40,372 nt of DNA, from NCBI GenBank assembly GCA_017435525.1, contig JAFSEW010000063.1, positions 1-40,372 on the forward strand, read 5' to 3'. The notes below the pieces were generated by a model. It had not been told where the DNA came from and did no database searches. It saw only the letters and a list, made by a program, of their open reading frames with translations. The position numbers and the translations under genes were made by a program. This DNA comes from Oscillospiraceae bacterium (lineage in GTDB: Bacteria > Bacillota > Clostridia > Oscillospirales > Oscillospiraceae). The number at the start of each line of letters is the position of its first letter. The stretch's first letter is position 1. Below, piece by piece: positions 1 to 40,372 of this stretch.

Positions 1-357
<357 letters not shown>

Positions 358-400
358 TCAGAAAAATCCCAATTTTTTTGCGCAGATGTTTGTGCTGATG

Positions 401-1564
401 TTACAAAATTTCCCAGCCGCAGCCTGCAAAGAACCCCTGGATTTCCTCCCGGTTTGCGCTGACGCTGCCCTGGAAAAAGCCGGGTTTTCCGCCGCCCCGA
501 CCCCGGAGCGCCTGATTCATGGCAGCGCCCAGGGCTTTTACATCGCCCCCGTGGGACACCATGCACAGCTGGTAGGTTTCTGCGCTTGCGCAGAATACCG
601 CGGCGATGCCGCCGCAGGTTTTGGCAATGCGGTCTGCCAGCTCCCGGATATCTGCCGGAGCAAGGCCTTGGGCAAAGTGCAGCACATTGCCCTTTCCCCG
701 GTAAGAAGCCGCCACATGGTCGAAAAGCTGCCACTGCAGCCCCGTGACCCGGAATTTTTCCCCGTTCAGGGCTTCATTCATCTTTCGGGCCGCTTCGCCG
801 GTTTCCATGATCTTGGCAGAGAAAGCCTGGCTCACCTGCCGGTTCTGCTCATAGGCCCGGCGCAGATGGTCGAAGGCTCTTTTGCCGCTGACCATCTCCA
901 GGCGCACCCCGTTGCGGAACTTGACACAGCTGAGGATCTTCACCAGACCCACCTCACCGGTGAATTTTACATGGGTACCGCAGCAGGCGCAGATATCCGT
1001 GCCGGGAAACTCCACGATTCTCACAGGGCCTTCCAATGCCTTTTTGAACCGGTAGGGGATAGAGGGCAGTTCCTCCGGCGCAGGGTACCAGGCTTTTACA
1101 GCCCGGTTTTCCCAGATGGCGGCGTTGGTCAGGTCTTCGATTCTTTGCAGATCTTCCCCGGGCACCGGTCCCGCCACATCCACCGTCACCAGTTCGCTGC
1201 CGATATGAAAGCCCATATTCTGGTAGCCGTAAAGGGCGTGGATGATGCCGGACACCATGTGCTCGCCGCTGTGCTGCTGCATCAGGTCAAAGCGCCGCTC
1301 CCAATCGATGGCGCCTTCCACGGTTTGACCCACAGTCAGCGGGCCGTCGCACAGATGCACTACCGCATTCTCCCGCTCCTGCACATCCAGCACATTTCTG
1401 CCCCCCAGAATGCCCAGGTCGCAGGCCTGCCCGCCCCCTTCGGGGTAAAAGGCGGTGGCATCCAGAATAATCTCCCATCCGTCCGGGGTTTCTTCACAGC
1501 CAAGCACCGTAGCGGAAAAGGTGCGGATATGGGTATCTTCATAATACAGCTTTCGGGTTTCCAT
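401..1564 (-). CDS. AlaX-type alanyl-tRNA editing protein with DHHA1 domain
   Basis: This 387-residue protein resembles the long AlaX family: free-standing relatives of the AlaRS editing domain that hydrolyse mischarged Ser-tRNA(Ala) or Gly-tRNA(Ala). The N-terminal part (about 1-90) is the AlaRS-like beta barrel with the PEGGGQ motif near residue 41. The zinc site is visible as H98-S-G-E-H102 and C194-C-G-T-H198. The C-terminal third carries a DHHA1-like glycine-rich region (GRGGGKPGFFQGS) as in AlaRS. I chose the ATG at 1564 because AAGGAG lies 7-8 nt upstream; an ATG seven codons earlier has no such site. It is divergent from the U32 gene and no synthetase domain is present. Which mischarged tRNA it prefers is unknown. 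Confidence 0.9.
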   Translation of the reverse strand: METRKLYYEDTHIRTFSATVLGCEETPDGWEIILDATAFYPEGGGQACDLGILGGRNVLDVQERENAVVHLCDGPLTVGQTVEGAIDWERRFDLMQQHSGEHMVSGIIHALYGYQNMGFHIGSELVTVDVAGPVPGEDLQRIEDLTNAAIWENRAVKAWYPAPEELPSIPYRFKKALEGPVRIVEFPGTDICACCGTHVKFTGEVGLVKILSCVKFRNGVRLEMVSGKRAFDHLRRAYEQNRQVSQAFSAKIMETGEAARKMNEALNGEKFRVTGLQWQLFDHVAASYRGKGNVLHFAQGLAPADIRELADRIAKTCGGIAAVFCASAETYQLCMVSHGGDVKALGAAMNQALRGRGGGKPGFFQGSVSANREEIQGFFAGCGWEIL

Positions 1565-1672
1565 GGCGTTTCTCCTTGCGTACATTTTTCACAATTGTAC
1601 CACACCGGCAGCGGATATGCGATATTTAATTATAAATTTTTTGTGACCGGGGTAGAAGTTGGAACTTTTTTG

Positions 1673-1681
1673 TGCTATACT
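1673..1681 (+). promoter_or_regulatory. Extended -10 promoter element before the U32 gene
   Basis: TGC-TATACT forms an extended -10 element 35 bp before the start codon at 1716. No good -35 box is seen at 17 bp spacing, so the TG extension probably compensates. It likely drives the U32-maf-mreC-mreD-PBP run. On the opposite strand TGG-TACAAT (1594-1602) could serve alaX. Confidence 0.55.
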
Positions 1682-1715
1682 GTTTGTAAGTATACCATAA
1701 TGGAGAGAGTGTGCT

Positions 1716-3797
1716 ATGATCGAACTTTTGGCCCCTGCGGGGTCTATGGATGCCCTCCGGGCGGCAGTGCAGAACGGTGCCAACGCCGTTTACTTAGGCT
1801 GCGGCACCTTCAATGCCCGGCAGAGCGCAAAGAACTTTACACCCCAGTCTCTGGTGGAGGCAGTGAAGTACTGCCATATCCGGGGCGTTGCGGTGCATCT
1901 TACCTTAAATACCCTGGTTTCCGACAAGGAAATGCCGGAACTGATAGAACTGATCCGCCACGCCGCTGCCAGCTGCGTGGATGCCTTCATTGTGCAGGAT
2001 CTGGGCGTGGCACAGCTGTGCCGGCAGATTGCCCCCAAGGTAGCCATCCACGGCTCCACCCAGATGACTATCCACAGTCTTCCCGGCGTGCTGATGTGCG
2101 CCGCCATGGGCATGACCCGGGTGGTGCTGAGCCGGGAGCTGAACCGGGATGAGATCCGCTATATCTGCAAGAATTCCCCCATTGAAATTGAAGTATTTGG
2201 CCACGGTGCCCTGTGCATGTGCTATTCCGGCCAGTGTTACCTTTCCGCAGCCATCGGCGGCCGCTCCGGTAACCGGGGCCGGTGCGCCCAGCCCTGCCGC
2301 CAGAGCTACGGCTACAACCGCTGGGAAGAGCGGTATCCCCTGAGCCTGAAGGACAATTGCCTGATTCCCTACCTGCAGGAGCTGGAGGAGATGGGCGTTG
2401 CCTCTTTGAAGCTGGAAGGCCGCATGAAGCGGCCTGAGTATGTGGCCACCGTCACCCGGGTGTACCGGGAGGCTCTGGACACCGGCCGTGTCACCAAAAC
2501 CATGGCCCAGGATCTTTACACCGCCTTCAACCGTCAGGGCTTTACCGACGGCTACTACACCGGCAAGCTGGGCGCTGCCATGTTCGGCATCCGGGAAAAC
2601 ACCGAGGACGATCCCCGCTGGCTGAAGGAAGCCCAGCAGACCTATGAAACCGCCGAAAACGGCCGGGTACCCCTGCAATTTATTATGCGGGTGACCCCCC
2701 AGGAGTGCTGGCTCACCGCCACCGATCCGGAAGGTCACAGCTGCACCGTATACGGCCCGCTGCCGGAGCCTGCCATGCGCATGGGTCTGACCGAAGAAAT
2801 GCTGGCTGCCCGGCTTACCAAAACCGGCGGCACCCCTTATCATTGCGCCGGTACCAGTATCTATGTAGATCCGGGCCTGATGCTCAGCGCCTCTGCCATC
2901 AACGGTATGCGCCGGGATGCCCTGAACCAGATCACCGCTCTGCGGGCCAGACGGGAAAACCCTGTGCTGAACAAAGCCCAGAAAGTACAGATGATCCCCG
3001 GCCCCAAGACACCCCCGGAGCTGACCGTGCAGGTGACCACCCGGGAGCAGGTGACCGACGAATTGCTCCGCTGCCAGCCTGCGGCGCTGTATATCCCCCT
3101 GCATCTGCTCACCGCCGACACCGAATGGTGCCGCCGGATCGCCCGCCGGGGCAATGTCTGCGCGGTGCTGCCCAGAATCCTCCACGATGGCGAGCTGCCA
3201 AAGGTGCAGGAAGCCTTGACCGTCCTGCGAACTCTGGGTGTGAAGGAAGTGCTGGCAGGCAACCTGGGCATGATTCTCGCCGCACGGCAGTGCGGCATGC
3301 GTGTCCGGGGTGACTACGGACTGAACATCTATAACTCCGTTGCCATGAACGCAGCGCGGGAGCTGGAACTGCGCAGCGCCACATTGAGCTTTGAAATGAC
3401 CCTGCCCCAGATCCGGGATGTGAGCAAGGCTGTGCCCTGCGAGATCCTGATCTATGGCCGTCTGCCCCTGATGGTCACGGAAAACTGCATCATCCAGGGC
3501 AAAACCGGCAGCTGCAGCTGCACCATGGGCCCCACCAAGCTGGCAGACAAGACCGGCGCGGAATTTCATGTGATCAAGGACGGCGCGTCCTGCCGCAGCG
3601 TGCTGCTCAACGGCAAGAAGCTGCACCTGATGGACCGCCACGAAGATCTTTCCCACTTAGGGTTGTGGGCCACCCGTCTCTACTTCACCACCGAAAACGG
3701 CAGGGAAGTGGATCAGGTGCTCCGGGCTTACCAGGAAGGCGCTGCCTTTGACCCTGGTGCCTGCACCAGAGGCCTTTACTTGAGAGGAATCGACTGA
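1716..3797 (+). CDS. Peptidase U32 family protein, RlhA-like (23S rRNA hydroxylase family)
   Basis: This 693-residue protein begins with MIELLAPAGS, the signature of the U32 family, and carries the hallmark Cys-rich block EVFGHGALCMCYSGQC followed by SGNRGRCAQPCR. These cysteines probably bind an Fe-S cluster. The long C-terminal half (DUF3656-like region) makes it similar in size and layout to E. coli RlhA, which hydroxylates C2501 of 23S rRNA, rather than to the shorter TrhP/UbiU types. The old name peptidase is probably misleading. GGAGAG precedes the ATG. It leads a tight run: maf starts 2 nt after its stop. The RNA substrate is an inference from the family. Confidence 0.85.
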   Translation: MIELLAPAGSMDALRAAVQNGANAVYLGCGTFNARQSAKNFTPQSLVEAVKYCHIRGVAVHLTLNTLVSDKEMPELIELIRHAAASCVDAFIVQDLGVAQLCRQIAPKVAIHGSTQMTIHSLPGVLMCAAMGMTRVVLSRELNRDEIRYICKNSPIEIEVFGHGALCMCYSGQCYLSAAIGGRSGNRGRCAQPCRQSYGYNRWEERYPLSLKDNCLIPYLQELEEMGVASLKLEGRMKRPEYVATVTRVYREALDTGRVTKTMAQDLYTAFNRQGFTDGYYTGKLGAAMFGIRENTEDDPRWLKEAQQTYETAENGRVPLQFIMRVTPQECWLTATDPEGHSCTVYGPLPEPAMRMGLTEEMLAARLTKTGGTPYHCAGTSIYVDPGLMLSASAINGMRRDALNQITALRARRENPVLNKAQKVQMIPGPKTPPELTVQVTTREQVTDELLRCQPAALYIPLHLLTADTEWCRRIARRGNVCAVLPRILHDGELPKVQEALTVLRTLGVKEVLAGNLGMILAARQCGMRVRGDYGLNIYNSVAMNAARELELRSATLSFEMTLPQIRDVSKAVPCEILIYGRLPLMVTENCIIQGKTGSCSCTMGPTKLADKTGAEFHVIKDGASCRSVLLNGKKLHLMDRHEDLSHLGLWATRLYFTTENGREVDQVLRAYQEGAAFDPGACTRGLYLRGID

Positions 3798-3799
3798 TT

Positions 3800-4372
3800 A
3801 TGCTTATCCTTGCATCCCAATCCCCCCGGCGGAAAGAACTGCTGGGATTATTCCACATTCCCTTCACCGTGCAGGTGGCGGACATTGACGAAGCCATGGA
3901 CGCTTCTCTGCCCCCGGAAACAGAAGTTGCCCGGGTCAGCCGTGCCAAGGCGGATGCCATTGCCCGCAATTTCGAAGATGTTGTTATCGCCGCCGATACC
4001 ATCGTGGTGCTGGATGGCCGGGTACTGGGCAAGCCCACCGATGAAGCCGACGCCGTGGAGATGCTGACCGCCCTTTCCGGCCGGGATCACCAGGTCATGA
4101 CCGGCGTCACCGTGCTCCGGGGAAGCGAAATTCTCACCCACACGGAGATTACCCACATCCATTTCCGCCCCATGTCCCCGAAAGAGATCGCGGACTATGT
4201 GGCCACCGGCGAGCCTATGGACAAGGCCGGAAGCTATGGCATCCAGGGCGGTGCCGCCCTCTTCGCGGAGAAGATGCACGGGGATTATTATAATGTAATG
4301 GGCCTTCCGGTGTGCCGCCTGTGGCAGATGCTCCGTAAAGTCGCCCCCGATCTCATGGAGGATACCCAATGA
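3800..4372 (+). CDS. maf: Maf family nucleotide pyrophosphatase
   Basis: The 190-residue product starts MLILASQSPRRKELL, the Maf/YhdE motif that holds the substrate phosphate. It continues with the catalytic acidic motif (AADTIV near residue 64), the GKP motif and the DKAGSYGIQG block. Maf proteins hydrolyse dTTP, UTP or modified pyrimidine nucleotides to monophosphates (house-cleaning) and are linked to septum control in Bacillus. It starts 2 nt after the U32 stop, and its TGA overlaps the mreC ATG, so translation is probably coupled. Maf next to mreCD is a common Firmicutes order. Confidence 0.94.
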   Translation: MLILASQSPRRKELLGLFHIPFTVQVADIDEAMDASLPPETEVARVSRAKADAIARNFEDVVIAADTIVVLDGRVLGKPTDEADAVEMLTALSGRDHQVMTGVTVLRGSEILTHTEITHIHFRPMSPKEIADYVATGEPMDKAGSYGIQGGAALFAEKMHGDYYNVMGLPVCRLWQMLRKVAPDLMEDTQ

Positions 4373-5199
4373 AACACTATTTTTCCCGGCGTGTCCGGGC
4401 TGTGCTGATTATCGCCGTGCTGCTGGCCGTGGTGCTGGCGGTTGTCACCGGTGTTACCGGCAAGGACATTCCTAAAATGCTGGTGCAGAGCGTTATGACC
4501 CCTCTGCGGACCAGTGTCAGCCGGCTGCAAGATCAGGCGGAACAGCTTTACAGCTATATGTTCCGCTATGAAGCCCTGGCAGCGGAAAATGCCGCCCTGA
4601 AGGAAAAGCTGGCCCAAATGGAGGACGATGCCCGTAAAGCCGACTCCATGGCCCGCGAAAATGACCGCCTGAAAGCCCTGCTGGAGCTGAAGGGCGCCCA
4701 TGAAGACTATGTGCAGGTGGATGCCTATGTCATTGCCTGGGAATCCACCGACTGGAACAACACCCTCACCGTCAACCGGGGCACCTCCGCCGGTATTGAC
4801 ACCGGCATGTGCGTCATCACCGCCAACGGTCAGGTTGTGGGCCTGGTGACGGAAGCCGGCCCCAATTACGCCGTGGTCACCACCGTGCTGGATTCCAGCC
4901 TGGAAATCAGTGCCACCATCGCCACCTCCGGCTACAACGGCATGGTCAAGGGCAACTACACCTACGGCAACGAAAATATGCTGCGCATGGACTATCTGCC
5001 CTCTTCCGCCATTATCCGCAACAACGAGCAGGTGGTCACCTCCGGTTCTACCATGTACCCCAGAGACCTGATTCTGGGCTATATCATTGACGCCGGTTTC
5101 AATGACACCGGCGTTGCCAAGTACGCCGTGCTGGATCCCGCTGCCGAGATCGAGACGCTGGAGCAGGTGTTTATCCTCACCTCCTATAATGTTGGGTGA
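4369..5199 (+). CDS. mreC: Rod-shape determining protein MreC
   Basis: The 276-residue protein has a short basic N-terminus, one membrane segment (about residues 10-27, IIAVLLAVVLAVVTGV), a coiled coil (about 45-85, rich in A, E, K and L) and an extracellular beta domain with the MreC block NRGTSAGIDTGMCVI. MreC dimerises outside the membrane and activates the elongasome by contact with PBP2. The start ATG overlaps the Maf stop (ATGA). It is followed without a gap by mreD and a class B PBP, the classical elongasome order. No mreB is present in this cluster, so it must be elsewhere. Confidence 0.95.
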   Translation: MKHYFSRRVRAVLIIAVLLAVVLAVVTGVTGKDIPKMLVQSVMTPLRTSVSRLQDQAEQLYSYMFRYEALAAENAALKEKLAQMEDDARKADSMARENDRLKALLELKGAHEDYVQVDAYVIAWESTDWNNTLTVNRGTSAGIDTGMCVITANGQVVGLVTEAGPNYAVVTTVLDSSLEISATIATSGYNGMVKGNYTYGNENMLRMDYLPSSAIIRNNEQVVTSGSTMYPRDLILGYIIDAGFNDTGVAKYAVLDPAAEIETLEQVFILTSYNVG

Positions 5200-5786
5200 C
5201 GGCCATGGCAAGACGCAAGTATGATTTTCAGCCGGATCGCCCCCAAACCGATCTGCTGGACAAGCTCTATCTGACCAAAAAACAGCGGCTGAGTCTGCTG
5301 AAATGGTCGCTCCACGCTCTGGTGGTGCTGGTGCTTTCCCTGATTCAGGATGTGATCCTGTGCCACATGGACATCCTGGGTGCCACCACCGATCTGGTGC
5401 CCGGCGCTGTGTTCACCTTGTGCGTGCTGCTGGGTTCGGAGCGGGGCTGCATCTTTACTTTGGCTGCGGCCGCGCTGTTTCAGTTCTCCGGTGCGGCACC
5501 CGGCGTTTATGTGATCGCGCTGATTCCCTTCATCGCCATCACCCTTTCCGCGCTGCAGCAGACGCTGCTGCGCAAAGGAAAAGGCTCCGACCTGCTTACC
5601 GCAGCCATTGCCGTTCTGATCTATGAATTTGCCGTTTTCGGCATCAGTGTGGGTATCGGGGAAACATCCCTGTTTCGGGTGTATTCCGCCGCTGCCACCG
5701 GGGTTATGACCGTAATTTGCAGTATCGGGCTGTATTTCCTTTTCACCGCTATCGAAAAAATCGGAGGCAATCCATGGAACGCATAA
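5196..5786 (+). CDS. mreD: Rod-shape determining protein MreD
   Basis: This is a small hydrophobic protein of about 193-196 residues with four to five predicted membrane segments. It matches MreD in size, topology and position between mreC and the class B PBP; sequence conservation in this family is always weak. MreD is a membrane partner of MreC and MreB in sidewall synthesis. The start is uncertain: GTG at 5196 overlaps the mreC TGA (GTGA), while ATG at 5205 (MARRKYDF) is three codons later. Neither has a clear Shine-Dalgarno, which fits translational coupling. The end overlaps the start of the PBP gene by 13 bp. Confidence 0.85.
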   Translation: MTAMARRKYDFQPDRPQTDLLDKLYLTKKQRLSLLKWSLHALVVLVLSLIQDVILCHMDILGATTDLVPGAVFTLCVLLGSERGCIFTLAAAALFQFSGAAPGVYVIALIPFIAITLSALQQTLLRKGKGSDLLTAAIAVLIYEFAVFGISVGIGETSLFRVYSAAATGVMTVICSIGLYFLFTAIEKIGGNPWNA

Positions 5787-7894
5787 GTCAATTCCGCGTC
5801 CGGGCTTTTACGGCGATCTTTGCGCTGGTGCTTTGTTTCTTTGCCTACAAACTGTATGACCTGCAGATCGTAAAAACAGGAGGCAAGGTGAATAACGTCA
5901 CCGCCTACACCACCTGGACCCGCGTAAAAGCCGCCCGGGGCGATATTCTGGACCGGAACGGTAACGTTCTGGTGGGTAACCGCGCCAGTTATGACCTGGT
6001 GATCAACCACTATGTCATGCGCAGCTCCCCCACGCCCAACCAGTCTATCTATGATCTGGTTACCCTGTGCAAGGATTTGGACATCGAATACACCGACCGT
6101 TTTCCCGTAACCCAGAGCCGCCCCTTCACCTATACCCTGGATGATTACAACTCTGCCTGGCAGGGGTATTTTCAGACCTTCCTGCAAAACCGCGGTCAGC
6201 TGGACTCGGATATTTCCGCCCCCATGCTGATTCAGCAGCTGCGCAAGAGTTACGAAATCCCTGAAGCCTGGACCGATGAGGAAGCCCGTTTGGTCATCGG
6301 CATCCGCTACGAGCTTTCCCTCCGGGACCTGACCAACCTTTCCAACTATGTGTTCATCGCCGACGCCAGTGACGAAGACCTTTCCGCCATCATGGAGCTG
6401 AGCACCCCGGGCATGAATGTGGAATCCTCCACCGTCCGGGAATACCACACCGAGTACGCCGCCCATATCTTAGGCTATGTGGGTGCCATGAGCAAGGAGC
6501 AGTGGGAATACTACAAGACCATCAAGGACGAAGAAGGCGAGCAAATATATGCCATGGACGCGGAAGTGGGTCAGAGCGGCTTTGAGCAGGCTTTTGAACA
6601 GTACCTCCACGGCACCGACGGCATCCGCGTGGACACCGTGACCCCCGATGGCACCGTTATCGATTCCTACTACAAAATTGAGCCCAAAGCAGGTAACAAC
6701 GTGGAAACCACCATCGACATTGCCCTGCAGCGTGCCGCCGAGGAGCAGCTGGAAGCCACCATTCTGGAGCTGCAGAACAATCCCAACGAAAAGGCCGCCG
6801 GTAAGGACGCCGAAGGCGGCTCCCTGGTTGCCATGGATGTGAAAACCGGTCAGGTGCTGGCCTGCGCCAGTTACCCCACCTACGATCTGGCTACTTTCTT
6901 TGAAAACTATAACGAGATCGTGGCGGACGAGCGGGACCCCCTGTATAACCGCGCTCTGAACGCTGCCTATCCCCCCGGCTCCACCTATAAAATGTGCATG
7001 GTCATCGCGGCCATGAATGCCGGCACCCTGAATATGGAGAAGACCATTGAAACCAAGGGTGTTTACGACAAGTATATCGACACGGATTTCGCCCCCACCT
7101 GCCTGTACTACACCTCTACCTGGGAGCTGGATACCCACGGCACCATCAACGCATCCATGGCCCTGTGCGTTTCCTGCAACTATTTCTTCTATGTGCTGGG
7201 TGACAAGCTTGCCATCTCTTACATTGACGAGACCGCCAAAAGCCTGGGTCTGGGCGAGCCCACCGGCATCGAGCTGTATGAGAACATCGGCCACCGGGCC
7301 AACCCGGAAACAAAAGCCGAGGTTTACAAGGGCGACCGTACCCAGTCCGGCTGGTACAACGCCGATACCATCCTGACCGCCATCGGTCAGTCGGAAAACC
7401 GGTTCTCCACCATGCAGCTTTGCTCCTATGTGAACACCCTGGCCAACGCCGGTACCCGCTACCGGGCCACCTTCCTGAGCCGCATCGTCTCTACCGACTA
7501 TCGGAATCTGGTGCTGGAAAACCGCCCCGAAGTGCTGGGCAAGGCAGAGATCTGCAACGACGCCTACCTTTCCTACATGCAGGGTATGCGGATGGTGGCC
7601 TCCTATAATGAGAGCACCCGCTACCATGGCACCGCCGTTTCCATCTTCGGCGACTATCCCATTGAGGTCTGCGCCAAGACCGGTACTGCCCAGACCGGTA
7701 TTCCCAACACCTCCGACCACGGTCAGTTCGTCTGCTTCGCCCCCTACAACGATCCCCAGATTTCCGTTGCGGTGTTTGGCGAGAAGGCAGGCAGCGGCTC
7801 CGTTATGGGTCATGTAGCCAAGGCGGTTCTGGACGTTTACTTCGCTGTTGACAGCGTAGGCGATGTGCCTGTTTACGAAAACCAGATGAGCTAA
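5774..7894 (+). CDS. mrdA: Class B penicillin-binding protein (PBP2/MrdA type, elongasome transpeptidase)
   Basis: The 706-residue protein has an N-terminal membrane anchor (about 11-28), a PBP dimerisation domain (starting with RGDILDRNGNVL near 55) and a transpeptidase domain. The three active-site motifs are S403-T-Y-K406, S467-C-N469 and K635-T-G637. It cross-links peptidoglycan outside the membrane during cell elongation. An insertion of about 100 residues (roughly 85-185) sits in the non-catalytic part, a common variation. The start at 5774 is chosen because GGAGG lies 6-7 nt upstream; longer frames starting inside mreD lack one. Position after mreCD argues for the PBP2 role rather than the divisome PBP3. 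A strong terminator follows. Confidence 0.93.
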   Translation: MERISQFRVRAFTAIFALVLCFFAYKLYDLQIVKTGGKVNNVTAYTTWTRVKAARGDILDRNGNVLVGNRASYDLVINHYVMRSSPTPNQSIYDLVTLCKDLDIEYTDRFPVTQSRPFTYTLDDYNSAWQGYFQTFLQNRGQLDSDISAPMLIQQLRKSYEIPEAWTDEEARLVIGIRYELSLRDLTNLSNYVFIADASDEDLSAIMELSTPGMNVESSTVREYHTEYAAHILGYVGAMSKEQWEYYKTIKDEEGEQIYAMDAEVGQSGFEQAFEQYLHGTDGIRVDTVTPDGTVIDSYYKIEPKAGNNVETTIDIALQRAAEEQLEATILELQNNPNEKAAGKDAEGGSLVAMDVKTGQVLACASYPTYDLATFFENYNEIVADERDPLYNRALNAAYPPGSTYKMCMVIAAMNAGTLNMEKTIETKGVYDKYIDTDFAPTCLYYTSTWELDTHGTINASMALCVSCNYFFYVLGDKLAISYIDETAKSLGLGEPTGIELYENIGHRANPETKAEVYKGDRTQSGWYNADTILTAIGQSENRFSTMQLCSYVNTLANAGTRYRATFLSRIVSTDYRNLVLENRPEVLGKAEICNDAYLSYMQGMRMVASYNESTRYHGTAVSIFGDYPIEVCAKTGTAQTGIPNTSDHGQFVCFAPYNDPQISVAVFGEKAGSGSVMGHVAKAVLDVYFAVDSVGDVPVYENQMS

Positions 7895-7903
7895 ATAGCT
7901 TGT

Positions 7904-7940
7904 ATCCCCGGTGCGAAAGCACCGGGGATTTCTTTTTCTT
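7904..7940 (+). terminator. Rho-independent terminator of the mre/PBP operon
   Basis: A perfect 11-bp stem (ATCCCCGGTGC paired across a GAAA tetraloop) is followed by TTCTTTTTCTT. It lies 10 bp after the PBP stop codon. Confidence 0.95.
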
Positions 7941-7952
7941 AATAAATAATTA

Positions 7953-7981
7953 TTGACATTCGATAATTTTGGTGATACTAT
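7953..7981 (+). promoter_or_regulatory. Promoter of the DUF2975-HTH-DUF4173 operon
   Basis: A perfect TTGACA box is followed after 17 bp by TACTAT, with a TG dinucleotide at the extended -10 position. The AAGGAGG site of the first gene begins 7 bp downstream, so the leader is very short. Confidence 0.75.
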
Positions 7982-8002
7982 CCTCTTAAGGAGGTGTTTT
8001 CC

Positions 8003-8449
8003 ATGAAGGAAAAAATCAATCTCACCCTGATCACCCGCGGTGCAACCCGCTGCCTTGCTTTGATTCTGGCGGTTTTGATTCCCACAATGCCCAGACTTCT
8101 CAAGTGGTACGCCACCGTCCGGACACTGACTGACAACGAACGCCTTGCCATTACCGTGGCATTTTATATCTGCGCAGTCATCGTAGCCTTTGCCCTGTGG
8201 CAGATGGATCGGCTGCTGAGCAGTCTTCTGAAAAAACAGGTGTTTCTGCGGGAGAATGTCCGTCGGGTTCGGCGGGTGCAGTATTGCTGCGCCGGTGTCA
8301 GCCTGGTGTGTCTGCCCGCAGCGGCCGTATATTATCCGCTGATCTTCATGTTTGTGGTGATGGGCTTTCTGAGTCTGGTGATCTGTGTGGTATGCCGGGT
8401 GCTGGATGAAGCCGTTTCCCTCCGGGAAGAGAATGATCTGACCATTTAA
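8003..8449 (+). CDS. DUF2975 family membrane protein
   Basis: The 148-residue protein has four predicted membrane segments (about 19-35, 50-70, 95-112 and 115-135). It matches the DUF2975 layout: a small integral membrane protein almost always encoded directly before a short YozG-like Xre regulator, as here. The ATG at 8003 has AAGGAGG 8 nt upstream. The gene stops 10 bp before the regulator start, so the two are co-transcribed. The function is unknown; the pairing suggests that the membrane protein and the regulator act together in sensing or self-control. Confidence 0.8.
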   Translation: MKEKINLTLITRGATRCLALILAVLIPTMPRLLKWYATVRTLTDNERLAITVAFYICAVIVAFALWQMDRLLSSLLKKQVFLRENVRRVRRVQYCCAGVSLVCLPAAAVYYPLIFMFVVMGFLSLVICVVCRVLDEAVSLREENDLTI

Positions 8450-8459
8450 GGAGGGCGCT

Positions 8460-8669
8460 ATGGCAATTATCGTTAACTTAGATGTGATGCTGGCAAAACG
8501 GAAGATGAGCTCCCTTGAGCTGGCCCAGCGCATCGGCATGACCCAGGCCAATCTCTCCATCTTAAAAACCGGAAAGGCCAAGGCTGTGCGCATCAGCACC
8601 ATGGAGGCCATCTGCCGGGAGCTGAACTGCCAGCCGGGAGATCTGTTTGAATTTGTACCGGAGGAATAA
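8460..8669 (+). CDS. Small Xre/Cro-type regulator (YozG-like)
   Basis: The 69-residue protein is a single helix-turn-helix domain: LDVMLAKRKMSSLELAQRIG, then MTQANLSILKTGKAKAVR (recognition helix) and the conserved end CRELNCQPGDLFEF. This is the YozG-like Cro/C1 group that accompanies DUF2975 proteins. GGAGG precedes the ATG. It is expected to bind DNA as a dimer, possibly at the promoter at 7953-7981 (inference). The next gene starts 2 bp after its stop. Confidence 0.92.
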   Translation: MAIIVNLDVMLAKRKMSSLELAQRIGMTQANLSILKTGKAKAVRISTMEAICRELNCQPGDLFEFVPEE

Positions 8670-8671
8670 CT

Positions 8672-10159
8672 ATGGAAGAAAACGATCTGCTTCAGCCCCG
8701 GGAATATACCACCGGTGGAAAAGAACTGTGCTTCGGCCTGGGGATTTTCATTACCGCCCTGGCACTTTGCAACTTCATAATCTTCGGCGGCTTCAATCTG
8801 GGCTTCGCCATCGCCGCCAGCCTGTGTATTCTCTGCTGCACCGGCTACCTGCTGTGGAAGGGCCGGAAGCTAACTTTCTACCCCTGCGCGATTCTGAGCC
8901 TGTGCCTGATCATTGCCGCATCCTTCGGCCGCAGTGACGACGGGTATGTGAAATTCGTGATGCTGTGCTTCCTGGGAGGCGGCACCTGCCTGGGACTGTG
9001 CCTGCTGGCAGGGCAGCAGCGCCGGAATCCCGGCAGCCCCGCATCTTTGTGGGATGTGTTCTTTGTGATTTTCCGGCTGGGCTTCGGGGAATTGTCCCCG
9101 GCGTTTCGGGGCCTCACCGCAGCCTTCCGCCGCAGCGGTCCCGCAGGCCAGAAAAGCACCGCTATTGTGATCGGTCTTGTGATCGCCGTGCCGCTGCTTT
9201 GCGTCATGATCCCGCTGCTGATGTTTGCCGACGCCGCCTTTGAAGGGCTGATGGATCTGCTGCCGGAATTCTCCATGGCAGAGCTGTTCGTCACGGTGCT
9301 CTTCGGCACACTGCTGGGATGCCTGCTCTACACCATGGGCACTGCCCTGATCCACTATGAAGACAGCACCCCCCGGGAGAAAAAGCCGGGCAGAGGGCTG
9401 GCCTGCCTGACCATCAACACGGTTCTCATTGCCGTGTGTCTGGTATACGCTGTGTATCTGCTGAGCCAGCTGGCCTATTTCGTAGGCGGCTTCTCCGGGA
9501 TTCTGCCCAAGGGCTACACCCTGGCACAGTATGCCCGCCGGGGCTTCTTTGAGATTGCCTGGCTCTGCGCCATCAATCTGGGCATCATCGGCCTGAGTCT
9601 GACCCTGAGCCGACCGAAAGACCCGGCACCCAAAAGCACCCGGCTGCTGTGCCTGTTCATGGCGCTGGTGACGCTGTTCCTGGTGGCTACCGCCAGCGCC
9701 AAGATGTTCCTCTACATTGATAGCTACGGCCTCACCCGGCTGCGGGTGCTGACCCAGGTGGTGCTGCTGTTTTTGGGCCTGACCACCGGCCTGGTGGCGG
9801 TGCGGCTGTTCGTACCCAAGCTGCCCTACATGAAAACCGTGGTGCTGGCAGGCTTGCTGCTGGGCGCCCTGGTCAGCTGGGTGGATGTGGATACCCTGGT
9901 GGCAAAGCACAATGTGGACGCATATCTGGCCGGGGATCTGGAAACGGTGGATGTATCCCACCTGAGTGTGCTGGGTGACGGCGCCGTTCCCCACATTTAC
10001 CGTCTGGCCCAGGAAGCCCCCGACAAAGCAATTGCACACCAGGCAGATGCTGTACTGGGCTATCGTTGGATGCACGATCCCAGTGATTTCCGTGGCTGGA
10101 ACTATGCCTTCCATGTGGCCGGAGAATACATCGCCATCAGCAAGCAAACCGATTCCTAA
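8672..10159 (+). CDS. DUF4173 (DUF4153-like) multi-spanning membrane protein
   Basis: The 495-residue protein has about ten to twelve hydrophobic segments. It contains a block typical of the DUF4153/DUF4173 families, YAVYLLSQLAYFVGGFSG followed by YARRGFFEI, near residues 255-295. The last 90 residues form a soluble tail (VDVDTLVAKHNVDAYL onward) that resembles the helical repeat end of these proteins. The biochemical role is unknown. It is tightly linked to the DUF2975 and Xre genes, so the three probably form one membrane-associated, self-regulated unit. A bidirectional terminator follows. Confidence 0.8.
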   Translation: MEENDLLQPREYTTGGKELCFGLGIFITALALCNFIIFGGFNLGFAIAASLCILCCTGYLLWKGRKLTFYPCAILSLCLIIAASFGRSDDGYVKFVMLCFLGGGTCLGLCLLAGQQRRNPGSPASLWDVFFVIFRLGFGELSPAFRGLTAAFRRSGPAGQKSTAIVIGLVIAVPLLCVMIPLLMFADAAFEGLMDLLPEFSMAELFVTVLFGTLLGCLLYTMGTALIHYEDSTPREKKPGRGLACLTINTVLIAVCLVYAVYLLSQLAYFVGGFSGILPKGYTLAQYARRGFFEIAWLCAINLGIIGLSLTLSRPKDPAPKSTRLLCLFMALVTLFLVATASAKMFLYIDSYGLTRLRVLTQVVLLFLGLTTGLVAVRLFVPKLPYMKTVVLAGLLLGALVSWVDVDTLVAKHNVDAYLAGDLETVDVSHLSVLGDGAVPHIYRLAQEAPDKAIAHQADAVLGYRWMHDPSDFRGWNYAFHVAGEYIAISKQTDS

Positions 10160-10169
10160 AACATGAAAC

Positions 10170-10193
10170 GGCGGGAGCAAGCCCCCGCCCTAC
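10170..10193. repeat. Short GC-rich intergenic palindrome (CCGCCCTAC type)
   Basis: GGCGGG and CCCGCC arms enclose AGCAAGC, followed by CTAC. The copy at 36035-36059 is nearly identical over the same core (19 of 21 positions), and the hairpin at 38070-38092 shares GGGAGCAAGCCCC. It lies just after a stop codon, as the others do. Likely a REP-like element. Confidence 0.6.
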
Positions 10194-10199
10194 AGTTAC

Positions 10200-10235
10200 A
10201 AAACCGACCTATGGATCATCCACAGGTCGGTTTTT
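10200..10235. terminator. Bidirectional terminator between DUF4173 gene and udk
   Basis: An 11-bp stem AAAACCGACCT pairs with AGGTCGGTTTT, with an inner TGG/CCA pairing around loop ATCAT. A-rich and T-rich flanks make it work in both directions between convergent genes. The left arm CCGACCTATG recurs in the hairpin at 14937-14971. Confidence 0.9.
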
Positions 10236-10243
10236 ATACCTTC

Positions 10244-10864
10244 TTATGCTTCGTTCAGATGGCGGCGGATACGGTCGGTAATCATTTCCAGGGCTACCAG
10301 GTTCTTGCCGCCCTCAGGTACCACCAGATTGGCGTACTTCTTGCTTGGCTCCACATACTGCTCATGCATGGGCTTTACCGTGTCCTGATACTGGGTCAGC
10401 ACGGATTCCAGGGTGCGGCCCCGCTTATTTACATCCCGCTTGATCCGGCGGCACAACCGCACATCCGCATCGGTATCCACGAAAATACGGATGTCCATCA
10501 GGTTACGCAGCGCCTCATTCTCAAAAATCAGGATGCCTTCCACAATAATTACCTTCCGGGGTTCGATGGTGAAAGTCGCATCACTGCGGTTATGGATGGT
10601 ATAATCGTACACAGGGCACTCAATGGCCTGCCCATTGCGCAGGCAGTCCAGATGCCGGGCCATCAGGTCGGTTTCAAAGGCCGCAGGCTCGTCATAGTTG
10701 ATCAGGCAGCGCTGTTCGTAGGTCAGTTCGTCGTGGCGGCGGTAGTAATTATCGTGGCTCACCACGCTCACATGGTCACCAAACTGCTCCACCAGCCGCT
10801 TCATCAGGGTAGTCTTACCGCTGCCGGAGCCGCCGGCAATACCGATTACCAGGATCTGATCCAT
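10244..10864 (-). CDS. udk: Uridine kinase
   Basis: The 206-residue enzyme has the P-loop GGSGSGKT at residues 11-18, the HDNYY motif near 37-41, the substrate-binding stretch NYDEPAAFETDL and the lid RRIKRDVNKRGR. It phosphorylates uridine and cytidine to UMP and CMP in pyrimidine salvage in the cytosol. The length is normal for the bacterial family. AAGGGGG precedes the ATG. It sits 9 bp after murI and is read from the same promoter; upp, another pyrimidine salvage gene, lies just upstream in a separate unit. Confidence 0.97.
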   Translation of the reverse strand: MDQILVIGIAGGSGSGKTTLMKRLVEQFGDHVSVVSHDNYYRRHDELTYEQRCLINYDEPAAFETDLMARHLDCLRNGQAIECPVYDYTIHNRSDATFTIEPRKVIIVEGILIFENEALRNLMDIRIFVDTDADVRLCRRIKRDVNKRGRTLESVLTQYQDTVKPMHEQYVEPSKKYANLVVPEGGKNLVALEMITDRIRRHLNEA

Positions 10865-10873
10865 AGATCCCCC

Positions 10874-11632
10874 TTATTCCAATCCGGCCAGCCGCCGGGA
10901 AAGACTTACCATCCGCTCACCCGGCATACTGTTTTCCACGATCACTTCTCCGGGGCCTTCATACAGCAGGTCTGCCGCCGCCAGGGCTTCCTTGGTTTCG
11001 GCTGCAGTAATCACCGCGCCGTCAAAGAGGGCAACCTTCTGGCCTCTTACCCGGCGGATGGAAGGCTCTGTAAAGGGATAATGGGTGCAGCCCAGCACCA
11101 GAGCATCCAGATCCTGGGGCAGCAGCGCATCCAGCAGGGCATCGGCTTCGGGAGAATCGTATTTTTCCGCTTCCACCAGCTCCATCAGGCCAGGAGCGGG
11201 CAGGGGATTGACCCGGCACACCGCGTCAAAACGGGCCTTATTATTCAGGAAACGGGCACCCTTCAAGGTGCCGGGGGTAGCCATGACGCCCACATGGCCG
11301 CCGGGGAATGCCTCGGCCGCTTTTGCCAGCGCAGGCTCAATGCCGATCACCGCCATATCCGGGAAGGCTTCCCGCAGCGCTTCGAACGCGGCGGAAGTTG
11401 CGGTATTGCAGGCAATGACGAAGGCTTTGATGCCCCGCTTGCGCAGTTTTTCCGCAGCGGCAATGGTCAGCTGCCGCACTTCGGCTTCCGGCCGGGTGCC
11501 GTAGGGTGCGTTGATGGAATCGCCGAAATACAGATACCGCTCATTGGGCAGCACCCGCAGCAGCTGCCGCAGCACGCTGATACCACCCACGCCGGAATCA
11601 AACACGGCAATATAATCCGATTTTTTCGCCAT
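10874..11632 (-). CDS. murI: Glutamate racemase
   Basis: The 252-residue protein starts with the FDSGVGGISVL motif. It carries the two catalytic cysteines, C75 in ACNTATS and C182 in GCTHYPF, which take and give the alpha proton to interconvert L- and D-glutamate for peptidoglycan. The DSINAPYG block near residue 38 is also typical. AGAGGG lies before the ATG, and a near-consensus promoter lies about 30 bp upstream. It is followed by udk with a 9-bp gap. Confidence 0.97.
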   Translation of the reverse strand: MAKKSDYIAVFDSGVGGISVLRQLLRVLPNERYLYFGDSINAPYGTRPEAEVRQLTIAAAEKLRKRGIKAFVIACNTATSAAFEALREAFPDMAVIGIEPALAKAAEAFPGGHVGVMATPGTLKGARFLNNKARFDAVCRVNPLPAPGLMELVEAEKYDSPEADALLDALLPQDLDALVLGCTHYPFTEPSIRRVRGQKVALFDGAVITAAETKEALAAADLLYEGPGEVIVENSMPGERMVSLSRRLAGLE

Positions 11633-11662
11633 AATTCTTGCCCTCTTTCTGCGTTTTTTCTT

Positions 11663-11691
11663 ATTGTAGCAAATTGCCGCAGCGGTTGCAA
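11663..11691 (-). promoter_or_regulatory. Promoter of murI-udk
   Basis: On the minus strand TTGCAA and TACAAT are separated by 17 bp, and TGC precedes the -10 box (extended -10). A second candidate, TTGCAA-16-TATGCT, lies about 75 bp further upstream on the same strand, between the upp terminator and this promoter. Confidence 0.75.
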
Positions 11692-11774
11692 CGGCAATAT
11701 AAAAACTTTACGCTTCCTTTTTCAGGTTCTTCCGTAAGCATAGCACGCAGGAAAAATTTTGCAAGACATATTCC

Positions 11775-11806
11775 CAAAAAAAGGCAGGCGCACCGATGTG
11801 CGCCTG
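11775..11806 (-). terminator. Terminator of upp
   Basis: On the minus strand CAGGCGCAC pairs perfectly with GTGCGCCTG around a 4-nt loop and is followed by CCTTTTTTT. It lies about 12 bp after the upp stop codon. Confidence 0.95.
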
Positions 11807-11817
11807 TATTTCTATTT

Positions 11818-12447
11818 TTACTTGGTGCCGAAAATACGGTCGCCGGCATCGCCCAGGCCGGGGATGATGTAGGCGTGCTCGTTGAGCCGCTCATCGCAGG
11901 CAGCCATATAGATATCCACATCGGGATGGGCTTCCTGCACAGTCTTGACACCCTCGGGGCAGCCGATGATGTTCATCATAATGATGTTCTTGCAGCCATG
12001 CTCCTTCAGGAAGTCAATGGCAGCCACAGCGCTGCCGCCGGTAGCCAGCATGGGGTCAACCACATACACCTGACGGTTGCCGATGTCATCCGGCAGCTTG
12101 CAGTAATATTCCACGGGCTTATGGGTCTCGGGGTCCCGGTACAGGCCGATATGACCGATCTTTGCGGAGGGGATCAGATCCACCATGGAATCCACCATAC
12201 CCAGACCGGCTCTCAGCACAGGCACGATAGCCAGCTTCTTGCCTGCCAGCACACGGCACTTTGCGGTAGCCACAGGGGTTTCCACATCCACTTCCACAGT
12301 GGGCAGGTTGCGGGTAGCCTCATAGCACATCAGGCCGGCGATCTCGCTGACCAGAGCGCGGAATTCCTTGGTGCCGGTGTTCTTATCCCGGAGGATTGCC
12401 AGCTTGTGCTGAATCAGAGGATGATCCAAAACATGTACATTCGCCAT
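11818..12447 (-). CDS. upp: Uracil phosphoribosyltransferase
   Basis: The 209-residue protein is a full-length UPRT. It has the PRPP-binding loop [12 protein letters not shown] near residues 128-139, the [16 protein letters not shown] start and the C-terminal uracil-binding region [11 protein letters not shown]. It makes UMP from uracil and PRPP in salvage. AAAGGAG precedes the ATG, and the gene starts 13 bp after tsaB. It is the last gene of prfA-tsaE-tsaB-upp and ends at a strong terminator. Confidence 0.97.
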
Positions 12448-12460
12448 TTTTCTATCTCCT

Positions 12461-13165
12461 TTATGATTGAGTCTGTTTTTCCAAACGTTCTCTCTCCGCC
12501 TGGGAGAGTCTCAGATAATTGGGCTGCAGGGAAGCGCCATCACAGCTTTCCCCGCGATCCAGCATGGCTTTCGCCGCCAGCGCCACACCTGCGGCACGCT
12601 GGTGCATCCGGTGCTCCGGAGGACAAACCAGGCCGGGAACCGCTTCCCTCAGGGTATTATAGCACAGATTGCTGCCGTCGCCAACCAGGAAAATCGGCTT
12701 TTGCAGCGTTTGCAGTTCTTTTGCCAGCTCTGCCAGGGAAATGGCCCGATCCTCCCGGATTCTGGTGATCCGGCCCCGGTTGATTTCAAACAGCGCGTTA
12801 TACACCTGGCTGCGCCGGGCATCCATCACCGGGCACACATAGCCATCCCAGGCACCGAAATTCAGCGCCATGGCTTCCAGCGTGGAAACACCGCAGCAGG
12901 GCAGCTCCTTTGCCCAGGCAAAGCCCTTGGCTGCCGCCACGCCGATACGCACACCGGTAAAACTGCCGGGGCCTGCGGCTACCGCCACTGCCGTCACATC
13001 CTGGGGCGTATGGCCGCAGCTTTTCAGAAGATCTTCTGCCATGGAAAGCAGGGTCTGGCTGTGGGTCAGGCCGGTGTTCTGATAGCTTTCGCCCAGAAGC
13101 TTATTTTCATCCAGCAGCGCCACGCTGCCTGCCTTGGCAGAGGTTTCAAAGGCTAAGATCAGCAA
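12461..13165 (-). CDS. tsaB: tRNA threonylcarbamoyladenosine (t6A) protein TsaB
   Basis: The 234-residue protein is TsaB (YeaZ): an ASKHA-fold partner of TsaD in making t6A37 on ANN-decoding tRNAs. The motifs [15 protein letters not shown] at the start and [13 protein letters not shown] near residue 70 are typical. I chose the TTG at 13165 because AAGGAGGGG lies 8 nt upstream; the longer open frame upstream lies inside tsaE. The start overlaps the tsaE end by 20 bp, which suggests coupled expression of the two t6A genes. The usual neighbour rimI is absent. Confidence 0.93.
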
Positions 13166-13583
13166 GATCTTCCCCTCCTTCGATGGTAATACGCCGGGAT
13201 TCTTCCCCCAGCTTTTCGATGGTGACGATGATGGCACCTTCCAAAGCATCCGCCACATTCTCGCTCCATTCCACGGCGCAGATACCGCCCCGGTCCAGAT
13301 AATCCTCCCAACCGATGTCAAACAGGTCATCGGAAGATGCCAGCCGGTACATATCAAAATGGAACAGGGGATACTTGCCGGAGAGATATTCATTGACGAT
13401 GGTATAGGTGGGGCTGGTGACACTTTCCTTGGCACCCAGGCCGCAGGCTACGCCACGGGTAAAGGCAGTTTTACCTGCCCCCAGATCGCCCTGATAGGCA
13501 ATCACCGTGCCGGGTGTCAGCCGCTTGCCCAAAGCCATGCCCACAGCTTCTGTCTCTTCCGGAGATCTTGTAATAAATTCCAT
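13146..13583 (-). CDS. tsaE: t6A biosynthesis ATPase TsaE
   Basis: The 145-residue protein has the Walker A motif GDLGAGKT near residue 32, TSPTYTIVNEY after it, HFDMYRL near 75 and VEWSE near 103, all conserved in TsaE (YjeE). It binds the TsaB-TsaD complex and its ATPase resets the t6A synthesis cycle. It starts 19 bp after prfA and overlaps tsaB. No long Shine-Dalgarno is visible; AAAGAAAAG lies before the ATG, so translation may rely on prfA read-through. Confidence 0.95.
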   Translation of the reverse strand: MEFITRSPEETEAVGMALGKRLTPGTVIAYQGDLGAGKTAFTRGVACGLGAKESVTSPTYTIVNEYLSGKYPLFHFDMYRLASSDDLFDIGWEDYLDRGGICAVEWSENVADALEGAIIVTIEKLGEESRRITIEGGEDLADLSL

Positions 13584-13602
13584 ACGCTTCTCTTTTCTTT
13601 CG

Positions 13603-14661
13603 TTATTGTGCGTTCTTCAGCTTTTCCGCCTGATCCGCAGTGGCCAGGGCATCGATAATCTCATCAATAGCGCCGTCCATCACCGCATCGATCTTATAGA
13701 GAGTCAGATTTACCCGGTGATCGGTGACACGGCCCTGGGGGAAATTATAGGTGCGGATGCGCTCATTGCGCATGCCCGTTCCCACCTGGCTGCGCCGCAG
13801 GCCGGTGTGCTCCGATTCGATCCGCTCCTGCTCCATCTCATAGAGCTTGGAAGCCAGCATCCGCATGCATTTTTCCCGGTTCTGCACCTGGCTGCGCTCT
13901 TCCTGGCAGGCCACCACAATGCCGCTGGGCTTATGGATCAGCCGCACGGCGGAAGATGTCTTATTCACATGCTGACCGCCTGCACCGGAGGCCCGGTACA
14001 CCTGCATTTCGATGTCCGCAGGATTAATCTGCACGGAAGCTTCTTCCATCTCCGGCAGCACCGCTACGGTGGCGGTGGAGGTGTGGACACGGCCGCCGGA
14101 TTCCGTTTCCGGTACCCGCTGCACCCGGTGGACGCCGGATTCATATTTCAGCCGGGAATAGGCGCCCCGACCGTCCACGATGAAGTCCGCTTCCTTCACG
14201 CCGCCCAGTTCCGTCTCATTGTAGTTCAGCAGCTCGATGCGCCAGCCCATTTTGGCGGCGTACATGGAATACATCCGGAACAGGCTATGGGCAAACAGGG
14301 CGCTTTCCTCGCCGCCCACGCCGCCGCGGATTTCCACGATGACGCTCTTTTCATCATTGGGGTCTTTGGGCAGCAGCAGGATCTGCAGCTCCTTAAACAG
14401 CTTTTCCTTTGCTTCCTTGGCTTCCTGGAAGGATTCCTGGCAGAACTCCTTCATATCCGGATCGCTCATCAGTTCCTGGGCATCCGCCATATCCTGACAG
14501 GCCCGGTTATACGCCCGGTAGGTTTCCACCACCGGCTCCATATCATTTTTCTCCCGGAGCAGCGCCGCAGCCTTCTTGGGATCGTTATAAAAATCCGGCT
14601 GCTCCATTTTAAAGCAAAGCTCCTCATAGCGGTTCTCCACCGCCCGCAGTTTATCCAGCAT
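13603..14661 (-). CDS. prfA: Peptide chain release factor 1
   Basis: The 352-residue protein is RF1. It has the GGQ motif (GAGGQHVNKTSSAVR), the stop-codon recognition tripeptide PET in RVPETESGGRVHTS (the PxT site of RF1, not the SPF of RF2), and the C-terminal VGTGMRNERIRTYNFPQGR block. It reads UAA and UAG and triggers peptide release. The ATG at 14661 is chosen because TAGGAG lies 7-8 nt upstream; a longer frame runs into the promoter region and is not used. It is the first gene of prfA-tsaE-tsaB-upp. Confidence 0.97.
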   Translation of the reverse strand: MLDKLRAVENRYEELCFKMEQPDFYNDPKKAAALLREKNDMEPVVETYRAYNRACQDMADAQELMSDPDMKEFCQESFQEAKEAKEKLFKELQILLLPKDPNDEKSVIVEIRGGVGGEESALFAHSLFRMYSMYAAKMGWRIELLNYNETELGGVKEADFIVDGRGAYSRLKYESGVHRVQRVPETESGGRVHTSTATVAVLPEMEEASVQINPADIEMQVYRASGAGGQHVNKTSSAVRLIHKPSGIVVACQEERSQVQNREKCMRMLASKLYEMEQERIESEHTGLRRSQVGTGMRNERIRTYNFPQGRVTDHRVNLTLYKIDAVMDGAIDEIIDALATADQAEKLKNAQ

Positions 14662-14698
14662 AGATCTGCTCCTAAATTCCAAATGGCATATTTCTGTT

Positions 14699-14727
14699 AT
14701 TGTAGCAGTTTTCCGGGGAAATGTAAA
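14699..14727 (-). promoter_or_regulatory. Promoter of prfA-tsaE-tsaB-upp
   Basis: On the minus strand TTTACA and TACAAT are spaced 17 bp apart, with TGC before the -10 box. The leader to the start codon is roughly 30 nt. Confidence 0.8.
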
Positions 14728-14802
14728 GACGAACCCTGCGTCATTGCCCGTCAAAAAAGCCCGGAAAACCGGCGATATGCACCAGGCCGTTACGCGCTGC
14801 GC

Positions 14803-14915
14803 CAAAGCCTCCCCTGTGTAAGGGGGGAGGTGGGCAGGCGGAAGCCTGTCCGCAGGGGTTGTCAATCCCTCAGTCAGCTAACGCTGATAGCTCCCTTTGC
14901 ACAAGGGAGCCTTTC
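14803..14915. repeat. Long palindromic intergenic repeat (about 113 bp)
   Basis: The element starts AAAGCCTCCCCTGTGTAAGG and ends CTTTGCACAAGGGAGCCTTT, so its outer arms are inverted copies (AGGCTCCCTTGTGCAAAGG-like). Inside are further hairpins: GCAGGCGGAAGCCTGTC, GGGGTTGTCAATCCC and CAGCTAACGCTGATAGCT. It has no coding signal. From memory, very similar elements are scattered through Faecalibacterium and other Oscillospiraceae genomes. It looks like a non-autonomous MITE- or REP-like unit. No flanking target-site duplication is obvious. Confidence 0.8.
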
Positions 14916-14936
14916 CGAAACCGGTAAATATTGCAA

Positions 14937-14971
14937 AGATCCGACCTATGATGAAACCATAGGTCGGATCT
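14937..14971 (-). terminator. Strong hairpin, probable terminator after the anti-sigma-like gene
   Basis: A perfect 14-bp stem (AGATCCGACCTATG paired with its complement) with a 7-nt loop lies 35 bp after the stop of the minus-strand gene at 15006. The U tract on the minus strand is short (TTTGC), so termination may be partial. It shares CCGACCTATG with the terminator at 10200-10235. Confidence 0.65.
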
Positions 14972-15005
14972 ATCTGTTTATAGGCTCCGAAACACCGGGC
15001 TTTTG

Positions 15006-15992
15006 CTATTGGGCAGTGTTTTCAATCACTATGATGTACCCTGCAGACATGCCCGCCTGTACTTTTCCAGAGCAGCTGACCAGCATGACTGTCTTTCCTT
15101 CCGGGGTGATACCGTAGGATTCTTTTTGGATCATCACGCCTGTGAGGTTCGTATCCCGCTGAATCAGCGCCTTGGCATCCACGCTGGCAAAGGCTTCCAG
15201 CTGATCCTGGTTATCCTCCACCCAGCCCAGATGCTTCGCGCCTATCCAACCCAGAATACCTCTGTCCGAAACCATCACCTGCAGCAAATCCGTAGTGTCC
15301 AGGCCATTGGCTTTTCTCACAAATTCATAGGTGTAGGTTGTCATTTCAGGATCTTTTTGTGCCACTGCCCGGTATAGACGCATCTCATACTGTTCGATAT
15401 TTATAAAGTAAGATGCCCATTGTCTTACCATATCCGGCAGCATATTTCTCGGATCCTCCAGCGCCTGGGCTTCTTCATTGCGTGTAAAGAAATCCTTTGT
15501 AGCGAAATCGATTCCCATCAGCTGGCCGGTTTCCCGGTGGACGCTGAACTCAGCAAAATGTGCATTGCGGTCTTCCCGCTGGTAATAATCCTTGATGTAT
15601 CCGCAGCCAACCACACATATGGAATATTGATAGTTCCCGGTATAGGTTTCCCCGTCAAAGGTGATCGTCATTTCTCTGGGGGCGTTTTCATCCTGATAGG
15701 TACCCCTATTCCAGACGGCCGCCGCATCCGAAGCCGCCAGGCCAAGGGGTGGAGAAGCGCCGTTCATGCCACTTAACATGGAGCATTCCCATTTGGGCTC
15801 CGTGGGTTCCGGGTCAGTAGGCACCGGCTCTTGGCCGGGCTTTCCCATTACAGCGGCCATCACAACGCAGGCAAACAGCGCAGCCGCAGCTGTCATCCAC
15901 GCTTTCCGTCCGGAGGGCTTTGCCCTTTCACAGTTTTCCAGAATATCTTCATCCACATGACCAACAGCCCGGAGCAATTCTTCATTCGTCAT
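15006..15992 (-). CDS. Membrane protein coupled to an ECF sigma factor, putative anti-sigma factor
   Basis: The 328-residue protein has a short cytoplasmic N-terminus (about 1-31), one membrane segment (about 32-49, MTAAAALFACVVMAAVMG), a Pro/Glu linker and a large extracellular domain. That layout and the ATGA overlap with the sigma gene make it a likely anti-sigma factor. The N-terminus (MTNEELLRAVGHVDEDIL) resembles the short sigma-binding segments of clostridial anti-sigma proteins, but no zinc ZAS motif is present. I do not recognise the extracellular domain (ITFDGETYTGNYQYSICVVG and following). The ATG at 15992 has AAGGAGG upstream, so the longer open frame is not used. Confidence 0.7.
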   Translation of the reverse strand: MTNEELLRAVGHVDEDILENCERAKPSGRKAWMTAAAALFACVVMAAVMGKPGQEPVPTDPEPTEPKWECSMLSGMNGASPPLGLAASDAAAVWNRGTYQDENAPREMTITFDGETYTGNYQYSICVVGCGYIKDYYQREDRNAHFAEFSVHRETGQLMGIDFATKDFFTRNEEAQALEDPRNMLPDMVRQWASYFINIEQYEMRLYRAVAQKDPEMTTYTYEFVRKANGLDTTDLLQVMVSDRGILGWIGAKHLGWVEDNQDQLEAFASVDAKALIQRDTNLTGVMIQKESYGITPEGKTVMLVSCSGKVQAGMSAGYIIVIENTAQ

Positions 15993-16549
15993 AAGGTATA
16001 CCCCTCCTTGGCCAGATACCCTTTCAGCCTGCGGCGTGTCCGGGAAAGGATCTGCAAAACATTGGCTTCCCGGAGACCATAGCGCCGGGCGATCTCCCGG
16101 ACGGATTCCAGATAGAAATACCGCCGCAGAAAAATACCCTGTTCTCTCCGGGGCTGCGTCCGCAGGAAGCGGGAAATGGCCCCTTTCAGTTCTGCTTCTT
16201 CCAGATGCCCCTCGGCGGTTTCCCAGGAGGGAATGCATTCATGCAGTTCCTCCAGCGCCAGGGTCACCTGGCCGTTTCCCCGCTTCTGGGTATCCCGGGA
16301 CAGCTGCACATTGATGGCCAAATTCCGGGTGATCTTCGCTAAGTACTGCTTAAAATAGGCTGGGCGGTGAGGGGGAATGCTGTTCCATGCTTTCACCCAG
16401 GTGTCCGCCACCACTTCTTCGGCGTCCCAGTCATTTCCCAGGATCGATGCAGCAATGGAAAAGCAATAGCCGCCATATACCTGCCGGGTCTGCCAGATGG
16501 CCTGCTCGTCTCTTTGCCAGTACAGGTCCAGAATCTCGCTGTCTTCCAT
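15989..16549 (-). CDS. ECF-type RNA polymerase sigma factor
   Basis: The 186-residue protein has region 2 (near residues 10-80, with WDAEEVVADTWVKAWNSIP as the region 2.2-2.3 signature and NLAIN at its end) and region 4 (near 125-180, IFLRRYFYLESVREIARRYG and RTRRRLKGYLA, the -35 reading helix-turn-helix). It directs RNA polymerase to a small stress or envelope regulon. The ATG at 16549 lies 7 nt after GGAGG; a GTG two codons earlier is too close. Its TGA overlaps the ATG of the membrane protein, so the pair is translationally coupled. Confidence 0.93.
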   Translation of the reverse strand: MEDSEILDLYWQRDEQAIWQTRQVYGGYCFSIAASILGNDWDAEEVVADTWVKAWNSIPPHRPAYFKQYLAKITRNLAINVQLSRDTQKRGNGQVTLALEELHECIPSWETAEGHLEEAELKGAISRFLRTQPRREQGIFLRRYFYLESVREIARRYGLREANVLQILSRTRRRLKGYLAKEGYTL

Positions 16550-16584
16550 ACGCACACCTCCTTTACATTACCTCTCTATCATAG

Positions 16585-16613
16585 ATAACAGGATCCGTCA
16601 AGGTTTCTGACAA
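16585..16613 (-). promoter_or_regulatory. Candidate promoter of the sigma/anti-sigma operon
   Basis: On the minus strand TTGTCA and TGTTAT are spaced 17 bp. Overlapping it is GAAACC (16602-16607), which resembles an ECF -35 element. Autoregulation is therefore possible but not shown. Confidence 0.5.
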
Positions 16614-16835
16614 GTTTCTTGTCTGCAGGAATATTTAATACAATCTTTCAACAACTTCATACACGCTTAATAATTTCTCGCTTTTTTTCTTCATAATTAA
16701 CTGATAAGATATAGACACTAAGACGAACGCCGACGCGTTCAAGACTACTTTTTCATTTTCCTCTCCTACCTTTTTGCAGGATCCGCAGGCTAAGGGCCGG
16801 CGGGTTTTGCAATTTATAGGCTTCCTTGCAGCAAC
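16614..16835 (+). other. Intergenic leader before the DUF421 gene
   Basis: The 338-bp gap between the divergent sigma and DUF421 genes is AT-rich up to about 16720, which is promoter-like, although no near-consensus -35/-10 pair was found on the plus strand. A small hairpin GAACGC-CGAC-GCGTTC (16725-16740) is followed by AAGACTACTTTTTCATTTTCC and may be an early terminator or attenuator. A GC-rich stretch follows (16775-16830). The DUF421 frame is open upstream to a TTG at 16774, but that TTG has no ribosome binding site. Confidence 0.4.
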
Positions 16836-16891
16836 GCATAATCCGCCGTCTCCCGGGAAATACTTTCCAAAAGGGAGGCGGCGGATTATGC
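16836..16891 (+). promoter_or_regulatory. Hairpin burying the ribosome binding site and AUG of the DUF421 gene
   Basis: The left arm GCATAATCCGCCGTCTCCC (16836-16854) pairs with 16873-16891 over 19 positions, with 18 Watson-Crick pairs and one G-U pair in RNA. The right arm contains the GGGAGG Shine-Dalgarno and the start codon ATG at 16888-16890. Inside the loop GGAAA-TAC-TTTCC can extend the helix. The structure is seen directly; a role in translational control is inferred. Confidence 0.75.
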
Positions 16892-17565
16892 TTATCGCTT
16901 ATTTGCGCACCATCGTGCTCTATCTGACCCTGGTAGCCGTGATCCGGCTTATGGGGAAACGGCAGATCGGGCAGATGGAGCCATCGGAATTTGTTGTGAC
17001 CATGCTGGCAGCCAACTTAGCTTCCATCCCCATTCAGGACGGTGCCATTCCGCTGTTTACCGGCATCGTACCCATTGTAACGATTCTGGGGATCGAGCTG
17101 GTGCTGTCATCTTTATGCCTGCGGAGCATGGGGCTGCGGCGGCTTCTGTGCGGCAAACCGGTGATCCTCATTGACCAGGGGCGCATCCTGCAGCAGAATC
17201 TGCGCAAAACCCGGGTGACTATGGACGAGCTGACGGAAGCACTGCGGGAAAAGGATGTACTGGATCTGCGCAGCGTCCAGTATGCCATTCTGGAAACCAA
17301 CGGCAAGGTTTCGGTGCTGCTGCATGCCAAGGAATATCCTGCCTCTGCCAAAGAAGCCGGGATTCCGGTAAAGCCCCACTTTCTGCCCATTACCATCATC
17401 TCCGACGGCAAGCTCCTGAAAACCAACCTGAAGCTGGCAGGCCGGGATGACACCTGGCTTTCCAAGGTGCTGCGCGCCAGAGATGCCACCGTTGACAGCA
17501 CCTGGCTGCTGACGGTGGATCAGCAGGACCATATTCTATGGTATCCCCGGGAGGAATGTCCATGA
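16888..17565 (+). CDS. DUF421 (YetF/YcaP-like) membrane protein
   Basis: The 225-residue protein has three N-terminal membrane segments (about 5-22, 35-52 and 60-80) containing VIRLMGKRQIGQMEPSEFVV, the DUF421 hallmark. A soluble C-terminal domain follows (GKPVILIDQGRI, then LREKDVLDLRSVQYAILE). Several DUF421 proteins (YetF, YrbG, YkjA) are found in Firmicutes spore membranes; the biochemical role is not known. GGGAGG precedes the ATG but lies in a strong hairpin. Its TGA overlaps the ATG of the DUF4363 gene, a frequent partner, so both are probably made together. Confidence 0.88.
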   Translation: MLIAYLRTIVLYLTLVAVIRLMGKRQIGQMEPSEFVVTMLAANLASIPIQDGAIPLFTGIVPIVTILGIELVLSSLCLRSMGLRRLLCGKPVILIDQGRILQQNLRKTRVTMDELTEALREKDVLDLRSVQYAILETNGKVSVLLHAKEYPASAKEAGIPVKPHFLPITIISDGKLLKTNLKLAGRDDTWLSKVLRARDATVDSTWLLTVDQQDHILWYPREECP

Positions 17566-17942
17566 AGCGGTTTTGGCTGGGGGCTGCGCTGCTGGCTGTG
17601 CTGCTGGGGGCCGGAATTTTCAGCACCGTGGTCACGGAGCGGTTTCACCACAGCATCTCCCAACGGCTGGAAGCCACCGCTTCCGCAGCCCTGGCGCAGG
17701 ATTGGGAAGCGGCAGGGGAAATGCTGCATCAATGCCGCAGCCGGTGGGCCCGTTACCGCAATGCTATGGCCACCGGTGTCAGTCATGAGCCCATTGAGCA
17801 AATCGATATGCTGTATTCTCAGCTGGACATCTATTTTCAGCGCCGGGACAGCCTGGGCTTTTCCCTTTGCTGCACTGCGCTGCGCCATCAGACCCAGGCC
17901 CTGGGGGAGGCCCAGAGCATCAACTGGTGGAATCTGCTGTAG
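17562..17942 (+). CDS. DUF4363 family protein
   Basis: The 126-residue protein has an N-terminal membrane anchor (about 5-22, WLGAALLAVLLGAGIFSTVV) and a helical extracellular part of about 100 residues with regularly spaced Trp and charged residues. It fits the small DUF4363 family, which is repeatedly encoded right after a DUF421 gene in spore formers. The ATG overlaps the DUF421 stop (ATGA), and GGAGG lies about 8 nt upstream. Its 3' end overlaps the convergent spoIIP by 23 bp. The function is unknown. Confidence 0.75.
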   Translation: MKRFWLGAALLAVLLGAGIFSTVVTERFHHSISQRLEATASAALAQDWEAAGEMLHQCRSRWARYRNAMATGVSHEPIEQIDMLYSQLDIYFQRRDSLGFSLCCTALRHQTQALGEAQSINWWNLL

Positions 17943-18930
17943 TGCCTTTTGCCAGGCTGCCGATTGCCTGTGCCAGAATTTCCGCCGCTCCCAGCGCCTC
18001 TTCCAGGGTATTGCCCGCAGCGCCCACTTCGATGAGCATCATCCCGGGAGAGAGATCCTGATTGAACCGCTCCGGCCGCAGGCTGATGTAGCGGCAGATC
18101 CCGGGGCAGATTGCTTCCAGCTGATGCTGCAGCTTCAGGGCCAGCGCCAGATTTTCCTGCCAGAGAGGATTGTGCAATCCTCCTGCATCGGTGCCCACCA
18201 CCAGCATGATCTGGGCAATTTTCCGCCCGTCCACCGTGATACGGGTGGGCAGCTGCTTTCCGGAATCGCTTTCCACCGCATCCCGGTGGATATCCAGCAG
18301 CAGCTGCAGCGTGGGCTCCCCCTCCAGATAGCGTTTCAGGGTCTTTCGGGCATTGCCATAGGAGCCGGTGTAGGAAGGGTAGTCGTGGAGGGTGGTGTCG
18401 TGGAGGGCATCAATGCCCATTTGCTGCAGCGCTTCCATCAGCACCTGCCCTACACGGAGCATATTATCTTCCGATTCCAAAGTGCGGTAGTAGGAGGAGG
18501 CTTCATAGGAATTCTCCTTTGTTGGGGTATAGCTTTCTGTGGCATGTGTGTGAAAAATCAACACACTTGGTTCCCCGTCTGTCAAATCCCATACCAGCTG
18601 CTTGTGCAGCAGCGCATCCGCATCATATGGCAGGCCGCTGGAATTGCGGATATACACGCTGTCGCTGTTTTCCATGGCTGCCGGACCTTGTGTGGGCTGC
18701 GTTGTTTCGGCGGTTTCTTCCGGGATTGTAGGCAGGGTAGGGGGCGTGGTTTCCCACTGCCCGGAAACATGGATCGCTTTCCCCGTTTCCAGATACAGCA
18801 GGAAGGACACCACTTCCGGATCGGCGAAAAACCTCTGTATCCCAGCCGTGATATCTTCCCGGCACAGCAGCACTGTGGCTGCCAGCGCCAGAAATGTCAG
18901 CCAGATCCGTAAATTCCGGGATTCCCCCAC
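17920..18930 (-). CDS. spoIIP: Stage II sporulation protein P
   Basis: The 336-residue protein has an N-terminal membrane segment (about 8-24), a Thr/Pro-rich linker and a SpoIIP amidase/endopeptidase domain with the HTHATESYTP zinc-ligand motif, DIHRDAV and the C-terminal LIEVGAAGNTLEEA block. With SpoIID and SpoIIM it degrades septal peptidoglycan during forespore engulfment. I chose the GTG at 18930 because AAGGAG lies 6-7 nt upstream; the upstream frame overlaps the tadA end. It shows that the host makes endospores. Its last 23 bp overlap the DUF4363 gene tail to tail. Confidence 0.93.
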   Translation of the reverse strand: MGESRNLRIWLTFLALAATVLLCREDITAGIQRFFADPEVVSFLLYLETGKAIHVSGQWETTPPTLPTIPEETAETTQPTQGPAAMENSDSVYIRNSSGLPYDADALLHKQLVWDLTDGEPSVLIFHTHATESYTPTKENSYEASSYYRTLESEDNMLRVGQVLMEALQQMGIDALHDTTLHDYPSYTGSYGNARKTLKRYLEGEPTLQLLLDIHRDAVESDSGKQLPTRITVDGRKIAQIMLVVGTDAGGLHNPLWQENLALALKLQHQLEAICPGICRYISLRPERFNQDLSPGMMLIEVGAAGNTLEEALGAAEILAQAIGSLAKGTTADSTS

Positions 18931-18977
18931 GGCAGTCTCCTTTCCTCTTCGGCAAAATTCTTCTTTCCCGAAAACAG

Positions 18978-19005
18978 CATGTGCGGCGCAAAAGCGCCGC
19001 ACATG
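18978..19005 (-). terminator. Hairpin after tadA, probable terminator
   Basis: A perfect 12-bp stem (CATGTGCGGCGC paired across AAAA) lies 7 bp after the tadA stop. The minus-strand U tract is weak (CTGTTTTC), so some read-through into spoIIP is possible. Confidence 0.7.
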
Positions 19006-19012
19006 TCTGTCT

Positions 19013-19501
19013 CTATTGCGTTTGCGGTTTTTTCCACTTGGGCCGGGAACGCAGCTCCATCCTGAGGTTCTGGAAAAATTCCTGCAGCAGCGCCGCACAT
19101 TCTTCTTCCCGGATGCCCTTCTCTACCTGGGGATGATGGTTGAAGGCCATGGAAAACAGATCGCACACAGAGCCGCAGGCACCGCTCTTCCCATCAGACG
19201 CACCGTACACCACCCGGGGAATCCGGGCATTGATAATGGCACCGGCACACATGGGGCAGGGCTCCAAAGTCACATACAGCGTGCAGTCCCACAGCCGCCA
19301 GCCGCCTAAATTTTTGCAGGCATCGGCAATGGCTTCGATCTCGCCGTGGCCCAGGGCTGTTTTTTTGGTTTCCCGGCGGTTTCTGCCACGGCCTACCACC
19401 TGGCCGTTTCGCACGATCACGCACCCCACCGGCACTTCCCCTTCTGCCGCGGCCTCCGCTGCCAGCACCAGTGCTTCATCCATAAATTTCAAATTTTCCA
19501 C
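19013..19501 (-). CDS. tadA: tRNA-specific adenosine deaminase
   Basis: The 162-residue enzyme converts A34 to inosine in tRNA(Arg) ACG. The zinc ligands are H52 and C82/C85 in PCPMCAGA, and E54 is the proton shuttle. The usual HAE reads H-G-E here (codons CAC GGC GAG). The tail region RVVYGASDGKSGACGSV is TadA-like. The GTG at 19501 (MENLKFMDEAL) is chosen because AAGGAGGG lies 7 nt upstream; the ATG nine codons earlier would place this site inside the gene. A neighbouring hairpin separates it from spoIIP. Confidence 0.93.
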   Translation of the reverse strand: MENLKFMDEALVLAAEAAAEGEVPVGCVIVRNGQVVGRGRNRRETKKTALGHGEIEAIADACKNLGGWRLWDCTLYVTLEPCPMCAGAIINARIPRVVYGASDGKSGACGSVCDLFSMAFNHHPQVEKGIREEECAALLQEFFQNLRMELRSRPKWKKPQTQ

Positions 19502-19632
19502 GGCGAACCCTCCTTTTGTGTCAATCATACCCCAAAGGGTCTGCCGCCGTCAATGATCTTATCACAGCAGCGCAGAAAAATGCGCGGAAATCCGTCGCCC
19601 ACGGTGTTTAGAAAAAATTAAAAATTTAGGGG

Positions 19633-19661
19633 CAGACAAGCGCCGTCAAATGTGATATACT
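19633..19661 (+). promoter_or_regulatory. Promoter of the DUF3810 gene and rsmG
   Basis: CAGACA and TATACT are spaced 17 bp, with TGA as an extended -10 element. It lies 46 bp before the TTG start. Confidence 0.65.
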
Positions 19662-19707
19662 AAGCCAAGGTATATCCTTTTTACCAGCAATCAAGGAGGT
19701 GTTTCCT

Positions 19708-20877
19708 TTGAAATATTGGCGCGGTTACCTTACCGCTGCGATCATTGGATTCTTTACATGGGCACTGATGGAGTTTGCCAAAACCCACACAGCCCTCATC
19801 GACATGTTCTATCCCTATGTGACCCGGATGCTGCAAAGCGTTCTGGCTGAGTGGAGCGCCGGTGTGGCCTTCTGCCTGTGGCAGGTAATTGCCATCGCAC
19901 TGGTGGTGGGCCTTCTGGCAACCATTGTGCTGATGATCGTATTCCGCTGGAATTTCATCCAGTGGCTTGGCTGGGTCACGGCTCTGGCCAGCGTGCTTTT
20001 GTTCTGCCATACAGCTTTTTACGGTCTGAACGGTTATGCCGGTTCCATCGCGCAGGATATTCGCCTGGAAATGAGCGAATATACCCAGGAGGAACTGGAA
20101 GACGCCACCGTCTACTATCGGGATCTGGCCAATACCATGGCTGCCAGAATCCACCGGGATTCCGGCGGCAATCCTGCTTTTTCCGATTTCGATACCCTGG
20201 CTGAGCAGGCAGGCAACGGTTTTAAAAGTCTGGTCTACGGCTATTCCTATTCCATTTTCGCCGGTTCCACGCTGCCTGTAAAGCAGCTGGGTTGGGCGGA
20301 TATGTATACCTCCATGGGTATCACCGGCTTTACCATGTCCCTCACCGGTGAAGCTGCCGTCAATCCCCAGACCCCTGCGGTATATCTGCCCTTTACCATT
20401 TGCCATGAAATGGCCCACCGCATGAGCATTGCCACCGAAAGCGATGCCAATATGGCCGCATTCCTGGCATGTCAGGCCAATTCCAGCGCGGAATTCCAGT
20501 ATTCCGCCTACTTTGCCGCTTACCGTTATTGCATCAGCGCCCTGCGCGGCCATGATGCCGATGCTGCCAAGCGTATCAGCGCCGGTGTCAGCGACCTTCT
20601 GTATCAGGATATGGTCGCCTTCGACCGTTTTTATGCCGAGCATCGGGACCAGCAGGCAGAAAAGGTGGCCAACACCGTCAACGATACCTATATCAAGCTG
20701 GGCGGCGATGAGCGGGGCACCGCTTCTTACGGCGCTGTGTGCGATTTCCTGGTCTGTTGGCATCTGCAGCAGGTGGTTCTGCCCGCGCAGATGGAAGAAG
20801 AAACAGAATTTGATCCCTTTGATGAAACCCAGGTGGATCTGACCGGCATCGTCAATGCCAAGGTGCCCAATGAATAA
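19708..20877 (+). CDS. DUF3810 family membrane-bound zinc metallopeptidase
   Basis: The 389-residue protein has three predicted N-terminal membrane segments (about 8-24, 55-78 and 88-103) and then a soluble domain with the zinc-protease motif H233-E-M-A-H237, followed by the acidic ESDANM (E244), as in DUF3810. The substrate is unknown. The start is TTG at 19708, 8 nt after AAGGAGG; a GTG at 19699 overlaps that site. The stop overlaps the rsmG start by 8 bp, so the two genes are coupled. Confidence 0.83.
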   Translation: MKYWRGYLTAAIIGFFTWALMEFAKTHTALIDMFYPYVTRMLQSVLAEWSAGVAFCLWQVIAIALVVGLLATIVLMIVFRWNFIQWLGWVTALASVLLFCHTAFYGLNGYAGSIAQDIRLEMSEYTQEELEDATVYYRDLANTMAARIHRDSGGNPAFSDFDTLAEQAGNGFKSLVYGYSYSIFAGSTLPVKQLGWADMYTSMGITGFTMSLTGEAAVNPQTPAVYLPFTICHEMAHRMSIATESDANMAAFLACQANSSAEFQYSAYFAAYRYCISALRGHDADAAKRISAGVSDLLYQDMVAFDRFYAEHRDQQAEKVANTVNDTYIKLGGDERGTASYGAVCDFLVCWHLQQVVLPAQMEEETEFDPFDETQVDLTGIVNAKVPNE

Positions 20878-21571
20878 GATGCTGGAAACCCTCCGTGAGG
20901 GTCTGCCCCGACTGGGGCTGGGATTGCCGGAAGATGCGCAGGAAACCCTCTGCGCTTTCGGCGCAGGGGTTGTGAAGCAGAACGAGGTGATGAACCTCAC
21001 TGCCATCACCGACCCGGAGCAGGTAGCCAAGCTGCACCTGCTGGACAGCCTTTCTCTGCTGACCCTGGCAGACCTGAAGGGCAAGCGAATCATTGATGTT
21101 GGCTGCGGCGCAGGTTTTCCCGGTGTGCCGGTGAAGATCGCCTGCCCGGAAGCAAAGCTGACCCTGCTGGACAGCCTGGGCAAGCGGATGACCTGGCTGG
21201 AAGGTTTTCTTCCCCAGCTGGGTGTGGAAGCGGAATGCGTCACCGCCCGGGCAGAGGAAGCTGTGGTTTCCCGCCGGGAGCAATATGATTTCGCCACCAG
21301 CCGCGCAGTGGCCCGGCTGAACATCCTGCTGGAGCTGACTGCCCCCTATGTAAAAGTAGGCGGCAAGGTGCTGGCCATGAAAGGCACCGCAGCTATGGAA
21401 GAGCTGGAGGAAGCCAAAAACGCCATCCGCCGCTTAGGGTTAAAACTGGAAAAGGTGGCCGAATTCCCCGTAGACGGCACCGCCCACACGGTAATCGTAC
21501 TGAAAAAAGTAGCCCCCACACCATCGCAATACCCCCGCCGCTACGCCAAGATCAAGCAAGCACCCCTGTAA
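20870..21571 (+). CDS. rsmG: 16S rRNA (guanine-527-N7) methyltransferase
   Basis: The 233-residue protein (GidB) carries the NLTAITDPEQVAKLHLLDSL start block and the SAM-binding IIDVGCGAGFPGVPVKI motif near residues 72-88. RsmG methylates G527 in 16S rRNA; its loss gives low-level streptomycin resistance. The ATG at 20870 overlaps the end of the upstream gene. In many Firmicutes rsmG sits directly before parA near oriC; here parA follows 3.7 kb later, with five unrelated genes between. Confidence 0.95.
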   Translation: MNKMLETLREGLPRLGLGLPEDAQETLCAFGAGVVKQNEVMNLTAITDPEQVAKLHLLDSLSLLTLADLKGKRIIDVGCGAGFPGVPVKIACPEAKLTLLDSLGKRMTWLEGFLPQLGVEAECVTARAEEAVVSRREQYDFATSRAVARLNILLELTAPYVKVGGKVLAMKGTAAMEELEEAKNAIRRLGLKLEKVAEFPVDGTAHTVIVLKKVAPTPSQYPRRYAKIKQAPL

Positions 21572-21577
21572 CAAAGC

Positions 21578-21612
21578 AAAGCCCGCTGCGAAAGCAGCGG
21601 GCTTTTTCTGTT
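21578..21612. terminator. Bidirectional terminator between rsmG and the LURP-one gene
   Basis: A perfect 12-bp stem AAAGCCCGCTGC closes on a GAAA tetraloop and is followed by TTTTTCTGTTTT. It sits between convergent genes; A-rich sequence on the left allows action on the minus strand too. Confidence 0.95.
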
Positions 21613-22098
21613 TTAACTGTTGCTGGCATTCTGCTGGGCATCCAGCACACAGTCGATGGCCAGCACCACAGCCAGGGCCATGACTTCGTTTTCGGCATCG
21701 GCAATATCCAGTTCGTATGTATCTCCCCAGGCCATCCACTCCTTACGGATGCGGACGATGGGTCTGCCGTTTTCCGTTACCTCATAATCATGCTCCCAGA
21801 AGCTGCCATCCACATCCCAACCGGGGCCGAGGATGGAATACTTGGGCCGCAGGAAGGTAAATTCCTTCACGATCTCCGCCACATCCGTGCCGTTTACCGA
21901 CACCATGTACCGGGGCATGAATGTCCAGAGCTTCTGCCGGATAAAGGCCACTTCCCGGTCCATGCGGTCATACACATGGAGCTTCTTGCCCCAGGAAAAA
22001 ACCTCTCCTTTGATATAATACTTATCTTCTCCCAGCTGATCCTTTACCGTGAAGGTATCTGCCCAGGAAAAGACTTTCTGTTTCATATAGAGCTTCAT
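21613..22098 (-). CDS. LURP-one-related (YxjI-like) protein
   Basis: The 161-residue protein has the LURP-one/YxjI pattern: MKLYMKQKVFSWADTFTVKD, then KGEVFSWGKKLHVYDR, and a repeated beta-hairpin layout like a phospholipid scramblase/Tubby-like barrel. It probably ends in a hydrophobic helix (MALAVVLAIDCVLDA). No enzyme function is known. The ATG at 22098 has AGGAGG at good spacing; a TTG two codons earlier is too close. It is separated from hflC by a short palindromic repeat but may share its transcript. Confidence 0.85.
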   Translation of the reverse strand: MKLYMKQKVFSWADTFTVKDQLGEDKYYIKGEVFSWGKKLHVYDRMDREVAFIRQKLWTFMPRYMVSVNGTDVAEIVKEFTFLRPKYSILGPGWDVDGSFWEHDYEVTENGRPIVRIRKEWMAWGDTYELDIADAENEVMALAVVLAIDCVLDAQQNASNS

Positions 22099-22118
22099 TT
22101 CCAAACCTCCTGAAGGTG

Positions 22119-22151
22119 GGGTAGGGGAGCGCCAACGGCGCCGCCCCCTAC
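22119..22151. repeat. Short GTAGGGG...CCCCTAC intergenic palindrome
   Basis: GTAGGGG (22121-22127) and CCCCTAC (22145-22151) enclose an inner imperfect pairing GCGCC-AACG-GCGCC. It has the same CCCTAC/GTAGGG ends as the elements at 10170, 33424 and 36035. It lies 5 bp beyond the hflC stop. Confidence 0.55.
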
Positions 22152-22155
22152 ATAA

Positions 22156-23031
22156 TTAGCCGTTGCCCATGAGGATCTGGGCCAGGGCGGAATTCTCGTC
22201 CAGAATGATGGTCTTCTCGCTTCCGTTGAGGCTCTTCTTCAGAGCATCCAGAGCCAGGGTGAACTCATAGAAATCCTTCTTGTCCTCGCTGTCATACGCA
22301 GCAGCCAGCATACGCATGTACTCAGCTTCGCCCTCTGCCACCAGCTTGGCAGCTTCGGCTTCTGCGTTGGACACGATGATATTCACCTGCTTATCCACAT
22401 CGTTGACAATGACGGAAGCATCGTACTTGCCGTCGGCAGTGTATTTCTCCGCCATCTGGTTACGCTCGGAGATCATGCGGGAATACACGGCGTTCAGGTT
22501 GGATTCGGGCAGGTCGAACTGCTTGATCTTCACATCTTCCACATGGATGCCGTAGGTCTGTGCCAGGGCATCCACATCCTGGGCGATGCCTTCATAGATC
22601 TCGTTGCGCTCTGCGCCATCTTCCATATTGATGATGTCCGCCTGGGCCAGAGTACCCATCACGGTCTTCAGCTCATTGTAGGTCAGCGCGTCCAGACGCT
22701 GCTCAGCCACCGTATTGGAACCCAGGGTCTGATAGAACCGCAGAGGATCGGAGATAGACCAGAGGATATAGCAGTCCACAGTCATGTTCTGCTTATCGGA
22801 GGTCAGCACCTCGGAAGGAGGAATATCATACAGCTGGGTGGCCTTGGTGAAATACTTCACGCTGTCCAGGAAAGGCACCTTGAAGTGCAGACCTGCCTCG
22901 CCGGTGGTGTCAATGATGGCGGAAAACCGAACCGTACAGGCGTACTGGTTTTCCTTGACGGTAAACATGGAGTTGGCTGCCAGAATTGCCAGCAGAACCA
23001 GCACCACAATGATAATTGTACCTTTTTTCAT
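22156..23031 (-). CDS. hflC: HflC, SPFH/band 7 membrane protein
   Basis: The 291-residue protein has an N-terminal signal anchor (about 4-22, IIIVVLVLLAILAANSMFTV), an SPFH domain (VKENQYACTVRF onward) and a long Ala/Glu-rich coiled coil (about 215-250, SNAEAEAAKLVAEGEAEY). HflC forms a cage with HflK in the membrane around FtsH protease and tunes its activity. The start lies 2 bp after the hflK stop. The length is shorter than the E. coli protein, which is normal for Firmicutes versions. Confidence 0.92.
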   Translation of the reverse strand: MKKGTIIIVVLVLLAILAANSMFTVKENQYACTVRFSAIIDTTGEAGLHFKVPFLDSVKYFTKATQLYDIPPSEVLTSDKQNMTVDCYILWSISDPLRFYQTLGSNTVAEQRLDALTYNELKTVMGTLAQADIINMEDGAERNEIYEGIAQDVDALAQTYGIHVEDVKIKQFDLPESNLNAVYSRMISERNQMAEKYTADGKYDASVIVNDVDKQVNIIVSNAEAEAAKLVAEGEAEYMRMLAAAYDSEDKKDFYEFTLALDALKKSLNGSEKTIILDENSALAQILMGNG

Positions 23032-23033
23032 AA

Positions 23034-24038
23034 TCAGTTACCTCCCACGATGGTTTCCAGAGGCAGGAGCATCTGCACATCCTCGCCTTCACCGGAAGAT
23101 GCGTTGATATACACCTTCACCCCGGGCAGGATCTCGGAAATGGCTTCATAATACATTCTGGAGCGGGTGATCTGAGGATCACGGGCATATTCGGCATACA
23201 TAGCCTGGAACATTGCCACCTGCTCCACTGCTTCGTTGATACGCTTCTGCTTCAGATATTCGGCATTCTGGGTCAGCTTGTCTGCCTGTGCCTGGGCATC
23301 GGGCAGCTTGGCATTCTGATAAGCCTTGGCATCGTTGACCACAGTCTCAGCCTGCTGCTTTGCGGTTTCCACCGCCTTGAACGCCTCAATAACATCCTGC
23401 GTGGGCGGCTCGGCATCCTGGATCTTCACATCCACCAGGGTCAGGCCGATGTTATACTCTTCCAGGATCTTGGTAACCAGATCCTTCACCTGCATCTGGA
23501 TGTTCTCCTTGCCGTCGGTCAGGACGGAGTCAACGGTGGAAGAGCCCACCACATTGCGCACCTGGCTCTGGATCAGATTGCGCAGAATCAGCTCCGGGTC
23601 ATTGGAAGAGTACAGATACTGCACAGGATCGGAAATCTTATATTCCACAAAGAAGTCCACATTGACGATGTTGTAGTCGCCGGTGATCATGGTGCTTTCG
23701 CTGCCGTTTACATTATAGTCGCCGTAGGGATCGGTGGTGTAGCCCAGCTCGATCTTCTGATAGACATTGACATCCACCTTTTTTACCTGCTGGATACCAA
23801 AGGGCAGCATAAAATGCACACCGGCATCGGTAATATTCGTCACCTTACCGAAGGTGGTCACCACGCCCTGCTGCTTATCGTCCACGGTGTAGAAGCAGGT
23901 GCCTGCGCCGATGAGCAGCGCCAGAACCACCGCTGCTGCCAGCACGATTTTTCCCAGTCTCTTCAGATTTACCTTTTTCCCAGCCTTCTTCCCGGAATCG
24001 CCATTGGGCGTCCAGCTGTAGGTTCCGTTGTTGTCCAT
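23034..24038 (-). CDS. hflK: HflK, SPFH/band 7 membrane protein
   Basis: The 334-residue protein has a Gly/Lys-rich cytoplasmic N-terminus, one membrane segment (about 29-48, KIVLAAAVVLALLIGAGTCF), an SPFH domain (QQGVVTTFGKV, then GVHFMLPFGIQQV) and a coiled coil rich in A, Q and K (about 215-270). The motif DVKIQDAEPPTQDVIEAF is typical of HflK. AAAGGAG precedes the ATG. It lies between the DUF1836 gene and hflC with gaps of about 24 and 2 bp, so the three form one operon. Confidence 0.93.
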   Translation of the reverse strand: MDNNGTYSWTPNGDSGKKAGKKVNLKRLGKIVLAAAVVLALLIGAGTCFYTVDDKQQGVVTTFGKVTNITDAGVHFMLPFGIQQVKKVDVNVYQKIELGYTTDPYGDYNVNGSESTMITGDYNIVNVDFFVEYKISDPVQYLYSSNDPELILRNLIQSQVRNVVGSSTVDSVLTDGKENIQMQVKDLVTKILEEYNIGLTLVDVKIQDAEPPTQDVIEAFKAVETAKQQAETVVNDAKAYQNAKLPDAQAQADKLTQNAEYLKQKRINEAVEQVAMFQAMYAEYARDPQITRSRMYYEAISEILPGVKVYINASSGEGEDVQMLLPLETIVGGN

Positions 24039-24062
24039 GTTACATATCTCCTTTTCTTTTGA

Positions 24063-24611
24063 TTACAGTTCATCCAGCATCCGCTCTGCAGTCCGGACCA
24101 TTTTGCTGGCCACATTGCCAATGAGCATGATGCGAAGCGCCTTTTCAATGCGTTCTCTGGCACCGGGTACCGGCTCACAGTAGTTGCACAGTGCCTCCTC
24201 CATAGCCTGCCTCCACACAGCCGGATCATCCAGCTGCTTGGCCCGGGCCGCCAGCCGGACAAAAAGGAAGTACAGCGCCGCGTCATCGATAATATCGTCG
24301 TCCTCCTGATCCAGCTTGCCATTGATATAGCGCAGCAATGAGCAGATCCGCTCCAGCGGCATCACATCCTTCAGCATATTGATATGGAGAATCCGGCAAA
24401 GCTGCTGCAGCGTATAGCGCTTGTTCTTCGGCGGCGATAAGAATCCCCGCTTCACCCAATTCTGCACCGTGTAGGGCTCCAGACCGGTTATGCTGGCAAC
24501 CTGGCTCAGAACCATACCTCCGGCCAGGAACATGGAAGAAAACATCTCCTCCACGCCATCGGCGTTATCCCGTTCGATCCGAAGCACCGTTCCTGGAATC
24601 GTCCATTGCAT
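24063..24611 (-). CDS. DUF1836 family MerR-like regulatory protein
   Basis: The 182-residue protein fits DUF1836: a MerR-like winged-helix segment (VLSQVASITGLEPYTVQNWVKRGF, residues about 34-58, then LSPPKNKRYTLQQLCRIL) and a helical C-terminal part. It probably binds DNA. The ATG at 24611 (MQWTIPG) has GGAGG 9 nt upstream; an ATG two codons before is only 3 nt from it. It is the first gene of the DUF1836-hflK-hflC operon and could control it (inference). Confidence 0.8.
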   Translation of the reverse strand: MQWTIPGTVLRIERDNADGVEEMFSSMFLAGGMVLSQVASITGLEPYTVQNWVKRGFLSPPKNKRYTLQQLCRILHINMLKDVMPLERICSLLRYINGKLDQEDDDIIDDAALYFLFVRLAARAKQLDDPAVWRQAMEEALCNYCEPVPGARERIEKALRIMLIGNVASKMVRTAERMLDEL

Positions 24612-24642
24612 TGGCATTCACCTCCGTTTTTGTGGTAAGATG

Positions 24643-24671
24643 ATATTACCATATGGTCAATTGATTGTCAA
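24643..24671 (-). promoter_or_regulatory. Promoter of DUF1836-hflK-hflC
   Basis: On the minus strand a perfect TTGACA is followed after 17 bp by TAATAT. The spacer contains a TCAATTGA palindrome and CATATG, possible operator elements. Confidence 0.85.
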
Positions 24672-24760
24672 TAGCGATTCTTTAACTTTTTGTAAATGAT
24701 GCTCTGCTTTTATTTCCGTAAGATTTTACCGCTTCCTTTTCCTTCCTGCGGAAAAACCTC

Positions 24761-24789
24761 TTTACGAAAAGATAAAAGCGTTGTATAAT
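24761..24789 (+). promoter_or_regulatory. Promoter before the zinc-ribbon gene and parAB
   Basis: TTTACG and TATAAT are spaced 17 bp. It is the only near-consensus plus-strand promoter seen before parA, so parAB, the PspC gene, serS and mscL may be read from it. Confidence 0.8.
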
Positions 24790-24821
24790 GGGCTTAGTAT
24801 TGGGCAGAGGAGGCGCGCAGA

Positions 24822-25166
24822 ATGTATTGCATGAAATGCGGTAAGGAAATTAAGGAGAATCGGGTGTTCTGCGAGGCCTGTCTGGTGATTATGGAGAAGT
24901 ACCCGGTCAAACCCGGTGTCCATATCCAGCTTCCCCAGCGGCCTGTTTCCACTGCCGGTAAACCTGTTTCCCGGAAGCGGATTCTTAGCCAGGATGAGCA
25001 AATCCAGCGGCTGCGCCGCAACATCAAGCGGCTGTGCCTTGCGCTGGTGTGCTGCATTCTCGCGTTGGGTCTTACCGTCACCATGCTGGTGAACACGGTG
25101 GCCGAGCAAAAAGCCAACGCTTCCATCGGTAAGAACTATTATACCGTCGGCGAAAGCAATCCCTGA
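24822..25166 (+). CDS. Small zinc-ribbon membrane protein upstream of parA
   Basis: The 114-residue protein begins with a four-cysteine zinc ribbon (C3-x2-C6 and C17-x2-C20, MYCMKCGKEI). A basic linker follows (about 45-70, with RRNIKR), then one membrane segment (about 71-90) and a short extracellular tail. The fold predicts a membrane-tethered metal-binding or nucleic-acid-near protein; no function is known. AGGAGG lies 9 nt before the ATG. Its TGA is directly followed by the first parS site, and the gene probably shares a transcript with parA. I do not recognise a named family beyond zinc ribbon. Confidence 0.7.
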   Translation: MYCMKCGKEIKENRVFCEACLVIMEKYPVKPGVHIQLPQRPVSTAGKPVSRKRILSQDEQIQRLRRNIKRLCLALVCCILALGLTVTMLVNTVAEQKANASIGKNYYTVGESNP

Positions 25167-25182
25167 TGTTTCACGTGAAACA
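25167..25182. other. parS: parS site 1
   Basis: The 16-bp perfect palindrome TGTTTCACGTGAAACA differs by one base from the commonly cited B. subtilis site TGTTCCACGTGAAACA. It lies between the zinc-ribbon stop and parA. ParB is expected to load here. Confidence 0.93.
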
Positions 25183-25195
25183 TTCCCTTTCGCAA

Positions 25196-25211
25196 TGTTT
25201 CATGTGAAACA
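25196..25211. other. parS: parS site 2 (variant)
   Basis: TGTTTCATGTGAAACA is the same 16-mer with one central change (C to T), 13 bp downstream of site 1. Two sites this close, 30 bp before the parA start, could also place ParB over the parA leader. Confidence 0.85.
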
Positions 25212-25241
25212 TTGCAACAGCTACATAGAAGGAGAAACGCA

Positions 25242-25997
25242 ATGGGCAAGATTATTGCCGTAGTAAACCAAAAAGGCGGCGTTGGCAAGACCACCTCGGC
25301 AGTGAATCTCACCGCCGCTCTGACAGAGTGCGGCAAGCGGGTCCTGCTCTGTGATTTTGATCCTCAGGCAAACGCCACCTCCGGTCTTGGTATCAATCGG
25401 AAGAAAATAACAAAAACTGTATATGATGTGGTGATTAACGATATTCCTGCCAAGGAAGCCGTGATCTCCACAAAGCACGGCGATGTGCTGCCTTCCACCG
25501 CAGACCTGGCCGGTGCCGGTGTGGAACTGATCTCCATGCCGGATGCCAACTATCGTCTGGCCAAAGCACTGACAACGCTGAAGGATCAGTACGATGCCAT
25601 TCTTATCGACTGTCCCCCTTCTCTGGAACTGCTGACCATCAACGCGCTGGCGGCAGCTGACAGCATTCTGGTTCCGGTACAATGCGAATACTACGCGCTG
25701 GAGGGTCTGTCCGATCTGATGTCTACCCTGCGTCTGATTAAGCAGCGGATCAATCCAAAACTGGAGATCTTCGGTGTTGCCCTGACCATGTTCGACGGCC
25801 GCACCAATTTCTCCACCCAGGTGGCACAGGAGGTGCGCCGTCACTTCCCCGGCAAGGTGTTCGCTACCGTAATCCCCAGAAATATCCGGTTGGCGGAAGC
25901 GCCCAGTCACGGTCTTCCCGTCACCGCCTATGACCGAAGCAGCCGCGGCTCTCAAGCCTACAGAGACATGGCCGCCGAGATCATCAAAAAACTCTGA
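25242..25997 (+). CDS. parA: Chromosome partitioning ATPase ParA (Soj)
   Basis: The 251-residue protein is a short, chromosomal ParA with the deviant Walker A KGGVGKTT at residues 11-18, the DFDPQANATSGLG block and Walker B ILIDCPPSLELLT near 120. It binds DNA nonspecifically as an ATP dimer and is driven by ParB at parS; in Bacillus, Soj also regulates DnaA. GAAGGAG precedes the ATG. parB starts 13 bp after the stop. Confidence 0.97.
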   Translation: MGKIIAVVNQKGGVGKTTSAVNLTAALTECGKRVLLCDFDPQANATSGLGINRKKITKTVYDVVINDIPAKEAVISTKHGDVLPSTADLAGAGVELISMPDANYRLAKALTTLKDQYDAILIDCPPSLELLTINALAAADSILVPVQCEYYALEGLSDLMSTLRLIKQRINPKLEIFGVALTMFDGRTNFSTQVAQEVRRHFPGKVFATVIPRNIRLAEAPSHGLPVTAYDRSSRGSQAYRDMAAEIIKKL

Positions 25998-26010
25998 AGA
26001 GGTGATTCCT

Positions 26011-26874
26011 ATGGCTTCCCAAAAGGGCCTTGGTAAAGGCTTGGGTGCGCTTCTGGGTGATTTCAGCGAAGTCTCCACCGAGCAATCCCCCTATCGCCTG
26101 CTGCCCATCTATAAAATAGAACCCAATCCGGATCAGCCCCGGCAGGACTTCGATCAGGAAGAACTGGAAGCGCTTTCCTTGTCCATCGCAGAGCACGGCG
26201 TGGTGCAGCCCCTGACTGTCCGGGAGCTGAGCACCGGCTATTACCAGATCATCGCCGGTGAACGCCGCTGGCGTGCCGCACGGCTGGCAAACTTAAGTGA
26301 GATTCCCGCTGTGGTTATGGAAGCCGATGATAAAAAGGCAATGGAGCTGGCTCTCATTGAAAATCTCCAGCGTCAGGATCTGAACCCTGTGGAAGAAGCA
26401 CTGGGCTACCGCAGTCTCATGGCAGATTACGGCATGACCCAGGAAGAAACCGCACAGCGGGTCGGCAAGTCCCGTCCCACTGTAGCAAATGCCCTGCGTC
26501 TTTTAAACCTCTGTCCCGAAGTGCTGGCAGTGCTGCGCAAGGGAGCGATTTCCGCAGGACACGCCCGGGCAATCCTCACCCTGAAAACCCCCAGAGAGCA
26601 GCAGGAAGTTGCCCAAAAGGTGTGCGCGCTGGATCTGTCCGTTCGTCAGACTGAGCTCCTGTGCAAAAACATGGGCAAGGCCCCTGTAAAAGAAGAAAAG
26701 CAAACCAATATGGCTGTAGACTATGTGGCAGAGTGCGAAAAGAACCTGTCTAAACAGTTAGGCCGGGGGGTTAAGATTATCAACGGCAAGCGCAAAGGCA
26801 AATTTGAACTGGAATTCTACGGGCAGGAAGATCTGCAGAATCTTCTGGACGCCCTGATGAAATTAGGGAGGTAA
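26011..26874 (+). CDS. parB: Chromosome partitioning protein ParB (Spo0J)
   Basis: The 287-residue protein begins KGLGKGLGALLGD, the ParA-stimulating N-terminal motif. It has the CTPase arginine patch GERRWRAAR (residues 83-91) and the helix-turn-helix (about 140-170, MTQEETAQRVGKSRPTVANAL) that reads parS. The C-terminal dimerisation part ends in KRKGKFELEFYGQEDL. ParB loads at parS and slides as a CTP clamp to organise the origin region. In spore formers it also affects sporulation checkpoints. Confidence 0.97.
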   Translation: MASQKGLGKGLGALLGDFSEVSTEQSPYRLLPIYKIEPNPDQPRQDFDQEELEALSLSIAEHGVVQPLTVRELSTGYYQIIAGERRWRAARLANLSEIPAVVMEADDKKAMELALIENLQRQDLNPVEEALGYRSLMADYGMTQEETAQRVGKSRPTVANALRLLNLCPEVLAVLRKGAISAGHARAILTLKTPREQQEVAQKVCALDLSVRQTELLCKNMGKAPVKEEKQTNMAVDYVAECEKNLSKQLGRGVKIINGKRKGKFELEFYGQEDLQNLLDALMKLGR

Positions 26875-26878
26875 CACC

Positions 26879-27079
26879 ATGGAAAAGAAACTGTACCGCA
26901 GCACCCAGAACAAGATGATCGCCGGTGTATGCTCCGGCCTGGCAGAGTATATCAATATTGATCCCACTATTATTCGTGTCATCTGGGCCCTGATTGGCCT
27001 TACCGGTACGGGCCTGATCGCCTACCTGGTCTGCGCCCTGATCATTCCCGAAAAACCCAGCAATATTATTGATGCATAA
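26879..27079 (+). CDS. Small PspC domain membrane protein
   Basis: The 66-residue protein is almost only a PspC domain: KKLYRSTQNKMIAGVCSGLA and YINIDPTIIRVIWALIGLTG, with one to two membrane helices at the end. PspC proteins are linked to envelope stress and membrane integrity; short versions like this have no known partner. GGGAGG lies before the ATG, and the gene sits 4 bp after parB and 20 bp before serS. Confidence 0.9.
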   Translation: MEKKLYRSTQNKMIAGVCSGLAEYINIDPTIIRVIWALIGLTGTGLIAYLVCALIIPEKPSNIIDA

Positions 27080-27099
27080 CCATAAGAGAGGTAATAAAC

Positions 27100-28431
27100 A
27101 TGTTAGACATTCGTAAAATCAAGGAAAATCCCGATGCAGTGAAGGCCGGTCTGAAGGCAAAGGAAGTGGACTGCGACGCCGTCGTAGACAGAATTCTGGA
27201 GCTGGATGTGCAGATCCGCGGACTGAAGACTTCCACTGAGACCAAAACTGCCGAAAAGAACAAGCTGGCCAAGGAAAACGGCAAGCTGTTCGGCCAGAAG
27301 AAAGGCGCAGAGAAGCAGGGTAAGGATACCGGTGAAATCGATGCCATCATCGAAAAGAACAAGGCTGCCTCCATCGCACTGGACGCTTCCATCGCCGATG
27401 AAGCTGCCCAGCTGAAGGAGCTGAATGTGGAATTCCGCACCGCCATGCTGAGCCTGCCCAATCTGCCCGATGCCGACCTGCTGCCCGGCGGCAAGGAAAA
27501 CAACGAGCCCCTGCGCTATGTGGGCAAGAAGCCCGAATTTGATTTTGAGCCCAAGCACCATGTGGATCTGTGCACCGACCTGGGTCTGATTGACTATGAG
27601 CGGGGCGTCAAGCTGGCAGGTGCCGGCAACTGGATGTATACCGGCATGGGCGCCCGTCTGGAGTGGGCTCTGCTGAACTACTTCATCGACACCCACACCG
27701 CTGACGGCTATGACTTCATCCTGCCTCCTCACATGCTGGAGTACATGTGCGGCGAAACCGCAGGTCAGTTCCCCAAGTTTGCCGACGAAGTCTACAAGAT
27801 CTCCAACCCCACCGATGACCGCACGCACTATATGCTGCCCACCGCTGAGGCTGCTCTGTGCTCCATCTACCGGGATGAGATTCTCTCCGAGGCTGATCTG
27901 CCCAAGAAGCTCTTCGCTTACACCCCCTGCTTCCGCCGTGAGGCCGGTTCTCACCGTGCAGATGAGCGTGGTATGGTCCGTGGCCACCAGTTCAACAAGG
28001 TAGAGATGTTCCAGTTCTGCAAGCCCGAGGATTCCGACGCTGCTTTTGAAGAGCTGGTGACCAAGGCTGAAAAGCTGGTGGAAGGTCTGGGCTTCCATTT
28101 CCGCACCGTGAAGCTGGCCGCAGGCGACTGCTCCGCATCCATGGCCAGAACCTACGACATTGAGATCCTGATCCCCTCCATGGACGGCTACAAGGAAGTT
28201 TCTTCCGTGTCCAACGCCCGGGATTATCAGGCCCGCCGCGGCAACATCCGCTTCCGCCGCGAGGCCACCGGCAAGCCCGAATTCCTGCATACCCTCAATG
28301 GCTCCGGCCTGGCAACTTCCCGTATTTTCCCCGCTCTGGTGGAACAGAACCAGCGTGCTGACGGCTCCATCGTGGTTCCTGAGTGCCTGCGTAAGTACCT
28401 GGGCGGTCTGGAGATTATTGAAAAGAAGTAA
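27100..28431 (+). CDS. serS: Seryl-tRNA synthetase, divergent clostridial type
   Basis: The 443-residue class II synthetase has the N-terminal coiled-coil arm (about 25-110) that binds the long variable arm of tRNA(Ser), and catalytic motifs 2 (CFRREAGSHRADERG, then HQFNKVEMF) and 3 (LNGSGLATSRIFPALVEQ). The motif 2 loop reads GSHRADERG where E. coli has GSYGRDTRG, and motif 3 has ATSRIF instead of AVGRTL. This marks a different SerRS branch. It is the only serS in the window. No T-box leader is present; it follows the PspC gene with a 20-bp gap. Confidence 0.94.
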   Translation: MLDIRKIKENPDAVKAGLKAKEVDCDAVVDRILELDVQIRGLKTSTETKTAEKNKLAKENGKLFGQKKGAEKQGKDTGEIDAIIEKNKAASIALDASIADEAAQLKELNVEFRTAMLSLPNLPDADLLPGGKENNEPLRYVGKKPEFDFEPKHHVDLCTDLGLIDYERGVKLAGAGNWMYTGMGARLEWALLNYFIDTHTADGYDFILPPHMLEYMCGETAGQFPKFADEVYKISNPTDDRTHYMLPTAEAALCSIYRDEILSEADLPKKLFAYTPCFRREAGSHRADERGMVRGHQFNKVEMFQFCKPEDSDAAFEELVTKAEKLVEGLGFHFRTVKLAAGDCSASMARTYDIEILIPSMDGYKEVSSVSNARDYQARRGNIRFRREATGKPEFLHTLNGSGLATSRIFPALVEQNQRADGSIVVPECLRKYLGGLEIIEKK

Positions 28432-28446
28432 GAAAGGAAGATCCAC

Positions 28447-28944
28447 ATGAAGAAAGCAGTCAAGAAGCCCGCATGGTGGGATGAGTTTATCACTTTTGCC
28501 GTAAAGGGTAACGCCATGGCGCTGGCCGTTGGTACTATCATCGGCGGTGCCTTCTCCACCATCACCAAGAGCCTGACCAACGACCTGATCATGCCCGTTG
28601 TCAATATCTTCATGGGCGGCGCAGACTTCAGCGAAGCCAAAATCGCCCTGCCCAGAATGCCCTGGGTAGAGCCCACCTATGAGACTGTTGTGAACGAAGC
28701 CGGTGAAGAAGTTGTGCAGGAAGTTCTGAACTACCTGACCTACGGCAACTTCATTTCCGCCATCATCAATTTTGCAATTCTGGCTCTGGTTGTGTTCTGG
28801 CTGGTGAAGGGTCTGAATAAGCTGGCAGCCATCGGCAAGAAGAAGGAAGAGGAAGCCGCAGCCGCCGAGCCCCCCGCACCTCCCGCTCCCTCTGCCGAGG
28901 AAGTTCTGCTCACCGAGATCCGGGATCTGCTGAAAGAAAAATAA
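28447..28944 (+). CDS. mscL: Large-conductance mechanosensitive channel
   Basis: The 165-residue protein has the amphipathic N-terminal helix and pore helix (FAVKGNAMALAVGTIIGGAF, then NDLIMPVV), an extended periplasmic-type loop (about 60-95, with the acidic stretch TVVNEAGEEVVQEV), the second membrane helix (NFAILALVVFWLVKGLNKL) and a Pro/Ala-rich linker to a C-terminal helix. It opens under membrane tension as an emergency valve. It starts 15 bp after serS. No terminator is visible before the next promoter. Confidence 0.95.
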   Translation: MKKAVKKPAWWDEFITFAVKGNAMALAVGTIIGGAFSTITKSLTNDLIMPVVNIFMGGADFSEAKIALPRMPWVEPTYETVVNEAGEEVVQEVLNYLTYGNFISAIINFAILALVVFWLVKGLNKLAAIGKKKEEEAAAAEPPAPPAPSAEEVLLTEIRDLLKEK

Positions 28945-28974
28945 GAAAAAAATCCCATATCTTCCGTTTCTCTA

Positions 28975-29003
28975 TTGCAAAACCCTGATTAAATTGCTAT
29001 AAT
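28975..29003 (+). promoter_or_regulatory. Promoter of the Stn-type redox operon
   Basis: TTGCAA and a perfect TATAAT are separated by 17 bp, with TGC as extended -10. It is the best sigma-A promoter in the window, in line with the codon bias of the genes it drives. Confidence 0.9.
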
Positions 29004-29020
29004 AATTTTTGGTCAAATTT

Positions 29021-29043
29021 TATCGATATAAGAAACATCGATA
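29021..29043. promoter_or_regulatory. Candidate operator in the redox operon leader
   Basis: A perfect inverted repeat TATCGAT-N9-ATCGATA lies about 10-30 bp downstream of the expected transcription start and 16 bp before the AAAGGAG site. It does not match the Rex or Fur consensus that I know. The regulator is unknown. Confidence 0.55.
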
Positions 29044-29074
29044 GAAAATAAAAATTTCAAAAGGAGTGACCTCC

Positions 29075-29563
29075 ATGTGCTGCAACCACAAGAGTGTGGA
29101 TCTGAGCCTGCTGAATGACGTGCTGGAGCACTATGCTGACGTCAAGGGCAGCCTCATTACCATACTGCAAAAGACCCAGGATATTTACGGTTACGTCCCC
29201 ATCGATGCTGTGTATCACATTGCTGAGCGTACCGGCCTGACTCCTGCCAAGATTATGGGCGTTGCTACATTCTATTCTCAGTTCCGCTTTACCGCTGTGG
29301 GTAAGTATCTGATCATGGTTTGTAAGGGTACCGCCTGCTATGTCAACGGTGCTGAGCGCATCATCGATGCCATCAGCGAAGAGCTGGGTATCGGCAACAA
29401 CGAGACCACTGAGGACGGCCTGTTCAGCCTCAGCATCGTCTCCTGCCTGGGCTGCTGCTCCCTGGCTCCCGTTATGATGATCAACGAGGATACCTACGGT
29501 TCTCTGACCCCCGATAAGGTCAAGACCATCCTGCGCGACATCCGCAAGAAGGAGGGCATGTAA
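29075..29563 (+). CDS. NuoE-like [2Fe-2S] subunit of Stn-type electron-bifurcating transhydrogenase
   Basis: The 162-residue protein has a helical N-terminus and a thioredoxin-like [2Fe-2S] domain with ligands C83-x4-C88 and C124-x3-C128, as in NuoE/HydC/HndA. GVATFYSQFRF is also a family hallmark. It should pass electrons between the flavin subunit and the other Fe-S centres. AAAGGAG lies about 9 nt before the ATG at 29075. The stop overlaps the ATG of the next gene (TAATG). The identity as a NuoE-type subunit is secure; the complex assignment rests on the neighbours. Confidence 0.93.
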   Translation: MCCNHKSVDLSLLNDVLEHYADVKGSLITILQKTQDIYGYVPIDAVYHIAERTGLTPAKIMGVATFYSQFRFTAVGKYLIMVCKGTACYVNGAERIIDAISEELGIGNNETTEDGLFSLSIVSCLGCCSLAPVMMINEDTYGSLTPDKVKTILRDIRKKEGM

Positions 29564-31314
29564 TGAGCACTCGTATTGTTGTAGGCCAGGGTAGCTGCGG
29601 TCTGGCCGCCGGCGCTGGTGCCGTGTATGCCGCACTGGAGGAAAAGCTGAACGGCGCTGCCTCCCTGTCCATTACCGGTTGTATCGGTATTTGCTACCTG
29701 GAGCCCATCGTCGATGTCTATGCTGAAGATGGCACCCTGTACCGCTGCGTGCAGGTGAAGCCTGAGAATGCTGAGACCATCGTCAATGCTGTGGCCCAGA
29801 ATGATTTCTCCCTGCTCAATGACCTGGTCATCAAGGAAGAAGATGCTCAGTTCCTGAGCAAGCAGACCCGTATTGCCCTGCGGCACTGCGGTCTGATCAA
29901 CCCCGACGAGATCGACGCTTACACCGCTGATGACGGCTACAAGGCTCTGGAGAAGGTCCTGAAGACCATGACTCCCGAGGATGTCATCGAAGAGATCAAG
30001 GTCTCCGGTCTGGGCGGCCGCGGTGGTGCAGGCTTCCCCACCTGGTTCAAGTGGAATGCAGCCCGTCAGAGCCCCGGCGAAGAGAAGTACCTGATCTGTA
30101 ACGCCGACGAAGGTGACCCCGGTGCATTCATGGACCGTGCTGTCATCGAGTCTGACCCCCATAACCTGATCGAAGGTATGCTGATCGGTGCCTACGCTAT
30201 CGGCGCCAAGGAAGCTATCGTTTACGTCCGTGCCGAGTATCCTCTGGCAATCGTCCGTCTGACCAACGCCATCAAGCAGGCTGAGGAAAAGGGCTACCTG
30301 GGTGAGAACATCCTGGGCACCGGCTTCAGCTGCAAGATGCGCATCAAGGCCGGCGCAGGCGCATTCGTCTGCGGTGAGGAAACTGCTCTGATCGAGTCTC
30401 TGGAAGGCAGCCGTGGTATGCCTCGCCTGAAGCCTCCCTTCCCCGCACAGGCCGGTTACTGGCTGAAGCCCTCCAACATCAACAACGTTGAGACCTTCGC
30501 CAACATCGCATGGATCATCAACAACGGCGGCCCCGCATTCGCTGCTATGGGCACCGAGAACTCCAAGGGCACCAAGGTCTTCGCCGTCACCGGTAAGGTG
30601 AACCGCTCCGGCCTGGTGGAAATCCCCATGGGCAAGACCCTGCGCGATGTTATCTTTGACATCGCCGGCGGCATCCGCGGCGGCCATGAGTTCAAGGCTG
30701 TGCAGCTGGGCGGCCCCTCCGGCGGCTGTATCCCCGCTCACCTGCTGGACACCGTTATCGACTACCGCGCTCTGGGCGCTACCGGCGCTATCATGGGCTC
30801 CGGCGGTATGGTCGTTATGGACGAGACCACCTGTATGGTGGGTATCGCCAAGTTCTTCCTGGAGTTCACTACCCGCGAGTCCTGTGGTAAGTGTGTCCAC
30901 TGCCGTATCGGCACCAAGCGTCTGTCCGAGATCCTGGAGCGCATCGTCAAGGGTGAGGGCAAGGCCGGTGACATCGAGCTGCTGGAAGAGCTGTGCACCA
31001 CCATCAAGGACGGCGCACTGTGCGGCCTGGGCCAGACTGCTCCCAACCCCGTACTTACCACTATCCGCTACTTCCGTAACGAGTACGAAGCACATATCAA
31101 TGAGAAGAAGTGCCCCGCTAAGGAGTGCCCCGCTCTGCTGACCTACTCCATCGATCCCGAGAAGTGCATCGGCTGCAGCCTGTGTGCCAAGAAGTGCCCC
31201 GTGGGCGCTATCACCGGCGAGCTGAAGAAGACCTACAGCATCGATCCCAACGTCTGTATCCGCTGCGGCCAGTGTATCCATTCCTGCCGCAAGGGTGCAG
31301 TTGTTGTGGAATAA
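29563..31314 (+). CDS. NuoF-like FMN/NADH subunit of Stn-type transhydrogenase
   Basis: The 583-residue protein is a HydB/NuoF type. An N-terminal thioredoxin-like part (about 1-85) precedes the FMN/NAD fold with GLGGRGGAGFPTW near 147 and CNADEGDPGAFMDR. A [4Fe-4S] site follows in ESCGKCVHCRIG, and a C-terminal two-cluster ferredoxin ends it (CIGCSLCAKKCP and CIRCGQCIHSC). It is the expected site of NADH oxidation and the bifurcating flavin. Translation is coupled to the NuoE gene, and the next gene starts 13 bp after its stop. Codons strongly prefer CGT/CGC, GGT/GGC and TAC, unlike nearby genes with many CGG, which suggests high expression. Confidence 0.93.
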   Translation: MSTRIVVGQGSCGLAAGAGAVYAALEEKLNGAASLSITGCIGICYLEPIVDVYAEDGTLYRCVQVKPENAETIVNAVAQNDFSLLNDLVIKEEDAQFLSKQTRIALRHCGLINPDEIDAYTADDGYKALEKVLKTMTPEDVIEEIKVSGLGGRGGAGFPTWFKWNAARQSPGEEKYLICNADEGDPGAFMDRAVIESDPHNLIEGMLIGAYAIGAKEAIVYVRAEYPLAIVRLTNAIKQAEEKGYLGENILGTGFSCKMRIKAGAGAFVCGEETALIESLEGSRGMPRLKPPFPAQAGYWLKPSNINNVETFANIAWIINNGGPAFAAMGTENSKGTKVFAVTGKVNRSGLVEIPMGKTLRDVIFDIAGGIRGGHEFKAVQLGGPSGGCIPAHLLDTVIDYRALGATGAIMGSGGMVVMDETTCMVGIAKFFLEFTTRESCGKCVHCRIGTKRLSEILERIVKGEGKAGDIELLEELCTTIKDGALCGLGQTAPNPVLTTIRYFRNEYEAHINEKKCPAKECPALLTYSIDPEKCIGCSLCAKKCPVGAITGELKKTYSIDPNVCIRCGQCIHSCRKGAVVVE

Positions 31315-31327
31315 GGAGGGCCTAACG

Positions 31328-33358
31328 ATGAGTGAAATTAAGCTGATCATCAACGGCAAGGAATGTGTCGGTCAGAAGGGCCAGACCATTCTGGAAATTG
31401 CCGAAGCCAACGGCATTTTTATCCCCACCCTGTGCCACCTGGCAAAGCTGAAGCACTACGGTGCCTGCGGCGTCTGCGTTGTGGAAGGCGAAGGCCTGCC
31501 CAAGCTGATGCGTGCCTGCTCCACCGTTGCTGCTGATGGCTGGAAGATCAATACCGAGACCAAGCGCGTTGTCCAGGCCCGTAAGATCGCCCTGGAGCTG
31601 CTGATGAGTGACCACGATGGTGACTGCAAGGGTCCCTGCGGCCTGAACTGCCCCGCTCACACCGATGTGCAGGGCTATGTGAAGCAGATCGCTCTGGGTA
31701 ACGACACCGAAGCCGTAAAGATCATCAAGGAGAAGATTCCCCTGCCCGCATCCATCGGCCGTGTCTGCCCCCATCCCTGTGAGGACAAGTGCCGCCGCGC
31801 TCTGGTGGAGCAGCCCCTGTCCATCGCTTACCTGAAGGCCTTTGCTGCCGACAACGATATGAAGTCCGATGCACCCTTCAAGCCCGAGATTGCTGCCGCA
31901 ACCGGCAAGAAGGTTGCCATCATCGGCGGCGGCCCTGCCGGTCTGTCCGCTGCTTATCAGCTGGCTGTGAAGGGCCACGCTGTTACCGTGATGGACATGA
32001 TGCCCGAGATGGGTGGTATGCTCCGCTACGGTATCCCCGAGTACCGTCTGCCCAAGGCTGTCCTGGCTGCTGAAGTGGCTGCCATCGCCGCTCTGGGTGT
32101 TGAGATGAAGAACAATGTCAAGGTTGGCCAGGATGTGACTCTGGAGTCCCTCCGTGCTGAGTACGACGCAGTTCTGGTTGCTGTGGGTGCCTGGAAGTCC
32201 ACCGGCGTTGGCTGCGAAGGCGACAAGCTGGAAGGCGTTCTGGGCGGCATCGACATGCTGCGTGAAGTGAACCTGGGCGGCCGTCCCAACCTGGGCAAGA
32301 ATGTTGCTGTGGTTGGCGGCGGTAACGTGGCTATGGACGCCTGCCGTACCGCAGTCCGTCTGGGCGCAGAGAATGTTTACGTTATCTACCGCCGTACCCG
32401 TGCCGAGGCTCCCGCTGAGGATCTGGAAATCGAAGAGGCTCTGGAAGAGGGCGTCGAGTTCAAGTGGCTGACCAACCCCGCTGAGATCATCGGCGAGAAC
32501 GGCAAGGTTACCCAGATCAAGCTGCAGGTTATGGAACTGGGCGAGCCCGATGCTTCCGGCCGCCGCAGCCCCGTGCCTGTGGAAGGCAAGTTCGAGATCC
32601 TGGATGTGGACACCGTCATCTCCGCTATCGGCCAGCGCTGCAACCTGGCAGGCTTTGAGGGCCTGACCCAGACCCGCAAGGGCACCATCGAGGCCAGCGA
32701 GAACAACTGCACCACCAACCTGGAAGGTGTGTTCGCTGCCGGTGATGCCACCAACCGTGGTCCCTCCATCGCTGTCCGTGCCATCGGCGAGGCTAACGAT
32801 GCTGCTTATGCCATCGATGCTTACCTGTCCGGCAAGGATATGAAGGTTCCCACTCCTTACTACTCCGAGCGTAAGGTCACCGCTGAAGAGTTCGCTGACC
32901 GCGAAAAGATCGCCCGGGCTGAGATGTCCTGCAAGGACCCCGCTTACCGTAAGGGCAACTTCGACGCCGTGATCAACGGCTTCACCGATGCTCAGGCCCG
33001 CGAGGAAGCTAAGCGCTGCCTGGAGTGCGGCTGCCACGACTTTGACGAGTGCAAGCTGGTGCACCACACCAACCTGTACGAAGTCAACCCCGGCCGCTTC
33101 GCCGGTGCTAAGCGTCAGGCTGGCTCCGAGAAGAAGCTGGTTGCCATCGAGCGCAACGAAGGCAAGTGCATCCTGTGTAACCTGTGCGTCCGCGCCTGCG
33201 AAGAGATCGCCGGCGAAGGCCTGCTGGGTCTGGTTGGCCGTGGCTTCACCACCGTCATCAAGCCCGAGTTCCGGGATTCCGCCAAGATTGCCAAGTGCGC
33301 AACCTGTCTGGAATGCGCCAAGGCTTGCCCCACCGGCGCCCTGAAGATCCTGAAGTAA
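31328..33358 (+). CDS. Fused [2Fe-2S] - GltD/NfnB-like flavoprotein - ferredoxin subunit of Stn-type transhydrogenase
   Basis: The 676-residue protein joins three parts. Part one (1-90) is a plant-type [2Fe-2S] domain with C36-x10-C47-x2-C50-x13-C64, like the front of NuoG or HydA; H96-x3-C100-x3-C104-x3-C108 follows. Part two is a GltD/NfnB-like region with C147, C151 and C155, the FAD site IIGGGPAGLSAAY (about 198-210) and an NADP-type site VVGGGNVAMDACR (about 335). Part three is a C-terminal ferredoxin (CILCNLCVRAC and CATCLECAKACP). There is no hydrogenase H-cluster. GGAGGG precedes the ATG. With the two previous genes this matches Sporomusa-type Nfn (Stn), which couples NADH, NADPH and ferredoxin. 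Databases often mislabel it as glutamate synthase beta. Confidence 0.88.
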   Translation: MSEIKLIINGKECVGQKGQTILEIAEANGIFIPTLCHLAKLKHYGACGVCVVEGEGLPKLMRACSTVAADGWKINTETKRVVQARKIALELLMSDHDGDCKGPCGLNCPAHTDVQGYVKQIALGNDTEAVKIIKEKIPLPASIGRVCPHPCEDKCRRALVEQPLSIAYLKAFAADNDMKSDAPFKPEIAAATGKKVAIIGGGPAGLSAAYQLAVKGHAVTVMDMMPEMGGMLRYGIPEYRLPKAVLAAEVAAIAALGVEMKNNVKVGQDVTLESLRAEYDAVLVAVGAWKSTGVGCEGDKLEGVLGGIDMLREVNLGGRPNLGKNVAVVGGGNVAMDACRTAVRLGAENVYVIYRRTRAEAPAEDLEIEEALEEGVEFKWLTNPAEIIGENGKVTQIKLQVMELGEPDASGRRSPVPVEGKFEILDVDTVISAIGQRCNLAGFEGLTQTRKGTIEASENNCTTNLEGVFAAGDATNRGPSIAVRAIGEANDAAYAIDAYLSGKDMKVPTPYYSERKVTAEEFADREKIARAEMSCKDPAYRKGNFDAVINGFTDAQAREEAKRCLECGCHDFDECKLVHHTNLYEVNPGRFAGAKRQAGSEKKLVAIERNEGKCILCNLCVRACEEIAGEGLLGLVGRGFTTVIKPEFRDSAKIAKCATCLECAKACPTGALKILK

Positions 33359-33369
33359 TTTCCATACGC

Positions 33370-33405
33370 AAAGTCCCGCACCGAAAGGTGCGGGACTTTT
33401 TCTAT
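33370..33405 (+). terminator. Terminator of the Stn-type operon
   Basis: A 13-bp stem AAAGTCCCGCACC on a GAAA tetraloop is followed by TTTTTC. It lies 11 bp after the stop codon and fixes the operon at three genes. Confidence 0.95.
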
Positions 33406-33423
33406 TCCCGTTTCCACCTGGAT

Positions 33424-33457
33424 TGTAGGGGCCGATGACCACATCGGCCCTCGCAAA
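33424..33457. repeat. Short GTAGGGGCCGATG intergenic palindrome
   Basis: GGGCCGATG (33429-33437) pairs perfectly with CATCGGCCC (33442-33450) around ACCA, preceded by TGTAG and followed by TCGCA. It lies just behind the operon terminator and belongs with the other GTAGGG-ended palindromes of the window. Confidence 0.65.
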
Positions 33458-33531
33458 TTGTTATGTTATGTAAACCATAAGGAATATTGAAATCTCAAGC
33501 CGCATAGATTGTCCCCAGGAGGGGATGGATT

Positions 33532-34320
33532 TTGCGAAAACGGGATATTCTATTGATTCTGGGTGCTGTGGCAGCAGCTGTCGTGCTGCTGATTACCCAG
33601 TTTACCCATAGCGCAATCAGCACCGGCGCCTGGGGGCTCAGCTTTCGGCAGGAAAATATGCCGCCATCCGGCCCGGCCGGTGTGCAGGAGCTGGCCCGCT
33701 TTGATGCGGCCTATCTGGGCAACACAGAAGAGAAAACCATATATCTTACTTTCGATGCCGGTTATGAAAACGGCTGCACTTCCCAAATTCTGGATGTTTT
33801 AAAAGATCACAATGTGCCCGCGGCCTTCTTTCTGGTAGGCAATTATATGGAAAAGAATGCAGATCTGGTGCGCCGGATGGTGGAAGAAGGGCATATTGTG
33901 GGCAATCACACCATGCACCACCGGGATATGAGCCAGCTTACGGAACAGGAAGCCTTTGCAAAGGAACTGACAGATCTGGAAGCACTTTTCACCCACATTA
34001 CCGGCAAGGCACTTCCTAAATACTACCGTCCGCCCCAGGGTACATACAGCCAGGATAATCTGCGGATGGCAAAGGATATGGGCTACCGGACGGTTTTCTG
34101 GAGCCTCGCCTATGTGGACTGGAATAATGATAAGCAGCCCACGGCGGAAGAGGCCTATTCCAAGCTGCTGCCCCGGATTCACAACGGTGCTGTGGTGCTG
34201 CTGCACTCCACATCCCAAACCAATGCCCAAATCATGGACGAACTGCTGACTAAATGGGAATCCATGGGCTATACCTTCGGCACCCTGGATGATCTGTTCC
34301 ATAAAATAAGCGGGTCTTGA
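33532..34320 (+). CDS. pdaA: Polysaccharide deacetylase, PdaA-like (spore cortex delta-lactam synthesis)
   Basis: The 262-residue protein has a signal anchor (about 5-24) and a NodB-type deacetylase domain: YLTFDAGYENG (71-81, catalytic Asp and metal Asp region), NHTMHH (125-130, metal histidines), YRPPQGTYS and WSLAYVDWNND, ending at LLHSTSQTNA. PdaA removes the acetyl group from muramic acid so that the cortex delta-lactam can form. The start is TTG at 33532; AGGAGG lies upstream, and the ATG at 33525 is out of frame. Its last codons form the arm of a terminator hairpin. Confidence 0.88.
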   Translation: MRKRDILLILGAVAAAVVLLITQFTHSAISTGAWGLSFRQENMPPSGPAGVQELARFDAAYLGNTEEKTIYLTFDAGYENGCTSQILDVLKDHNVPAAFFLVGNYMEKNADLVRRMVEEGHIVGNHTMHHRDMSQLTEQEAFAKELTDLEALFTHITGKALPKYYRPPQGTYSQDNLRMAKDMGYRTVFWSLAYVDWNNDKQPTAEEAYSKLLPRIHNGAVVLLHSTSQTNAQIMDELLTKWESMGYTFGTLDDLFHKISGS

Positions 34321-34332
34321 TGACCCGCTTAT
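34306..34332 (-). terminator. Terminator of the ArAE-like gene, overlapping the pdaA stop
   Basis: An 11-bp stem ATAAGCGGGTC pairs around a 5-nt loop. On the minus strand it is followed by TTTAT, directly after the stop at 34334. On the plus strand it includes the pdaA stop and may act there too. Confidence 0.75.
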
Positions 34333-34333
34333 C

Positions 34334-34876
34334 TTATGCCTTATTTCCGTGATAGGGGAATATTTTTACATTCAGCAGCCAGGCAATGAACACACCGGCA
34401 ATGGTCTGTACGCACCGCAGAAGCGCGTAGAGGAACACGCGGTCTGTGGTGTAGGAAATGATCAGAATAATAAAGATAGCGGCAGCCAGGCCGCAGAAAG
34501 CCTTGCAGCCCACCTTCTCAGCCACTTCCAGCGTCAGCAGCACACCGCCAATGAGGATCAGCAGTTCCAGACCGATATGGAGCCAACCTTCGGGAGCGAT
34601 TCCCTTTAAAGCTTCCAGCAGGATCATACAGGGAATGCCCACACCCAGGGCGGTAAAGGTAGATTTGATGCGCTTCTTGCCCAGATCCACAGTTTTTTCC
34701 GAGCTATCCCGGATCTCGATCATGCCATAAATATAGATAAAAATAGGGTGAATCTCCAGCGCCGGGAAAAACAGCCGCATCAGCTGCCAGAACCAAAAGC
34801 CGATAAAAATCGCCAGCACGCTCTTAACTTTGCGAAATCCCACATGCGGAAGACGAATTTTCTCAAGAATTCCCAT
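34334..34876 (-). CDS. Small aromatic acid exporter (FUSC/ArAE)-like membrane protein
   Basis: The 180-residue protein has four to five membrane segments (about 18-35, 42-55, 75-100, 105-120 and 130-170) and the motif MIEIRDSSEKTVDLGKKRI near 52-70, as in the N-terminal half of ArAE_1/DUF939 proteins. The long cytoplasmic domain of full exporters is absent, so this is a short version; substrate and activity are unknown. AAGGAGG precedes the ATG. It is a single gene with its own promoter and terminator. Confidence 0.72.
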   Translation of the reverse strand: MGILEKIRLPHVGFRKVKSVLAIFIGFWFWQLMRLFFPALEIHPIFIYIYGMIEIRDSSEKTVDLGKKRIKSTFTALGVGIPCMILLEALKGIAPEGWLHIGLELLILIGGVLLTLEVAEKVGCKAFCGLAAAIFIILIISYTTDRVFLYALLRCVQTIAGVFIAWLLNVKIFPYHGNKA

Positions 34877-34897
34877 ATAAACGCCTCCTTTTTCTCC

Positions 34898-34926
34898 ATT
34901 TTACAAAAAATTAACGGATTTTACAA
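34898..34926 (-). promoter_or_regulatory. Promoter of the ArAE-like gene
   Basis: On the minus strand TTGTAA and TAAAAT are separated by 17 bp, 22 bp before the start codon. Confidence 0.75.
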
Positions 34927-34936
34927 GTATTTTCCC

Positions 34937-34965
34937 TTGTTTTTCTCCCGCTGCGCCAGTATAAT
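34937..34965 (+). promoter_or_regulatory. Promoter of the lipoprotein gene
   Basis: TTGTTT and a perfect TATAAT are spaced 17 bp, 33 bp before the ATG. It lies back to back with the divergent promoter at 34898. Confidence 0.8.
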
Positions 34966-34997
34966 GAGGCGGCAATCCAAAGAAAAGGAGTTATCTC

Positions 34998-35981
34998 ATG
35001 CACAAAAGAATTCTCTGCGCCGTGCTGATGGCAGTCCTGCTGCTCACCGCCTGCGCTCCTGCTGCGCCCAATCAAACCACCGCAGCCCCCGCGGAAACCA
35101 CCGTACCCACCGAAACCACTACCCAGACTGAAGAGGTTGTCACCACCCCTGTGGAAGTGGACAGCCCTCTGACTTTCTTCTCCCTGACGCTGGGTGAAAA
35201 CTACGATACTATTTCCTCCCTCACCGCCTATCCTAACGACGATGGCTCTGCCCATATCGAATATGTAGGCACCGAAAAGAAGGTTGGCGATCTGGATGCC
35301 GCTTGCCTGCAGGGTATTGTGGATGCCTTTACCGAATCCGGTCTGGCAGCCCTGGCCGGGCAGGATGTCTATGAAGAGGGTGAGGCCAACGGCTCTATGT
35401 ATGTTGCCTTCCCCGATGACACCAGCTTTAGCGTTGGCTACAGCGGCAACATTCCCGAAGCCTACACCCAGGGCTACGCTGCCATGGATGCTTATTTCCA
35501 GACCCTGGTTGCAGATCTGCCCGCATATGTGCCCCAGCCCCAGGTGATGGGTGAGGTAGATCCCGCGCTGCTGGAGCCCATGACCCAGATTCTGGACGGT
35601 ACCGGCATTGCAAATCTGGATACCTTCTCCATCAGCCAGCTGCCTCTGGACGACACCTTTGGCTTTGCCGCAGGCCTGTCCGGTATGGATGGCATCACCG
35701 GCGCTGTCAGCTGCGCCCCCATGATGATGACCACCGCGTATTCTCTGGTAATCGTCACTCTGGAGGATGAAACCAAGGCTGAATCTGTTGCCGATGATTT
35801 TGAAAACACCATGGATTGGCGCAAGTGGGTGTGCGTTGCCCCCAGCCACGCGCTGCTGGCCCAGAAGGATAACATGGTTCTGTGCCTGATGGCAAACAGC
35901 GACCTGTTCCTCCAGACCCAGCGTGGTGTGGAAGCCGCCGGTTGGACTGTCACCAAGACTTTGGAAAATCCCGATATGTAA
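34998..35981 (+). CDS. Putative secreted lipoprotein of unknown function
   Basis: The 327-residue product has a lipoprotein signal (MHKRILCAVLMAVLLLTAC) with the lipobox LLTAC, so Cys19 should be lipidated. A Thr/Pro/Glu-rich linker (about 25-55) follows. The soluble part resembles clostridial DUF4358-type lipoproteins: a pair of related segments, one with YVAFPDDTSFSVGY and one with YSLVIVTLEDETKAESVADD near 245-265. The second part (residues about 185-325) looks most like DUF4358. No enzyme motif is seen. AAAGGAG precedes the ATG, and a terminator follows directly. Confidence 0.75.
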   Translation: MHKRILCAVLMAVLLLTACAPAAPNQTTAAPAETTVPTETTTQTEEVVTTPVEVDSPLTFFSLTLGENYDTISSLTAYPNDDGSAHIEYVGTEKKVGDLDAACLQGIVDAFTESGLAALAGQDVYEEGEANGSMYVAFPDDTSFSVGYSGNIPEAYTQGYAAMDAYFQTLVADLPAYVPQPQVMGEVDPALLEPMTQILDGTGIANLDTFSISQLPLDDTFGFAAGLSGMDGITGAVSCAPMMMTTAYSLVIVTLEDETKAESVADDFENTMDWRKWVCVAPSHALLAQKDNMVLCLMANSDLFLQTQRGVEAAGWTVTKTLENPDM

Positions 35982-35986
35982 CAAAC

Positions 35987-36025
35987 AACCGCAGTACCGA
36001 TAACCGGTACTGCGGTTTCTTGTTT
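35987..36025 (+). terminator. Terminator of the lipoprotein gene
   Basis: AACCGCAGTACCG pairs over 13 bp with CGGTACTGCGGTT around a 5-nt loop and is followed by TCTTGTTTGCTT. Confidence 0.9.
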
Positions 36026-36034
36026 GCTTCATAA

Positions 36035-36059
36035 GCCCGGGGGCAAGCCTCCGCCCTAC
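36035..36059. repeat. Short GC-rich intergenic palindrome (CCGCCCTAC type)
   Basis: CCCGGGGGCAAGCCTCCG followed by CCCTAC. It is nearly identical in the core to the copy at 10170-10193 and lies 9 bp beyond the stop of the aldo/keto reductase gene. Confidence 0.6.
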
Positions 36060-36067
36060 GATATATT

Positions 36068-37201
36068 TTACAGAGATTCCAGAACGCCTTCCACCTTTTT
36101 CAGCAGCTGGCGGATCTGCAGGTGCTGGGGGCATTTCTCCTCGCAAAGGCCGCAGTCCACGCAGTCCTTGCAGGTGGCGCCGGGGTTCTTCTCGTTGTTT
36201 ACATAATTCCAATAAGTCTTCTTGGCCAGTTCGGTCAGGCCGTAAACATTGTGATAAGTATAGGCCTGGAAGATCTTGGGGATCACGATTCCCTGGGGGC
36301 AGGGCTGGCAATAATTGCAGCCGGTGCAGTACAGCTCGGAGAACTTCTTCAAGTCTTCCATAGACTGGCCTGCCTGCCGCCACTGGGCTTCCGTCATAGG
36401 CACTTCCAGAGATGCCACCGCCGCGTTCTGCTCCACCATGGTGGGGTTCTGCATACCGGACAGGGCGCAGCTGACATCCGGGTTACCCAGAACAAACCGC
36501 AGGGCCAGCTCATAGGTGTGCAGGTTGCCGCTGCCCAGCTTCTGTGCCAATTCGGTGGGGGCAGCCAGTCTGCCGCCGCCCACAGGACCCATGACCACCA
36601 CGCCCAGACCCTTCTTTGCTGCGTAGCTGATCATTTCCTCATTGGCACGATCCAGCAGGTTGTACTGCAGCAGCACACTTTCCAGCTGCGGGCCGTTGTC
36701 GATAATATGCTTCAGCGCTTCAGGGGTATCGTGGAAGGAGAAAGAGATATGACGGATCTTGCCTGCAGCCTTCAGCCGCTGTGCCTCTTCCAGCAGGCCC
36801 ATAGGCACGATTTTTTCGTCAAATACCTTCTGGTTGATGCCCCAGAAATGGTAGCAGTCAATATAATCGGTGTCCAGCTTGGAAAGGCTCTCGTCCAGGG
36901 TCTTTTCGTAATCTTCCTTGGTCTGTACCCGATCCAGAGGGCACTTGGTGGAAATATACACTTTGTCCCGGACAGGCTTCAACGCCTTACCCAGGGCGAT
37001 CTCGCTGTTGTGGTGGCAGTAATACAGGGCAGTATCAAAGTAATTGACGCCCAGCTCATAGGCTCTCATGAGCATTTCCGTAGTCTTTTCCTGATCTACT
37101 TCCCAGGAGTCGTCCTCCAGCTGATTTTCCGGGAAGCGCATACAGCCAAAGCCCAGGGCAGAGATCATCATGCCGGTATTGCCAAATTTACGGTATTGCA
37201 T
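36068..37201 (-). CDS. Aldo/keto reductase with C-terminal ferredoxin domain
   Basis: The 377-residue protein starts as an aldo/keto reductase barrel (MQYRKFGNTGMMISALGFGC, with D56 in NYFDTALYY and a following Tyr as catalytic residues). It ends with Fe-S ligands: YCTGCNYCQPCPQGI near residue 293 and CKDCVDCGLCEEKCPQHL near 345, which suggests two [4Fe-4S] clusters. Such anaerobic ferredoxin-type AKRs are common in Clostridia and may link NAD(P)H to ferredoxin-dependent reductions; the substrate is unknown. AGGAGG precedes the ATG. It lies 12 bp after the nitrilase-like gene and is probably in the same operon. Confidence 0.92.
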   Translation of the reverse strand: MQYRKFGNTGMMISALGFGCMRFPENQLEDDSWEVDQEKTTEMLMRAYELGVNYFDTALYYCHHNSEIALGKALKPVRDKVYISTKCPLDRVQTKEDYEKTLDESLSKLDTDYIDCYHFWGINQKVFDEKIVPMGLLEEAQRLKAAGKIRHISFSFHDTPEALKHIIDNGPQLESVLLQYNLLDRANEEMISYAAKKGLGVVVMGPVGGGRLAAPTELAQKLGSGNLHTYELALRFVLGNPDVSCALSGMQNPTMVEQNAAVASLEVPMTEAQWRQAGQSMEDLKKFSELYCTGCNYCQPCPQGIVIPKIFQAYTYHNVYGLTELAKKTYWNYVNNEKNPGATCKDCVDCGLCEEKCPQHLQIRQLLKKVEGVLESL

Positions 37202-37213
37202 CGTGTTTCCTCC

Positions 37214-38032
37214 TCACTTTATCCACAGGGTATCATACAGATCTGTGCGCCGGTTGGCGAAGATACCCATGCTGTCCCGGGTTGCCCGGGGATTTTCCAT
37301 ATCAATTTCCGCGGTGATCACCCCGGGCTCCATATCCAGACGCGCCAGCACCGTGCCCCAGGGGTCGATGATCATGGTCTGGCCGCAGGCCTTTTCGTGG
37401 CACTGCTGCGGCGCAATCACATAACAGGAATTTTCCAACGCTCTTGCCCGGAGCAACAGCTCCCGGTGGGCAAACCCCGTGCGTTTACCAAAATCCGCCG
37501 GCACAAAGAAAAGCTCTGCTCCCTGCAGCACCATCGCCCGGTACATCTCCGGGAACCGCACATCGTAGCAAATGCTGAAACCAACCCGGCCGATGCCCTC
37601 CGCATCGTACACCACCATGTTTTCTCCGGGAGACATATCGTGGGATTCCATCACCGTCACCTGTTTTCCCGGCAGTACCAGGTCGCACAGATGGGTCTTC
37701 CGGTACTTGGCCGCCAGGGTGCCGTCCGGGGCAATGAGCATGGAAGTGTTATAGGGCAGCGCCCCTTCTTTTTTCTCAAAAATCGTACCTGCCAGAATCC
37801 ACATGTTCAGCTGCTTTGCTTTTTCGCTGAAAAACTGGAATGTCCGGCCTCCGGGAATTTCCTCGGCAGCTTCCTTACTCCGGTGGGCAAGTTTATGCAG
37901 GTATTCCGGCAATGCAGCCAGCTTTGCGCCCTGTGCAGCAGCTTCTTCCAAAAGCAGACCTGCCTGCCGGAGATTCTCTTCTATATTCTCTGTAGAGGCC
38001 ATCTGAATGGCCGCAGCAATAAATTTAGACAT
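37214..38032 (-). CDS. Carbon-nitrogen hydrolase (nitrilase superfamily amidase)
   Basis: The 272-residue protein has the Glu-Lys-Cys triad of the superfamily: E43 in LPEY, K112 in YRKTHL and C155 in CYDVRFPE. It is closest in pattern to the Nit2/omega-amidase and deaminated-glutathione amidase branch (KTHLCDLVLPGK, then GFSICYDVRFPEMYR). That would place it in metabolite repair, hydrolysing alpha-ketoglutaramate or related amides. AAGGAGG precedes the ATG. It precedes the aldo/keto reductase gene by 12 bp. The exact amide is not certain. Confidence 0.9.
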   Translation of the reverse strand: MSKFIAAAIQMASTENIEENLRQAGLLLEEAAAQGAKLAALPEYLHKLAHRSKEAAEEIPGGRTFQFFSEKAKQLNMWILAGTIFEKKEGALPYNTSMLIAPDGTLAAKYRKTHLCDLVLPGKQVTVMESHDMSPGENMVVYDAEGIGRVGFSICYDVRFPEMYRAMVLQGAELFFVPADFGKRTGFAHRELLLRARALENSCYVIAPQQCHEKACGQTMIIDPWGTVLARLDMEPGVITAEIDMENPRATRDSMGIFANRRTDLYDTLWIK

Positions 38033-38061
38033 GGCAATGCCCTCCTTTTTTCCAATATATC

Positions 38062-38095
38062 ACAAAAAAGCGGTGGGAGCAAGCCCCACCGCTTT
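38062..38095 (-). terminator. Terminator after the 50-residue Cys-rich gene
   Basis: On the minus strand AAAGCGGTGGG pairs with CCCACCGCTTT, followed by TTTTG. It lies 6 bp after the stop of the small gene. Its loop GGGAGCAAGCCCC matches the intergenic palindromes at 10170 and 36035. Confidence 0.88.
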
Positions 38096-38100
38096 GTGTT

Positions 38101-38253
38101 TTATTCCATTACCTGCATCGGCTTTCCGCAGCAGCGGGGAATCACCTGTCCCGCCTCCACATGCATGATTTTATGGCAGATGGGGCAGTAGATATCGCAT
38201 TCCTTTTCTGCTCTGGGCAGCGCAAACAGGCCGCTTTTCAGTTCTGTTTCCAT
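38101..38253 (-). CDS. Small desulforedoxin-like Cys-rich protein (50 residues)
   Basis: The reverse strand encodes METELKSGLFALPRAEKECD, then IYCPICHKIM and ending PRCCGKPMQVME. The CPIC and CCGKPM motifs resemble the iron-binding ends of desulforedoxin and the N-terminal domain of desulfoferrodoxin, so a mononuclear Fe or Zn site is likely. AAGGA lies 6-7 nt before the ATG, and a terminator follows directly, both signs of a real gene. It lies 34 bp after the PepSY gene on the same strand and probably shares its transcript. No function can be stated. Confidence 0.8.
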   Translation of the reverse strand: METELKSGLFALPRAEKECDIYCPICHKIMHVEAGQVIPRCCGKPMQVME

Positions 38254-38287
38254 AGTCCATCCTTACTCACCCGTTGTCGGGTGTTTG

Positions 38288-38614
38288 TCAGTCATCCCGC
38301 TCCTTGTCACAGAAGAGGATATTTCCTTTTATGGCATGGATCTCATATTCATACTCCATGCCATCGCAGTAAAATTCCACTTCCCATTCAGGAATCCGGT
38401 CATCCACATCGTACTCTGCCCGCAGGCCCTTCACCTGGCTTTCCTGCAGGCCGGCATGATTCAGGGCAATGGCTTCGGCTTCCTCTTTGGTCAGTGTGGT
38501 TTGCTGTTCCCTTGCCGGATGCACGCCATACTCTGTGACCGGGCCAGCAGCGGCTGCACCGCCGGTCATCAGCAGGGCGGCAATCACAACAGAAGCAAAC
38601 AATCGAATACGCAT
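38288..38614 (-). CDS. Secreted PepSY-domain protein
   Basis: The 108-residue protein has a cleavable signal peptide (about 1-22, MRIRLFASVVIAALLMTGGAAAA) and one PepSY domain (LTKEEAEAIALNHAG, then PEWEVEFYCDGMEYEYEIHA). PepSY domains are found with M4 propeptides and small secreted proteins and may bind peptidases or ligands. AAGGAGG precedes the ATG. The leader contains an intrinsic terminator-like hairpin only 32 nt before the start, so expression may involve read-through. It is followed by the small Cys-rich gene. Confidence 0.88.
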   Translation of the reverse strand: MRIRLFASVVIAALLMTGGAAAAGPVTEYGVHPAREQQTTLTKEEAEAIALNHAGLQESQVKGLRAEYDVDDRIPEWEVEFYCDGMEYEYEIHAIKGNILFCDKERDD

Positions 38615-38639
38615 TGTCGTCCTCCTTAAGAATATGGTT

Positions 38640-38672
38640 ATAAAAAAGCAGGGAAGGTAACCTTCCCTGCTT
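38640..38672 (-). terminator. Terminator or attenuator in the PepSY leader
   Basis: On the minus strand AAGCAGGGAAGGT pairs with ACCTTCCCTGCTT (13 bp) and is followed by TTTTTTA. It lies between the ferritin gene and the PepSY start. Because too little space remains for a promoter behind it, it is either the end of an upstream transcript or a leader attenuator. Confidence 0.8.
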
Positions 38673-38906
38673 AGTTCTATGTGGTATTGTGTGCAGGGCG
38701 CGGGTGCGCATGATCAATCCTTGTGGGATATCTTTTTATGTGCTGCCGCTTCCTGGAAGCGGGCTTCTTCTATTCATACACTATTGCATATTTTTGAATA
38801 TTTTTTGTGTATAATCGAAACATTTTTTGAACAGTTTCTTTTTTATAGCAGACTATGCTATATCGCTTCCGCAACCCCCGCAGCGCAACACCATTGGGGA
38901 TATCTT
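38673..38906 (-). promoter_or_regulatory. Intergenic region between ferritin and PepSY genes, with palindrome and -10 element
   Basis: This stretch is AT-rich and has no convincing gene. It holds a perfect inverted repeat TATAGCA-N5-TGCTATA (38844-38862). On the minus strand TGC-TATAAA overlaps its right arm as an extended -10 element. CCGCTTCC-T-GGAAGCGG (38746-38762) can form a hairpin. GATATCTTTT occurs twice (about 38728 and 38899). On the minus strand a short open frame starts at ATG 38711 after AAGGA. A plus-strand TATAAT near 38809 has no good -35 box. Confidence 0.45.
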
Positions 38907-39416
38907 TTACAGTGTCAGGGAAGGTGCCGTGTAAACTCTGGCTTTGTACTCCTGATCCAGCAGGTACAAGCCCTTGGGATCCTGGCCGAAGAGCTTATAG
39001 CGGCTGATCATGGTATCGGCGGAATCTTCCTCCTCCATCTGCTCATCCACAAACCAGTCCAGGAATTTCATGGTCCGGTAATCCTTGGCTTGATGGGCCT
39101 CATGGTAGATATTGTTGATCAGGGCGGTGACATAGCGCTCATGCTCCGCAGCCACCTCCAGGGGCTTCAGTACGGAGTCAAATACCTGATCGGGCTTTTC
39201 AATGGCTTCCAGCGTTACCTTCAGGCCATTATTTTGCATATATTTCATAAACAGCAGTGCATGATCCCGCTCTTCCTGGGCCTGCACCATGTAGTAGTTG
39301 GCATAGCCGTCCAGATCCAGCCCGTCATAATAGTTGGACATATCGAGATACAGATACGCACTGTAAAATTCCTTGTTGATCTGCGCATTCAAAAGCGCCG
39401 CGATTTTTTCGTTCAT
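38907..39416 (-). CDS. ftnA: Ferritin
   Basis: The 169-residue protein is a bacterial nonheme ferritin. The four-helix bundle carries ferroxidase-centre residues in INKEFYSAYLYLDMS (first helix Glu), QAQEERDHALLFMKYM (ExxH) and the later helix FLDWFVDEQMEEEDSA. It stores iron as a 24-subunit shell in the cytosol and limits Fenton chemistry. The ATG at 39416 is chosen because AAAGGAG lies 8 nt upstream; a start six codons earlier would overlap that site. It follows the rubrerythrin and flavin reductase genes on the same strand, all useful against oxygen stress. Confidence 0.95.
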   Translation of the reverse strand: MNEKIAALLNAQINKEFYSAYLYLDMSNYYDGLDLDGYANYYMVQAQEERDHALLFMKYMQNNGLKVTLEAIEKPDQVFDSVLKPLEVAAEHERYVTALINNIYHEAHQAKDYRTMKFLDWFVDEQMEEEDSADTMISRYKLFGQDPKGLYLLDQEYKARVYTAPSLTL

Positions 39417-39443
39417 AAAATTTTCTCCTTTCATAGAAAATGT

Positions 39444-39470
39444 CGCCGGTCCCCGGTATGGAGACCGGCG
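39444..39470. other. Hairpin between flavin reductase and ferritin genes
   Basis: CGCCGGTC and GACCGGCG (8 bp) enclose an 11-nt loop. On the minus strand it is followed by ACATTTTC. It could be a weak terminator or a processing site that sets separate levels for the two genes. Confidence 0.45.
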
Positions 39471-39497
39471 GTAAAAGTATCGTCGGTAATGCGGTTG

Positions 39498-39959
39498 TCA
39501 GAATTTCGGCTTGATTGCCTTATGGTAGTGGGCATAGGTGCAGCTGGCATCTTTACCCAGAACCTTGCTCTCGGTAACTTCGCCAATAAACATCATGTGG
39601 CTTCCGAGATTGACCTTCTCCAGAACCTTGCAGGAGAACATAGCGTTGGTGCTGTCCGTCACATAGAGCAGACCGTTATGGCTGCGCTTGGTTGCGGAAA
39701 AAGCCTGGAACTTATCCACATCCCTGCCGGACTGCATGCCAAAATGCCGGATGGTTTCAAAAGGCACATTCTCTGTCAGAACACTGAGGTTGAACTGGCC
39801 GGTGGATTCGATGATCTCCCGGGTCAGATTCCCCATCTGCACGGAGATTGCCAGCTTGGTAGGATCGTTGCCAACCTGGAAGGCGGTGTTTACGGTGCAG
39901 CCGTTGTCGGTTTCTCCCCTGGCTGTGAGAATAAACAGACCGTAGCTGAGGTTAAACAG
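39498..39959 (-). CDS. Flavin reductase domain protein without a canonical start codon
   Basis: The frame encodes a flavin reductase domain like that of clostridial Hrb and NADH:FMN reductases: ALFNLSYGLFILTARGETDN, GCTVNTAFQVGNDP, then HFGMQSGRDVDKFQ and the ending TYAHYHKAIKPKF. It would reduce FMN or feed electrons to rubrerythrin. The conserved N-terminus lies upstream of the first available GTG (39842), and between the in-frame TGA at 40020-40022 and that GTG there is no ATG, GTG or TTG. I set the start at a CTG (39959) just before FNLSYG, as a placeholder. The open frame continues upstream to overlap the end of the rubrerythrin gene in the +1 frame, giving a linker-like [10 protein letters not shown]. 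Alternatives are a +1 frameshift fusion or a one-base sequence error. Confidence 0.75.
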   Translation of the reverse strand: MFNLSYGLFILTARGETDNGCTVNTAFQVGNDPTKLAISVQMGNLTREIIESTGQFNLSVLTENVPFETIRHFGMQSGRDVDKFQAFSATKRSHNGLLYVTDSTNAMFSCKVLEKVNLGSHMMFIGEVTESKVLGKDASCTYAHYHKAIKPKF

Positions 39960-39990
39960 CGCCTTGGGGTCTTGGGCAGGTTCTTCCTGC

Positions 39991-40372
39991 TTAGTGAAAG
40001 TAACGCTCCAGCAGGCCCTTCAGGGCAACGCCGTGGCGGGCTTCGTCCCGGGCCATTTCGTGGACGGTGTCGTGGATGGCATCCAGGCCGTTCTTCTTGG
40101 CGCAGGAGGCCAGATCAAACTTGCCCTGGGTTGCGCCGAACTCGCAGTCAACGCGCCATGCCAGATTGTCGCGGGTGGTGGCCTTCATGTTGGGCTCCAG
40201 ATCCTCACCCAGCAGCTCGGCGAACTTGGCAGCGTGCTCAGCCTCTTCCCAGGCTGCCTTCTCCCAGTACAGGCCGATCTCGGGATAGCCCTCACGATGG
40301 GCGATGCGAGCCATGCACAGGTACATGCCCACTTCGGAGCACTCGCCGTTGAAGTTGGCCATCAGCTGATCA
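39991..40372 (-). CDS. Rubrerythrin-type ferritin-like protein, C-terminal part (cut by window edge)
   Basis: The visible 127 residues hold ferritin-like helices with di-iron ligands: [20 protein letters not shown], then [20 protein letters not shown] (ExxH) and the final [20 protein letters not shown] (ExxRH). This pattern matches clostridial rubrerythrin or reverse rubrerythrin (NADH peroxidase), where the rubredoxin domain may be at the N-terminus; that part would be outside the window. An ATG lies at 40362, but in-frame codons (DQL) continue before it, so the true start is probably upstream. The protein ends without a C-terminal rubredoxin domain. Confidence 0.88.

Follow-up and report, generated by a model that had tools for sequence, protein, structure and literature searches.

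We describe a flavin reductase (FR) coding sequence in an Oscillospiraceae bacterium that lacks a start codon and occupies the +1 frame directly behind the stop codon of a rubrerythrin gene. From the conservation of this junction we consider it very probable that the two are connected by programmed +1 ribosomal frameshifting, in which tRNA-Phe would slip from UUU to UUC and a rubrerythrin-FR fusion would arise as a minority product; in this best explanation of the sequences, both reading frames are one gene.

Reading frames at the junction

The sequence analysed (the window, 40,372 nucleotides) is the whole of contig C57 of a draft genome comprising 2.06 Mb in 67 contigs, 77% complete and with 5% contamination. 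The rubrerythrin was recognised by the Pfam profile PF02915 (E 6.1e-13), and this is the only domain shown by the window copy because the contig end cuts off the 5' part of the gene. Complete relatives carry in addition an N-terminal rubredoxin, as in relative P0002 (RUBY_RBDX at 4-34, Rubrerythrin at 74-134), and so belong to the "reverse" type, a group named in an excerpt of PMC5114695 as having an N-terminal rubredoxin and a di-iron rubrerythrin domain. The FR domain matches PF01613 with an E-value of 2.5e-27 and 96.3 bits (Pfam gathering score 27), its closest solved relative by sequence being 1i0r. Its frame is open on the minus strand from a TGA at 40020-40022 down to the stop listed in Table 1, and the earliest ATG, GTG or TTG within it is a GTG at 39842. 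Read on that strand, the junction is CGT TAC TTT CAC TAA GCAGG AAGAA CCTGC, with the FR in the +1 frame relative to the rubrerythrin. The original prediction had described a start-less FR behind the rubrerythrin stop, and the two stop codons (TGA and TAA) and the overlap of the frames all proved to be as it placed them. Following the FR is a ferritin gene (PF00210; 38907-39416, minus strand); a simple motif found ferritin close downstream in 6 of the junction's 23 carriers, within downstream stretches of 617 to 1500 bases, indicating partial linkage.

Table 1. Coordinates of the features at the rubrerythrin-FR junction of the window.
Feature	Position	Strand	Remarks
Rubrerythrin, 3' part, zero frame, ending ...GLLERYFH stop	39991..40371	-	Pfam and relatives
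Proposed slip site TTT_C	39996..39999	-	Next zero-frame codon CAC in the window, CGC or CGT in the other 22
TAA ending rubrerythrin in the zero frame, one codon past the slip codon	39991..39993	-	
+1-frame linker T-K-Q-E-E-P-A between both domains	39975..39995	-	
Hairpin GCAGG-AAGAA-CCTGC directly behind the stop	39976..39990	-	-7.3 kcal/mol
FR domain (PF01613), without start codon and without C-terminal rubredoxin	39498..39974	-	Stop at 39498-39500

Distribution among genomes

Linked FRs were sought with one sequence against 60 relatives and with FR profiles in overlapping samples of 136 genomes of the genus, 400 of the family, 394 of the order and 391 of the class; the contig scan covered the best 80 of 584 related stretches, and more carriers are possible beyond the loci examined. 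Within this scope the start-less, rubrerythrin-linked FR occurs in at least 23 genomes: 20 of the 136 from the window's genus, one from another genus of the family (L158, genome G409), one from another family of the order (L200, G667), and an unplaced metagenome-assembled genome from roe deer gut (L086, JAFTKC010000021). Among the top loci of the profile search in the 136 genus genomes, carriers score at least 292 bits and the next match 214. None of the 29 class-sample loci examined beside the window's has the arrangement. Of the 136 genus genomes, 19 contain the 24-base junction pattern TTYCRYTRAGCAGGNNNNNCCTGC, each a single time, and none contains its reversed control; the junction thus exceeds chance expectation. 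All nine carriers known by name are metagenome-assembled genomes. A one-base error in the assembly, offered earlier as a possible origin of the frame relation, is excluded: other assemblies carry the same junction, and the comparison across assemblies that had been proposed returned the same start-less FR and frame relation in 23 genomes.

Loss of the start codon and constraint on the reductase

No start codon is common to all 23 carriers. The position that holds Met in most stand-alone FRs is CAA, CAG, GAA, GAG, GTC, GTT, ATA or ATC in linked FRs, and encodes Gln or Glu in 11 of the 19 genus sequences aligned over the linker (L068 is left out of this comparison, its linker being one codon shorter, with the +1 frame relation kept). 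Values of dN/dS for the FR lie between 0.06 and 0.16 in all nine equal-length pairs tried; by this measure the FR is under purifying selection. A Lys/Glu change in the linker and a TAA/TGA change of the zero-frame stop are one and the same substitution. Conservation of overlapping frames, the downstream one having no start of its own, is thus found in each of the 23 genomes.

An invariant TTT C and its controls

In all 23 carriers the rubrerythrin frame ends with TAC TTT and then a codon beginning with C (CGC in 19, CGT in three, and CAC in one, the window itself). A zero-frame stop follows this codon immediately in 22 (15 TAA, 7 TGA); in L086 it comes one codon later, as CGC AAA TAG. The +1 frame is closed just upstream, its last stop preceding the FR domain by 10 or 11 codons in L040, L200 and L086, so any shift is confined to about five codons around CGC TAC TTT CGC, and among these a P-site tRNA can re-pair one base on only at TTT C. 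Phe is encoded by TTC in 65% of cases in the same genes, yet at the junction by TTT in 23 of 23, and no other column with at least 15 Phe residues is entirely TTT: rubrerythrin Phe columns are mostly TTC, except for column 4, which is mainly TTT (17/19), and FR Phe columns are mixed. In-frame TTTC is absent elsewhere from the 23 rubrerythrin stretches (two of them partial) and present in 2 of the 23 FRs.

Controls were drawn from 30 genus genomes without this form of FR, hand-picked from 116, of which 29 gave a rubrerythrin match. These supplied 25 complete readable genes, two of them from genome G071, after removal of L194 (motif not found), L195 (wrong frame) and L196-L198 (truncated); seven rubrerythrins from other lineages brought the total to 32. 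TTT encodes the corresponding Phe in 7 of these 32, and the next codon begins with C in none (AAG 26, GGC 2, AAC 1, stop 3), against 22 of 22 for both features in the FR-linked set; one further carrier, L042, was too short for this set and for the tree but has TTT and C. For TTT the difference gives a Fisher p of 2.5e-9 with kinship ignored. Five independent contrasts on well-supported branches of the rubrerythrin tree associate C in the next codon with the FR in 5/5 and TTT in an average of 4.3/5; the corresponding sign tests on these five contrasts are not significant (p 0.06 for C and 0.125 for TTT). With CGC making up 36% of all Arg codons across the rubrerythrin and FR genes, and CAC in its place in the window, no hungry A site is apparent. 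No conserved Shine-Dalgarno-like element was found upstream of the slip site, where CTG GAG is replaced by CTG AAC, CTG ACC and TTA AAG in L040, L200 and L086, respectively.

The hairpin behind the stop codon

The hairpin directly behind the stop of the window copy (z -2.6) is kept in 20 of the 23 carriers; L068 and L086 have nothing resembling it, and L158 has a weak fold of another kind (-3.9, z 0). In the 19 genus rows of the linker comparison, silent sites of the GCAGG/CCTGC stem are invariant. For CAG (19/19) this should be read against its 94% share of Gln codons; CCT is likewise found in 19/19 although it accounts for 12% of the Pro codons of the genes compared, and the third base of AAG or GAG is G in 19/19 rows. 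Third positions vary in the loop and just downstream (0.7-1.7 bits), the GCN codon behind the stem in four ways. An invariant stem with variable flanks is what dual coding combined with an RNA hairpin would predict, the rows here being related ones. If the first U of UUU is numbered +1, pairing begins at +10. Stem-loops lying 11-12 bases on at frameshift sites have been shown to hinder binding of the A-site tRNA (PMC7282821), and the hairpin described here may act in that way.

Two loci of another family (L020 and L202, family f17) bear on this element. Their rubrerythrin ends in TTC TGA. The FR behind it is separate, starting at an ATG or GTG and carrying a rubredoxin, but these loci have in common with the frameshift group a KQAKPA linker and a GCAGGC...GCCTGC hairpin; the hairpin is therefore not specific to frameshifting. 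As a required signal it was rejected, being absent from three of 23 carriers and present in these two non-frameshift relatives. The arrangement in L020 and L202 may represent either the ancestor of the frameshifting form or an escape from it.

A reductase without its own electron carrier

All 23 linked FRs end at 156-159 residues, without a rubredoxin, whereas among the loci retrieved there are 151 other distinct FRs, of which 150 have a rubredoxin motif following the FR domain and the remaining one, L243, has a rubredoxin on inspection by eye. A single chain is a sensible arrangement for an FR devoid of its own electron carrier when the rubrerythrin in front of it bears an N-terminal rubredoxin, and electrons would presumably pass from NAD(P)H through FMN and rubredoxin to the di-iron site and H2O2. 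In-frame proteins combining FR, rubredoxin and rubrerythrin do exist in other Clostridia (L164/L119, from Pseudoflavonifractor sp. MSJ-37, L218 and L230), as ORFs of about 395-402 amino acids. They unite the same domains in one chain and differ in that FR is N-terminal in all three, a further rubredoxin is included and no frameshift is needed; rubredoxin stands between FR and rubrerythrin in L164 and L218, and behind rubrerythrin in L230. The search for one-frame fusions suggested by the original prediction succeeded in other Clostridia, with the domains in the other order; its proposal that the junction would unite an electron-supplying domain with its di-iron partner agrees with the loss of the FR's own rubredoxin and with these fusions.

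Proposed mechanism and alternative explanations

We propose that most ribosomes would terminate the rubrerythrin at TAA, while in some the tRNA reading UUU in the P site would re-pair with UUC and translation would continue in the +1 frame into the FR, possibly aided by the hairpin through slowing of the A site. The predicted products are plain reverse rubrerythrin and, in a minority, a rubredoxin-rubrerythrin-FR fusion of about 350-360 residues, and the ratio between them would be set by the slip; the electron path outlined above would then run within one chain or a mixed oligomer. Slippage at TTT CAC TAA, one of the readings entertained at the outset, is strongly favoured, on comparison of genomes, by the invariant TTT C in 23 of 23, the lost start and the constraint on both frames.

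Other accounts of the same junction are conceivable. The FR could be translated separately, by reinitiation after the TAA at a non-standard codon (the CTG at 39959, or codons resembling ATA, ATC or GTT), perhaps helped by the stretch GCAGGAGG. It does lie close behind the rubrerythrin stop, L037 and L041 have an AGGAGG resembling a Shine-Dalgarno sequence eight bases before the old Met position, and the homologous FR of L020 and L202, which shares the linker, possesses an ATG or GTG start. The carriers, however, offer no common candidate start: apart from the Gln and Glu codons noted above, CTG, which the original prediction had listed as one possible start and which is indeed present in the window, is found there in only 8 of the 19 genus rows, and AGGC replaces AGGA in four of the 19. 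Reinitiation moreover explains neither the TTT C of all 23 genomes nor the conservation of linker peptide ahead of such a start, and we regard it as quite improbable. As in prfB, slippage by +1 or -2 might instead occur while the stop occupies the A site, on the final sense codon (CGC_UAA) and not on UUU_C. The stop stands directly behind that codon in 22 of 23 carriers, and in prfB it is during a pause at a stop codon that slippage occurs (PMC12421855); by our reasoning, though, tRNA-Arg or tRNA-His on CGC, CGU or CAC would not pair with GCU, GUU or ACU, L086 has CGC AAA TAG, and the invariant TTT would be left without a reason. This version is accordingly hard to credit.

An assembly error or decaying pseudogene might be suspected from a draft genome as fragmented and incomplete (67 contigs, 77%) as that of the window, and has next to no probability given the same junction in 23 genomes, the low dN/dS of the FR (0.06-0.16) and the frame relation kept by the shorter linker of L068. 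A further possibility accepts the +1 shift but assigns the hairpin another role, such as mRNA stability or limiting entry into the next gene, and treats TTT C as a passenger of a recombining block, unselected as a slip site. In keeping with it, the similarity between rubrerythrins that have the FR and those that lack it ends at about the TTT (8/8 pairs), and the hairpin occurs without frameshifting in L020 and L202; against it, TTT and the following C are invariant while third positions just downstream of the stem vary. We hold this to be unlikely, and programmed slippage at UUU_C remains the preferred explanation.

Evolution of the linked reductase

In a quick tree with 35 other FRs, all 23 linked FRs form one clade (SH-aLRT 98), so the 23 carriers are not independent. 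Their partner rubrerythrins are scattered, with 13 changes counted on the best tree, of which supported branches force five or more, and those of L086 and L200 group with a distant rubrerythrin clade. Within the genus the FR is distributed patchily behind rubrerythrin 3' ends, with a sharp similarity boundary at TTT, as if a block had been swapped in or out: in the same eight of eight pairs, a gene with FR and one without agree at 70-100% in each 30-base step leading up to the TTT codon, and at 30-57% over the 30 bases that begin with it. Repeated loss and repeated acquisition by 3'-end recombination both fit this pattern, acquisition being favoured because the partner rubrerythrins are distant. 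One may picture a portable cassette, a single FR lineage equipped with its own slip signal (TTTCGC, a stop and mostly a hairpin) which recombination within the conserved 3' ends of rubrerythrin genes has repeatedly put behind different resident copies, those of other families included, each time converting a peroxidase reliant on external reductases into a set-ratio mix of plain and self-reducing enzyme; on this scenario our judgement is evenly divided.

Relation to known systems

Conserved +1 frameshifting is rare in bacterial housekeeping genes, prfB (RF2) being the standard case. The present junction resembles it as a bacterial chromosomal gene with proposed +1 P-site slippage and a stop codon nearby. 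In prfB the signal combines a Shine-Dalgarno-like AGGGGG with CUU and an A-site UGA C (PMC12421855), whereas here the slip sequence is UUU_C, a sense codon occupies the A site, TAA (15) outnumbers TGA (7) and no conserved Shine-Dalgarno element lies 3 nt upstream. The PRFect paper (PMC10885494) cites UUU as one of the codons next in order of slipperiness at the prfB site. The window genome's own prfB (L256, G000:C52:37641-38693) is encoded in a single frame that dispenses with the usual +1 frameshift, so its ribosomes furnish no prfB precedent. A second release-factor-like gene, L257 (window 13645-14652, minus strand), scores 318.8 of 370 bits, below the prfB cut-off, and is probably RF1.

Another parallel is offered by UUU_CGN sites. 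UUU_CGU is the +1 site of influenza PA-X, proven by mass spectrometry, with efficiencies near 1%; the same source mentions related sites in other eukaryotic viruses, states that cellular use "remains to be seen", and proposes a rare A-site codon as stimulator of PA-X, which its authors leave uncertain (PMC3498833). Excerpts of later papers extend the class to plant amalgaviruses (PMC5052127) and propose it, in 2017, for vertebrate ASXL1 (PMC5644247). Shared with the present junction are the UUU_C at which the P-site tRNA would slip, CGN in the A site (22/23), the absence of an upstream Shine-Dalgarno-like element and a start-less downstream frame. The differences are that known or proposed cases comprise eukaryotic viruses and one vertebrate gene, as against a bacterial chromosomal gene; that a stop one codon on and then a hairpin follow here; that the window copy reads UUU_CAC, keeping UUU_C but departing from CGN; and that the A-site codon is not rare (CGC).

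Two further systems share single features. In dnaX, shifting yields a shorter product. That gene likewise gives rise to two enzyme subunits (tau and gamma), by a -1 shift (PMC3711429, in excerpt), unlike the +1 shift and longer product predicted here. Flavodiiron proteins fused to rubredoxin and reductase domains, such as class F of C. difficile (PMC6033852, in part), also join a di-iron oxidoreductase to its own electron supply, with another di-iron fold and in frame. Among open-licence full texts we found no report of a rubrerythrin-FR frameshift or of UUU_CGN in a bacterial gene, which is weak evidence of absence, and no paper containing both "rubrerythrin" and "ribosomal frameshifting"; the word rubrerythrin does not occur in the main text of the PRFect paper or of the GeneTack survey (PMC3711429), or in the portion covered of a recoding review (PMC5009743).

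Programmed +1 shifting as such is already known, and the junction adds a bacterial candidate with 23 natural variants; if true, this would be the first bacterial gene to use a UUU_CGN +1 frameshift. Gene finding that relies on start codons would then miss or truncate such domains. The carriers are a group of uncultured gut bacteria, and rubrerythrin is an oxygen-defence enzyme; if the proposal is correct, it would reveal how such a bacterium fixes the amount of a peroxidase relative to that enzyme's own reductase.
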